DNA of 47,819 nt, taken from assembly GCA_017391465.1 (NCBI GenBank), contig JAFOYH010000015.1, positions 1-47,819 on the forward strand, written 5' to 3'. The notes beneath the pieces are model-generated. The model was given only the letters and a program-made list of their open reading frames with translations. It had not been told where the DNA came from and ran no database searches. Made by a program: the position numbers and the translations under genes. How positions within the stretch are numbered: position 1 is the stretch's first letter; every line of letters begins with the position of its first letter. Positions 1-47,819 of the stretch are shown here, in pieces. The stretch comes from Lachnospiraceae bacterium (GTDB lineage Bacteria; Bacillota_A; Clostridia; Lachnospirales; Lachnospiraceae).

Positions 1-1
1 A

Positions 2-391
2 GACATGGTAACTAAAAAAGGTCTCGCCGACCATTTCGAAATTGCATCCGCGGCCACCAGCCGCGAAGAAATCGGCAATCCGGTCCATCCGGGTACAAAG
101 CGCATCTTAGACGGTCTTGGCATCAGCTGCAAAGGCAAGCGTGCGGTGCAGACAACCCGTCAGGATTACAATCATTACGATTACATCATCGGCATGGACA
201 GCTGGAATATGCGCAATATGTCCAAAATCTACGGTGGTGATCCGGACAATAAGCTGTACAAGCTTTTACAGTTTGCGGGCAAGAGTGATGATGTGGCGGA
301 TCCATGGTACACAGGCAACTTTGATGTGACCTACCGGGATGTGAAAGCCGGATGTGAAGGTTTGTTCGAACATATTATGAATAAAAAATAA
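2..391 (+). CDS. Low-molecular-weight protein-tyrosine phosphatase, 3' part
   Basis: The reading frame is open to the left edge, so the 5' end is outside the window. The visible 129 codons match the middle and C-terminal part of LMW protein-tyrosine phosphatases (arsenate-reductase-like fold): IASAATSREEIGNPVHPGT is the typical segment after the first helix, and DPWYTGNFDVTY carries the conserved DPW(Y) aspartate that acts as general acid. The P-loop (CxGNxCRS) must lie upstream and cannot be seen. The Met at position 5 is internal, not the start. Family role: hydrolysis of phosphotyrosine or small aryl phosphates in the cytoplasm; the actual substrate is not shown by context. Confidence 0.88.
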   Translation, partial: DMVTKKGLADHFEIASAATSREEIGNPVHPGTKRILDGLGISCKGKRAVQTTRQDYNHYDYIIGMDSWNMRNMSKIYGGDPDNKLYKLLQFAGKSDDVADPWYTGNFDVTYRDVKAGCEGLFEHIMNKK

Positions 392-392
392 A

Positions 393-478
393 CGTTTCAA
401 ATTTGAAAACACTTTGAATCCCCAATTTTATCGTAGATGAATGATGAAATTTGGAAACGATACAAAGTGTTTTTGCTG
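393..478 (+). terminator. Terminator-like structure after the phosphatase gene
   Basis: Positions 406-416 and 463-473 form a perfect 11-bp inverted repeat (AAAACACTTTG / CAAAGTGTTTT), and the right arm runs into a T-rich tail. The 46-base loop is long for a simple terminator. A second complementary pair, 393-404 with 447-459 (one bulged G), interleaves with the first, so the two stems are exclusive or form a pseudoknot. Positions 394-410 are also nearly self-palindromic. Confidence 0.45.
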
Positions 479-498
479 TTTTTATGTGCATATTTTCC

Positions 499-527
499 TT
501 GTCATATATTGGCATTTGTTGTATTAT
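499..527 (+). promoter_or_regulatory. Sigma-A type promoter for the Na/Pi symporter gene
   Basis: TTGTCA (499-504), a 17-base spacer, then TATTAT (522-527). It lies about 80 bases before the symporter start, in an AT-rich leader that also holds a 12-base direct repeat (TTATGTAAAATT at 539-550 and 572-583). Confidence 0.55.
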
Positions 528-609
528 CAAAATTGAGGTTATGTAAAATTTAAGCAAAATCTTAGTAAAAATTATGTAAAATTGTTTAGAGTTTAGGGGA
601 GAAAAAACA

Positions 610-2412
610 ATGGAAACGATTTTAACAGCGATTAAGCTGCTCGGTGGTCTTGCCATGTTCCTTTATGGTATGGAGATCATGGGCGATGGCTTAAAACAGG
701 GATCTGGTACAGCTTTGAAAAATGTGCTTGGAAAGTTGACACATAATGCACTTTTAGGTGTGATCACAGGTGCTTTGGTTACAGCAGTTATCCAGAGTTC
801 TACAGCAACGATCGTATTAACAGTAGGTTTGATCGGTGCAGGTATTTTGAACTTACGTCAGGCAGTAAGCATTGTACTTGGTGCAAACATTGGTACAACG
901 GTAACCGCTCAGATTATCCGTTTGATGGATATTGAATCTTCGGGTCCATCACTTTTAACATTTTTTAAACCGGATACATTGGCACCGATTGCATTGATTA
1001 TCGGTATTATTCTGGTAATGTTCATTAAAAAAGAATCTGTACAGCCTGCAGGAATTATTGCCATGGGCTTCGGTATTCTTTTTACTGGTCTTATGTGTAT
1101 GACGGATGCGGTTGAGCCATTGGCTGAATCTCCGGCATTTGTTGAAGCATTGGGCTTCTTTAGTGGTATGCCGATTCTGGGTATTTTAACGGGTCTTGTT
1201 CTTACCGTTATCATTCAGAGTTCTTCGGCGATGGTCGGTATTTTACAGGCCTTATCCGTAACCGGGGTTATGACATTTGAAATTGTTTACCCAATCATCA
1301 TGGGTATTAACCTTGGTACATGTATTACAACAGCGATGGTATGTTCCATCGGATCTTCCAAAGATGCAAAACGTACAGGTGTTGTACATATCGTATTTAA
1401 TACCATCGGTACCATTCTCTTTATGATTGCCATGACAATCTTTAGAAATATGGGTATGTGGTCAGGTCTTTGGGAAAATGTTGTCGACAGTGGTGTGATC
1501 GCCAATTTCCAGACAATCTTTAACTTGATCACAGCTGTTGTCTTATTACCATTTACAGGTATTCTTGTAAATATTGCATGCGCAATCGTTAAAGATGATG
1601 TTGTTGAAGAAAAAGTTTATCCGGAAATGTTACTTCTCGACAGCAAGTTAATGACTGTACCACGTGTGGCGCTTGGCGAAGTACATCAGGCCATTGTCAT
1701 GGTATCTAAAGTTGCAAAAGAAAATCTTGCACTCAGTCTCGAACAGCTTTTTACTTACGATGATGATAAAAAAGTGCAGATTCTTGAAACAGAAGATCGT
1801 TTGGATCAGTTTACAGACAGTGTGGATAACTATTTGATTGACCTTTCCAAAACGATTGATAATGAGACAGACAACCGTCATAGAAATATGTTAATGCAGT
1901 GTGCGCGAGACGTTGAACGTGTGGGCGATTACGCAACAAACATCGAAGAGATGGCAGAAAAGATGCATCGTGCAGAATTTGAATTCTCTGTAAGTGCAAA
2001 GAAAGAATTAGCAATTCTCGAAGACGCTGTTTTGGAAATCCTTCGTTTGACGGTAGATGCTCTTCAGAATGAAAGTGAGTCTACAGCGCGTCGTATTGAA
2101 CCATTAGAAGAAGTTATTGATGACATGGTTCTCTTGCTTAAAGACCGTCATACAGAACGTCTTTGCAAGGGCTTCTGTTCCATCGATTCCGGCCTTGTGT
2201 TCTTAGATGTACTTACATATCTTGAACGTACAGCCGATCAGTGTTCCAGCATTGCCATGTTAATGCTTGGTCAGCGAAATGTGGAGATTATGAAAAATCA
2301 TCATTTATATCTTGAAGAACTCCATGCTTCTTCCGATCAGTCTTATGTAGCTGAACATTCGAACCGTAAAGCACAGTATCTTGTGCCGTTACAGAATATT
2401 GAATTTGAATAA
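610..2412 (+). CDS. Na/Pi cotransporter family protein with C-terminal PhoU-like domain
   Basis: A 600-residue membrane protein of the NptA/YjbB (Na_Pi_cotrans) family. The N-terminal ~320 residues hold two inverted membrane repeats, each with the family's glutamine-serine signature (VIQSSTATIVLTVGL and VIIQSSSAMVGILQAL), which form the sodium and phosphate path. From about residue 340 to 570 the sequence becomes hydrophilic and helical, with PhoU-like pattern (CARDVERVGDYATNIEEMAE). It presumably imports or balances phosphate across the plasma membrane, the PhoU part giving regulation. The start is supported by GGGGAG about 9 bases upstream. It is monocistronic: its own promoter upstream and a terminator after it. 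Substrate is inferred from family only. Confidence 0.9.
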   Translation: METILTAIKLLGGLAMFLYGMEIMGDGLKQGSGTALKNVLGKLTHNALLGVITGALVTAVIQSSTATIVLTVGLIGAGILNLRQAVSIVLGANIGTTVTAQIIRLMDIESSGPSLLTFFKPDTLAPIALIIGIILVMFIKKESVQPAGIIAMGFGILFTGLMCMTDAVEPLAESPAFVEALGFFSGMPILGILTGLVLTVIIQSSSAMVGILQALSVTGVMTFEIVYPIIMGINLGTCITTAMVCSIGSSKDAKRTGVVHIVFNTIGTILFMIAMTIFRNMGMWSGLWENVVDSGVIANFQTIFNLITAVVLLPFTGILVNIACAIVKDDVVEEKVYPEMLLLDSKLMTVPRVALGEVHQAIVMVSKVAKENLALSLEQLFTYDDDKKVQILETEDRLDQFTDSVDNYLIDLSKTIDNETDNRHRNMLMQCARDVERVGDYATNIEEMAEKMHRAEFEFSVSAKKELAILEDAVLEILRLTVDALQNESESTARRIEPLEEVIDDMVLLLKDRHTERLCKGFCSIDSGLVFLDVLTYLERTADQCSSIAMLMLGQRNVEIMKNHHLYLEELHASSDQSYVAEHSNRKAQYLVPLQNIEFE

Positions 2413-2420
2413 GATGTTTG

Positions 2421-2456
2421 AAAACTTCAGTCAGAAATGGCTGGAGTTTTTTATTT
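2421..2456 (+). terminator. Intrinsic terminator after the Na/Pi symporter
   Basis: AAAACTTCAGTC pairs with GGCTGGAGTTTT (one G-T wobble each side of the centre) and runs into TTTTTATTTT. A second perfect hairpin, TATTTTACAG / CTGTAAAATA (2452-2461 and 2469-2478), follows at once and separates this gene from the fatty-acid operon promoter. Confidence 0.8.
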
Positions 2457-2488
2457 TACAGAAAATACCTGTAAAATAAAAAAGATAC

Positions 2489-2501
2489 TTTGAACTTCAA
2501 A
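2489..2501. promoter_or_regulatory. FabT-like operator palindrome 1
   Basis: TTTGAACTTCAAA, arms TTTGA/TCAAA around three bases, preceded by ATAC like the other two sites in this window. It ends nine bases before the -35 box of the acpP promoter. The form matches the binding motif known for FabT, the MarR-family repressor of fatty-acid genes in streptococci. No fabT gene is in the window. Confidence 0.65.
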
Positions 2502-2509
2502 ATTTCTTC

Positions 2510-2538
2510 TTGACAAATAATTGAAACAATCATATACT
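2510..2538 (+). promoter_or_regulatory. Promoter of the fatty-acid synthesis operon
   Basis: A consensus -35 TTGACA (2510-2515), exactly 17 bases, then TATACT (2533-2538). The -10 box overlaps the first base of operator 2, so a bound repressor would block polymerase. The acpP start is about 48 bases downstream. Confidence 0.88.
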
Positions 2539-2550
2539 TTGAATATCAAA
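2538..2550. promoter_or_regulatory. FabT-like operator palindrome 2
   Basis: TTTGAATATCAAA with flanking ATAC, sharing one base with the -10 box and covering the probable transcription start. This is the classic repressor position. Together with operator 1 it brackets the promoter. Confidence 0.7.
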
Positions 2551-2586
2551 ATATTATAATTTCAAAATAAAAAGGAGAACATCATT

Positions 2587-2820
2587 ATGTTAGAGAAACT
2601 TACAGCTATTATTGCAGACACATTATCTGTTGAGGAAGATATTATTAAAGAAGAGACTTCCTTAAAGGAGGACCTTGACGCGGATTCTTTAGATTTTGTA
2701 GAATTGGTTATGAACATTGAGGAAAATTTCGGTGTCAGTATTGATGAAGAGGATACAGCGAAGATTAAAACCGTTCAGGATATTTTAGATTATTTAAAAG
2801 CACAGGGTGTTGAGGAGTAA
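2587..2820 (+). CDS. acpP: Acyl carrier protein
   Basis: A 77-residue acidic protein with the DSLDFVEL motif; Ser34 is the site for the 4'-phosphopantetheine arm that carries growing acyl chains. Length and the surrounding LDADSLDFVELVMNIEENF helix II pattern are typical for bacterial ACP. A strong AAGGAG site lies about nine bases before the ATG. It is the first gene of the operon. Its stop codon overlaps the fabK start (TAATG), which suggests translational coupling of carrier and enoyl reductase. In many relatives fabH or a fabT regulator sits next to acpP; neither is present here. Confidence 0.96.
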   Translation: MLEKLTAIIADTLSVEEDIIKEETSLKEDLDADSLDFVELVMNIEENFGVSIDEEDTAKIKTVQDILDYLKAQGVEE

Positions 2821-3761
2821 TGAAAACAAGAATTACAGAACTTTTAAATATTGAATACCCTATTTTTCAGGGGGGCATGGCATGGGTAGCTGAACATACA
2901 TTAGCGGCAGCCGTCTCCAATGCCGGCGGGCTTGGTATTTTAGCGTCTGGAGGTGCACCATGTGAGTGGATCCGTGAGGAGATTCGAAAGACGAAGACAT
3001 TGACAGATAAACCTTTTGGGGTGAATCTTATGTTGATGAATCCGGAAGCAGAAGCCATTGCCCGGATGCTTGTTGAAGAGGGGGTTCAGGTCGTAACGAC
3101 AGGGGCCGGTAATCCGGAAAAGTATTTTTCCATGTGGAAGGAAGCTGGGATGATTATTATTCCGGTGGTTGCATCCGTTGCATTGGCACGTCGAATGGAA
3201 AAGTATGGTGCACATGCCATCGTTGCCGAAGGGTGTGAAGCCGGAGGGCATATTGGAGAGATGACAACCATGACACTGGTTCCTCAGATTGTTCGCGAAG
3301 TGTCCATTCCGGTCATTGCTGCAGGTGGTATTGGCGATGGACATGGTGTGGCAGCAGCATTTATGCTTGGTGCAGAAGGCGTTCAGGTTGGAACAAGATT
3401 TTTATTGGCCGATGAAACCCGGATTCATGACAATTATAAAGAAAAAGTCGTTAAGGCGAGGGATATTGACACTCAGGTGACAGGTCGTTCAACAGGACAT
3501 CCGATCCGTGTGCTTCGTAATGCCATGAGCAAGAAGTATCTGAAGATGGAAGCAGAAGGTGCGGCTTTGGAAGAACTCGAAGCCATAACATTAGGTTCAT
3601 TGAAACGTGCAGTGGTTGACGGTGATGTTAAAGAAGGATCCATCATGGCAGGTCAGGTTGCTGGGCTTGTACATAAACGACAGAGCTGTCAGGCGATCAT
3701 TGAGGAAATGATGAGTGAAGCGAAGGATGTTATAGCGAATGCAAGCCATCAATTACTCTAA
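2820..3761 (+). CDS. fabK: Enoyl-[acyl-carrier-protein] reductase II, FMN-dependent
   Basis: A 313-residue TIM-barrel flavoprotein of the nitronate monooxygenase/FabK family. The start TRITELLNIEYPIFQGGMAW and the glycine-rich FMN phosphate loop (PVIAAGGIGDGHGVAAAFMLGAEGVQVGTRF, around residues 160-190) are characteristic. FabK reduces the enoyl-ACP double bond with NAD(P)H as the last step of each elongation cycle and replaces FabI in many clostridia and streptococci, giving natural triclosan tolerance. Its place between acpP and fabD supports FabK over 2-nitropropane dioxygenase, which is similar in sequence. A terminator-like hairpin begins at its stop codon. Confidence 0.93.
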   Translation: MKTRITELLNIEYPIFQGGMAWVAEHTLAAAVSNAGGLGILASGGAPCEWIREEIRKTKTLTDKPFGVNLMLMNPEAEAIARMLVEEGVQVVTTGAGNPEKYFSMWKEAGMIIIPVVASVALARRMEKYGAHAIVAEGCEAGGHIGEMTTMTLVPQIVREVSIPVIAAGGIGDGHGVAAAFMLGAEGVQVGTRFLLADETRIHDNYKEKVVKARDIDTQVTGRSTGHPIRVLRNAMSKKYLKMEAEGAALEELEAITLGSLKRAVVDGDVKEGSIMAGQVAGLVHKRQSCQAIIEEMMSEAKDVIANASHQLL

Positions 3762-3795
3762 GTGTGCTTCAAAATTGGGAGCACACTTTATTCTT
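3761..3795 (+). terminator. Internal terminator/attenuator between fabK and fabD
   Basis: AGTGTGCT (3761-3768) and AGCACACT (3780-3787) are perfectly complementary over eight bases with an 11-base loop, followed by TTATTCTT. The stem starts at the last base of the fabK stop codon. It probably lowers readthrough, so that acpP and fabK are made in excess over the downstream genes. Confidence 0.7.
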
Positions 3796-3805
3796 GGGAA
3801 AATAC

Positions 3806-3818
3806 TTTGAAATTCAAA
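3806..3818. promoter_or_regulatory. FabT-like operator palindrome 3, before fabD
   Basis: TTTGAAATTCAAA with the same ATAC flank as the two upstream sites, 20 bases before the fabD start and just after the internal terminator. It suggests a second regulated entry point. An AATACT -10-like box is at 3801-3806, but I see no good -35 box at 17 bases. Confidence 0.65.
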
Positions 3819-3838
3819 TTAATTAATGGGAGTATATT

Positions 3839-4753
3839 ATGAAAGCAGCATTTATTTTTCCGGGTCAGGGTGCCCAAAAATGTGGAATGGGTAAAGATTT
3901 TTACGAGACATTTGTGGAAAGCCGAAAGGTTTATGATATGTCGTCCAGAATCCTTGGCATGGATGTGTGTGCTCTATGTTTTGAGCCAAATGAACAATTA
4001 GATATTACCCGTTACACTCAGGTGGGATTGCTGACAACTGAAATTGCCATTTTAAAGGCGGTTGAAGCCAAAGGCATTGTTCCTGTGGTAACGGCTGGCT
4101 TAAGTCTTGGTGAATATGCAGCCATTGTTGCAGCAAAGAAAATGTCGGTGGAAGATGCCCTTCGAGTTATTGAACGTCGGGGACTTTATATGCAGGAAGC
4201 TGTGCCATCTGGTGGAGCCATGTCAGCCATTATAGGGTTAGATGTGGAAACTGTTCGAAAGATTTGTGAAGAAACAGCAGGCATTGTTGAAGTGGCTAAT
4301 GATAATTGTCCGGGACAAGTGGTTATTTCCGGTGAAGCTGAGGCTGTAGCATGCGCAGGCCATATGCTTAAAGCAGCGGGTGCACGCATGGTCACACCGT
4401 TAAATGTGAGTGGTCCATTTCATTCATCCATGTTAGCGGATGCTGGAAAACGGCTGAGAAAAGAACTGGATCAGGTGCAGTGGATGGAATCGGACATTCC
4501 ATATATGTCCAACACCGTTGCTGAAGACATTAGAAAAACAGAAGATATTGCACCGTTACTCGAACGACAGGTATCGGAAGGTGTGTATTGGCAGGAGGAT
4601 ATTCGAAAAATGCTGGACATGGGTGTGGATACCTTTATTGAAATGGGACCGGGAAAGACCCTTGCAGGATTTTTAAAACGAATTGACCGAAAAGCGAAAT
4701 GCCTATCCATTGAAACGGTGGATGATTTGAACAAGCTGGATTTGTGTAAATGA
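3839..4753 (+). CDS. fabD: Malonyl-CoA:ACP S-malonyltransferase
   Basis: 304 residues, usual FabD length. The N-terminal FPGQGAQ motif, the nucleophile elbow GLSLGEYAA with catalytic Ser89, and GPFHSSML with His195 are all intact. The enzyme moves malonyl from CoA to ACP for chain elongation. GGGAG lies six bases before the ATG. It follows an internal terminator and a FabT-like operator, so it may start a second transcript of the operon. The last codons overlap the region carrying the fabG ribosome site. Confidence 0.96.
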   Translation: MKAAFIFPGQGAQKCGMGKDFYETFVESRKVYDMSSRILGMDVCALCFEPNEQLDITRYTQVGLLTTEIAILKAVEAKGIVPVVTAGLSLGEYAAIVAAKKMSVEDALRVIERRGLYMQEAVPSGGAMSAIIGLDVETVRKICEETAGIVEVANDNCPGQVVISGEAEAVACAGHMLKAAGARMVTPLNVSGPFHSSMLADAGKRLRKELDQVQWMESDIPYMSNTVAEDIRKTEDIAPLLERQVSEGVYWQEDIRKMLDMGVDTFIEMGPGKTLAGFLKRIDRKAKCLSIETVDDLNKLDLCK

Positions 4754-4764
4754 GGAATTTAGAT

Positions 4765-5505
4765 ATGTTAAAAGGAAAAGTGGCTCTGATCACAGGAGCC
4801 GGTAAAGGGATTGGTGCAGCCATCGCAAAGGAAATGGCGGCTCAGGGGGCATTTGTGATTATCAATTACAGTCGTTCCAAAGAGCAGGCCATGCAGGTGA
4901 AAGCATCCATTGAAGCTGCAGGTGGACAGGCAGCCATTTATGGCTGTGACGTGTCGGATAGTGAAAGTGTAAAAAATATGATTGCTGATGTGATCAAAGA
5001 ACATAAATGTCTGGACATTCTTGTTAACAATGCGGGGATGACAAAAGATGGTTTGTTAATGCGCATGAAAGAAGAAGATTTCGACCAGGTCTTGGATGTG
5101 AATTTAAAAGGGACATTTAACTGTATTCAAAATGCATCGAGATATATGATGAAACAAAAGAACGGACGTATTTTGAATATTTCATCGGTAGTTGGTCTGT
5201 ATGGCAATGCAGGTCAGGTGAATTATTCGGCATCCAAAGCAGGGATTATCGGTCTGACAAAATCTGTTGCCAAAGAACTTGGAAGTCGTGGTATTACAGC
5301 AAATGCCATTGCACCGGGATTTATTCAGACAGAGATGACCGATGTATTAAGTGAAGACGTGAAGGCGCATATGCGAGATGCCATTAGCCTGGGATGTTTT
5401 GGAACGGTGGAAGATATCGCCCATGCCGCAGTCTTCTTGACATCCGATCAGGCCAGATACATTACCGGCCAGGTGCTGTGTGTGGATGGCGGGATCCAAA
5501 TGTAA
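4765..5505 (+). CDS. fabG: 3-oxoacyl-[acyl-carrier-protein] reductase
   Basis: A short-chain dehydrogenase with TGAGKGIG (cofactor loop, residues 10-17), NNAG, the catalytic serine at 140/141, and YSASK giving Tyr154 and Lys158. It reduces 3-ketoacyl-ACP with NADPH. I place the start at the ATG at 4765: it follows TGAGGA by eight bases and gives the 246-residue protein with the usual MLKGKVALITG beginning. An in-frame ATG at 4750, overlapping the fabD stop, would add five residues but has no ribosome site at proper spacing. Confidence 0.94.
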   Translation: MLKGKVALITGAGKGIGAAIAKEMAAQGAFVIINYSRSKEQAMQVKASIEAAGGQAAIYGCDVSDSESVKNMIADVIKEHKCLDILVNNAGMTKDGLLMRMKEEDFDQVLDVNLKGTFNCIQNASRYMMKQKNGRILNISSVVGLYGNAGQVNYSASKAGIIGLTKSVAKELGSRGITANAIAPGFIQTEMTDVLSEDVKAHMRDAISLGCFGTVEDIAHAAVFLTSDQARYITGQVLCVDGGIQM

Positions 5506-5542
5506 TAAAACGAAAATATTTGAAGCGATGAGGAGATAGAGG

Positions 5543-6781
5543 ATGAGAGAAAGAGTTGTTGTAACAGGTTTGGGTGTAATCTCACCTATTGGGAATAACG
5601 TCAATGATTTTTGGACAAGTGTTAAAGAAGGAAAAACAGGCATTGGTCCATTGACATATTTTGACACAGATGGTTACCGTGTGAGTCTTGCCGCTCAGGT
5701 GAAAGATTTTAATGCGACTGATTATATGAATCGAAAAGACGCAAAACGTATGGAACTTTTTTGCCAGTATGCAGTGGCAGCGGCGAAACAGGCATTGGAG
5801 CACTCAGGCATTAACATGGAAAATGAAGATCCATTCCGTGTGGGTGTCAGTGTGGGTTCGGGTATTGGAAGCCTTCAGATGATTGAAAAAGAAGAAAAAC
5901 GTCTCATGGAGAAAGGGATGAGCAAAGTATCCCCATTGTTTGTGCCGATGATGATTTCCAATATGGCAGCCGGAAATGTTTCTATTCAGTTTGGTTGTCG
6001 TGGAAAATCCACAAATGTGGTGACAGCCTGTGCGACAGGAACTCATGCCATCGGTGAAGCCTATCGCAGTATTCAGATGGGTGAAGCCGATGTTATGTTG
6101 GCAGGCGGTACAGAAGCAGCCATTTGTCCATTGGGCATTGCAGGATTTGGTGCGTTAACAGCACTCACATCCGCCAGTGACCCGGCGCGTGCATCTATTC
6201 CATTTGACAAAGAACGCAGTGGCTTTGTTATGGGTGAGGGTGCCGGTGTGGTTATTCTCGAAAGTCTCAGTCATGCGAAAGCCCGAGGCGCAAAGATTAT
6301 TGCAGAGGTCTGCGGTTATGGTGCAACATCCGATGCGTTCCATATCACATCTCCTGCAGAAGACGGAAGCGGTGCAGCCAAATCCATGGAACTTGCCATG
6401 AAAGAGGCAGGGGTGACACCGGAAGAGGTTAGCTATATCAATGCGCACGGAACAAGCACTCATCACAATGATCTTTTCGAAACAAGAGCCATTAAACGTG
6501 CCTTTGGTGAAGCAGCCTATCGCGTTCCGATCAGCTCAACAAAATCCATGACCGGGCATATGCTTGGTGCAGCAGGTGCGGTTGAATTTATCACATGTGT
6601 TAAATCCATCGAAGATGGCTACATTCATCCAACGGTCGGTTATCAGGTGCCGGATGAAGAATTGGATTTGAATTATGTTCCGGGACAGGGAATTCGTGGT
6701 GAAGTAAAGGTTTGCTTATCCAATTCTCTTGGTTTTGGCGGTCACAATGCGACGGTGGCAGTAAAACAGTTTATCGAATAA
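5543..6781 (+). CDS. fabF: 3-oxoacyl-[acyl-carrier-protein] synthase II
   Basis: 412 residues, typical KAS II. The Cys-His-His triad is visible: Cys163 in TACATGTHA, His302 in NAHGTSTHHND and His339 in MTGHMLGAAG. The C-terminal NSLGFGGHNA loop is also conserved. FabF condenses malonyl-ACP with acyl-ACP and drives chain elongation. With no FabH in this window, initiation must be supplied from elsewhere. The ribosome site AGGAGATAGAGG lies directly before the ATG. Confidence 0.96.
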   Translation: MRERVVVTGLGVISPIGNNVNDFWTSVKEGKTGIGPLTYFDTDGYRVSLAAQVKDFNATDYMNRKDAKRMELFCQYAVAAAKQALEHSGINMENEDPFRVGVSVGSGIGSLQMIEKEEKRLMEKGMSKVSPLFVPMMISNMAAGNVSIQFGCRGKSTNVVTACATGTHAIGEAYRSIQMGEADVMLAGGTEAAICPLGIAGFGALTALTSASDPARASIPFDKERSGFVMGEGAGVVILESLSHAKARGAKIIAEVCGYGATSDAFHITSPAEDGSGAAKSMELAMKEAGVTPEEVSYINAHGTSTHHNDLFETRAIKRAFGEAAYRVPISSTKSMTGHMLGAAGAVEFITCVKSIEDGYIHPTVGYQVPDEELDLNYVPGQGIRGEVKVCLSNSLGFGGHNATVAVKQFIE

Positions 6782-6803
6782 CACATAAAGGCAGGGTTCA
6801 ACC

Positions 6804-7262
6804 ATGGAATTTGAACAGATTATAAAATTAATAGAAACCGTTTCGTCTTCCGGGCTGACACGGTTTGATTATGAAACCGATGGCGTAAAACTTCACATGG
6901 GTCAGAAAAAGGTACAGACGATATATGAAAATCTAACGGTGTCTGGAACCAGAGCGTCTGAATCCATAGAAAGTACCATTAAAGAGACGGTGGCATCGGA
7001 TGCAGTACCGGTGAAAAACGGTACGGATGTCGTATCGCCAATTGTTGGGGTATTTTATGCGGCCTCCAGTCCGGATGCAGCCCCATTTGTGAAGGTGGGA
7101 GACCACGTGCAAAAAGGTCAGGTCATAGGTATTGTTGAGGCAATGAAATTGATGAATGAGATTCCAAGTGATGTGACAGGAATTATCACAGAAATTTACG
7201 TACAGAATGGAGATGGCGTGGAATATGGCCAGCCGATTATCTGTGTGAAGGAATCCGAATAG
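6804..7262 (+). CDS. accB: Biotin carboxyl carrier protein of acetyl-CoA carboxylase
   Basis: 152 residues. The C-terminal half is a biotinyl domain with VEAMKLMNE, where Lys115 receives biotin. The N-terminal ~40 residues (FEQIIKLIETVSSSGLTRFDYE) are the usual AccB start, joined by a Ser/Thr/Val-rich linker. It carries carboxybiotin from AccC to the AccA/AccD transferase. Placed between fabF and fabZ, the same order as in streptococci and lactococci. Confidence 0.95.
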   Translation: MEFEQIIKLIETVSSSGLTRFDYETDGVKLHMGQKKVQTIYENLTVSGTRASESIESTIKETVASDAVPVKNGTDVVSPIVGVFYAASSPDAAPFVKVGDHVQKGQVIGIVEAMKLMNEIPSDVTGIITEIYVQNGDGVEYGQPIICVKESE

Positions 7263-7278
7263 AAACTGAGGAAAAGAT

Positions 7279-7704
7279 ATGACATTAAATATCAAAGATA
7301 TTATGGAGATTATTCCCCACAGACAGCCCATGTTATTAGTGGACCGTGTGGAAATCATCGAAGAGGATAAAAAGGCGACAGGCTATAAAGGTGTTACATA
7401 TAATGAACCTTATTTTGCCGGACATTTTCCGACAGAGCCCGTCATGCCGGGAGTTTTGATCATGGAAGCTCTGGCACAGACAGTGGCGGTCCTTTTGTTG
7501 AATAAACCGGAAATGCGCGGCAAGATTGGGTATTACGGTGCTATGAACAAGGTCCGTTTTCGTAAAAAAGTTGTACCGGGAATGATCCTTCGTATGGAAG
7601 TAGAAATTTTAAAGTACAGAGGACCGGTGGCGGTTGCCTGTGGAAAGGCATATACAGAGGAAGGTTTGGCTGCCGAGGGTGAAATGACATTTATGATCGG
7701 ATAA
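7279..7704 (+). CDS. fabZ: 3-hydroxyacyl-[acyl-carrier-protein] dehydratase
   Basis: 141 residues with a hot-dog fold signature: [20 protein letters not shown], giving His49 and Glu63 as catalytic residues. It removes water from 3-hydroxyacyl-ACP to form the trans-2-enoyl substrate of FabK. In organisms lacking FabA, some FabZ copies also isomerise to make unsaturated chains; sequence alone does not tell which type this is. Confidence 0.95.
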
Positions 7705-7717
7705 CGAGGTGAGACAT

Positions 7718-9082
7718 TTGATAAATAAAGTATTGATTGCGAACCGTGGAGAGATTGCCGTGCGTATAATAAGAGCCTGCAGGGAGATGGGCATTGAAAC
7801 GGTGGCTGTTTATTCAGAAGCAGATGCGTCGTCTCTTCATGTTCAGTTGGCAGACGAGGCAGTGTGCATCGGTCCTGCCCCATCCAAAGACAGTTATTTA
7901 AATATGGAAAATATTCTTTCTGCAACACTGATCAGCGGTGCGGATGCCATTCATCCGGGTTTTGGATTCTTATCTGAAAATGCCAAATTTGCCGAGATGT
8001 GCCGACAGTGCAATATGACCTTTATTGGTCCGTCACCGGAACTCATTCATCGGATGGGTAATAAATCTGAAGCAAGAAAGACTATGATCAAGGCAAAGGT
8101 TCCAGTCATTCCGGGAACGAAAGAACCGGTTTATGATGTTCGTACCGGGCGGAAAATGGCAGATGAAATTGGTTATCCGGTAATGATTAAGGCATCTTCC
8201 GGGGGTGGCGGCAAAGGCATGCGCATTGCGCATAATGCCATTGAATTTGATGAAAGCTTCCGTGTTGCCCAGATGGAATCTATCAATAGCTTTAAAGACA
8301 ATACCATGTATATTGAAAAATATATCGAAGCACCCCGTCATATCGAATTTCAGATTTTAGGGGATCGTTATGGCAATGTGGTCCATTTGGGCGAGCGTGA
8401 TTGTTCTATTCAGAGACGTCACCAAAAAGTTTTGGAGGAATCACCTTCACCAGCTATGTCGGGAGAATTGCGCATGAAAATGGGGAAAATGGCGATTCGT
8501 GCGGCGAAGGCTGTTGGGTATGAAAGTGCCGGAACCATCGAGTTCTTGCTGGATAAATCGGGACAGTTTTATTTTATGGAAATGAATACACGAATTCAGG
8601 TAGAACATCCGGTAACAGAGACAGTGACTGGTATTGACTTAATTAAGAGTCAGATTCGCATTGCAGCAGGCGAGCCATTGGAGATTAAGCAGAAAGATAT
8701 TCTACTCAAAGGTCATTCCATCGAATGTCGAATCAATGCGGAAAATCCCGAATTGAATTTTAGACCATCACCGGGAACCATTGAACATTTGCATGTGCCG
8801 GGAGGCAAGGGAGTTCGTGTGGATACGGCGATCTATGCGGGCTGCACTATTCCGCCTCATTATGATCCCATGATCGCAAAGATCATTGTCCACGCAGCAT
8901 CGCGTGGGGAAGCCATTAAGAAAATGAAGAGTGCTTTGAGTGAATTTATCGTGACGGGCATTGATACCAACGTGGATTATCAGATGGAGCTTATGAACGA
9001 TCCTGTGTTTCAGAGTGGACAGTTTAGTACAGATTTTATTGAACAGAGAGAACAGAAGCAATCTTTGAAAAAGGAACGATAA
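7718..9082 (+). CDS. accC: Acetyl-CoA carboxylase, biotin carboxylase subunit
   Basis: About 454 residues. The N-terminal [21 protein letters not shown], the ATP-grasp glycine loop ([11 protein letters not shown], near residue 160) and [14 protein letters not shown] with the catalytic Glu/Asn/Arg set are intact. It carboxylates biotin on AccB using bicarbonate and ATP. I choose the TTG at 7718 as start because GAGGTGAG precedes it at short spacing and it gives the standard [12 protein letters not shown] beginning. An in-frame GTG at 7709 lies inside that ribosome site and would add three residues. Confidence 0.95.
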
Positions 9083-9101
9083 ATCAAAGGGAGGATGAAG
9101 A

Positions 9102-10010
9102 ATGGCAAAATTAAACAGCATATTTAAAAAGAAAACCATGATCACTTTATCCAACCGTACTCAAAGCGGTTCTCAGGATGCCTGTGTCACAGATAAGGAA
9201 TTGATTCAGCCGGTCATTCCTGATGGTTTATGGAAAAAATGTAAGCACTGTGGAGAGCTTTTATATAAAACAGATTTAGAAAAGAACCTGTATGTTTGTC
9301 CGTTTTGTGGGAAGCATTTGAGGATTTCTGCGAAGAAGCGTATCCGTATGTTGGCGGATGACGGATCATTTAAAGAGATGGATAAACAGATGCCGGATAA
9401 AAATCCTCTGAGTTTTCCCTTTTATGAAGAAAAACTCGATCAGATGCGCGAGCTGACAGGTAATAACGAGGCTGTCATTTATGGAATATGTACGATTCAT
9501 GGAGAGAAAGCTATTTTAGCAGTTATGGATTCAAGATTTATGATGGGGAGTATGGGGACAACGGTTGGTGAAAAGATTACAAGAGCCATTGAAGTGGCAA
9601 CTCGAAAGCAGTTGCCGGTTATAGTTGTAACCTGTTCCGGAGGCGCACGTATGCAGGAGGGAATTCTCTCTCTGATGCAGATGGCAAAAACTTCGGCAGC
9701 CGTAGAAGCTCATGGACGAGCCGGATTACCTTATTTTACTGTGATCACCGATCCAACCACAGGCGGCGTGACAGCCAGCTTTGCCATGCTTGGAGATGTT
9801 ATTCTTTCAGAACCGGGCACATTGATCGGATTTGCAGGTCAGCGTGTGATTGAACAGACCATTGGGCAGAAACTGCCGGAAGGATTTCAGAGTGCAGAAT
9901 TTATGTTAGAGCATGGATTTGTGGATCAGATCGTTGAAAGAAAAGACCTGAAAGAACGACTGTCCTGGCTCATTCGAACCCACAAAAGGTATCATGAGGA
10001 GGAAATATAA
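9102..10010 (+). CDS. accD: Acetyl-CoA carboxylase carboxyltransferase, beta subunit
   Basis: 302 residues. The zinc ribbon is complete: Cys47/Cys50 (CKHCG) and Cys66/Cys69 (CPFCG). The crotonase-like carboxyltransferase core follows, with [20 protein letters not shown] and the [17 protein letters not shown] oxyanion region. With AccA it transfers CO2 from carboxybiotin to acetyl-CoA. GGGAGG lies before the ATG. Its stop codon is directly followed by the accA ATG, which fits equal expression of the two subunits. Confidence 0.95.
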
Positions 10011-10796
10011 ATGAAGCGAACAGCATGGGAAAAAGTCCGGATTGCCAGAGAAATGGAACGTCCGACCAGTCTTTATTATATTGAAAATATATTTGATGAG
10101 TTTATTGAAATACACGGAGACCGCGGTGTTAAAGATGATCCGGCCATTGTAGGCGGTATCGGATTTCTTGATGGGAAGCCTGTGACTGTTATTGGTCAGC
10201 AAAAGGGACGTGACTTAAAAGAACAGATAGCAAGAAACTTTGGAATGCCTAATCCGGAAGGTTATCGAAAGGCTCTGCGCCTGATGAAGCAGGCTGAAAA
10301 GTTTGGTCGTGCCGTCGTGTGTTTTGTGGATACATCCGGAGCATTTTGCGGTATCGAAGCAGAAGAACGCGGACAGGGCGAAGCCATTGCTCGAAGTCTG
10401 ATGGAAATGGCAGGCTTAACTGTACCTGTCGTGTCTATTATCATTGGTGAAGGCGGCAGTGGCGGCGCCCTGGCCATGGCGGTGGGCAACGAAGTCTGGT
10501 GTCTGGAAAACTCAGTATATTCCGTACTGTCACCGGAAGGATTTGCGGCCATTTTGTGGAAAGACGGCAAACGTGCCGGTGAAGCGGCAGAAGTTATGAA
10601 GATGACATCAGAACACTTGCTGGATTTAAAAATCGTGGACCGTGTTTTTGAAGAACAGGAACCGGTTCATGAAGATGGTGGTGAAGCCTTGACTTTAGAG
10701 ATGAAACAGGCCATGATCGAATTATTTAAACGCTATGAGGGAATGTCTGGTGAACAGATTCGAGCAGAACGTTATAAGCGGTTTCGGAAGTTTTAA
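10011..10796 (+). CDS. accA: Acetyl-CoA carboxylase carboxyltransferase, alpha subunit
   Basis: 261 residues, shorter than the E. coli protein (about 319) as is usual in Firmicutes. Recognised by the start [28 protein letters not shown], and the [15 protein letters not shown] / [14 protein letters not shown] oxyanion segments. It binds acetyl-CoA with AccD. Starts immediately after the accD stop, using AGGAGG inside the end of accD. It ends the fatty-acid operon; I see no terminator before ldh. Confidence 0.95.
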
Positions 10797-10821
10797 AGAG
10801 AAATAGCGATAAAAAAACAAA

Positions 10822-10868
10822 TTCGAAAATCAAACGTATGAATCTCTTCTATTTGATTATCCTATATT
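10822..10868 (+). promoter_or_regulatory. Possible ldh promoter region with FabT-like imperfect sites
   Basis: TTCGAAAATCAAA (10822-10834) differs from the TTTGA-N3-TCAAA operator form at one arm base. TTTGATTATC (10852-10861) matches the left arm and start of the right arm. TATATT at 10863-10868 can serve as a -10 box; no strong -35 box is seen. The sites are weaker than those at acpP and fabD. Confidence 0.35.
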
Positions 10869-10895
10869 AAAGGGAATATAAAGGAGGATAAGTGA

Positions 10896-11858
10896 ATGGA
10901 ACAGAATTGCAAAGACGTAGATCTTCGAAAAGTAGCCATCATCGGATGTGGTTTCGTAGGTTCTGCATCGGCCTTTGCTTTGATGCAGAGTGGATTGTTT
11001 TCAGAAATGGTACTTATTGATGCGGATAAAGAACGTGCTGAAGGCGAAGCGTTAGATATCAGTCATGGACTTCCGTTGGGAAGACCTATGCGAATCTATG
11101 CGGGAGATTATGATGATATTACGGATGCAGCGATTATCATTATCACAGCCGGTGCCAACCAGAAACCGGATGAAACAAGGCTGGATCTGGTTCACAAAAA
11201 TGTAGCCATTTTTAAAATGATTATTCCACAGATTAAGTCCAGAGGATACAAAGGGATTCTTCTAATTGTATCCAATCCGGTAGATATTTTAACTTATGTG
11301 GCGTTAAAACTCAGTGGATTTGCTGAAAGTCGTGTCATAGGTTCGGGGACAGTGTTGGATACATCCCGACTGAAATTTGAAATTGGTGAATATCTTGGCG
11401 TAGATAGTCGAAGTGTGCATGCTTTTATTATCGGCGAGCATGGGGACAGTGAGATTGCAGCCTGGAGCAGTGCCAATATATCTGGGGTTCCGATGCGCAA
11501 TTTCTATGAATTCAAAGGAAAGCACAAGTATGAAAAAGCAGCAGCAAATATTGCGGATTCTGTACGCAACAGTGCCTATGAGATTATTGAAAAGAAAAAA
11601 GCCACGTATTATGGCATTGCCATGTCAGTACGAAGAATCTGTGAAGCCATTGTACGTGACGAGAAATCCATCATGCCTGTTTCTGCACCTATGCATGGGG
11701 AATATGGAATCAACGATGTCGTATTAAGTATGCCGGCGATTATTGGAAAAAAAGGTCTGGAGGGCCATATGCCTATTGAATTGAATGGTGATGAAATTAA
11801 AGCACTTCGGGAATCGGCAGATACCTTGAGAGAAGTATTAATGGGAATCGAATTATAA
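10896..11858 (+). CDS. ldh: L-lactate dehydrogenase
   Basis: 320 residues of the LDH/MDH family. The NAD loop GCGFVGSASAFALMQSG is near the N-terminus. GANQKPDETR has glutamine (Q89) at the position that selects pyruvate in LDH (arginine in malate dehydrogenase), plus the active Arg95; His182 in IIGEHGDSE is the catalytic acid/base. It reduces pyruvate to L-lactate and recycles NAD+ in fermentation. AAAGGAGG precedes the ATG. It stands between the fatty-acid operon and a bidirectional terminator. The leader has imperfect FabT-like sites, so joint control with lipid synthesis is possible but unproven. Confidence 0.93.
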   Translation: MEQNCKDVDLRKVAIIGCGFVGSASAFALMQSGLFSEMVLIDADKERAEGEALDISHGLPLGRPMRIYAGDYDDITDAAIIIITAGANQKPDETRLDLVHKNVAIFKMIIPQIKSRGYKGILLIVSNPVDILTYVALKLSGFAESRVIGSGTVLDTSRLKFEIGEYLGVDSRSVHAFIIGEHGDSEIAAWSSANISGVPMRNFYEFKGKHKYEKAAANIADSVRNSAYEIIEKKKATYYGIAMSVRRICEAIVRDEKSIMPVSAPMHGEYGINDVVLSMPAIIGKKGLEGHMPIELNGDEIKALRESADTLREVLMGIEL

Positions 11859-11903
11859 AAAATGCCAGTGACTGCAAAGATGTAATGCAATCACTGGCAT
11901 TTT
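11859..11903. terminator. Bidirectional terminator between ldh and the minus-strand EamA gene
   Basis: AAAATGCCAGTGA and TCACTGGCATTTT form a perfect 13-bp stem (11859-11871 / 11891-11903), with an inner TGCA/TGCA pair. A-run on one side and T-run on the other let it stop transcripts from both converging genes. It begins right after the ldh stop codon. Confidence 0.9.
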
Positions 11904-11908
11904 CAATG

Positions 11909-12799
11909 TTATTTATGTTTTTTTCGCTCCGGCAACTGTACCAGAATAATGGCCCCAAACATAAGTACACAGCCAAAAAGTTCTCTTGCAGAAAGTGCCT
12001 GTTTTAAGATGACCCAACCGGCAAGAACACTAAATACGGATTCAAGACTCATGATGAGTGATGCAATGGTCGGATCATAGTTTTTCTGTGCTACAATCTG
12101 CAAAGTATATCCCACACCGCTGGAGAGCATACCTGCATAGAGAATAGGTGCCCACGCTGAAAGAAGGGCGGACATAGTTGGGCGCTCTAAGATTAAGGCA
12201 GGAATGCCGCAAAGTACGGCTACAACAGCAAATTGGATGCAGGCCATACGGACCCCATCCACCATCGGTGAAAAATGATCAATAATTAATATGTGAAAGG
12301 AAAAGGCAAGGGCGCAAAGCATAACGAGAAGATCCCCTTTGCCAAGATATAAACGGTCTGTCATACATAAAAAGTAAAGTCCAATAACGGAGAGAAGGAC
12401 ACTGATCCAAACACGAAGGCCCGGTTTGCGTTTTAAAAAGATTCCAAGGATGGGAACCAGGATTATGTACAGAGCTGTGATAAAACCGGCTTTACCAACG
12501 GTTGTGTAGCCGATACCGTATTGCTGCAGCATACTGGCAATGGCAAGGGCGGTTCCGCAGCAGATACCTCCAAGGAGGAGTGTTTTTGGATGGCCATTCT
12601 CTACAACTTCATGATTCTTTTCTTTGAACTTATCTAAAAATGCAATACACGGAATGAGAAAGAGGGCACCGATGACGGAACGGGATGCGGTAAATGTCCA
12701 TGGACCAACATAGGTATTGCCCACACTCTGGGCAACAAAAGCCACACCCCAGATAAAGGCCGTTAAGATTAATAAAAAGGTATTTCGAGTCTTATTCAT
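11909..12799 (-). CDS. EamA/DMT-superfamily transporter (first copy)
   Basis: 296 residues with about ten hydrophobic segments in two EamA repeats, the pattern of drug/metabolite transporters (AFIWGVAFVAQSVGNTYVGPWTF at the start; IASLIMSLESVFSVLAGWVIL in the second half). The C-terminus is basic (PERKKHK), expected to face the cytoplasm. Likely a metabolite exporter; the substrate cannot be read from sequence. It follows the neighbouring EamA gene by 24 bases on the same strand, so the two are probably cotranscribed and may act together or have separate substrates. Confidence 0.88.
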   Translation of the reverse strand: MNKTRNTFLLILTAFIWGVAFVAQSVGNTYVGPWTFTASRSVIGALFLIPCIAFLDKFKEKNHEVVENGHPKTLLLGGICCGTALAIASMLQQYGIGYTTVGKAGFITALYIILVPILGIFLKRKPGLRVWISVLLSVIGLYFLCMTDRLYLGKGDLLVMLCALAFSFHILIIDHFSPMVDGVRMACIQFAVVAVLCGIPALILERPTMSALLSAWAPILYAGMLSSGVGYTLQIVAQKNYDPTIASLIMSLESVFSVLAGWVILKQALSARELFGCVLMFGAIILVQLPERKKHK

Positions 12800-12823
12800 G
12801 ATGTAAAAATCCTTTCGTTTGCA

Positions 12824-13687
12824 TTATTTTTTCTTAAAATATCCCATATTGTAAATATACATGAGAATCGAAACACCACAGATGATGGTGTATCCGATCA
12901 AGCTAAAGGCATCCGGTAACTGGCCGAAAACAATGAAACCAAGGACGGCAGCGAAGATAACCTGAGTATAGTCATAAATAGAAATTTCGCGGGCAGGTGC
13001 ATATTTGTAAGCGTAAGTGACGCCAAACTGTCCGCCGGAAGCGGCAAGACCAGCAAGGAGCAGCATACATAATTGTTTAAATGTCATTGGTTCATAATTT
13101 AATAAAATATAAGGCAGTACGGCCAGACAGGAAAATGCGGAGAAAAAGAAGACAATAAATGGTCCACGTTCGCCCCGCAGTCCAAGATAACGGACTGTTG
13201 TGTAAGCACCGCCGGCGGCAATGGCGCCAAGAAGACCCACAAGCGCCGGAATCATGGAGTTCAGAGAAAATCCCGGACGGATGATAAAAAGGCTTCCGAT
13301 AAAGGCTATAATAATACTTGCAATCTGAACACCATTGATCTTTTCTTTTAAGAAGATATAGGAACAGATTAAAACCACGAAGGGTGATAACTTGTTCAAC
13401 ATGGATGCATCGGACAAAAGAAGATGTCCAAGGGCATAGTAGTTACATAAAATACCTGCAGTTCCAAGGGTGGATCGTAAAATCAGATATCTAAGGTTTT
13501 CTTTTTTATAAGAAAAGTCTCCGCTTTTCATTAAAATAGAAGCGGCAAATAAAAAGGAAATCAGATTTCGGAAGAAACTCTTCTGAATGGGATTAATATC
13601 TCCTGCAAGTTGAACGAACAGGTTCATGAGAGCAAAGGAAGAAGCGGAAATTAAAATAAAAAGAATCCCCTTTTGTTTATTAGTCAC
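12824..13687 (-). CDS. EamA/DMT-superfamily transporter (second copy)
   Basis: 287 residues, ten predicted membrane segments in two EamA halves (SASSFALMNLFVQLAGD; ASGGQFGVTYAYKYAPAREISIYDYTQVIFAAVLGF). The second half motif resembles S-adenosylmethionine/riboflavin-type DMT members, but that is not enough for a substrate call. The start is a GTG at 13685-13687 preceded on the minus strand by GAGGTGAT with five bases between. First gene of the minus-strand pair; AT-rich DNA upstream (13690-13750) probably holds the promoter. Confidence 0.88.
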   Translation of the reverse strand: MTNKQKGILFILISASSFALMNLFVQLAGDINPIQKSFFRNLISFLFAASILMKSGDFSYKKENLRYLILRSTLGTAGILCNYYALGHLLLSDASMLNKLSPFVVLICSYIFLKEKINGVQIASIIIAFIGSLFIIRPGFSLNSMIPALVGLLGAIAAGGAYTTVRYLGLRGERGPFIVFFFSAFSCLAVLPYILLNYEPMTFKQLCMLLLAGLAASGGQFGVTYAYKYAPAREISIYDYTQVIFAAVLGFIVFGQLPDAFSLIGYTIICGVSILMYIYNMGYFKKK

Positions 13688-13770
13688 GGATGATCACCTC
13701 ATAGTAAAAATTTAAAGAATAAAAATATAGTTAATATAGAATTATAAGTCACAAAAGGGTAAAAGTAAAT

Positions 13771-13795
13771 CCGGGAAAAATCATTTTTCTCCCGG
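13771..13795 (-). terminator. Hairpin at the end of the CmpB-like gene
   Basis: Read on the minus strand, CCGGGAGAAAAA and TTTTTCCCGG pair with two unpaired bases in one arm, and a loosely T-rich stretch follows. The stem covers the stop codon of the CmpB-like gene. Moderate terminator. Confidence 0.55.
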
Positions 13796-14176
13796 TATGA
13801 CAGTAAGCATTCGTTCAAAAAAGAGACCGGCTGTAAACCACAGCGGTGTATAGCATAGATTGATGAGCCCGCGGATATTTGCCGGCTGTCCGGAATAATC
13901 CCAGGGACAGCGATGAAATTTTTTCAGAATGGCACCGGTAGTGTATTCTGTGACAAAAATCAATAGTGTATACAAACCTCCTCGAATGACCATACTTTTG
14001 TCTTTCAATCGCTGGCTGATGGGTCCAAGAAATGCGGCAAGTCCATAAATCGGAAACATCCACACAGAGGTCTGGCAGGTCAGCTTGGGGTCACGTGACA
14101 CCATGGATCCCAGTCCGGTCCATAGTACTTCCATACACCAACCCGCCAGTCCACAAAGAATGAAATTTTTCTTCAT
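13781..14176 (-). CDS. CmpB-type (ABC_trans_CmpB family) membrane protein
   Basis: 131 residues from the ATG at 14174-14176. About four hydrophobic stretches, with family-like features: GWCMEVLWTGL, the FPIYGLAAFLGP turn and CPWDYSGQPANIRGLINL. The family is listed as putative ABC-transporter type IV membrane component, but no ATPase is nearby and its function is unknown. A TTG start at 14215 would add 13 residues. Neither start has a clear Shine-Dalgarno sequence. It is divergent from the methyltransferase gene with 76-115 bases between. Confidence 0.7.
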   Translation of the reverse strand: MKKNFILCGLAGWCMEVLWTGLGSMVSRDPKLTCQTSVWMFPIYGLAAFLGPISQRLKDKSMVIRGGLYTLLIFVTEYTTGAILKKFHRCPWDYSGQPANIRGLINLCYTPLWFTAGLFFERMLTVIPGEK

Positions 14177-14291
14177 GGATATATTATGACGCCAGTGACA
14201 CAAAATATGCGTCAAATGAAAAATATCTTGATTGAATTACGTTACAATGGTAAAGTTATTATGAGTAAGTATAAGAAAATGAGGGAAAGCT

Positions 14292-15494
14292 ATGGGAATG
14301 CCGATTGTAACATTAAAAAAAGGTGAAGGCCGTACGATTAAAGCCGGCGGAGCATGGATTTTTGATAATGAGATTGATACGATTTTAGGAACTTATGAGA
14401 ATGGCAATGATGTGATCGTTCGTGATTTTGACGGTTATCCGATGGGACGCGGATTTATTAACACTGCGTCAAAGATTCGTATCCGTATGATGACACGCAA
14501 TGTGGACCAGGAGATTGACGAGGCATTTATTCGCATGCGTGTAAAAAATGCCTGGGAATACCGTAAGAAAGTGATTGACACAAACTGCTGTCGTGTGATT
14601 TTTGGAGAAGCGGATTTTCTTCCGGGCATTGTCGTGGATAAGTTTTCTGATGTGCTGGTTGTTCAGTCGCTGGCTCTTGGAATTGATAAATATAAAATGA
14701 TAATCATCGAAGCTTTAAAAGATTTTATGGCAGAAGATGGCATGCCAATCCGTGGTGTCTATGAGCGAAGCGATGCCAAAGTTCGTAAACAGGAAGGCAT
14801 GGAACTTTACAAAGGCTTTATTGGCGAACCATTTGATACGAAAGTTCCGATTGTGGAGAATGGCGTGAAGTATCTGGTCGATGTAAAAGATGGTCAAAAG
14901 ACCGGATTTTTCCTGGATCAGAAAGAAAACCGCAAAGCGATAGCTAATTTGAGTAAAGGTTATGAAGTTTTGGATTGCTTTACACATACGGGATCCTTTG
15001 CACTCAATGCAGCTTATGGCGGCGCATGTCGTGTAACAGGTGTGGATGCTTCTGAACTTGCAGTCAATCAGGCAAGGGAGAATGCCCGTTTAAATGGTGT
15101 TGATGATTTTGTGGATTTTGTCTGTGCCGATGTGTTTGAATATTTGCCTGCTCTTGAAAAAGAAGGTAAGAAATTTGATCTGGTTGTTTTGGATCCTCCG
15201 GCATTTACCAAATCAAGAAACTCGATTAAAAATGCAGTGAAGGGCTATCGTGAGATTAACATCCGTGGTCTTAAGCTGGTCAAAGATGGCGGTTATCTGG
15301 CAACCTGTTCCTGTTCCCATTTTATGGATTTTGAACGATTTACAGAAACCATCAAACAGGCGGCACGCAGTGCCCACAAACGTCTGCGTCAGGTAGAATT
15401 CAAGACACAGGCACCGGATCATCCAATTCTCTGGGCAGCGGATGAATCTTATTATCTGAAATTTTACATTTTCCAGGTGTGTGACGAAAAGTAG
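14292..15494 (+). CDS. Class I SAM-dependent rRNA methyltransferase, RlmI-like (COG1092)
   Basis: 400 residues. An N-terminal PUA domain (residues ~1-80; TLKKGEGRTIKAGGAWIFDNEI) is followed by a linker domain and a Rossmann methyltransferase with the SAM loop LDCFTHTGSFALNAA (near 235) and the catalytic-region motif LDPPAFTKSR (near 300); a late SCSCSHFMD segment carries the cysteines. E. coli RlmI methylates C1962 of 23S rRNA, and this protein has the same architecture, so 23S m5C formation is likely. GAGGGAAAG precedes the ATG. folC follows with no gap, so they share a transcript. Confidence 0.88.
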   Translation: MGMPIVTLKKGEGRTIKAGGAWIFDNEIDTILGTYENGNDVIVRDFDGYPMGRGFINTASKIRIRMMTRNVDQEIDEAFIRMRVKNAWEYRKKVIDTNCCRVIFGEADFLPGIVVDKFSDVLVVQSLALGIDKYKMIIIEALKDFMAEDGMPIRGVYERSDAKVRKQEGMELYKGFIGEPFDTKVPIVENGVKYLVDVKDGQKTGFFLDQKENRKAIANLSKGYEVLDCFTHTGSFALNAAYGGACRVTGVDASELAVNQARENARLNGVDDFVDFVCADVFEYLPALEKEGKKFDLVVLDPPAFTKSRNSIKNAVKGYREINIRGLKLVKDGGYLATCSCSHFMDFERFTETIKQAARSAHKRLRQVEFKTQAPDHPILWAADESYYLKFYIFQVCDEK

Positions 15495-15503
15495 GTGGCA
15501 GCA

Positions 15504-16805
15504 GTGAAGATGATGACATATGATGAAACGTTTGCGTGGATTCATCAAATGGAACAATTTGGAATCCATTTAGGATTAACCCGAATGGAAGAACTTTTAA
15601 AACGTATGGGACGGCCGGACAGGTGTTTGAAGATTATTCATGTGGCCGGAACCAATGGTAAAGGCTCTGTATGTACATTTATTGCCTCGATTCTCGGTGC
15701 AGCCGGTTATTCAGTGGGACGTTACATTTCGCCCACACTGGTGGAATATCGGGAACGTATTCAGATGGATGGACAGATGATTGAGGAGGAAGATCTTTCT
15801 GAAGGCATGAGTCTAGTGCGGGAGATCTGCGAAGGCATGGCGATAGATGGTCTGGAAGTTCCGACCATCTTTGAAATCGAAACCGCTGTTGCTTTCTGGT
15901 ATTTTAAAAAGCAATCCTGTGATTATGTTGTGCTGGAAGTTGGCATGGGTGGACGACTGGACTCGACGAATGTCATTGAGCATCCTGTGTTAAATGTCAT
16001 TGCGTCCATTTCTATGGACCATATGGTCCAGCTTGGTGATACATTATGCGCTATTGCCACTGAAAAAGCAGGAATCATTAAAGAAGGCACACCGGTCGTT
16101 GTGTATCCTCAGGCAGAGGAAGCACTTGAGGTGATCCGTCAGGTATGTGAAGAGAAACATACCCATCCGGTGATTGCAGACTGGAGTCGGCTGGTTCTTA
16201 AAGAACGCAGATTGTTTGAAGAGTCAATGATTTTAAAAGCCTGTCAGACATTTGATTATAAAGATTATAAAGACTGTCAGATTCATCTGGCAGGAACGTA
16301 CCAGATTCAGAATGCGTGTCTGGCTATAGAAGCCATAGAAGCCCTGAAACCTGAAAAGATGGAAAGAGCTTATATCTATAAAGGTCTTTTCGAGGCACAG
16401 TGGCCGGGAAGATTTGAATGTCTTTCCAGAGAACCCATCGTATTTATTGACGGTGCACACAATCCGGAAGGTGCAGAAAGTCTTCGGGAGAGTGTGGAAG
16501 CATATTTTCCGGATACAAAACGGACACTGGTGATGGGGGTATTTAAAGATAAAGATTATGATCAGATTTTAAGGATCATGTCCGAGGTTTCAGATACACT
16601 GATCACATTTACACCGAAACATCCGAGAGGTCTTGAAAGCAGTGCTTTGGCTTCTCAGGCGACCCATTATTTTGATGATGTGGAGGATGGTCAGACAGCC
16701 CGGAAGGCATTGGAAAGGGCAAAAATAAAAACAGATCCTGGCGGTTTGATTCTGATTTTTGGTTCATTATCAACGATTTCAACATTTTACGAGATATTTA
16801 GTTAG
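15504..16805 (+). CDS. folC: Folylpolyglutamate synthase / dihydrofolate synthase
   Basis: Mur-ligase-type enzyme of about 433 residues. GTNGKGSVCTFIASIL is the ATP loop; VLEVGMGGRLDSTN and FIDGAHNPEG are the other family signatures. It adds glutamate to dihydropteroate or folates, keeping them in the cell. Start is uncertain: three candidates exist, GTG 15495 (directly after the rlmI-like stop), GTG 15504 (five bases after AGGTGG; chosen) and ATG 15510. It opens the folate cluster, 19 bases before folE. Confidence 0.92.
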   Translation: MKMMTYDETFAWIHQMEQFGIHLGLTRMEELLKRMGRPDRCLKIIHVAGTNGKGSVCTFIASILGAAGYSVGRYISPTLVEYRERIQMDGQMIEEEDLSEGMSLVREICEGMAIDGLEVPTIFEIETAVAFWYFKKQSCDYVVLEVGMGGRLDSTNVIEHPVLNVIASISMDHMVQLGDTLCAIATEKAGIIKEGTPVVVYPQAEEALEVIRQVCEEKHTHPVIADWSRLVLKERRLFEESMILKACQTFDYKDYKDCQIHLAGTYQIQNACLAIEAIEALKPEKMERAYIYKGLFEAQWPGRFECLSREPIVFIDGAHNPEGAESLRESVEAYFPDTKRTLVMGVFKDKDYDQILRIMSEVSDTLITFTPKHPRGLESSALASQATHYFDDVEDGQTARKALERAKIKTDPGGLILIFGSLSTISTFYEIFS

Positions 16806-16824
16806 ATAGAAGGAGCGGACAGAT

Positions 16825-17379
16825 ATGATCGATGAGAAAAAAGTACAAGAAGGTATACGGCTGATTCTTGAAGGAATCGGGGAAGACGTGAACCGTCCGG
16901 GCCTTATTGAGACACCTTTGCGTATTGCGAATATGTATAAAGAGATTTACGGCGGCATGGATGAAGATGTGTCTGTTCATTTGCACAAAACATTTCCTGC
17001 AATCAATAATGAGATCGTATTAGAAAAAGACATTACATTTTATTCTACATGTGAACATCATTTGCTTCCGTTTTATGGAAAAGCACATATTGCCTACATA
17101 CCGGATAATCAGGTGGTTGGATTAAGCAAACTGGCACGTACAGTGGATGTGTATGCAAGACGTCCTCAGATTCAGGAACAGATGACGGCCCAGATTGGAG
17201 ATGCCATTATGGAACATTTGAAACCAAAGGGCGTTATGGTCATTGTTCAGGCGGAGCATATGTGTATGACAATGCGTGGTATTAAAAAACCGGGAAGTCA
17301 GACATTAACCTATGTTTGCAGAGGTGCTTTTGAGGATAATCCTGCATTGCAGCAGATGGTTTTCAATATGGTGAAATAA
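16825..17379 (+). CDS. folE: GTP cyclohydrolase I
   Basis: 184 residues, normal size. Zinc ligands are visible in [10 protein letters not shown] (Cys and His) and in [10 protein letters not shown] (Cys); the latter also carries the GTP-binding KKPGSQT follow-on. It turns GTP into dihydroneopterin triphosphate, the first step of folate synthesis. GAAGGAGCGG precedes the ATG. Its stop overlaps the start of the HD-domain gene by one base. Confidence 0.96.
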
Positions 17380-17900
17380 TGAAGAAAGATTTAAGTTATA
17401 ACCAGATTCCGGAGAACATGGAACGGGTACAGCGTATTCTTAAACATCCGGAATTTGAAACATCTATGAGTGCCATTCGTGCACTTGAAAAAGAAAGAAT
17501 TTTCTGTTGTCACGGTATAGCGCATTTGCTGGACGTGGCACGGATTGCTTATATAATGAGTTTGGAAGAAGAGGCAGGATTAAAAAAAGACATGATCTAT
17601 GCGGCCGGTTTACTGCATGATGTGGGAAAATATCTTCAGTACATGAATGGGACGCCACATCATATCAGCAGCGCAGAGATGGGTGAGCGTATTTTGGCAG
17701 ATGCAGGGTATGACGCAGATGAAATTACTGTTATCAGCTATGCCATAAGAAGTCACAGAGACCAAAAAGCGGCCGGAGAAGAGCGTTTAAGCTGGATTCT
17801 TTATCGTGCAGATAAGTTGTCCAGAGCCTGTTATGCCTGCCCGGCTTCTTCAGAGTGCAACTGGAGTGAAGAAAAAAAGACAACGGGAGTGATTTCATGA
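17379..17900 (+). CDS. HD-domain phosphohydrolase in the folate operon
   Basis: 173 residues. An HD fold: His49 in HGIAHLLDVARIAY, the His80-Asp81 pair in LLHDVGKYLQ, HHISSAEMGE and SHRDQ downstream, then the closing aspartate in YRADKLSR. The C-terminal tail has CYACPASSECNW, a cysteine cluster that could bind metal. HD proteins of this type remove phosphate from nucleotides. It overlaps folE by one base and folP by four. The operon has no Nudix or alkaline-phosphatase gene for dihydroneopterin triphosphate, so it is a candidate for that step; this is inference only. Confidence 0.85.
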   Translation: MKKDLSYNQIPENMERVQRILKHPEFETSMSAIRALEKERIFCCHGIAHLLDVARIAYIMSLEEEAGLKKDMIYAAGLLHDVGKYLQYMNGTPHHISSAEMGERILADAGYDADEITVISYAIRSHRDQKAAGEERLSWILYRADKLSRACYACPASSECNWSEEKKTTGVIS

Positions 17901-18724
17901 AGCAAGAGTTGTGTATTGGTGGAGAGGTATTTGCGCGCAGTGGTCATACCTATATTATGGGGATTTTAAATGTGACACCGGATTCTTTTTCCGATGGCGG
18001 CAGATATGACTCTATAGATGAAGCATTTAAACATGCGCGTCAGATGGTGATGGATGGCGCGGATTTAATTGATATTGGGGGTGAATCCACACGTCCCGGA
18101 CATGTGCCGGTTTCAGACGAAGAAGAAATTAAGCGCATTGTTCCTGTCATCGAGATGATCAAACGACATCTTGACGTACCGATTTCTGTGGATACTTATA
18201 AGCCGGCGGTGGCAAAAGCGGCGATCGAAGCCGGAGCAGATATGATCAATGATATCTGGGGATTGAAAAAAGATCCTGAGATGGCGAAAATCATTGCTGA
18301 AACCGGCGTAACCTGCTGCCTGATGCATAATCGTGAGGCTGCAGATTATGAAGATCTGATTCCGGACTGCATTGCGGATTTAAAAGAAACCCTTCGAATT
18401 GCGGAAGACGCAGGAATTGACAGGGACAAGATTGTATTGGATCCGGGGATTGGATTTGGAAAAACCTATGAACAAAATCTTCTGGTTTTAAAACATTTGA
18501 ATGAATTTCATGCATTAGGATATCCATTACTTCTTGGGACATCCAGAAAGTCGGTAATCGGACTGACTTTGGATCTTCCGACGGATGAACGTCTGGAAGG
18601 AACGTTGGCAACAACGGTTATGGGAGTTATGGCGGGAATGAGTTTTGTCCGTGTCCATGACGTGGTGGCCAATGAGCGTGCTATTACCATGACCGAAGCC
18701 GTATTGAAGATTCAGGGGGAATAA
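17897..18724 (+). CDS. folP: Dihydropteroate synthase
   Basis: 275 residues, TIM-barrel pterin-binding enzyme. MGILNVTPDSFSDGG, DIGGESTRPG and DPGIGFGKTYEQN are the standard motifs, and SVDTYKPAVA and TSRKSVIG complete the pterin pocket. It joins p-aminobenzoate to dihydropterin diphosphate and is the sulfonamide target. ATGA overlap with the HD gene suggests coupled translation. Confidence 0.96.
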   Translation: MKQELCIGGEVFARSGHTYIMGILNVTPDSFSDGGRYDSIDEAFKHARQMVMDGADLIDIGGESTRPGHVPVSDEEEIKRIVPVIEMIKRHLDVPISVDTYKPAVAKAAIEAGADMINDIWGLKKDPEMAKIIAETGVTCCLMHNREAADYEDLIPDCIADLKETLRIAEDAGIDRDKIVLDPGIGFGKTYEQNLLVLKHLNEFHALGYPLLLGTSRKSVIGLTLDLPTDERLEGTLATTVMGVMAGMSFVRVHDVVANERAITMTEAVLKIQGE

Positions 18725-18726
18725 GT

Positions 18727-19563
18727 TTGGGACACATAGGGATTAGAGATTTGGAAGTCTATGCCTATCATGGCGTTTATCCGGAAGAACAGACAAACGG
18801 TCAGAAGTTTTATGTTTCTGCAGATCTTTATGTTGATACATGGGAAGCAGAGCATACCGATGATCTGGAGGCCTCTGTAAATTACGGAACAGTTTGTGAA
18901 CGAATCACGGCATATATGACCAATGAAAAACACATGCTTATTGAACGGGCAGCAGGAAAAATATGTGAGAATCTTTTGAGAGATTTTCCAAAGATTGAAA
19001 AAATTCGATTAAAATTATATAAACCGGAAGCACCGATTCCATTGCCATTCGGAACAGTGTTTGTGGAAGTGGAACGTTCCTGGGAGGATGTCTATATCGC
19101 TGTGGGAAGCAATATGGGTGACCGCAGAGCGTTGATTGAAAAGGCTATCGAGATGCTTTCGGAAACCGAAGGTATTGAAGTGAAGAAAGTATCTGCTCTG
19201 ATCGAGACAGAACCCTATGGCTATACGGATCAGGACATTTTCTTAAATGGCTGTCTGCATATGAAAACATGGCTTCCACCGGAAGTGTTATTGAAACGTA
19301 TGCAGGAGATTGAACTTCTTTTACACAGAGAACGAAAGATTCACTGGGGACCAAGAACCATTGATCTGGATATGATCTTATATGGCGATCAGGTTATTCA
19401 TACAAAAGATTTAACCGTACCTCATCCGGATATGGTCAACCGACAGTTTGTCCTTGAACCGTTGGATGAGATCGGAGGTCATGTCTGGCATCCGGTAGAA
19501 AATAAAACGGTTCATCAGTTATGGGAAACATTAAAGAAAAAGGAGGCACAGGAAAATGATTGA
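18727..19563 (+). CDS. folBK: Bifunctional dihydroneopterin aldolase / HPPK (FolB-FolK fusion)
   Basis: 278 residues with two domains. Residues ~1-118 are dihydroneopterin aldolase (IRDLEVYAYHGVYPEEQ ... EKIRLKLYKPEAPIP). Residues ~122-278 are the pyrophosphokinase (YIAVGSNMGDRRALIEKAI; RKIHWGPRTIDLDMILYGD; VPHPDM). Together they turn dihydroneopterin into 6-hydroxymethyl-dihydropterin diphosphate, the substrate of FolP. The fusion is common in Clostridia. It starts with TTG two bases after the folP stop, with AGGGGGA about six bases upstream. Confidence 0.93.
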   Translation: MGHIGIRDLEVYAYHGVYPEEQTNGQKFYVSADLYVDTWEAEHTDDLEASVNYGTVCERITAYMTNEKHMLIERAAGKICENLLRDFPKIEKIRLKLYKPEAPIPLPFGTVFVEVERSWEDVYIAVGSNMGDRRALIEKAIEMLSETEGIEVKKVSALIETEPYGYTDQDIFLNGCLHMKTWLPPEVLLKRMQEIELLLHRERKIHWGPRTIDLDMILYGDQVIHTKDLTVPHPDMVNRQFVLEPLDEIGGHVWHPVENKTVHQLWETLKKKEAQEND

Positions 19564-20551
19564 ATTGCACGTACATTTAGCAGGATCTTTAAAAGCAGCA
19601 ACAATTATTGAATATGCGAAGGAGAGAAATGTACCTCTACCAACTTACAATGCCTCTGAATTGGAACATTATCTGGAAGCACCAGATCACTGTGAAGAAA
19701 AGGCGGACTTTTACGAACTTTGTGAAATGACGGACTGGGTACTTCAGGAGCGTCGTTCCATTCGTCGTGCCATGATTGAACTTGTTAAAGAACTGGATTC
19801 ACAGGGCGTTATGTATGCAGAAATCCGTTTTTCTCCATCGGAATGTACACTGGGAGGACTTCGTCAGGATGATGCGGTGGCTGCGGCCATCGAAGGACTG
19901 GAACGTGGTATGCAGGAAAGCAGACAGATTAAGGCAAATCTTGTTCTTTGTATTATTGAAAAAATGAATGAACACGAAGCTTTTGAAACGGTGGTTGCCG
20001 CAAAGAAATATCTCCATCAGGGCGTTTGTGGTCTGGATCTTCTTTTGAATGAATCTCTTTACGAAACAGAAATCTTTGACTGGCTCTTTGACCTGATCAA
20101 AGAAGAACATATTCCGTTTACGGTGCACTGTGGACAGTATAATACGGACAGCATGAAAAAGGCCATTCGTTATGGAGCAGCCCGGATTAGTCAGGGGCTT
20201 CATATTCAGGATGATGAAGAATTGTTAAATGAGATTCGTGACCGACATGTTATTGTTGAATGTTGTCCGGCAAGTAATCTTAAATTGGGTTCAGTAGATG
20301 ACTATCGCAGACATCCAATTCGTAAATTGTTTGATTTGGGTGTGCCGGTATGTGTATGTACCGATCGTTTAAGAGTATCCGGTATTACTTTGGAAAAAGA
20401 ATATCGCAATCTTATGCGCTATCAGGATTTTACACCACATGAGATTTATCAGATGAATATCAATGCCATCCAGGGGGCATTTTTGACACAGATGGAAAAA
20501 GATAAGTTGTTATTTAAACTATACGAGGCGAATAAAAACCTTATAGACTAA
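19556..20551 (+). CDS. Adenosine-deaminase-like metallohydrolase with altered active site
   Basis: 331 residues aligned end to end with adenosine deaminases: IELHVHLAGSLKAATI (His5, His7), YAEIRFSP and NINAIQGAFL. Metal ligands His5, His7, His191 and Asp270 are kept. However, the canonical HAGE is HCGQ (catalytic Glu becomes Gln194), the VGHG histidine is Gln213 (ISQGLH), TDDP is TDRL (second Asp becomes Arg271) and the substrate-binding glycine of DLAGDE is Leu164. Ordinary adenosine deamination is therefore doubtful. It overlaps the folB-folK end by eight bases and has AAAGGAGG upstream, so it belongs to the folate operon. It may act on a pterin or other purine-like compound, or be non-catalytic; no sequence proof. 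Confidence 0.8.
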   Translation: MIELHVHLAGSLKAATIIEYAKERNVPLPTYNASELEHYLEAPDHCEEKADFYELCEMTDWVLQERRSIRRAMIELVKELDSQGVMYAEIRFSPSECTLGGLRQDDAVAAAIEGLERGMQESRQIKANLVLCIIEKMNEHEAFETVVAAKKYLHQGVCGLDLLLNESLYETEIFDWLFDLIKEEHIPFTVHCGQYNTDSMKKAIRYGAARISQGLHIQDDEELLNEIRDRHVIVECCPASNLKLGSVDDYRRHPIRKLFDLGVPVCVCTDRLRVSGITLEKEYRNLMRYQDFTPHEIYQMNINAIQGAFLTQMEKDKLLFKLYEANKNLID

Positions 20552-20568
20552 ACAAGGAGTAAGAACAA

Positions 20569-21717
20569 ATGGAAGACTTGGGTAAATTACGAGATCAGAT
20601 TGACAGCATTGACGACCAGATTGTCAAACTTTTTGAAGAGCGCATGAAGGTTTCTGAAGGTGTAGCTGCTTACAAACGCAGTGTGGGAAAGCCGGTTCTT
20701 GATAAAGAACGTGAAAAAAATAAAATTGAAAAAGTAACTGCAAAAACAACGAATGCATTTAACCGACAGGGTGTGGAATCTCTGTTTAACCAGATTATGG
20801 CCATCAGCCGTATGCTTCAGTACCAGAGACTTGCCAGTGAACGGACAGATCTTGAAGGCTTTTATGAAGGTGAGATGAAAGTAACATCGGAGACAAAGGT
20901 GGTTTATGCCGGTGTTCCGGGGGCATATGCGGAAAGTGCCATGTTGAACTATTTTGGTACAGAGATTGATGGTTTTAATGTGGAAACCTTTGGGGATGCC
21001 ATGGAGGCTGTACATAGTGGACTTGCAGATTATGCCGTGCTTCCGATTGAAAATTCATCCACAGGCAGTGTCAATGATGTTTATGATCTTTTATCGGATT
21101 ATGATAATCACATTGTGGGTGAGACCATGGTAAAAATTGAGCATGCTCTGCTTGCTCTTCCGGGAAGTTCATTGAATCAGATTCGTACGGTATATTCCCA
21201 TCCGCAGGGACTGATGCAGTGCAGCCGCTTTCTGGATGAAAAGAGAGGCTGGCAGCAGGTGAGTCTTCAGAATACAGCCGCTTCGGCAAAACGTGTGGTG
21301 GATGATGGCGATCTTTCTCAGGCGGCCATTGCCAGCAAACAGGCGGCAAAAAATTATGGACTGATTGTATTAAAAGATCACTTAAATGACCTGGATAATA
21401 ATTCTACACGCTTTGTAGTTATTAGTCATAAAAAAATGTTTGAAACCGATGCCAATACTATCAGCATTTGTTTTGAAACCTTGCATCAGAGCGGCAGCCT
21501 TTACAGTGTTCTCAGTCACTTTATTTTTAATGGGCTGAATATGACCCGTATTGAATCCCGTCCGATTCACGGAAAGCCATGGCAGTATCAGTTTTTCGTG
21601 GATTTTACCGGAAATCTTAAAGAACAGGCTGTAAAGAATGCCCTTCACGGTATTCAGTCTGAAACAGAAAGTTTTCGAATTCTTGGCAACTATAGAGGAG
21701 CAGAAACATTATGTTAA
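20569..21717 (+). CDS. pheA: Bifunctional chorismate mutase / prephenate dehydratase
   Basis: 382 residues. Residues ~1-90 are an AroQ chorismate mutase (LGKLRDQIDSIDDQIVKLFEERM). Residues ~110-285 are prephenate dehydratase (VVYAGVPGAYAESA; LPIENSSTGSV; the catalytic NNSTRFVV). An ACT domain with the IESRP phenylalanine-binding motif ends the protein. It converts chorismate to phenylpyruvate and is expected to be feedback-inhibited by phenylalanine. CAAGGAG precedes the ATG. It overlaps the next gene by seven bases. Confidence 0.95.
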   Translation: MEDLGKLRDQIDSIDDQIVKLFEERMKVSEGVAAYKRSVGKPVLDKEREKNKIEKVTAKTTNAFNRQGVESLFNQIMAISRMLQYQRLASERTDLEGFYEGEMKVTSETKVVYAGVPGAYAESAMLNYFGTEIDGFNVETFGDAMEAVHSGLADYAVLPIENSSTGSVNDVYDLLSDYDNHIVGETMVKIEHALLALPGSSLNQIRTVYSHPQGLMQCSRFLDEKRGWQQVSLQNTAASAKRVVDDGDLSQAAIASKQAAKNYGLIVLKDHLNDLDNNSTRFVVISHKKMFETDANTISICFETLHQSGSLYSVLSHFIFNGLNMTRIESRPIHGKPWQYQFFVDFTGNLKEQAVKNALHGIQSETESFRILGNYRGAETLC

Positions 21718-23009
21718 AAATACGTGTACATGAATTGATTTTATATCGCAATTTTGAAGAGAACATTTTTTTAGATATGGCCTATGTGGCAAATAATTAT
21801 TTAAATGAAAACTGTGATAAAGAAGATTTGATCGATAAGCTTTATAAATGTATCAACGAAATCGTGACTATTGCAAGAGATCATGGATTTAATGGGAATC
21901 TCTGGCATGGTTATCTGACTTATCTTTTGACAACCAACGAGAATGCATTCAGTATGTCCTGTGAAAAGAAAGGTGCCATTGAAGGCAGTATCAACGAGCT
22001 GGCGCTTCATGATCTTCGCATTTTTAAAGAAGCGTATGATGTGGACTGGGATGATATTGAAAAAGTTCTCGGTGTCCATTTTATCCGAATGATTCGTGCT
22101 TTCCATAATCCGGACAAATTGGGTGTTATTTACAGTCAGAGTCTTCGTGAACGCATCGATGTGTTGAATGTGGAACTGGCAAATGCAGATAATATTCATG
22201 TGATGTATGATGTTCTGACAGATTTTTACAAAGATTATGGTGTTGGCAAGTTTGGGCTTCACCGTGCTTTTAAGATTGTCAGTGATGGTCAGACACCAGA
22301 GATTGCACCGATTACACGAACAGAAAAAGTTGTTCTCGATGATATTGTTGGTTATGAAATTCAGAAGAAAAAACTTCGTGATAATACAGAAGCTTTTATA
22401 AAAGGCAAAAAAGCAAATAATGCGCTGCTGTATGGTGACAGTGGAACCGGAAAGTCCACCAGTATTAAAGCAATTTTAAATGAATATTATAAAGACGGGC
22501 TTCGCATGATTGAAGTATATAAACATCAGTTTAAAGATATTTCCAATGTGATTGCTCAAATTAAAAACAGAAATTATAAATATATTCTTTATATGGACGA
22601 TCTTTCTTTTGAAGAGTTTGAGATTGAATATAAATATCTCAAAGCTATCATTGAAGGCGGTCTTGAAACGAAACCGGATAATGTGGTTATCTATGCCACA
22701 TCCAATCGACGTCATTTGATCCGTGAAACATGGGGAGACCGTAAACAGGCACCGGATGATGTTCACGGCAATGATTCTATGCAGGAAAAATTGTCCCTTG
22801 CGACTCGATTTGGCGAAAGTATCTATTATGGCAAGCCAAATCAGAAAGAGTATTTAAACATTGCCAGAGAACTGGCGAAACGTTACGGAATTACCATGTC
22901 GGAAGAAATGATTGAAAAAGAAGCAGTGAAGTGGGAACTTGGTCACGGCGGTCGTTCCGGACGTACAGCTCAGCAGTTTATCAATCACTTAGTCGGCATT
23001 GCAGAATAA
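21711..23009 (+). CDS. DUF815-family AAA-type ATPase
   Basis: 432 residues. The N-terminal half is helical and family-specific; residues ~200-432 form an AAA-like ATPase with Walker A (GDSGTGKST, 242-250), a Walker B-like YILYMDDLSFEE and sensor YATSNRRHL. DUF815 proteins are annotated as predicted ATPases without known function. It overlaps pheA by seven bases; ppx starts 47 bases on. Its protein-remodelling or nucleic-acid role is not indicated by context. Confidence 0.88.
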   Translation: MLKIRVHELILYRNFEENIFLDMAYVANNYLNENCDKEDLIDKLYKCINEIVTIARDHGFNGNLWHGYLTYLLTTNENAFSMSCEKKGAIEGSINELALHDLRIFKEAYDVDWDDIEKVLGVHFIRMIRAFHNPDKLGVIYSQSLRERIDVLNVELANADNIHVMYDVLTDFYKDYGVGKFGLHRAFKIVSDGQTPEIAPITRTEKVVLDDIVGYEIQKKKLRDNTEAFIKGKKANNALLYGDSGTGKSTSIKAILNEYYKDGLRMIEVYKHQFKDISNVIAQIKNRNYKYILYMDDLSFEEFEIEYKYLKAIIEGGLETKPDNVVIYATSNRRHLIRETWGDRKQAPDDVHGNDSMQEKLSLATRFGESIYYGKPNQKEYLNIARELAKRYGITMSEEMIEKEAVKWELGHGGRSGRTAQQFINHLVGIAE

Positions 23010-23056
23010 ACGAAGTCTTTGGTATTTCAGATAATAGAAAGAAGAGGTTTTTGTCC

Positions 23057-24589
23057 ATGCAGGTGTTAGCAGCAATTGATGTGGGTTCCAGCGAAGTGGC
23101 TATGAAAATCTATCAGTTTTCAAAACGTACCGGTGTTCAGGAAGTGGAACATGTACGTTCGATTGTGGAGCTTGGAGCCGATACGTTTAAAACAGGGTTT
23201 TTAAGCTTTGAGGCCGTACAGGAATTATGTGGCGTGCTTAAAGGATTTAAAGCAAAGTTAAAAGAATACCGTATTGACACGTATGTGGCTTATGCGGGCA
23301 GTGCCTTGCGTGAAGCATCCAACAGGGATCTTGTTTTGGATCAGATTCGGATTCAGACAGACATTCAGGTACAGATTATCGGCAATGCTCAGATGCGTTT
23401 CCTTGTTTTACAGTCATTAGCAGGAACCATGCGTCCGTTTGAACGTCTGATTGAAGAGGGCGTTGCCATTGTTGATCTTTCTTCGGGGAGTCTTCAGGTT
23501 TCGGTGTATGAAGATGGCGCCCTTGTTTTATCTCAGAATCTGAAACTGGGATCCCTGCGTGTACGCGAAATTTTAGCGGATATGGAGCAGCAGACTACAT
23601 CTTTTGTGAGTGTCATGGAAGATTATATTGGCAACGATCTTCGCACATTGCAGCGCCTTGTCATCAAAGATATTAAGGTGAAGCACATTATTGTTCTCGG
23701 CGAAGAAATTGCAACGGTTTTAAATGCAGTGAATGCCTCAAAAAACAGAGAAAGTTTTACGGCATCCCAATTTGAAAAGTTTTATTTTAAATTAATGAAA
23801 AGTCCGGAAGATGTGTTGACAAAGAAATACAGTATTCCTTATGAGACTGCCACAGTTTTAAAACCATCCATGATTATATTCAAAAATCTTGTGGAGATGC
23901 TCGGCGGCGAAACCGTGTGGGCGTCAAATGTGGGGTTATGTGACGGAATTCTGGCGGACTATTTAAGAAGTCATCGTCTGGCGTCGAGCCAGCATGATTT
24001 TACAGAAGATATGATTTCTATGGTATATCAGATGGCAGTTCACTATGAAAGTGATATGGAACACACCAAAAATGTGACTCAGCTTTCTTTGGCGATATTT
24101 GACGGTGTGCGTAAAATTTCTGGTTTAACGCCAAGGGATCGTCTGCTTTTACAGATGGCCGGCATTCTTCATGATTGCGGCAAATTCGTCAATATGATGT
24201 ATGGCACGGACAACAGTTATTATTTGATTTTGAATACAGAAATTATTGGTATTTCGGAGGATGAAAAGCAGATTATTGCCAATACGATTCGGTTTAATTC
24301 CAGTGTGGATGTGCCGGACTATTCTATGGTGGCCAGACAGATGAGTCATGTGAATTATGTGCGTATGCTTAAAATGGCAGCTATTTTAGGTCTGGCCAAT
24401 GGTATGGACCGAAGTCATCAGCAACGTATTCAGGATGTGCGTGTGACTGTTTCCGGATCCGAACTTAAGGTCATAGCCAATACCATTTATGATATTACCC
24501 TGGAACAGGGAATGATAGAAAATCGTTCCCATTTCTTTGAACAGATTTATGGATTAAAACCAGTGCTTCGGCAGAAACGGAGGGCTTAA
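23057..24589 (+). CDS. ppx: Ppx/GppA-family exopolyphosphatase with HD domain
   Basis: About 510 residues from the ATG at 23057, which follows GAAGAGG by nine bases and gives the typical VLAAIDVGSSEVAMKI beginning (ASKHA ATPase fold). VAIVDLSSGSLQVSVYEDG is the second phosphate loop. The C-terminal third has an HD domain (EHTKNVTQLSLAIFD; AGILHDCGKF). The reading frame is open back to 22931, inside the DUF815 gene, but those 42 codons are not family-like. It should hydrolyse polyphosphate or pppGpp. It stands two bases before ppk1: synthesis and breakdown of polyphosphate in one operon. Confidence 0.9.
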   Translation: MQVLAAIDVGSSEVAMKIYQFSKRTGVQEVEHVRSIVELGADTFKTGFLSFEAVQELCGVLKGFKAKLKEYRIDTYVAYAGSALREASNRDLVLDQIRIQTDIQVQIIGNAQMRFLVLQSLAGTMRPFERLIEEGVAIVDLSSGSLQVSVYEDGALVLSQNLKLGSLRVREILADMEQQTTSFVSVMEDYIGNDLRTLQRLVIKDIKVKHIIVLGEEIATVLNAVNASKNRESFTASQFEKFYFKLMKSPEDVLTKKYSIPYETATVLKPSMIIFKNLVEMLGGETVWASNVGLCDGILADYLRSHRLASSQHDFTEDMISMVYQMAVHYESDMEHTKNVTQLSLAIFDGVRKISGLTPRDRLLLQMAGILHDCGKFVNMMYGTDNSYYLILNTEIIGISEDEKQIIANTIRFNSSVDVPDYSMVARQMSHVNYVRMLKMAAILGLANGMDRSHQQRIQDVRVTVSGSELKVIANTIYDITLEQGMIENRSHFFEQIYGLKPVLRQKRRA

Positions 24590-24591
24590 AG

Positions 24592-26727
24592 ATGATCGCT
24601 GTGAACAAACCAGAATATTTTACAAATCGAGAACTCAGTTGGCTGGATTTTAATTATCGTGTCCTTGCTGAAGCACGTGATAAGACGATCCCGTTATTTG
24701 AACGTATTAAGTTTTTGAGTATTACATCCTCGAATTTGGATGAGTTTTTTATGATTCGTGTAGCATCCTTAAAAGATATGGTCCATGCCAAATATCGTAA
24801 ACCGGATATCGCCGGGATGACTCCACAGGAACAGTTGGATGCGATTAGTAAGAAGACCCATGCGTTTGTAAGTACCCAATATACAACTTACAATCGTTCG
24901 TTAAAACCGTTGCTTAAACAGAATCAACTGAACATCATTGATTCTTATGAAGATTTGGACAAGATTCAAAAAGAATATGTGGAACAGTATTTTATGCAGG
25001 ATGTTTATCCTGTATTAACACCAATGGCGGTGGATTCATCCCGACCATTTCCGTTGATTCGCAATAAATCTCTGAATATTGGAGCATTGATTTCAAATAA
25101 AGAGGATGAGTCTGAATATGATTTTGCCACAGTTCAGGTGCCATCCATGCTTCCGCGTTTTATAGAGATTCCATCCAAAACAAAAGAAGAAAAGACATTG
25201 ATTTTATTGGAACAGGTCATTGAGATGAACATTCAGAAACTGTTTCTTAATTATAAGATTATCTGTGCTTATCCGTATCGAATCATGCGTAATGCAGATT
25301 TAAGCATTGATGAAGAAGAAGCAGAAGATCTTTTAAAAGAGATCGAGAAACAGTTAAAACAAAGACAGTGGGGAGAGGCAATCCGATTGGAAGTGGAAGA
25401 CGGTATGGATAAGCGTCTGCTGAAAATTCTTAAAAGAGAATTGAATGTTGGTGAAGCAGAGATGTATAAGATCAGCGGACCTTTGGATTTGACATTTCTC
25501 ATGAAAGTCAATGGTCTGGATGGATATGATCATTTGAAATATCCAAAATACGAGCCGCAGCTTTCGAAAGATATACGTCCGGATGAAGATCTGTTCACCC
25601 AGATTCGCCGAAAAGATATTTTATTATTCCATCCATTTCAGAGTTTTGATACAGTGGTGGATTTTGTGCGTCAGGCAGCAAAGGACCCGGATGTCCTTGC
25701 CATTAAACAGACTCTTTATCGTGTCAGTGGTAATTCGCCGATCATTGCCTCATTGGAAGAAGCGGCAGAAAATGGCAAGCAGGTTACAGTTCTTGTTGAA
25801 TTGAAAGCCCGATTTGATGAAGAAAATAACATCATCTGGGCAAAGAAACTTGAAAAAGCCGGTTGCCATGTTATCTATGGTTTGGTAGGTTTGAAAACCC
25901 ACAGCAAAATTACGCTGGTTGTACGCCGCGAAGAAGATGGCATTCGTCGTTATGTTCATCTTGGCACAGGGAATTACAATGACAGTACAGCCAAGATGTA
26001 TACAGATATGGGAATTTTGACCTGTTCGAAACCAATTGGTGAAGATGCAACGGCTGTATTTAATATGCTTTCCGGCTATTCGGAACCTCTGGCATGGAAT
26101 AAATTATCTCTGGCACCGTTGTGGCTGCGTGATCGTTTTATTCAGTTAATCGGTCAGGAAACGCAGAATGCTAAAGAGGGACGGCCGGCCCACATCATTG
26201 CAAAGATGAACTCTCTGTGTGACAAAGATGTAATCATGGCGTTATATGAAGCGGCAGCGGCAGGTGTGAAGATTGAACTTATTATTCGCGGTATTTGCTG
26301 TTTGAAGACAGGCATTCCTGGAATCAGTGAAAATATTACGGTCAAATCCATCGTTGGAAACTTCCTTGAACATAGTCGCATTTTTTATTTTTATAATAAT
26401 GGCTGGGAAAATGTATTTATGGGCAGTGCGGACTGGATGCCAAGAAATCTGGATCGTCGTGTAGAAATTCTTTTCCCGGTAGAAGATGAGGAATGTAAGA
26501 AACAGGTGATTCATATTTTGGATATTCAGCTTCAGGACAATGTGAAGGCACATTATCTGCAGCCGGATGATTCTTATCAGAAGCCGGATAAACGTGGCAA
26601 GGTTCTTGTTTCTTCTCAGGATTATTTTTGTCAGGAGGCTTTAGAAGCTGTCAACGAAGATAAGAAAAAAGACGAAGAAAAGCGCCGTGTTTTTGAGCCA
26701 ATGTATCATAATGAAGATGAAATTTGA
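24592..26727 (+). CDS. ppk1: Polyphosphate kinase 1
   Basis: 711 residues, full-length. NRELSWLDFNYRVLAEA and SSNLDEFFMIRVA are the N-terminal signatures; IKQTLYRVSGNSPII, LKARFDEENNI and HLGTGNYND mark the catalytic core; HSRIFYFYNNG contains the autophosphorylated histidine region. It makes polyphosphate from ATP. CGGAGGG lies upstream within the ppx end. The C-terminal tail is charged (EDKKKDEEKRR). No terminator follows before the tRNA promoter. Confidence 0.95.
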   Translation: MIAVNKPEYFTNRELSWLDFNYRVLAEARDKTIPLFERIKFLSITSSNLDEFFMIRVASLKDMVHAKYRKPDIAGMTPQEQLDAISKKTHAFVSTQYTTYNRSLKPLLKQNQLNIIDSYEDLDKIQKEYVEQYFMQDVYPVLTPMAVDSSRPFPLIRNKSLNIGALISNKEDESEYDFATVQVPSMLPRFIEIPSKTKEEKTLILLEQVIEMNIQKLFLNYKIICAYPYRIMRNADLSIDEEEAEDLLKEIEKQLKQRQWGEAIRLEVEDGMDKRLLKILKRELNVGEAEMYKISGPLDLTFLMKVNGLDGYDHLKYPKYEPQLSKDIRPDEDLFTQIRRKDILLFHPFQSFDTVVDFVRQAAKDPDVLAIKQTLYRVSGNSPIIASLEEAAENGKQVTVLVELKARFDEENNIIWAKKLEKAGCHVIYGLVGLKTHSKITLVVRREEDGIRRYVHLGTGNYNDSTAKMYTDMGILTCSKPIGEDATAVFNMLSGYSEPLAWNKLSLAPLWLRDRFIQLIGQETQNAKEGRPAHIIAKMNSLCDKDVIMALYEAAAAGVKIELIIRGICCLKTGIPGISENITVKSIVGNFLEHSRIFYFYNNGWENVFMGSADWMPRNLDRRVEILFPVEDEECKKQVIHILDIQLQDNVKAHYLQPDDSYQKPDKRGKVLVSSQDYFCQEALEAVNEDKKKDEEKRRVFEPMYHNEDEI

Positions 26728-26754
26728 AAAAATTAAAAAATTTGAAAAATAGTG

Positions 26755-26783
26755 TTGACAACCTGTATATTCTAGTGTATACT
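26755..26783 (+). promoter_or_regulatory. Promoter of the tRNA-Gly gene
   Basis: Consensus TTGACA (26755-26760), 17 bases, TATACT (26778-26783). About 31 bases before the mature tRNA, which leaves a short 5' leader with GTCC/GGAC complementarity. Confidence 0.88.
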
Positions 26784-26814
26784 CAGTCTTGTCCTTGAGA
26801 AATGGACAAGATAA

Positions 26815-26886
26815 GCGCGAGTGGCTCAGTGGTGGAGTATCGCCTTGCCAAGGCGAGGGTCGCGGGTTCGAATCCCGTCTCGCGCT
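26815..26886 (+). tRNA. tRNA-Gly (anticodon GCC)
   Basis: A 72-base cloverleaf. Acceptor arms GCGCGAG / CTCGCGC, D-arm with GGCTCAGTGGTGGAG, anticodon arm TCGCC-TTGCCAA-GGCGA with anticodon GCC at 26847-26849, and T-arm CGGGTTCGAATCCCG. The 3' CCA is not encoded (CGAT follows). Own promoter and terminator. Confidence 0.97.
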
Positions 26887-26891
26887 CGATG

Positions 26892-26923
26892 AACCCGATG
26901 GATTTTGTCTGTCGGGTTTTTTT
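26892..26923 (+). terminator. Terminator of the tRNA-Gly gene
   Basis: AACCCGA (26892-26898) pairs with TCGGGTT (26912-26918), followed by a run of T to 26921. It is six bases after the tRNA. Confidence 0.88.
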
Positions 26924-26982
26924 GTACCCTGATTTTTTGTGAATTCGGGATAAAACATAATTTTAAGAAAGGCGGCATAACT

Positions 26983-27276
26983 ATGATTAAACATATCGTA
27001 TGTTTTAAATTAAAAGATCGCAGTGAAGCGAACAAATTAAAAGCAAAAGAAGTTTTGATGTCTATGAAGGGGAATGTGCCTATGCTTCGTAACATTGAAG
27101 CAGGTGTGGATTTTTTACAGTCTGAACGTTCTTATGATATCATTCTTCAAGTAGAATTGGATGATGCGGAAGCACTTGAAGCATATCAGGCAGATCCATA
27201 TCATGTGGGTATTGTAAAAAAACATATGCATCAGGTGGTAGAAGCAAGCGTAGCTGTAGATTACGTTATGGAGTAA
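26983..27276 (+). CDS. Dabb-family (stress-responsive A/B barrel) small protein
   Basis: 97 residues from the ATG at 26983, after AAGAAAGGCGG. MIKHIVCFKLKD and the histidine-rich DPYHVGIVKKHMHQVV are typical for the Dabb/ferredoxin-like dimeric barrel group. Members bind small ligands or act in minor catabolic steps; the function here is unknown. The frame is open back to 26905, but that runs into the tRNA terminator and is not family-like. A terminator follows. Confidence 0.85.
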   Translation: MIKHIVCFKLKDRSEANKLKAKEVLMSMKGNVPMLRNIEAGVDFLQSERSYDIILQVELDDAEALEAYQADPYHVGIVKKHMHQVVEASVAVDYVME

Positions 27277-27305
27277 TTCACGATCAATCTGTATAAACAA
27301 GATAA

Positions 27306-27336
27306 AAGCCGGAGCGAGAGGTTCCGGCTTATTTTA
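27306..27336 (+). terminator. Terminator after the Dabb gene
   Basis: AAGCCGGA (27306-27313) pairs perfectly with TCCGGCTT (27323-27330), then ATTTTAC. T-tract is short. Confidence 0.7.
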
Positions 27337-27346
27337 CGGAGGAAAT

Positions 27347-28123
27347 ATGGAAACATTTACATTATCATTACCTGTTATCGGTGTTATATGCTTTTTTGTG
27401 TTTTTAGCCGGTTTTGTGGATGCAGCTGCAGGAGGCGGTGGATTGATTTCGCTTCCTGCTTATATGGCGACTGGAATGCCAGCCCATCTGGCTTATGGAT
27501 GCAATAAGTTTTCCAGTGCCTGTGGGACGACATTGGCGTCCGTTCGTTTCTTTAAGAATAAGGCTATGGATGTGCCTGTTGCGTTGCTGGCGGCAATCGG
27601 TTCTTTTGCAGGATCCGCCATGGCAGCACAGATTGTGTTGATTTTAAACGATGCGGTATTGAAACGGATTGTGCTGATTTTCCTTCCGGTGGTTGCGGTG
27701 ATCAGCTTTATGAACCGTAACTATGGTGAGGAAAACAGATCACATACTCTATCAAAACGGAAAAAGATTATTCTGACATTCGTTATTGGTTTGGCTATTG
27801 GCTTTTATGATGGTATGGTAGGACCTGGAACAGGAACTTTTGCTATTATCGCTTTTTCTCTGATTATGAGATATGATCTTAAAACAGGCTCCGGTAATGC
27901 GAAAATTCTGAATTTGGCATCGAATTATGCTTCTTTGATTACTTACGCATTAAGTGGTAACGTTTTATGGATTGTGGCCATTCCGGCGGCTGTCTGTAAC
28001 GTGATCGGAAGTTATTTTGGATCCGGTATGGCATTAAAAAAAGGTGCGTCCTTTATTCGTCCAATGATCTTGATTGTTATGATTCTTTTAATGATTAAGA
28101 TTGTATCGGATATTATTTTATGA
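27347..28123 (+). CDS. TSUP (TauE/SafE) family membrane transporter
   Basis: 258 residues with about eight hydrophobic segments. The first half has FLAGFVDAAAGGGGLISLPAY and the second GLAIGFYDGMVGPGTGTF, the paired glycine-rich motifs of the TauE/SafE family. Members export sulfite, sulfoacetate or related organosulfur anions. GGAGG lies before the ATG. Substrate is unproven; a sulfite/nitrite-type reductase gene is 6 kb downstream, which makes sulfite a reasonable guess only. Confidence 0.9.
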   Translation: METFTLSLPVIGVICFFVFLAGFVDAAAGGGGLISLPAYMATGMPAHLAYGCNKFSSACGTTLASVRFFKNKAMDVPVALLAAIGSFAGSAMAAQIVLILNDAVLKRIVLIFLPVVAVISFMNRNYGEENRSHTLSKRKKIILTFVIGLAIGFYDGMVGPGTGTFAIIAFSLIMRYDLKTGSGNAKILNLASNYASLITYALSGNVLWIVAIPAAVCNVIGSYFGSGMALKKGASFIRPMILIVMILLMIKIVSDIIL

Positions 28124-28215
28124 TAGAATATTACGATAAGTTCGATGTTTTAATTGGAAAACGAAACATATAAGATGATGCCTTTAAGGCAGATATATTT
28201 TCGAAAGGAGACTGG

Positions 28216-28401
28216 ATGATGAAATTATCACAGCAGCGTATCAATCAGATTACAGCATGTATTCAGTTGGTTTTATTGGGAATTATGGGCGCATTTGCCT
28301 TTGAAAGAGAAATCCGTCTTGGTAATAAGGCTGCGAATAAATTAAAAAAGAAAAGACAAAAAATGGAAGCCAAAAAGGCAAAAAAGAAAGGATTAAAGTA
28401 A
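28216..28401 (+). CDS. Small membrane protein with lysine-rich tail
   Basis: 61 residues (or 60 if the second ATG is used; AAAGGAG is five or eight bases upstream). One hydrophobic segment (ITACIQLVLLGIMGAFAFE, residues ~11-30) and then a strongly basic tail (KKKRQKMEAKKAKKKG). It looks like a single-span protein whose tail could touch membrane lipids or nucleic acid. It is two bases before the next gene, so probably cotranscribed. I do not recognise a family. Confidence 0.72.
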   Translation: MMKLSQQRINQITACIQLVLLGIMGAFAFEREIRLGNKAANKLKKKRQKMEAKKAKKKGLK

Positions 28402-28402
28402 T

Positions 28403-28912
28403 ATGACAGAAACCTTAGTCGCATGGTTTACGACAAATTTGACGGGCATTTTATCGGAAGAACTCATTGTGTTTGTGATTTCCATGATGCCCATCCTGGA
28501 GCTTAGAGGCGGTTTGATCGCTTCTGCACTTTTTAAGATTCCCATGGTAAAAGCTATTATCATTTGTGTGATTGGTAATCTTATACCGATTCCATTTATT
28601 CTGGCGTTTATCACCCCGATTTTTAACTGGTTAAAGAAGACAAAATGGATCAAACCAAAACTGGAAAGACTGGAAGAAAAGTCCTTGGGCAAGAGTGAAA
28701 CCATTCAGAAATATGAATTTATTGGATTAATGCTTTTTGTAGGGATTCCTCTTCCTGGAACAGGTGCCTGGACAGGGGCATTGATCGCATCTTTATTGAA
28801 CATCAAGATTAAAAAGGCGTTTCCGGCTGTTATCTGTGGTGTTTGTATAGCGACCGTTATTATGTGTATTATCAGCTATTTTATTCCATGGCTGATTACA
28901 AGTGTACTTTAG
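28403..28912 (+). CDS. COG2426 / small multi-drug export family membrane protein
   Basis: 169 residues, with four or so hydrophobic segments. MMPILELRGGLIAS, IGNLIPIPFILAFI and FVGIPLPGTGAWTGALIASLL are the conserved motifs of this family (PF06695). Despite the name, transport of drugs is poorly proven. It starts two bases after the small lysine-rich protein, and its ribosome site AAAGGATTAAAG lies within that gene. A strong terminator follows. Confidence 0.87.
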   Translation: MTETLVAWFTTNLTGILSEELIVFVISMMPILELRGGLIASALFKIPMVKAIIICVIGNLIPIPFILAFITPIFNWLKKTKWIKPKLERLEEKSLGKSETIQKYEFIGLMLFVGIPLPGTGAWTGALIASLLNIKIKKAFPAVICGVCIATVIMCIISYFIPWLITSVL

Positions 28913-28921
28913 GAAACTTGG

Positions 28922-28950
28922 GTGCTCTGCATAAGCAGAGCACTTCTTTT
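28922..28950 (+). terminator. Terminator after the COG2426 gene
   Basis: GTGCTCTGC and GCAGAGCAC pair perfectly over nine bases with loop ATAA, then TTCTTTT. Confidence 0.88.
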
Positions 28951-28971
28951 GAATTAGGATAAGGTGATTGA

Positions 28972-29607
28972 ATGAATTTTGGCGAATTGATTTATGTTGT
29001 TCCTGCAGCTCTTTTAGCGATCTGTGGTCATGAGTATGCCCATGGCTATGTATCATGGAAACTGGGAGATCCGACACCGGAGATGGATGGAAGACTCACG
29101 TTAAATCCTCTGGATCATTTAGATCTGTTTGGAACATTGGCGTTGATTTTCTTTCATTTTGGCTGGGCAAAACCAGTACGTATCAATTCATGGTATTATA
29201 AAGAACGAAAAAAAGGTGTTCTTTTGGTCAGTCTCGCGGGTGTGGCAGCAAACTTTTTGATGGCCATTGTAGGGATGATTTTTCTTGGACTTATTTATAA
29301 ATTTACAGAGGGTTATGTGTCCGGGATATTATTAACGCTTTATCATTTTTTTAACTATTTTATTGTGTTGAATATTGGCCTGGCGGTATTTAATCTTATA
29401 CCGATTCCTCCGCTTGATGGGGCAAAAGCATTCGGTATTATATATAAAAATGATGAAAATTATCTGGAGTCCCGTGTGAATTTTCAGGGATATATTGTGA
29501 TTGCAGTTTTAATGATGACAGGGGTGATCGGACCGGTGCTTCGGTTTTTTCAGAATACGATCATCAACGTCTTATGGGGATTTGTTAAAGCATTGTTGTT
29601 AATTTAA
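28972..29607 (+). CDS. Site-2 protease family (M50) membrane metalloprotease
   Basis: 211 residues with about five membrane segments. Zinc motif HEYAH is at residues 20-24 in the first segment, and NLIPIPPLDGAKAF near residue 141-154 holds the third ligand aspartate. This is the small M50B group close to Bacillus YwhC-type proteins, which cut membrane-bound substrates; no PDZ or CBS domain is attached. AAGGTGATTG precedes the ATG. The substrate is unknown. The helicase gene follows after 17 bases. Confidence 0.9.
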   Translation: MNFGELIYVVPAALLAICGHEYAHGYVSWKLGDPTPEMDGRLTLNPLDHLDLFGTLALIFFHFGWAKPVRINSWYYKERKKGVLLVSLAGVAANFLMAIVGMIFLGLIYKFTEGYVSGILLTLYHFFNYFIVLNIGLAVFNLIPIPPLDGAKAFGIIYKNDENYLESRVNFQGYIVIAVLMMTGVIGPVLRFFQNTIINVLWGFVKALLLI

Positions 29608-29624
29608 TAGAAAATGAGGATATT

Positions 29625-31220
29625 ATGGAAAAAATTTTATTTGAAGAATTAATGATTTCAGACGAAATCAAACGTGCCATTAAAGATATGGGATTCGAAG
29701 AAGCGACACCTGTACAGAGTCAGAGTATTGGACCGATGATGGAAGGACACGACATTGTAGCGCAGGCACCGACAGGTACCGGAAAGACATGTGCGTTTGG
29801 TATTCCGGTCATTGAGGGGATGGATGCAGAAGCGCGTCATGTTCAGGCGCTTGTTTTATGTCCGACTCGAGAACTTGTTGTTCAGACAACGAATGAACTT
29901 TTGAAATTGACGAAGTATAAACATTCGATTCGTGTGGTTCCAATTTATGGCGGTCAGAATATGGAACGTCAGATTCAGGCATTGAAACGTAAACCACAGA
30001 TCATTGTGGCAACACCGGGACGCTTAATGGACCATATGCGTCGTCACACCATCCGTCTTGAAAATTTAAAATATATGGTTCTTGATGAGGCAGATGAAAT
30101 GTTAAACATGGGCTTCCGTGAGGATATCGATACTATTTTGGAATCAGTTCCGGAAGCACGCCAGACAGTACTGTTTTCTGCGACCATGTCTAAAGAGATT
30201 CTGGATATTACAACGAAATATCTGACAGATCCTGTACGTGTACAGATCACAAAGACACAGATCACTGTGCCAAACATTCGTCAGTTTTATCTGGAAGTGA
30301 ATCAGGAGAATAAGGTGGATGTACTTGCACGACTCATTGATGTCAATGACTTCAAGTTGTCGATGATCTTTTGTAATACAAAACGTCAGGTGGATGAATT
30401 GACGCATGAAATGATTGCCCGTGGTTATCAGGCCGAAGGCCTTCATGGAGACATGAAACAGTCTCAGCGTGACTGGGTCATGAAAACATTTAAAGAAGGT
30501 CGTGTAGAAATTCTTATTGCAACGGATGTGGCAGCCAGAGGTCTTGATATTGAAAATGTTGAAGCTGTATTCAATTATGATCTTCCGGAAGATATGGAAT
30601 ACTATGTGCATCGAATTGGACGTACGGGGCGTGCAAACCGGGAAGGTGTTTCCTACTCATTTGTTGGACATCGTGACATGTATAAGCTTCGTCAGATTAT
30701 GAATTATACGAAAGCGAATATTAAGTATAAAAAGATTCCGCGTTCTGCAGATATTGCCCATGTGCGTACACAGCTTGTCATGCGCGAACTGTTAAAAGTT
30801 ATCGAAGATGAAAATATGTCCCGCTATTCGGATCTGATTGAAAAGATCATGGCTCAGGAAGAATTCCAGAACTATACGATCATGGATGTGGCAGCGGCAT
30901 TTTTAAGTAAGCATATTCCTGCGGATACATTCAAAGAAATCGAAGAAAAACCACGATTTGCCGACATGCTTAAAAAACGCAGTGGTCGCAGAAACAGCGG
31001 TAAAGATGAATGGAGAAATGGCCGCAGAGACGATAAAAGACGTGATAAGTCAAAAGACGACTGGTATGAACAGATTCGCAGCGGCAAACGTAAGGATTCA
31101 AAAGATGAATGGAAATCCAGAAAAAGAGAAGGCGAAAAATTTGAGAAAAAAGTTTATCTGAAATCCGAGAAAAAAGCAGAAAAAAAGAATCGAAGAAAAA
31201 ATGAAAAAGGACAGAGATAA
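29625..31220 (+). CDS. DEAD-box ATP-dependent RNA helicase (CshA/DeaD type)
   Basis: 531 residues. All helicase motifs are visible: Q-motif (EEATPVQSQSIGPMM), Walker A APTGTGKT, PTREL, TPGRL, DEAD, SAT, and in domain 2 ARGLDIENVEAVFNYD and HRIGRTGRA. After residue ~440 there is a basic, Arg/Lys/Asp-rich tail without an evident RNA-binding fold. It should unwind RNA in ribosome assembly or mRNA decay. ATGAGGATATT lies before the ATG. It is probably cotranscribed with the site-2 protease gene. Confidence 0.94.
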   Translation: MEKILFEELMISDEIKRAIKDMGFEEATPVQSQSIGPMMEGHDIVAQAPTGTGKTCAFGIPVIEGMDAEARHVQALVLCPTRELVVQTTNELLKLTKYKHSIRVVPIYGGQNMERQIQALKRKPQIIVATPGRLMDHMRRHTIRLENLKYMVLDEADEMLNMGFREDIDTILESVPEARQTVLFSATMSKEILDITTKYLTDPVRVQITKTQITVPNIRQFYLEVNQENKVDVLARLIDVNDFKLSMIFCNTKRQVDELTHEMIARGYQAEGLHGDMKQSQRDWVMKTFKEGRVEILIATDVAARGLDIENVEAVFNYDLPEDMEYYVHRIGRTGRANREGVSYSFVGHRDMYKLRQIMNYTKANIKYKKIPRSADIAHVRTQLVMRELLKVIEDENMSRYSDLIEKIMAQEEFQNYTIMDVAAAFLSKHIPADTFKEIEEKPRFADMLKKRSGRRNSGKDEWRNGRRDDKRRDKSKDDWYEQIRSGKRKDSKDEWKSRKREGEKFEKKVYLKSEKKAEKKNRRKNEKGQR

Positions 31221-31257
31221 GCTGTAAAAGCATCTGTTAATCCATTTTGAAATATGA

Positions 31258-31263
31258 TATACT
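31258..31263 (+). promoter_or_regulatory. Possible -10 box of the pyrF promoter
   Basis: TATACT at 31258-31263, 46 bases before the pyrF start in the only gap of this stretch. The -35 candidate TGTTAA (31235-31240) has proper 17-base spacing but is weak. No PyrR-type attenuator or terminator is seen. Confidence 0.45.
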
Positions 31264-31309
31264 ATTACCAAATGGTTAGAGATTAACTATAAGAACGGGA
31301 GGATAAAGC

Positions 31310-32239
31310 ATGATTGATAAATTGGTTGAAAAGATAAAAAAAACAGGAGCTCCGATTGAAGTAGGCCTTGACCCTATGCTTGACTATGTTCCACAGTTTT
31401 TAAAACAGAAAGCATTTGCTGAATACGGTGAAACACTTGAAGGTGCAGCAGAAGCAATCTGGCAGTTCAATAAAGCAATCGTTGATGCAACATATGATTT
31501 GATTCCAGCGGTAAAACCACAGATCGCTATGTATGAACAGTTTGGTATTCCTGGAATTATTTCTTTTAAGAAAACATTGGACTATTGTCATGAAAAAGAT
31601 TTGCTTGTCATTGGCGATATCAAACGTGGTGATATCGGTTCCACATCCGGTGCCTATGCAACAGGGCATCTTGGAAAAGCAAAAGTTGGTAAGAAAGAAT
31701 TTTATGGTTTTGATGAAGACTTTATTACAATTAACCCATATATGGGTACAGACAGTGTTCAGCCATTCGTTGATGTAGCTATCCCTGAAAAGAAAGGTAT
31801 GTTTATTTTGACAAAGACATCTAATCCATCCAGTGGTGAATTCCAGGATCGTCTTGTTGACGGTCGTCCACTTTATGAATGGGTTGCAGAAAAAGTTGTT
31901 GAATGGGGTAACCAGCATGTTGGCAATTGTGGTTATAGTTATGTGGGTGCTGTTGTTGGTGCAACATATCCTGAAATGGGTAAAGTATTACGTGAAATTA
32001 TGAAGAAAAACTTTATCCTTGTACCTGGTTATGGTGCACAGGGAGCAAAAGGCTCTGATCTTGTAAATTATTTCAACGAAGATGGTCTTGGTGCAATCGT
32101 TAACTCTTCCCGTGGTATTATCGCTGCTTATAAACAGGAAAAATATGCAAAATTTGGTCCTGAAGGTTTTGCAGAAGCTTCCCGTCAGGCAGTTATTGAT
32201 ATGATTGAAGATATTCAGGTTGGTGCAGGACTTAGATAG
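31310..32239 (+). CDS. pyrF: Orotidine 5'-phosphate decarboxylase
   Basis: 309 residues, the longer type-2 form. IGDIKRGDIGSTSGAYA carries the catalytic Lys/Asp set (DxKRGD), and VPGYGAQGAKGSD and NSSRGIIAAY bind the phosphate. It makes UMP from OMP, the last step of the pathway, and heads this pyr operon. GGGAGGATAAAGC precedes the ATG. pyrK follows after 12 bases. Confidence 0.95.
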   Translation: MIDKLVEKIKKTGAPIEVGLDPMLDYVPQFLKQKAFAEYGETLEGAAEAIWQFNKAIVDATYDLIPAVKPQIAMYEQFGIPGIISFKKTLDYCHEKDLLVIGDIKRGDIGSTSGAYATGHLGKAKVGKKEFYGFDEDFITINPYMGTDSVQPFVDVAIPEKKGMFILTKTSNPSSGEFQDRLVDGRPLYEWVAEKVVEWGNQHVGNCGYSYVGAVVGATYPEMGKVLREIMKKNFILVPGYGAQGAKGSDLVNYFNEDGLGAIVNSSRGIIAAYKQEKYAKFGPEGFAEASRQAVIDMIEDIQVGAGLR

Positions 32240-32251
32240 GAGATAGTTGAC

Positions 32252-33031
32252 ATGCAGGATAAACAATATACAAAAGTTCACATTATGTCTCATAGAAATT
32301 TAACAGGAGACATTTGGAGTATGTGGCTCGATGTGGGAGATCTGGCACAGTTTTGTAAGCCGGGTCAGTTCATTAATCTTTACTGTGAAGAAGGTACACG
32401 TATGCTTCCTCGTCCAATCAGTATCTGTGAGGTGGCAAAACTGACAAAAGCCATTCGTATCGTATACCGTGTGTCTGGTGCTGGTACCAAAGAACTTTCA
32501 GAATTACCAGTGGATTCTGAAGTTCAGATCATGGGACCGCTTGGTAATGGATTTACATTAAAAGAAGATAAAGCGATTCTTGTTGCCGGTGGTATTGGAA
32601 TTCCTCCAATGCTCCAGTTGGCAAAAGAACTTAAAAAGGTTGAAAAGACAATTGTTCTTGGTTTCCGTGACAGCAATACATTTTTAATGCGCGAGTTTTC
32701 AAGTGTTCCAAAGACAAAGATTGTTATTGCAACCGAAGACGGCAGCCTTGGTGTAAAGGGGAACGTGATTGATGCCATCAAAGCAGAAACTGTTGAAGGG
32801 GATGTGATCTACAGTTGTGGACCAACACCAATGCTTCGCGCCGTGAAAGAATATGCGGCTGAACATAATATCGAAGCACAGATTTCTATGGAAGAACGTA
32901 TGGCGTGCGGTATCGGTGCATGTCTTGCATGTGTTTGCAAGTCCAAAGAAGTGGATCATCATACAAATGTTCATAACAAACGTGTCTGCAAAGAAGGTCC
33001 TGTATTTAATGCTCAGGAGGTGGAACTTTAA
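32252..33031 (+). CDS. pyrK: Dihydroorotate dehydrogenase B, electron transfer subunit
   Basis: 259 residues. An FAD domain (RPISICE ... [16 protein letters not shown]), an NAD-binding domain ([20 protein letters not shown]), and a C-terminal [2Fe-2S] site with Cys219, Cys224, Cys227 and Cys246 (a further Cys229 is near). It carries electrons from the PyrD flavin to NAD+. Its stop overlaps the pyrD start (TAATG). Confidence 0.95.
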
Positions 33032-33933
33032 TGCGTATGAAAGTGAATATTGCCGGTGTGGAATTTAAAAATCCGGTTATGGAAGCTTCTGGTACTTTTG
33101 GTTCCGGAGCAGAATTTGGTGAATTTGTTGATTTGAATCATTTAGGTGCGGTTGTTACAAAAGGTGTAGCAAATGTGCCATGGCCGGGCAATCCAACACC
33201 TCGTATTGCAGAAACTGCCTGCGGCATGCTGAATGCTATCGGTCTTCAGAATCCGGGAATCGACATGTTTGTAAACCGAGATATTCCATTCTTAAAACAG
33301 TATGATACAAAGATAATCGTGAATGTTTGCGGTAAATCCACAGAAGATTATCTTGAAGTGGTTGAACGTCTTGGCGATCAGCCTGTGGATATGCTTGAAA
33401 TTAATATTTCCTGTCCAAATGTTAAAGAAGGCGGTATCGCTTTTGGTCAGGATCCAAAATCCGCATTTGCAATTACAGAAGCGGTTAAAAAAGTTGCAAA
33501 ACAGCCTGTCATCATGAAACTCAGTCCAAATGTTACAGATATTACAGAGATGGCAAGAGCGGTTGAAGCCGGCGGTGCAGATGCTGTATCTCTGATCAAT
33601 ACTTTAACAGGTATGAAGATTGATATTTATAAACAGGATTTTGCTTTAGCGAATAAGACAGGTGGTTTATCCGGCCCAGCCATCAAACCAATTGCGGTTC
33701 GTATGGTTTACCAGGTTGCGAATGCTGTGAATATTCCAATCATCGGTATGGGCGGTATTCAGTCCGGAGAAGATGCCATTGAATTTATGCTTGCAGGTGC
33801 AACAGCGGTTGCTGTTGGTACAGCGAATTTTAACAATCCATATGCAACGGAGAATGTTATCGCAGGTATTGGCGAATACATGAAACGTATGGGTGTTTCT
33901 GATATTAACGAATTAATCGGAAAGGTAAAATAA
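33031..33933 (+). CDS. pyrD: Dihydroorotate dehydrogenase 1B, catalytic subunit
   Basis: 300 residues, FMN TIM barrel. [23 protein letters not shown] with the nearby catalytic-region cysteine, and [20 protein letters not shown] (FMN phosphate) are characteristic. It oxidises dihydroorotate to orotate, working with PyrK. AGGAGG lies ten bases before the ATG at 33031. The siroheme reductase follows after only four bases. Confidence 0.95.
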
Positions 33934-33937
33934 CTCG

Positions 33938-35482
33938 ATGGAAGTATACAAAGGGTATTTGAAAAACGAAGTGGAAGAACTTCGTGTAAAGGGAAAAGGA
34001 TTTCTTGATGGCAGTGTAAGCCGTGTTGAATTTCGAGGGTTTTCCGGCGGCTTTGGAAGCTATGCGCAGCGTGAAACAGGAAAATTTATGATTCGTATGC
34101 GTACACCATCAGGAATTGTAACAAAAGAACATTTTAAACTGCTTCTTAATTATGCAAAGAAAGCAGGTCTTGATAAGATTCATCTGACAACACGTCAGGC
34201 TGTTCAGATTCATGATCTTTCTATAGATGAGGTTTGTGATATTATGAAGGATGCCATTGATCATGATCTCTTTACAAGAGGCGGCGGCGGTCATTTTCCT
34301 CGTAATGTTGCGTTGTCTCCGATGGCTGGTGTGGATCCTGAAGAAGCGTTTGATGTGACACCTTATGCGACTCAGGTGGGGGATTATTTCTTTAGAAATG
34401 CAACAACCTATCATTTGCCAAGAAAATTAAAAGTAGCATTTTCTTCCAGCGCATCAGATACAGCGGGTGCAACAGTGAATGATATGGGCTTTATTGGTGT
34501 CCTTGATGGGAATAAACCGATGTTCCGCATGTGGCTCGCAGGCGGTATGGGCAGCAATCCTGCACCAGGGATTCCTTATGACGAACTGGTTGATCCGAGA
34601 GAAGTTCTTTATTATATCGAAGCTATGGTTCAGTTATTCACGGCAGAAGGTGATTATGAGAACAAAGGCAAGGCACGTACACGTTATATTGTAAAACGTA
34701 TGGGTGAAGAAGCATTTCTTGAATGTTATAAAAAATATCTTGCCAAAGTGCGCGAAACATATACATTTGATGGTATTGAACCGGTTGCTGTAAAACCATT
34801 AGAAGAGATTCCTGAAACGGGACATCCGATGATGCTTGCACAGCGTCAGGAAGGAAAATTTACAGTAATTCTTCATCCAATTTGTGGTCAGCTTCAAGTT
34901 GACGATGGCGAACGTATTCGTATGTTTGTTGAAGAACTTCCGGAAGCAGATCTCAGACTGAGTATGGATGAGGCTCTTTATGTACGTCATCTGACGAAAG
35001 ATCAGGCAGAATTACTGCTTGAGGCTATGGAAGGCCGTATGATGATGAATCCGATTCAAATGTCTGTGAGCTGTGTAGGCACACCAATATGTGAGGTGGG
35101 TGTAAATCAGAGTCAGAATCTTTGCCGTGCAGTGATTGAAGCTGTCGAAGAAGCGTCTTTAACTTTTGTTGATCTTCCGCAGATGTATGTCAGCGGCTGT
35201 CCAAACTGTTGTGCACGACATGTGTCGGCAGGCTTGGGCTTTGCAGGTCGCAGAGTAACTGTAGACGGTGAAGCGCAAGAAGCTTTTATGTGTTACGTTG
35301 GCGGACAGATTGGCATGGATTCGACAGTTATGGTTGATAATTGTGGTACGATTATGGCAGATGATATTCCGGCAATGGTGGTTGAATTGGGACATATGCT
35401 GAGAGATGATCAGAAGAACTATAAAGAAGCGGTTGCAGATGGTTCTGCAATGGGTGTTATTAAGAAATATTTTGTAGCTTAG
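33938..35482 (+). CDS. Siroheme/[4Fe-4S] nitrite/sulfite reductase-type hemoprotein
   Basis: 514 residues. Two ferredoxin-like repeats: KIHLTTRQAVQIHDL (siroheme anion pocket) near residue 85, and the cluster site Cys379-x5-Cys385 plus Cys421-x3-Cys425 (SCVGTPIC; SGCPNCC), the spacing known from assimilatory sulfite reductase. So siroheme and [4Fe-4S] are expected. Such enzymes reduce sulfite or nitrite by six electrons, but smaller or divergent members may do other work. It lies between pyrD and pyrE with four- and 12-base gaps, inside a pyrimidine operon. No siroheme or sulfate genes are nearby. Role here is unknown. Confidence 0.88.
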   Translation: MEVYKGYLKNEVEELRVKGKGFLDGSVSRVEFRGFSGGFGSYAQRETGKFMIRMRTPSGIVTKEHFKLLLNYAKKAGLDKIHLTTRQAVQIHDLSIDEVCDIMKDAIDHDLFTRGGGGHFPRNVALSPMAGVDPEEAFDVTPYATQVGDYFFRNATTYHLPRKLKVAFSSSASDTAGATVNDMGFIGVLDGNKPMFRMWLAGGMGSNPAPGIPYDELVDPREVLYYIEAMVQLFTAEGDYENKGKARTRYIVKRMGEEAFLECYKKYLAKVRETYTFDGIEPVAVKPLEEIPETGHPMMLAQRQEGKFTVILHPICGQLQVDDGERIRMFVEELPEADLRLSMDEALYVRHLTKDQAELLLEAMEGRMMMNPIQMSVSCVGTPICEVGVNQSQNLCRAVIEAVEEASLTFVDLPQMYVSGCPNCCARHVSAGLGFAGRRVTVDGEAQEAFMCYVGGQIGMDSTVMVDNCGTIMADDIPAMVVELGHMLRDDQKNYKEAVADGSAMGVIKKYFVA

Positions 35483-35494
35483 GAGGATATGAAC

Positions 35495-36175
35495 ATGGAA
35501 CAGTACAAGAAAGAGTTTATTGAATTTATGGTAGAAAGTGATGTTCTTAAATTTGGTGAATTCACATTAAAGAGCGGTAGAAAATCTCCATTTTTCATGA
35601 ATGCAGGTGCATATGTCACTGGATCTCAGTTAAAGAGACTTGGAGAATATTATGCAAAAGCTATTCACAGCACATACGGTGATGATTTTGACGTGTTATT
35701 TGGACCAGCTTATAAAGGAATTCCATTAGCAGTTGTAACAGCTATGGCTTACAGTGAATTATACGGCAAGGAAGTACGTTACTGTTCTGACCGTAAAGAA
35801 GAAAAAGATCATGGTGCAGATAAGGGCAGTTTCCTTGGAAGCAGCTTAAAAGACGGAGATCGTGTTGTTATGATTGAAGACGTTACAACTTCTGGTAAAT
35901 CCATGGAAGAAACTGTTCCAAAAGTTAAAGGTGCTGCGAACGTAGAGATCGTTGGTCTTATGGTATCCTTAAATCGTATGGAAGTTGGCAAAGGCGGCGA
36001 GAAATATGCACTTGATGAAGTAAAAGATTTATATGGCTTTGAAACGGGTGCGATCGTTTCCATGGCAGATGTTGTTGAATGTCTTTACAATAAAGAATGT
36101 CAGGGAAAAGTGCTTATTGACGATACATTAAAAGCTGCCATTGACGCATATTATGAAAAGTATGGTGCGAAATAA
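35495..36175 (+). CDS. pyrE: Orotate phosphoribosyltransferase
   Basis: 226 residues. FTLKSGRKSPFF binds orotate, and DRVVMIEDVTTSGKSM is the PRPP loop. It turns orotate and PRPP into OMP, the substrate of PyrF. I take the ATG at 35495, eight bases after AGGAGG; an ATG at 35489 is only two bases from that site. The last bases hold the ribosome site of a 50-residue membrane protein. Confidence 0.95.
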   Translation: MEQYKKEFIEFMVESDVLKFGEFTLKSGRKSPFFMNAGAYVTGSQLKRLGEYYAKAIHSTYGDDFDVLFGPAYKGIPLAVVTAMAYSELYGKEVRYCSDRKEEKDHGADKGSFLGSSLKDGDRVVMIEDVTTSGKSMEETVPKVKGAANVEIVGLMVSLNRMEVGKGGEKYALDEVKDLYGFETGAIVSMADVVECLYNKECQGKVLIDDTLKAAIDAYYEKYGAK

Positions 36176-36189
36176 AAGGAGGCAACTCT

Positions 36190-36342
36190 ATGGACGAAAA
36201 ACTCTTTAAGACAATGGGACGTATTGGCGGTGCCAATATTGCCATGGGCGTTATTTGTATCGTTATTGGTGTCGTTGTGGGTGTTTTATCTATTATTTGC
36301 GGTGGCAAACTTTTAAAAGACAAGAATAATTTGTTATTCTAA
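36190..36342 (+). CDS. Predicted 50-residue single-span membrane protein
   Basis: A short gene after pyrE with an excellent ribosome site (AAAAGGAGG, about seven bases before ATG). The protein has a charged start (MDEKLFKTMGRIGG), one strongly hydrophobic segment of ~24 residues rich in Val/Ile/Gly, then KLLKDKNNLLF. It is probably the last gene of the pyr transcript, with a terminator just after. I do not recognise a family; similar tiny proteins at operon ends are easily missed by annotation. Confidence 0.7.
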   Translation: MDEKLFKTMGRIGGANIAMGVICIVIGVVVGVLSIICGGKLLKDKNNLLF

Positions 36343-36361
36343 TTGAAAGTTCGATTATTAA

Positions 36362-36393
36362 ACAAAAGAAAAAGGACATTATGTCCTTTTCTT
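36362..36393 (+). terminator. Terminator of the pyr operon
   Basis: ACAAAAGAAAAAGGACA pairs with TGTCCTTTTCTTTTGT with one bulged A, followed by TTTTT. A long strong hairpin, 20 bases after the 50-residue gene. Confidence 0.9.
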
Positions 36394-36434
36394 TTGTTTT
36401 TTCGATTCTAAAAGGATATAAGAAGGGTTCGATT

Positions 36435-36893
36435 ATGAAAAAGAAAATTCAATGGGGTACCGTTGTATTTCTTATATTATATTTGGTTGTTTTGGTTTAT
36501 GTTTGTTTGTTGAGTGAAGTCTATGGCCGTACTGAAATGCAGAATATATATCATTATAATCTCATACCGTTTCGCGAGATTATGCGATTTTATACATATA
36601 GAGAACTTGTCGGCATGGAGGCCTTTGTTTTAAATCTGTTTGGTAATGTGATTGCCTTTGTCCCGTTTGGATTCATGATGCCGATTCTGAAAATGAAATA
36701 TCGATATAGTAAAAGAGTTATTGGGATGACTTTTTTCTTAAGTTTAACCGTGGAATGTATCCAGCTGCTGACCCGTGTCGGCTCATTTGATGTTGATGAT
36801 CTGATCTTAAACACATTGGGAGGGGTTTTGGGGTTTGGAATGTTTCATGTTATGAATTGGATAAGGAGGCGTTGGTTTGAGCCGTTCAAATAA
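36435..36893 (+). CDS. VanZ-like family membrane protein
   Basis: 152 residues with four hydrophobic segments. The conserved parts are NLIPFREI near the first loop, NLFGNVIAFVPFGFMMP and LTVECIQLLTRVGSFDVDDLILNTLGGVLG. VanZ relatives are membrane proteins of unclear role, linked to glycopeptide (teicoplanin) resistance in enterococci. AGAAGGG lies seven bases before the ATG at 36435. An earlier in-frame ATG at 36381 falls inside the terminator and is rejected. It overlaps the next gene. Confidence 0.85.
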   Translation: MKKKIQWGTVVFLILYLVVLVYVCLLSEVYGRTEMQNIYHYNLIPFREIMRFYTYRELVGMEAFVLNLFGNVIAFVPFGFMMPILKMKYRYSKRVIGMTFFLSLTVECIQLLTRVGSFDVDDLILNTLGGVLGFGMFHVMNWIRRRWFEPFK

Positions 36894-37215
36894 AGTTTAC
36901 AGTTTTACAAAAGTTCGCAAAAAACGGACTCAGTCAGGGGTTGTTGCGCTGGCTGTTGGTATTGAATCACTGGCCGTTTTGCTATTGTTGATTTGTTATG
37001 GTATTTATAAAGCGGGACAAATGTCAGGGGCCATTTGTTATCTTCCGTATATATTGTTTGTTGCATGCGTTATCTGTGCAGTGAAAACCAATATCGACAG
37101 AGAACGTATTGATGTGTCCGGGAATTATTTGCGGGCTGGACATCGTCTTTGTGTGGTTTCTGCATGGATTCATGCATTTATCTTTTTTGTTGGAATATAT
37201 CAGATTATTATGTAG
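36877..37215 (+). CDS. Small uncharacterised membrane protein
   Basis: 112 residues from a TTG at 36877-36879, seven bases after AAGGAGG; no better ATG exists. It overlaps the VanZ-like gene by 17 bases. Basic start (MSRSNKVYSFTKVRKKRTQS), then three hydrophobic segments. It recalls short lachnospiral membrane proteins of the DUF6142 kind, but I am not sure of that family. It is 12 bases before the M29-like gene and likely cotranscribed. Confidence 0.7.
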   Translation: MSRSNKVYSFTKVRKKRTQSGVVALAVGIESLAVLLLLICYGIYKAGQMSGAICYLPYILFVACVICAVKTNIDRERIDVSGNYLRAGHRLCVVSAWIHAFIFFVGIYQIIM

Positions 37216-37227
37216 AAAGAGAGATGG

Positions 37228-39315
37228 ATGGTAAAAATGTTAGAAAAAGATAGCTTTTTATATGAACGCATGGATCTTGCAATTACACGTATTGGTGAAA
37301 TCGGAAAGGAACAGTTAGGCGTTAGTGATGAAACATTTCCGTGGGAGAATTATTTTGTTCAGCTTTCCGAATGGATGAAAAATGTTTATGTCTTTATAGA
37401 AAAAAATGAAAATGGTGATGTGAAAACATGGTCTCTGGAAGCATGGAAGGAATTTTACAGTCGTGTTTTCGCACCAATTCGAGAGAAATATGAGACGAGT
37501 TATGCCAATCCAAATGTGACAGAAAAGGCCTTCGGTTTGGAATATGGTAAGATTCTGTCTGTATTGGCCAGTGAAATTTATCGAAGTTTCTCATGGTATA
37601 TGATGGGCAATTATGAAGCTGTTGTTTCTTTATGGGAATTGTTTGTCGAAATGTATACGGCTTTTGTTTATAGTGCGGAAGAGCATCATTTGCCAAAGGT
37701 GGAAGATCTTGAAAAATCTTTCTATTGGTATGTCAGTGACTACAGTGATGAGATGGTTTCCTGGCGCTTGCATGAACAGTATGAACCGAATTTTTCTCCT
37801 ATTAAGTCGATTTTAATGAATGCAGATTTGACGGATTTAAGATATTTGTATTTGTTTGGTGAATATGTTTCGGATGTGGAAATTGGAACAGCGATGCATA
37901 TGAATGCTTTAAGTCAGGAAGCGATTGACTGTATGGCAGATACGTTTGTCGATGGTTATTTGCGCGGCTTTGAAGTGATGCGCGTGCCATTGGACAAAAA
38001 AAAATATGTGACAGTCAGAGGCAGCATGGGATTTGAACGTGTGCTTCGAAGTGCCGTGAATAAATTCCGTGAACATGGATTAGAGCCGGTGTTTTTCCCT
38101 GCATCAACGACATTGCTGAGTCGCCGTCAGGTGCGTATTGGTTATCAGGGAAAAAGTCCGAATGCTCAGTATGATTTTGATCATTGCAAGGATAAAGCTC
38201 TTGTATATGACCGACAGCTTGCCAACCGTCATTTAGAAGTGCTGAAAAAAGCTTTTGAAGAATGTAAGGAATGGACAGGAACCAATGCGGGACCGGCATG
38301 TTTCGAAACGTTTGGTGAAGCACCATTAGAACCGGTTATGAAACCGGCGGCATGTCATTACAATGCAAAACAGCAGAAGCTAGAAGCAGAATTTTCAAAT
38401 CTTCAGGCTGCATTAACGGAGCAATATATTAAGAGCTCTGAGATCAGTTTCACAATTATTGCATTTCCAACACCGGATATTGGAGAAAATTACACAGAAA
38501 TATTTGATGAGATCATGAAAGTGAATACATTAGACAATGATATGTACCGGGAGATCCAGCAGAAGATTATCGATGCCCTGGATCAGGGGGAATATGTTTA
38601 TGTTCGTGGAAAGGCACCGAATAAGACAGCTATGAAAGTATGTCTTCATACACTTTCGGATTCGGAACATGAAACCTTGTTTGAAAATTGTTGTGCCGAT
38701 GTGAATATTCCTGTAGGTGAAGTATTTACAAGTCCGAAACTCACTGGAACAGAAGGTCTTCTTCATTTGCCGGGTGTCTTCTTAAATGATATTTTCTTTA
38801 AGGATCTGATGCTTCGTTTTGTTGATGGAAAGGTAGCAAGTTTTAATTGTGGAAATACCGAGGACGAAGCGGCAAATCTTCGATTAGTGAAAGATTATCT
38901 TTTGGCTGGAAGGGATACTTTGCCATTGGGAGAGTTTGCTATTGGAACGAACACGACAGCGTATGCAGCGGCTGAAAAATATAACATGGTGGATCGACTT
39001 CCAATTTTGATTGTCGAAAAAATGGGACCTCATTTTGCCATTGGTGACACCTGTTATTCCCGTTCGGAAGACCATAAAGTTTATAATCCAAATGGTAAGG
39101 AAATTATTGCTCGTGAGAATGAAATTTCTGCTCGAAGACATGAAGAAGGATTTGAAGCCTACTTTAACTGTCATACAGATATTACCATTCCTTATGATGA
39201 AATCGCGGAGATTGTTGTAGTCGATAAGTATGAAAACATGATTCCAATCATACGTGATGGACGATTTGTTTTAGACGGAACCGAAGCACTCAATATTCCG
39301 CTTAATAAGGATTGA
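37228..39315 (+). CDS. M29-type (AmpS/PepS) aminopeptidase-like protein with N-terminal extension
   Basis: 695 residues, against about 410 for ordinary M29 peptidases. The C-terminal ~445 residues contain the M29 metal and catalytic set: Glu498 (PVGEVFTSP), Glu569 (PLGEFAIGTN), His602 and Tyr610 (MGPHFAIGDTCY), and His649/Asp651 (CHTDITIP). Residues 1 to ~250 are a soluble, helix-like region rich in Trp, Tyr and Glu with no motif I know. Likely a dimeric metal aminopeptidase acting in the cytoplasm, the extension modifying access or partner binding. An ATG at 37237 is an alternative start. A strong terminator follows. Confidence 0.82.
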   Translation: MVKMLEKDSFLYERMDLAITRIGEIGKEQLGVSDETFPWENYFVQLSEWMKNVYVFIEKNENGDVKTWSLEAWKEFYSRVFAPIREKYETSYANPNVTEKAFGLEYGKILSVLASEIYRSFSWYMMGNYEAVVSLWELFVEMYTAFVYSAEEHHLPKVEDLEKSFYWYVSDYSDEMVSWRLHEQYEPNFSPIKSILMNADLTDLRYLYLFGEYVSDVEIGTAMHMNALSQEAIDCMADTFVDGYLRGFEVMRVPLDKKKYVTVRGSMGFERVLRSAVNKFREHGLEPVFFPASTTLLSRRQVRIGYQGKSPNAQYDFDHCKDKALVYDRQLANRHLEVLKKAFEECKEWTGTNAGPACFETFGEAPLEPVMKPAACHYNAKQQKLEAEFSNLQAALTEQYIKSSEISFTIIAFPTPDIGENYTEIFDEIMKVNTLDNDMYREIQQKIIDALDQGEYVYVRGKAPNKTAMKVCLHTLSDSEHETLFENCCADVNIPVGEVFTSPKLTGTEGLLHLPGVFLNDIFFKDLMLRFVDGKVASFNCGNTEDEAANLRLVKDYLLAGRDTLPLGEFAIGTNTTAYAAAEKYNMVDRLPILIVEKMGPHFAIGDTCYSRSEDHKVYNPNGKEIIARENEISARRHEEGFEAYFNCHTDITIPYDEIAEIVVVDKYENMIPIIRDGRFVLDGTEALNIPLNKD

Positions 39316-39333
39316 TTAGCTATATTTATAAGT

Positions 39334-39370
39334 ACAAAAAAAAGACCTATTTTTGGGTCTTTTTTTGTTT
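39334..39370 (+). terminator. Terminator after the M29-like gene
   Basis: ACAAAAAAAAGACC and GGTCTTTTTTTGT form a long stem with one unpaired base and a loop of about eight, followed by T-rich DNA. Confidence 0.88.
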
Positions 39371-39378
39371 TGGAAGTA

Positions 39379-39407
39379 TTGACGTAAATAAATGGGACGG
39401 TTAAAAT
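39379..39407 (+). promoter_or_regulatory. Promoter of purM-purN-purD
   Basis: TTGACG (39379-39384), 17 bases, TAAAAT (39402-39407). The predicted start is near 39414, six bases before a 12-bp stem-loop (39420-39460; arms AAATGATA/TATCATTT extended by TTTT/AAAA past one bulged G). A second small hairpin (39466-39479) sits just before the ribosome site. Confidence 0.7.
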
Positions 39408-39499
39408 GAAAATAGAATAAAATGATATTTTGTGTCTAAGTGGCAGAAAAAGTATCATTTATTAGATGTACTAATACATTGATCAGGAGGAAAATAATT

Positions 39500-40525
39500 A
39501 TGGATTACAAGAACGCAGGCGTTGATATTGAAGCTGGATACGAATCAGTGAAATTAATGAAAAAATTTGTTCAGAGAACAATGAGACCAGAAGTGCTTAC
39601 AGACATCGGCGGATTTTCCGGTGCGTTTTCACTTGATAAATTTAAAAATATGGAAGAACCTACATTGGTTTCTGGCACAGACGGTGTTGGTACAAAATTA
39701 AAACTGGCATTTATTATGGATAAACACAACACAGTAGGTATCGACTGTGTAGCTATGTGTGTAAACGATATTGCATGTGCAGGTGGCGAACCATTATTCT
39801 TCCTCGACTATATTGCATGTGGTAAAAACTTCCCTGAAAAGATCGCTGATATTGTTAGCGGCGTTGCAGAAGGATGTGTTCAGTCTGAAGCTGCTCTTAT
39901 CGGTGGAGAAACAGCAGAAATGCCAGGTTTCTATCCGGAAGACGAATACGATCTTGCAGGTTTTGCAGTAGGTATCGTTGATAAAAAAGATCTAATTACA
40001 GGTAAGGAATTAAAAGGCGGCGAAACACTTATCGGTATCGCATCTTCCGGTGTACACAGCAACGGTTTCTCCCTCGTGCGTAAGATTTTTGATATGACAA
40101 AAGAATCCTTAAATACATATTATGACTGTCTTGGAAAAACACTTGGTGAAGCACTTTTAGCACCAACAAAGATTTATGTTAAAGCATTAAAGAGCCTTAA
40201 AAATGGCGGTGTTAAAGTCAAAGCATGCAGCCATATCACAGGTGGCGGTTTCTACGAAAACATTCCAAGAATGCTTCCGGAAGGTGTTCATGCAGTGGTT
40301 CGCAAAGATTCTTATGAAGTACCTGCAATCTTCAAATTAATGGCTGAAAAAGGCAATGTTGAAGAAAAAGTTATGTATAACACATATAACATGGGTATTG
40401 GTATGATTATCGCTGTAGATCCTGCAGATACAGAAAAAGCATTAGCATTACTTGCAGAAGCTGGAGAAACAGCTTACGTTGTTGGAGAAACAGTGGAAGG
40501 TGAAGCAGGAGTGACATTATGTTAA
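39500..40525 (+). CDS. purM: Phosphoribosylformylglycinamidine cyclo-ligase (AIR synthetase)
   Basis: 341 residues from the ATG at 39500, which follows CAGGAGG by nine bases and gives the usual [13 protein letters not shown] start. [30 protein letters not shown] segment and [11 protein letters not shown] are family signatures. It closes the imidazole ring of AIR with ATP. The frame runs back to 39440, but without ribosome site or family match. It overlaps purN by seven bases. Confidence 0.95.
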
Positions 40526-41148
40526 GAGTTGCAGTTCTTGTATCCGGTGGAGGTACAAATCTTCAGGCCATTATTGATCGTATTGAAGATGGTACAATTA
40601 AAAATACAGAAATTGCCATGGTCATTTCCAATAATCCAAATGCAAAGGCTTTAACACGTGCAGTGAATCATGGAATTCCGGCTCAGTGCATTTCACCGAA
40701 GACATTTGAAACACGTGAGCAATTTAATCAGGTGCTTTTAAATACATTGGTTGAATTGAACGTGGATCTGATTGTCCTTGCCGGATTTATGGTGGTCATT
40801 CCACCGGAAATGATCCGTACATTTAGAAATCGTATTATTAATGTACATCCATCCCTGATTCCATCGTTCTGTGGAACCGGATATTATGGTCTTCGTGTTC
40901 ATGAGGCTGCTTTAGCACGTGGTGTGAAAGTCAGTGGTGCAACGGTTCATTTTGTGGATGAAGGTACAGATACGGGTCCGATTATCTTACAGAAAGCCGT
41001 TGAAGTGAAAACAGGAGATACACCGGAAGTTCTTCAGCGTCGTATTATGGAAGAAGCAGAATGGAAGATTATGCCAAAGGCAATTGATCTCATTGCTGCA
41101 GGTAAAGTAAATGTTGTGGATGGTCATGTGATCATAGAGGAGGAATAA
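40519..41148 (+). CDS. purN: Phosphoribosylglycinamide formyltransferase
   Basis: 209 residues. [16 protein letters not shown] starts the Rossmann fold; [18 protein letters not shown] has the catalytic Asn/His; [14 protein letters not shown] has the catalytic Asp. It formylates GAR using 10-formyl-tetrahydrofolate, so it depends on the folate pathway encoded earlier in this window. It overlaps purM and is one base before purD. Confidence 0.95.
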
Positions 41149-41149
41149 C

Positions 41150-42421
41150 ATGAAAGTTCTGATTGTTGGAAGTGGCGGCAGAGAACATGCAATTGCATGG
41201 AAAGTTTCTCAGAGCAAACGTGTCGAAAAGATTTATTGTGCACCAGGGAATGCTGGTATTGAAGAATATGCAGAATGTGTTAACATTGGTGCCATGGAAT
41301 TTGATAAATTAACTGCATTTGCCATGGAAAATGAAATCGATCTTACAATCATCGGTATGGATGATCCACTGGTAGGCGGTGTTGTTGATGCTTTTGAAGA
41401 AAAAGGTTTAAGAGTTTTTGGTCCAAGAAAACTTGCCGCAATGATTGAAGGATCAAAAGCATTTTCTAAAGACTTAATGAAAAAATACAACATTCCAACA
41501 GCTGCATATGAAAATTTTGATGATGCAAAGGCTGCATTGGAATATCTTGAAACAGCGAAGATGCCAATCGTTCTTAAAGCAGATGGTCTTGCACTTGGAA
41601 AAGGTGTTTTAATCTGCAACACACTTGAAGAGGCAAAAGAAGGCGTTAAGTCCATTATGGAAGACAAACAGTTTGGCTCTGCAGGTAACCGTATGGTTGT
41701 TGAAGAATTTATGACAGGTCGTGAAGTGTCTGTGCTTTGTTTCTGTGATGGAACAAACGTGGTTCCAATGACTTCTGCACAGGATCATAAACGTGCACTC
41801 GATGGTGATCAGGGACTTAACACAGGTGGCATGGGTACATTTTCTCCAAGTCCATTCTATACACCGGAAATTGCAGCATTCTGTGAAGAAAAAATTTATA
41901 AGCCAACGATGGCTGCTATGAAAGCTGAAGGCAGAGATTTTGTTGGCATTCTGTTTGTTGGTCTTATGCTTACAGCAGATGGTCCAAAGGTATTGGAATA
42001 CAATGCACGTTTTGGGGATCCTGAAACACAGGTTGTACTTCCAAGAATGAAAACAGATATCGTTGATGTGTTTGAAGCTTGTATCGATGGTAAATTGGAT
42101 GAAATCAACCTTGAATTTGAAGACAATGCAGCTGTTTGTGTTGTTCTCGCATCCGATGGTTATCCGGTGAAATATGATAAAGGTTTTGTAATCAGCGGTC
42201 TTGAAACGTTTAAAGAACATGAAGGATACTACTGCTTCCATGCGGGTACAAAACGTACAGATGCGGGTATTGTGACGAATGGCGGACGTGTTCTTGGTGT
42301 CACAGCAAAGGGCGCAGATCTTAAAGAAGCCCGTGCAAATGCATATAAAGCAACGGAATGGGTAAGTTTTGAAAATAAATACATGCGTCATGATATTGGG
42401 AAAGCGATTGATGAAGCATAA
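41150..42421 (+). CDS. purD: Phosphoribosylamine-glycine ligase (GAR synthetase)
   Basis: 423 residues, ATP-grasp. KVLIVGSGGREHAIAWK start, VLKADGLALGKGVLIC ATP loop, GGMGTFSPSPFY and LEYNARFGDPETQVVLPRM. It joins glycine to phosphoribosylamine, the second step of purine synthesis. AGAGGAGGA lies before the ATG. A terminator follows. The other pur genes (purF, purE, purC, purH, purL) are not in the window. Confidence 0.96.
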   Translation: MKVLIVGSGGREHAIAWKVSQSKRVEKIYCAPGNAGIEEYAECVNIGAMEFDKLTAFAMENEIDLTIIGMDDPLVGGVVDAFEEKGLRVFGPRKLAAMIEGSKAFSKDLMKKYNIPTAAYENFDDAKAALEYLETAKMPIVLKADGLALGKGVLICNTLEEAKEGVKSIMEDKQFGSAGNRMVVEEFMTGREVSVLCFCDGTNVVPMTSAQDHKRALDGDQGLNTGGMGTFSPSPFYTPEIAAFCEEKIYKPTMAAMKAEGRDFVGILFVGLMLTADGPKVLEYNARFGDPETQVVLPRMKTDIVDVFEACIDGKLDEINLEFEDNAAVCVVLASDGYPVKYDKGFVISGLETFKEHEGYYCFHAGTKRTDAGIVTNGGRVLGVTAKGADLKEARANAYKATEWVSFENKYMRHDIGKAIDEA

Positions 42422-42444
42422 TTTGAGAGAATGATACGAGAGAG

Positions 42445-42473
42445 AAAGAGTCGAATGATTTCGGCTCTTTTTT
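42445..42473 (+). terminator. Terminator of the pur operon
   Basis: AAAGAGTCGA pairs with TCGGCTCTTT (one G-T pair), loop ATGATT, followed by TTT. Confidence 0.88.
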
Positions 42474-42499
42474 GCTTAATTAAAGAAACGAATCCGTCA

Positions 42500-42541
42500 T
42501 TGACATAAGGTGACAACTGTTATAATATAGGTATAACAGTT
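42500..42541 (+). promoter_or_regulatory. gntR-clpC promoter with perfect palindromic operator
   Basis: TTGACA (42500-42505) with TATAAT (42521-42526; 15-base spacer) or TAATAT (42523-42528; 17-base spacer). A perfect 10-bp inverted repeat, AACTGTTATA (42515-42524) and TATAACAGTT (42532-42541), lies over the -10 box. This form fits GntR-family binding and indicates self-repression by the product of the next gene. Confidence 0.8.
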
Positions 42542-42579
42542 AGATATACGTTAAAGAAAAGATAGGATTCGGTGATGAT

Positions 42580-42951
42580 ATGATAATAGAAATCGATTTT
42601 AATAGTGATGAAGCTATTTATATTCAGTTGCGTAACCAGATCATTATGGGAATTGCTACATCACAGCTTGTGGCGGGAGATTCACTTCCATCGGTACGTC
42701 AGTTGGCGGATCATATTGGAATTAATATGCATACCGTGAATAAGGCATACTCGGTATTGCGTCAGGAAGGTTATATTAAATTGGATCGCCGTAAAGGAGC
42801 TGTCATAGCCATTGATTATGATCAGGTATTGGCATCCAGACATATCATGGGAATGCTTCAGCCGATTTTAGCAGAGGCGATTTGTAAGAATATTAGCAGA
42901 GAAGATATTCATGACATGGTGGATGTGATTTATCATTCGCTAAGAGGTTAA
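42580..42951 (+). CDS. GntR-family regulator, YtrA-type
   Basis: 123 residues. A winged helix-turn-helix at ~12-78 (GDSLPSVRQLADHIGINMHTVNKAYSVLRQEGYI) and a short C-terminal helical tail of about 40 residues, the form of the YtrA subgroup, which has no large effector domain. YtrA-type regulators usually sit before ABC transporters and respond to membrane or antibiotic stress. Here the partner is clpC, 13 bases downstream. It probably binds the palindrome at its own promoter. The ATG at 42580 follows GGTGATG closely. Confidence 0.9.
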   Translation: MIIEIDFNSDEAIYIQLRNQIIMGIATSQLVAGDSLPSVRQLADHIGINMHTVNKAYSVLRQEGYIKLDRRKGAVIAIDYDQVLASRHIMGMLQPILAEAICKNISREDIHDMVDVIYHSLRG

Positions 42952-42964
42952 CAGGAGGTTGATT

Positions 42965-45418
42965 ATGCAGTATCGATTGACACGACAGGCAGAAAAGGCA
43001 ATTGAATTTGCCAGAGACATAGCGGAAGAACTGCAGCATAATTATATAGGAACGGAACATTTGATGTTAGGAATGATTCGTTCTACGGAAGGTGTAGCAT
43101 CGAAGATACTTATAGATAATGAAGTCACAGAAGAAAAAGTTTTGGAACTTATTGAACAGCTGATTAATGAAAGTGGGATTGCATTTTCGGACGTGGCAGA
43201 CTTTACACCTCGTGCACGACGTGTGCTGGAATGCAGCAGCAGAGAAGCTGCAAGATTTAATCAGAGCCGTATAGGAACAGAGCATTTATTGATTGCATTG
43301 CTTAAAGAGAAAGACTGTATTGCAATTCGACTTTTGAATACATTAGGGGTTGGAGCGCAAAAGCTTTATGCAGAATTACTGGTCGCTATAGGCGAAGATG
43401 CTTCTATCGCTAAAGATTATTTTGCAAATCAGAAAAATGGAACGGAAGATTCAAATTCGGCACTTATGGCTTATAGCAATGATCTTACAGAGATGGCCAG
43501 AGATGGTCATCTGGATCCAGTCATTGGAAGAGAGATGGAGATTCAGAGGGTGATTCAGATTTTAAGTCGTCGTACAAAGAATAATCCATGTTTGATTGGT
43601 GAACCGGGAGTCGGAAAGACAGCAGTGATTGAAGGACTTGCGGCTCGGATTGCTGAAGGTGATGTTCCGGATACCATTCGTGAAAAACGATTGATGACAT
43701 TGGATCTTTCCGGGATGGTTGCAGGTTCCAAATATCGTGGTGAATTTGAAGAACGTATTAAGCGTCTGATTGCCGAAGTGAAAAATGACGGTCAGGTTTT
43801 GCTTTTCATCGATGAGATTCATACGATCATTGGTGCGGGTGGTGCTGAAGGGGCATTAGATGCTTCAAACATTTTAAAACCATCCCTTGCGAGAGGTGAA
43901 ATTCAGGTCATTGGTGCAACAACGATTGAAGAGTATCGCAAGTATATAGAAAAAGATGCGGCTTTGGAACGTCGTTTTCAGCCAATTATGGTGAATGAAC
44001 CGAGTGAAGCAGAAAGCTTGGATATATTAAAAGGGTTAAGACCGGCTTACGAAAAACATCATCAGGTTATCATTACAGATGAGGCATTAGAAACAGCTGT
44101 TAAGATGTCTGCGCGATATATTAATGATCGTTTTCTTCCGGATAAAGCTATCGATCTGATTGATGAAGCTTCCTCAAAGGTGCGATTATCTTCGATGACA
44201 TATACAGGAGAAATTCGGAATCTTTCGAGAGAACTCGAGATTTTGGAAGGAGAGAAAGAAACGGCGATTATCCAGGGGGATATTGAAAAGGCTTCGGAGA
44301 TTCGTCAGGAACAAAAATCCATTGAATCTCAGATGATGGTCATGAAACGTCAGACGGAACGTCGTAATAAACGTAAATTGAGTGTACAGGCAAGAGACGT
44401 TGCTGATGTCGTATCTGGTTGGACAAAGATTCCTGTAAAGCAATTGGAGGAAAAAGAATCTGAACGTTTGATGCGTCTTGAATCTACGCTCCATAAACGT
44501 GTCATTGGACAGGATGAAGCGGTTACAGCTATTTCCAAAGCAATCCGTCGTGGTCGTGTTGGTTTGAAGGATCCGAAACGGCCAATTGGTTCATTCCTTT
44601 TCCTTGGACCTACAGGTGTCGGAAAAACAGAATTATCCAAGGCGTTAGCAGATGCCATGTTTGGTTCAGAGAATAATATTATTCGTATGGACATGTCCGA
44701 ATATATGGAGAAACACAGTGTATCCAAGTTGATCGGATCACCACCGGGATATGTGGGATATGATGAAGGTGGACAGCTCAGCGAGAAAGTCCGTCGCAAT
44801 CCGTATTCGATTCTTTTGTTCGATGAGATTGAAAAAGCCCATCCGGATGTATTTAATATTCTTTTACAGGTACTGGATGATGGGCATATTACAGATTCTC
44901 AGGGGAGACGTATCGACTTTAAGAATACAGTGATCATTATGACTTCAAATGCCGGTGCATCGAATATAGTCGCACCGAAAAAACTTGGATTCTTCTCAGA
45001 AACCGATGAAAAGGCGGATTATAACCGTATGAAATCGTCGGTTATGGAAGAAGTGAAACATATTTTTAAGCCGGAGTTTTTAAATCGAATCGACGATATT
45101 ATTGTATTCCATTCGTTGACACAGGATCACATCCGTAAGATCGTTTCGATTATGATGAATGAAATATCCAAACGTGCTTTGGATCAGATGGGAATTGAAT
45201 TACATGCATCTGAAGGCGTGCTTCGTATGCTTTCGGAAGCGGGATTTGACCCGGTGTATGGTGCGAGACCCCTCAGAAGAGCGATTCAAAACAAAGTGGA
45301 AGATGCTCTGGCAGAAGAAATTTTACGTGGTAAGGTTCGAAAGGGAGATAAAGTGCGTCTTACATTAAATGGAAAAGAAATTAAAATTTCTATAAACTCT
45401 TCAAATATTGTGGAATAA
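42965..45418 (+). CDS. clpC: ATP-dependent Clp protease ATP-binding subunit ClpC
   Basis: 817 residues from the ATG at 42965, six bases after AGGAGG. Two Clp-N repeats (ELQHNYIGTEHLMLGM; SRIGTEHLLIALL), AAA-1 with GEPGVGKT, a middle coiled-coil (near residue 420-470) shorter than in ClpB as expected for ClpC, and AAA-2 with GPTGVGKT. ClpC unfolds proteins for ClpP and controls stress and regulator turnover. In Bacillus it follows ctsR-mcsA-mcsB; here a GntR regulator replaces them. radA is two genes downstream, as in many Firmicutes. Confidence 0.96.
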   Translation: MQYRLTRQAEKAIEFARDIAEELQHNYIGTEHLMLGMIRSTEGVASKILIDNEVTEEKVLELIEQLINESGIAFSDVADFTPRARRVLECSSREAARFNQSRIGTEHLLIALLKEKDCIAIRLLNTLGVGAQKLYAELLVAIGEDASIAKDYFANQKNGTEDSNSALMAYSNDLTEMARDGHLDPVIGREMEIQRVIQILSRRTKNNPCLIGEPGVGKTAVIEGLAARIAEGDVPDTIREKRLMTLDLSGMVAGSKYRGEFEERIKRLIAEVKNDGQVLLFIDEIHTIIGAGGAEGALDASNILKPSLARGEIQVIGATTIEEYRKYIEKDAALERRFQPIMVNEPSEAESLDILKGLRPAYEKHHQVIITDEALETAVKMSARYINDRFLPDKAIDLIDEASSKVRLSSMTYTGEIRNLSRELEILEGEKETAIIQGDIEKASEIRQEQKSIESQMMVMKRQTERRNKRKLSVQARDVADVVSGWTKIPVKQLEEKESERLMRLESTLHKRVIGQDEAVTAISKAIRRGRVGLKDPKRPIGSFLFLGPTGVGKTELSKALADAMFGSENNIIRMDMSEYMEKHSVSKLIGSPPGYVGYDEGGQLSEKVRRNPYSILLFDEIEKAHPDVFNILLQVLDDGHITDSQGRRIDFKNTVIIMTSNAGASNIVAPKKLGFFSETDEKADYNRMKSSVMEEVKHIFKPEFLNRIDDIIVFHSLTQDHIRKIVSIMMNEISKRALDQMGIELHASEGVLRMLSEAGFDPVYGARPLRRAIQNKVEDALAEEILRGKVRKGDKVRLTLNGKEIKISINSSNIVE

Positions 45419-45433
45419 TTTTGGAAAATGGGC

Positions 45434-45504
45434 TATAATTAGTTTACAATAATTTTCCTCATCCGTAAGGAGGAGGTTTGGATATACCGTTGAAACAACG
45501 GTAT
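45434..45504 (+). promoter_or_regulatory. Leader of the 136-residue gene: -10 box and stable hairpin
   Basis: TATAAT (45434-45439) can serve as -10 box; a -35 box is not clear. Then CCTCATCC/GGAGGAGG (45458-45476, one mismatch) and a perfect 9-bp hairpin ATACCGTTG-AAA-CAACGGTAT (45484-45504), 23 bases before the gene. No T-run follows, so it is not a terminator; it may stabilise the mRNA or affect translation. The GGAGGAGG here is not next to an ATG. Confidence 0.5.
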
Positions 45505-45527
45505 GTGTAACATAGGAGGATAAAACC

Positions 45528-45938
45528 ATGGCAGTTATTAGTGAATTGATTCGTACAGAATCTGACGGAACATTAAGTTTTGGTGACTATACATTAGCTC
45601 AGAAATCTAAAGTATCTGGATATGAGTTTGAAGGCGATAGCTATAAAGTGAAAACATTTAAAGAAATTACAAAGCTCGAAAAAAATGAATCCTTTGTTTA
45701 TGAATCTGTACCTGGAACAGCAGTACATCATTTGAAAGTCAGTGATCAGATGGTAGAATTCCAGGTGGAAGGTGAGGATCATGCACAGGTTACTTTGGAA
45801 TTAGAAGCTGAAAGCGAATATGAAGTCATTATTAATGAAATTCCAGCGGGTTCTATGAAAACAAATCTTGGTGGAAAGCTTGTGATCAGTGTAGATTTTG
45901 ATGGTAAGGCTCAGAACATTATGATTAAAAAGATGTAA
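45528..45938 (+). CDS. Small conserved Lachnospiraceae-type protein, often labelled endosialidase
   Basis: 136 residues, no membrane segment or signal peptide. Mostly beta-strand pattern (AVISELIRTESDGTLSFGDYTLA; KVKTFKEITKLEKNESFVYESVPGTAVH; ISVDF near the end). I recall near-identical openings in lachnospiral proteins that databases label 'endosialidase', but nothing in it looks like a sialidase and the label is probably an error. AGGAGG lies before the ATG. Strong leader hairpin and tight terminator suggest a highly expressed single gene. Function unknown. Confidence 0.72.
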   Translation: MAVISELIRTESDGTLSFGDYTLAQKSKVSGYEFEGDSYKVKTFKEITKLEKNESFVYESVPGTAVHHLKVSDQMVEFQVEGEDHAQVTLELEAESEYEVIINEIPAGSMKTNLGGKLVISVDFDGKAQNIMIKKM

Positions 45939-45949
45939 CTTCAATATGG

Positions 45950-45980
45950 AAAAGGCTGTTACAATGTAGCAGCCTTTTTG
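45950..45980 (+). terminator. Terminator after the 136-residue gene
   Basis: AAAAGGCTGTTAC and GTAGCAGCCTTTT pair along 13 bases (one G-T) with loop AAT, then TG. Confidence 0.92.
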
Positions 45981-46028
45981 TTTTATATTGATTAGAATAA
46001 ATTAACCTTACTAAATGGAGGGGAAACA

Positions 46029-47387
46029 ATGGCGAAAGCGAAGTCTGTATTTTTCTGTCAGTCCTGTGGATATGAATCCTCGAAATGGATGGGACAGTGT
46101 CCGGGATGTAGAGAATGGAATACATTTGTAGAAGAAGTGATGATGTCGACTGGTGGAACGAAGAAAAAAATGTCCACAGGGAAAACGGAAGAGCCAACCT
46201 TGCTTTCAAAAGTGAATAGTGAATCTTCCTTTCGAATTTCGACGGAGATTGCGGAGTTTGATCGTGTGTTAGGTGGAGGCATTGTTCCGGGTTCCATGGT
46301 ATTGGTTGGAGGCGATCCTGGCATTGGCAAATCCACATTATTATTACAGATGTGTTTGCTCCTTTCATCAAAAAAACATAAAATATTATATATTTCCGGA
46401 GAGGAGTCCCTACAGCAGATTAAAATCCGTGCAGATCGTCTTGGAGAATTTGAAGGTGACCTGCTGATGCTGTGTGAAACAGATCTGGAAACGATTCAGG
46501 CTGTGATTGAACGGACAAGACCGGAATTGGTTGTCATTGATTCTATTCAGACTATGTGTAAAGGTGATGTTAGTTCGGCTCCGGGAAGTGTTTCGCAAGT
46601 TCGAGAATCTACAGGTGTATTTATGAAGATTGCAAAAACATTGGGTATTACCGTGTTTATTGTAGGTCACGTAACTAAAGAAGGTGTTGTCGCAGGTCCT
46701 CGTGTTCTTGAACATATGGTGGATACGGTTCTGTATTTTGAAGGGGAACGACATGCAGTCTATCGCATTCTTCGGAGTGTAAAGAACCGATTCGGATCGA
46801 CCAATGAAATTGGTGTATTTGAAATGGGACAACAAGGTTTAACAGAAGTCTTAAATCCTTCACAGTATTTATTGGATGGAAGACCAGAAGGCGCTGCAGG
46901 TTCGGTTGTTGCCTGTTTAATGGAAGGAACCCGGCCGGTTATGGTTGAAGTACAGGCTCTGGTATGTCGAACAAACTTCAATATGCCTCGAAGAACTGCG
47001 GCGGGAATGGATTATAATCGAGTAAATCTTTTGATGGCAGTTGTAGAGAAGCGACTTGGAATGTCTTTGGCTAATTGGGATGCCTATATTAACATTGCAG
47101 GCGGTATGAAATTAAATGCACCGGCATTGGATCTTGCTGTGGTTGCTGCAATTATATCCAGTTATAAAGATTTTCCAATGGATGATTCAACCGTGTTTTT
47201 AGGAGAAGTTGGATTGGCTGGTGAAGTACGTGGTGTCAGCATGGCTGCACAGTGTGTACAGGAAGCGAAGAAACTTGGATTTAAACGTTGTATCTTGCCT
47301 AAAGTCAATGTTTCCGGAATTCATGTCGCAGGAATTGAAATCATAGGTATTGGGGATTTGCATGGACTTGTCAAATTACTGAAATGA
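46029..47387 (+). CDS. radA: DNA repair protein RadA
   Basis: 452 residues. N-terminal zinc finger CQSCGYESSKWMGQCPGC; RecA-like core with Walker A GGDPGIGKST and the RadA signature KNRFGSTNEIG; C-terminal Lon-protease-like domain (INIAGGMKLNAPALDLAVV). It processes recombination intermediates by driving branch migration. GGAGGGGAAAC lies upstream. In Bacillus it belongs to the clpC operon; here a small gene and terminator separate them. Confidence 0.96.
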   Translation: MAKAKSVFFCQSCGYESSKWMGQCPGCREWNTFVEEVMMSTGGTKKKMSTGKTEEPTLLSKVNSESSFRISTEIAEFDRVLGGGIVPGSMVLVGGDPGIGKSTLLLQMCLLLSSKKHKILYISGEESLQQIKIRADRLGEFEGDLLMLCETDLETIQAVIERTRPELVVIDSIQTMCKGDVSSAPGSVSQVRESTGVFMKIAKTLGITVFIVGHVTKEGVVAGPRVLEHMVDTVLYFEGERHAVYRILRSVKNRFGSTNEIGVFEMGQQGLTEVLNPSQYLLDGRPEGAAGSVVACLMEGTRPVMVEVQALVCRTNFNMPRRTAAGMDYNRVNLLMAVVEKRLGMSLANWDAYINIAGGMKLNAPALDLAVVAAIISSYKDFPMDDSTVFLGEVGLAGEVRGVSMAAQCVQEAKKLGFKRCILPKVNVSGIHVAGIEIIGIGDLHGLVKLLK

Positions 47388-47435
47388 GACGTAAAGTTCG
47401 TATGCAAAATATTTAAAAATATTTCAAAAAAGGTG

Positions 47436-47464
47436 TTGACATTCCTGGAAAGTAATGGTAGTAT
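47436..47464 (+). promoter_or_regulatory. Tandem promoter P1 of the probable rRNA operon
   Basis: TTGACA (47436-47441), 17 bases, TAGTAT (47459-47464). Preceded by AAAAAAGGTG and very AT-rich DNA like an UP element. Predicted start near the G of GCTGTCGC at 47471. Confidence 0.82.
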
Positions 47465-47528
47465 ATACAAGCTGTCGCATGAGCGGTACAGCGGCTGAGA
47501 AAACAGCTAAAACAAATCAAAAAAGTTA

Positions 47529-47557
47529 TTGACAAGATCATAAAGATGTGATAATCT
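47529..47557 (+). promoter_or_regulatory. Tandem promoter P2
   Basis: TTGACA (47529-47534), 17 bases, TAATCT (47552-47557), preceded by AAAAAAGTTA. Exactly 93 bases after P1. Predicted start is again at GCTGTCGC (47564), which folds as GCTGT/ACAGC. Confidence 0.82.
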
Positions 47558-47621
47558 ATTATGGCTGTCGCAAAAACAGCTGAGAGTTCGAAAGAGCTTG
47601 AAAAATAAATTAAAAAAGTTG

Positions 47622-47650
47622 TTGACAAAAACTGACAAGTATGATAAAGT
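47622..47650 (+). promoter_or_regulatory. Tandem promoter P3
   Basis: TTGACA (47622-47627), 17 bases, TAAAGT (47645-47650), preceded by AAAAAAGTTG. Exactly 93 bases after P2. Predicted start near 47657, with GTCGC following. Confidence 0.82.
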
Positions 47651-47819
47651 ATTAAAAGTCGCTTGTGAGAAAACAACGACAAAGAACATTGACAATTGAA
47701 CAATAAAACAATCCCGAAAGTTCTTTAAAGAGAATTTCAAAAACGAACGAGTCGAAAGACTCAACCAAAAACAGTAAAAAACGGGAAGATAACAGCTAGT
47801 TGTCATTCTGTTAGGATAT
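47651..47819 (+). other. Leader RNA region of the probable rRNA operon
   Basis: No coding sequence on either strand looks real. It holds ATTGACAATTGAACAATAAA, a pre-16S type segment common in Clostridia, a boxA-like GTTCTTTAAAGAG (47720-47732) and a GAGTC-GAAA-GACTC tetraloop hairpin (47749-47762). The 16S gene itself is beyond the edge, so this is inferred. Confidence 0.6.

Follow-up and report, generated by a model that had tools for sequence, protein, structure and literature searches.

The protein encoded at positions 19556..20551 (+ strand, ATG start, 331 aa) of a 47,819-nucleotide stretch of Lachnospiraceae DNA, referred to here as the window, has the fold of adenosine deaminase (ADA) around a rebuilt pocket, and it is almost certainly not an adenosine deaminase. 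It has very probably been selected for a new function and is not a product of decay. Taken as a whole, the gene is tentatively read here as an ancestral ADA that was relieved by a second ADA and re-specialized as a zinc protein that probably hydrolyzes an anionic, perhaps pterin-type compound. The protein matches PF00962 at 206 bits (cut-off 27) and TIGR01430 at 241 bits (cut-off 216.55), and it falls under the model's own cut-off for each of eight other NCBIfam adenosine deaminase equivalogs. A curated family model thus names it "adenosine deaminase" despite the replacement of residues of that reaction, which are conserved in their new state, and the public record already gives the same name to a 67%-identical relative, P0021. 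Structurally, the AF2 model has a pLDDT of 94 and a pTM of 0.93, and a structure search with it matched ADA-type structures, with 3t1g among the tied best. The (β/α)8 barrel and the predicted HxH, H, and D ligands correspond to a mononuclear zinc barrel of the amidohydrolase superfamily. The protein is thus a known fold family in altered form and not a new kind of system. Within the window, three canonical ADA queries matched 19556..20551 alone, and a search of the open-licence literature found no paper describing the protein, nor any describing a folate operon with an ADA-family pseudoenzyme.

Residues were mapped by alignment to the 1ndv ADA chain. The protein retains the zinc ligands H15/H17/H214/D295 as H5/H7/H191/D270, as a first-pass annotation of this DNA had claimed, and the four replacements that it listed are also present. 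The general acid E217 is Q194 (HAGE has become HCGQ), the base H238, which is the histidine of VGHG, is Q213, D296 is R271 (TDDP has become TDRL), and the substrate glycine G184 is L164. To these can be added D19, which contacts the ribose 5'-OH and is A9 here. K243 is a new basic residue aligned to ADA position 268 and would lie near the pocket, judging by its place in the sequence. The ADA pocket residues W117 and H157 had no alignment and were left out of scoring. PMC12388660 gives D19 with the sugar hydroxyls, G184 with N3, E217 with N1/N6, and D296 with N7 as crucial contacts and states that His238 activates water, and PMC9483566 describes E217 as the general acid and H238 as the base. 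With these contacts and both catalytic residues replaced, the means of holding adenosine and the acid/base pair are gone and the metal site is intact. The D296 site is not by itself a strict ADA criterion because canonical rows mostly carry N there and not D (32 of 35), although none of the 35 carries R.

A search of 5.8 billion proteins returned 51 matches, and a profile search gave 2028 matches at E <= 1e-40, the best 120 of which were listed. A 57-row tree, built without five trait columns and carrying a long-branch warning that includes G292can and G294can/G129can, separates a clade of 44 rows from 13 canonical rows. The clade has three main parts, F, C, and E, and rows outside the tree were placed in them by similarity and motif. 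All of the following counts are among the matches listed; they retain partial rows (P0030, P0038, P0039, P0087, and P0091), place P0086 in C though the tree sets it apart from that clade, and count both members of two nested pairs (the G001 copy contains P0021 and the G402 copy contains P0054). In the F, or Frisingicoccus-type, clade of 39 rows, the E217 position carries Q in 30, E in 6, and H in 3; at H238, 35 rows have Q, three have M or I, and one has a gap; and at D296, 31 rows have R, six have H, and two have a gap. The six F rows that retain E217, those of G292 and G400 included, have lost H238 and D296. The 27 C-clade rows, one of which (P0034) is named Catenibacillus, present I, V, C, A, or G at E217 without exception, keep H238 and G184 in 27/27, and keep D296 in 25. 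Both E217 and H238 are retained in all 23 E-clade rows. On the 57-row tree the minimum number of changes is two for E217 and one for H238; these counts do not separate gain from loss, and loss is read from the outgroup. The zinc ligands are nearly invariant over the F, C, and E rows. A single C-clade protein, P0085, has N for the ligand Asp295, the sole such case among the F/C/E rows with a residue at that position.

It might be argued that the protein still deaminates adenosine or another adenine nucleoside by an altered mechanism, as it passes the curated TIGR01430 cut-off, retains the zinc site, and belongs to a clade in which some rows (6/39) keep the acid. We consider this very unlikely given that all four contacts named in PMC12388660 are replaced along with the base, that E217 and H238 are kept in 58/58 of the listed matches outside F, C, and E (many of them near copies of each other), and that four of five members of the Frisingicoccus-type genus carry a further ADA-family copy with canonical motifs.

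The altered state is narrowly distributed and stable. Genomes were scanned with an alignment as query; a single-protein query found no relative. Clade copies (>350 bits) were found in 6 of 397 genomes drawn from the family, and a draw of 392 genomes from the order gave them in G002 (Frisingicoccus caecimuris) and G129 alone. A third draw of 397 genomes produced seven matches and no genome beyond those already found, with the matches in G019 and G177 being canonical ADAs. The proposal that the Q/Q/R set is common to Lachnospiraceae was rejected, as the set is restricted to one genus-level clade and relatives show other states. Within the Q subclade, Q194, Q213, R271, Y53, C56, E96, and K243 are fixed in 18/18 rows that share 59-98% mutual identity; R271 and E96 occupy positions that we take to be part of the ADA pocket lining. 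An altered, open copy is present in 5/5 species examined from the genus of G002, so the changed residues are not peculiar to this genome. Seven of 15 pairs gave a finite dS, mostly near saturation, and in these dN/dS is about 0.06-0.11. Together, these observations reject error and decay, and they bear out the earlier claims that changes at four sites are not drift and that the gene is complete. Sequencing error or decay in a single genome is ruled out by the altered copies across the genus and the low dN/dS.

Columns that are at least 90% conserved in canonical ADAs (n=62) have switched to a near-fixed other residue in 7/10 pocket positions and 5/52 others (p=1.5e-4), where the pocket is a list of 13 columns compiled from background on ADA and shortened from a longer list after the aligned residues had been displayed and before testing. 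When the four sites singled out by the first-pass annotation are removed, the comparison becomes 3/6 against 5/52 (p=0.029). The invariance of pocket columns as a class is not significantly higher (7/13 vs 114/314, p=0.16); among changed columns, pocket positions are more often invariant than others (7/13 vs 44/169, p=0.038). The identity between the copies at this site and between the canonical copies is 73% vs 62% for G001/G002, 86% vs 71% for G292/G400, and 63% vs 53% for G294/G129. Between the window and G002, the ADA-like gene is 80% identical, the HD-domain gene of the locus described below 62%, folC 63%, folP 68%, folBK 73%, pheA 80%, folE 87%, and the ATPase 91%. The gene is thus mid-range for its locus, which argues that it is not decaying. 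A relaxed duplicate, slowly decaying and held by operon position alone, could draw on the presence of a second canonical ADA in 6/7 genomes with the altered copy and on the five different residues found at E217 among the listed C-clade matches. Such a duplicate is highly improbable beside the low dN/dS, the open frames in all five genus members, the pLDDT of 94, and an identity to G002 that exceeds that of folC, folP, and folBK, equals that of pheA, and is below that of folE.

The ADA-like gene follows a folate cluster on the + strand. The upstream syntenic anchor is an RlmI-like rRNA methyltransferase (14292..15494; Pfam Methyltrans_SAM, with NF011707 below cut-off at 283 of 712 bits). This is followed by folC (15495..16805, TIGR01499 over cut-off), folE encoding GTP cyclohydrolase I (16825..17379, TIGR00063 over cut-off), an HD-domain protein (17379..17900, PF01966), folP encoding dihydropteroate synthase (17897..18724, TIGR01496 over cut-off), and a folB-folK fusion for dihydroneopterin aldolase and HPPK (18727..19563; TIGR00525 and TIGR01498 over cut-off, Pfam FolB and HPPK). 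Next come the ADA-like gene and the downstream anchor, a pheA-type chorismate mutase/prephenate dehydratase (20569..21717, + strand, PF00800 and PF01817), and then genes for a DUF815 ATPase, a Ppx-GppA protein, and a polyphosphate kinase (ppk). In tblastn searches with the window proteins, this order was matched in full in G002 and G129, and over the segment examined in G001, G292, G003, G400, and G294. The overlap with folB-folK that had been reported for the window is real and spans 8 nt (19556..19563, + strand), and an overlap of 4 or 8 nt recurs in 8/8 folate-cluster loci, the window included, so that folBK and the ADA-like gene may be translationally coupled. A scan of the window for an RNA element of the folate operon gave just one tRNA (26815-26886) at gathering score.

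The folate-related job that the first-pass annotation suggested remains plausible, and it is weaker than it looked. In its favor, the altered copy adjoins folate genes in all eight loci with a visible neighborhood (most altered rows derive from protein searches), among them the C-clade copies seen in context, those of G294 and G129. The unaltered form behaves differently. In the sister genus (G376, G070, G401, and G402; loci L120, L121, L138, and L137) the order is rlmI, ADA-like gene, pheA; tblastn found no folate gene between rlmI and pheA in these four genomes, and FolP of the window as query had no match in any of them. The gene thus persists at the rlmI-pheA site, with its catalytic pair kept, in a genus in which folP was not found, which weakens the folate inference. 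It is possible that the protein is an enzyme unrelated to folate, such as a hydrolase of another heterocycle or one linked to aromatic amino acids through pheA, and that the folate adjacency is an inherited position. The persistence of rlmI-X-pheA without a folate cluster and the 8-nt overlap of X with pheA in 4/4 sister-genus genomes point this way, yet that same genus retains the ADA acid and base, and the altered form adjoins folBK in every one of the eight loci seen, leaving this explanation rather unlikely.

Altered copies also tend to occur in genomes with a second, canonical ADA, which weakens the folate inference further. All seven genomes with the altered copy have folP, and six of them contain one or two additional PF00962 copies; the second copy examined in each of those six has the canonical HAGE and GHG motifs. 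No second PF00962 copy was found in G003, a MAG of 2.3 Mb. In the four sister-genus genomes, the type-E copy is the only PF00962 match. Alteration therefore goes with both folP and, mostly, a spare ADA; these two associations are confounded and amount to two or three independent events, and Fisher tests across genomes ignore kinship. On the tree, under its long-branch warning, G001 and G002 have spare ADAs that form one group, and the spare ADAs of G292, G294, and G129 group in another place. As the spare copies differ by lineage, they fit a repeated takeover of adenosine deamination that would have freed the ADA-like gene. Third PF00962 copies were seen at G292:C33:42418-43347 and G400:C3:7164-8096.

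In the reading that we prefer, the ADA-like gene, at the fixed site rlmI-[folate cluster]-X-pheA, would be orthologous to an ancestral adenosine deaminase, and in the Frisingicoccus-type lineage this site copy would have ceased adenosine deamination and then re-specialized. The residues for N1 protonation (E217) and water activation (H238), together with the holders of N3, N7, and the 5'-OH (G184, D296, and D19), have given way mostly to fixed new residues, among them the basic R271 at the D296 position. With four ligands for one zinc retained, a metal-bound hydroxide could still form. In the amidohydrolase superfamily, zinc-bound hydroxide and the beta-8 aspartate make up the minimal hydrolytic device. 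The protein would most likely use zinc to hydrolyze an anionic compound other than adenosine, with D270 serving as both zinc ligand and general base. This is favored because the residues of that device are retained in a rebuilt pocket with new basic residues (R271 and, nearby in sequence, K243) and because mouse ADA is reported in PMC3962203 to have acquired organophosphate hydrolysis through four mutations. The engineered organophosphate hydrolase made from mouse ADA (PDB 3t1g) shows the ADA scaffold put to non-deaminating hydrolysis; unlike the present protein it is designed, and the likeness lies in the scaffold.

The first-pass annotation had left a choice between new chemistry and loss of catalysis. 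Its either/or stands, as acid, base, and contacts are replaced together; the choice is less firm, and conserved zinc ligands with a re-fixed pocket favor a working site, so far as residue patterns can indicate, such that we lean slightly toward a protein that is still catalytic. Alternatively, it may be a zinc-binding pseudoenzyme, a non-catalytic sensing or scaffold subunit that, for example, regulates or partners FolB-FolK or the canonical ADA. We view this as a substantial minority possibility, nearly as likely as a zinc hydrolase of an anionic compound. Acid and base are both gone in the Q subclade, the tree implies two or more changes at E217, which among the C-clade rows varies between V, I, C, A, and G as though no acid were required there, the folBK overlap recurs in all eight folate-cluster loci, and cases are known in which a dead paralogue activates its partner. 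A pure scaffold, on the other hand, need not keep zinc ligands nearly invariant over the listed F, C, and E rows, nor hold R271 and E96, at their presumed pocket positions, fixed in 18/18 Q rows. In the C clade, where E217 is lost with H238 and G184 kept in all 27 listed rows, the residues give no clear sign of a single new chemistry common to the altered copies and fit plain loss of catalysis.

Among known systems, adenosine deaminase itself (EC 3.5.4.4; PF00962 and TIGR01430, with mouse, human, and Vibrio cholerae structures) is of the same family and has the same zinc ligands, and differs in the five replaced residues E217, H238, D19, G184, and D296. The ADAL/N6-methyl-AMP deaminases (Arabidopsis 6ijm and human ADAL 8qch) are less similar to the protein than true ADAs are, and presumably are deaminases with the catalytic acid kept. 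DHNTP pyrophosphatase FolQ and the FolQ2 candidates resemble it as hydrolase-like genes within a folate cluster; however, PMC1971073 describes FolQ as a Nudix protein and FolQ2 as an HDIG protein, whereas this protein is ADA-fold and its operon already has an HD protein. That HD protein, which stands beside folE/folP in 7/7 folate-cluster relatives, is a better candidate than the ADA-like protein for the missing step of DHNTP dephosphorylation, because PMC1971073 proposes HDIG proteins in folate clusters as FolQ2.

The folB-folK overlap suggests that the substrate might be a pterin/folate-pathway compound, through pterin phosphate removal or the clearance of a pterin by-product. This link is a best guess and unproven, and a pterin- or folate-related role is held at somewhat less than even confidence. 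Against a folate enzyme stand the DHNTP-step candidate already in the operon and the E clade, which keeps the gene where folP was not found. The fullest version, in which a natural ADA became a folate-pathway zinc hydrolase co-translated with FolB-FolK and acting on an anionic pterin (e.g., dihydroneopterin phosphate or a by-product), appears unlikely. It would have living intermediates in sister lineages: copies with both catalytic residues, copies that lost the acid first, and copies that lost the base first. The natural series of copies with both kept, acid lost, base lost, and both lost makes the order of steps from a deaminase to another function testable. If the folate link is true, gut Lachnospiraceae would have an unsuspected enzyme or regulator in folate synthesis, a pathway in which, as reported in PMC1971073, some genes were yet to be found in many bacteria.

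Two minor observations concern the relatives and the rest of the locus. In the E clade, D19 is E in 23/23 of the listed rows with E217 and H238 kept, so the specificity of the E copies may itself be shifted. The genes for the DUF815 ATPase, Ppx-GppA protein, and ppk lie directly downstream of pheA (window 21711-26727), and this order is also found in relatives; the longest Ppx open reading frame overlaps that of the ATPase by 79 nt, and thus the real Ppx start may be later.
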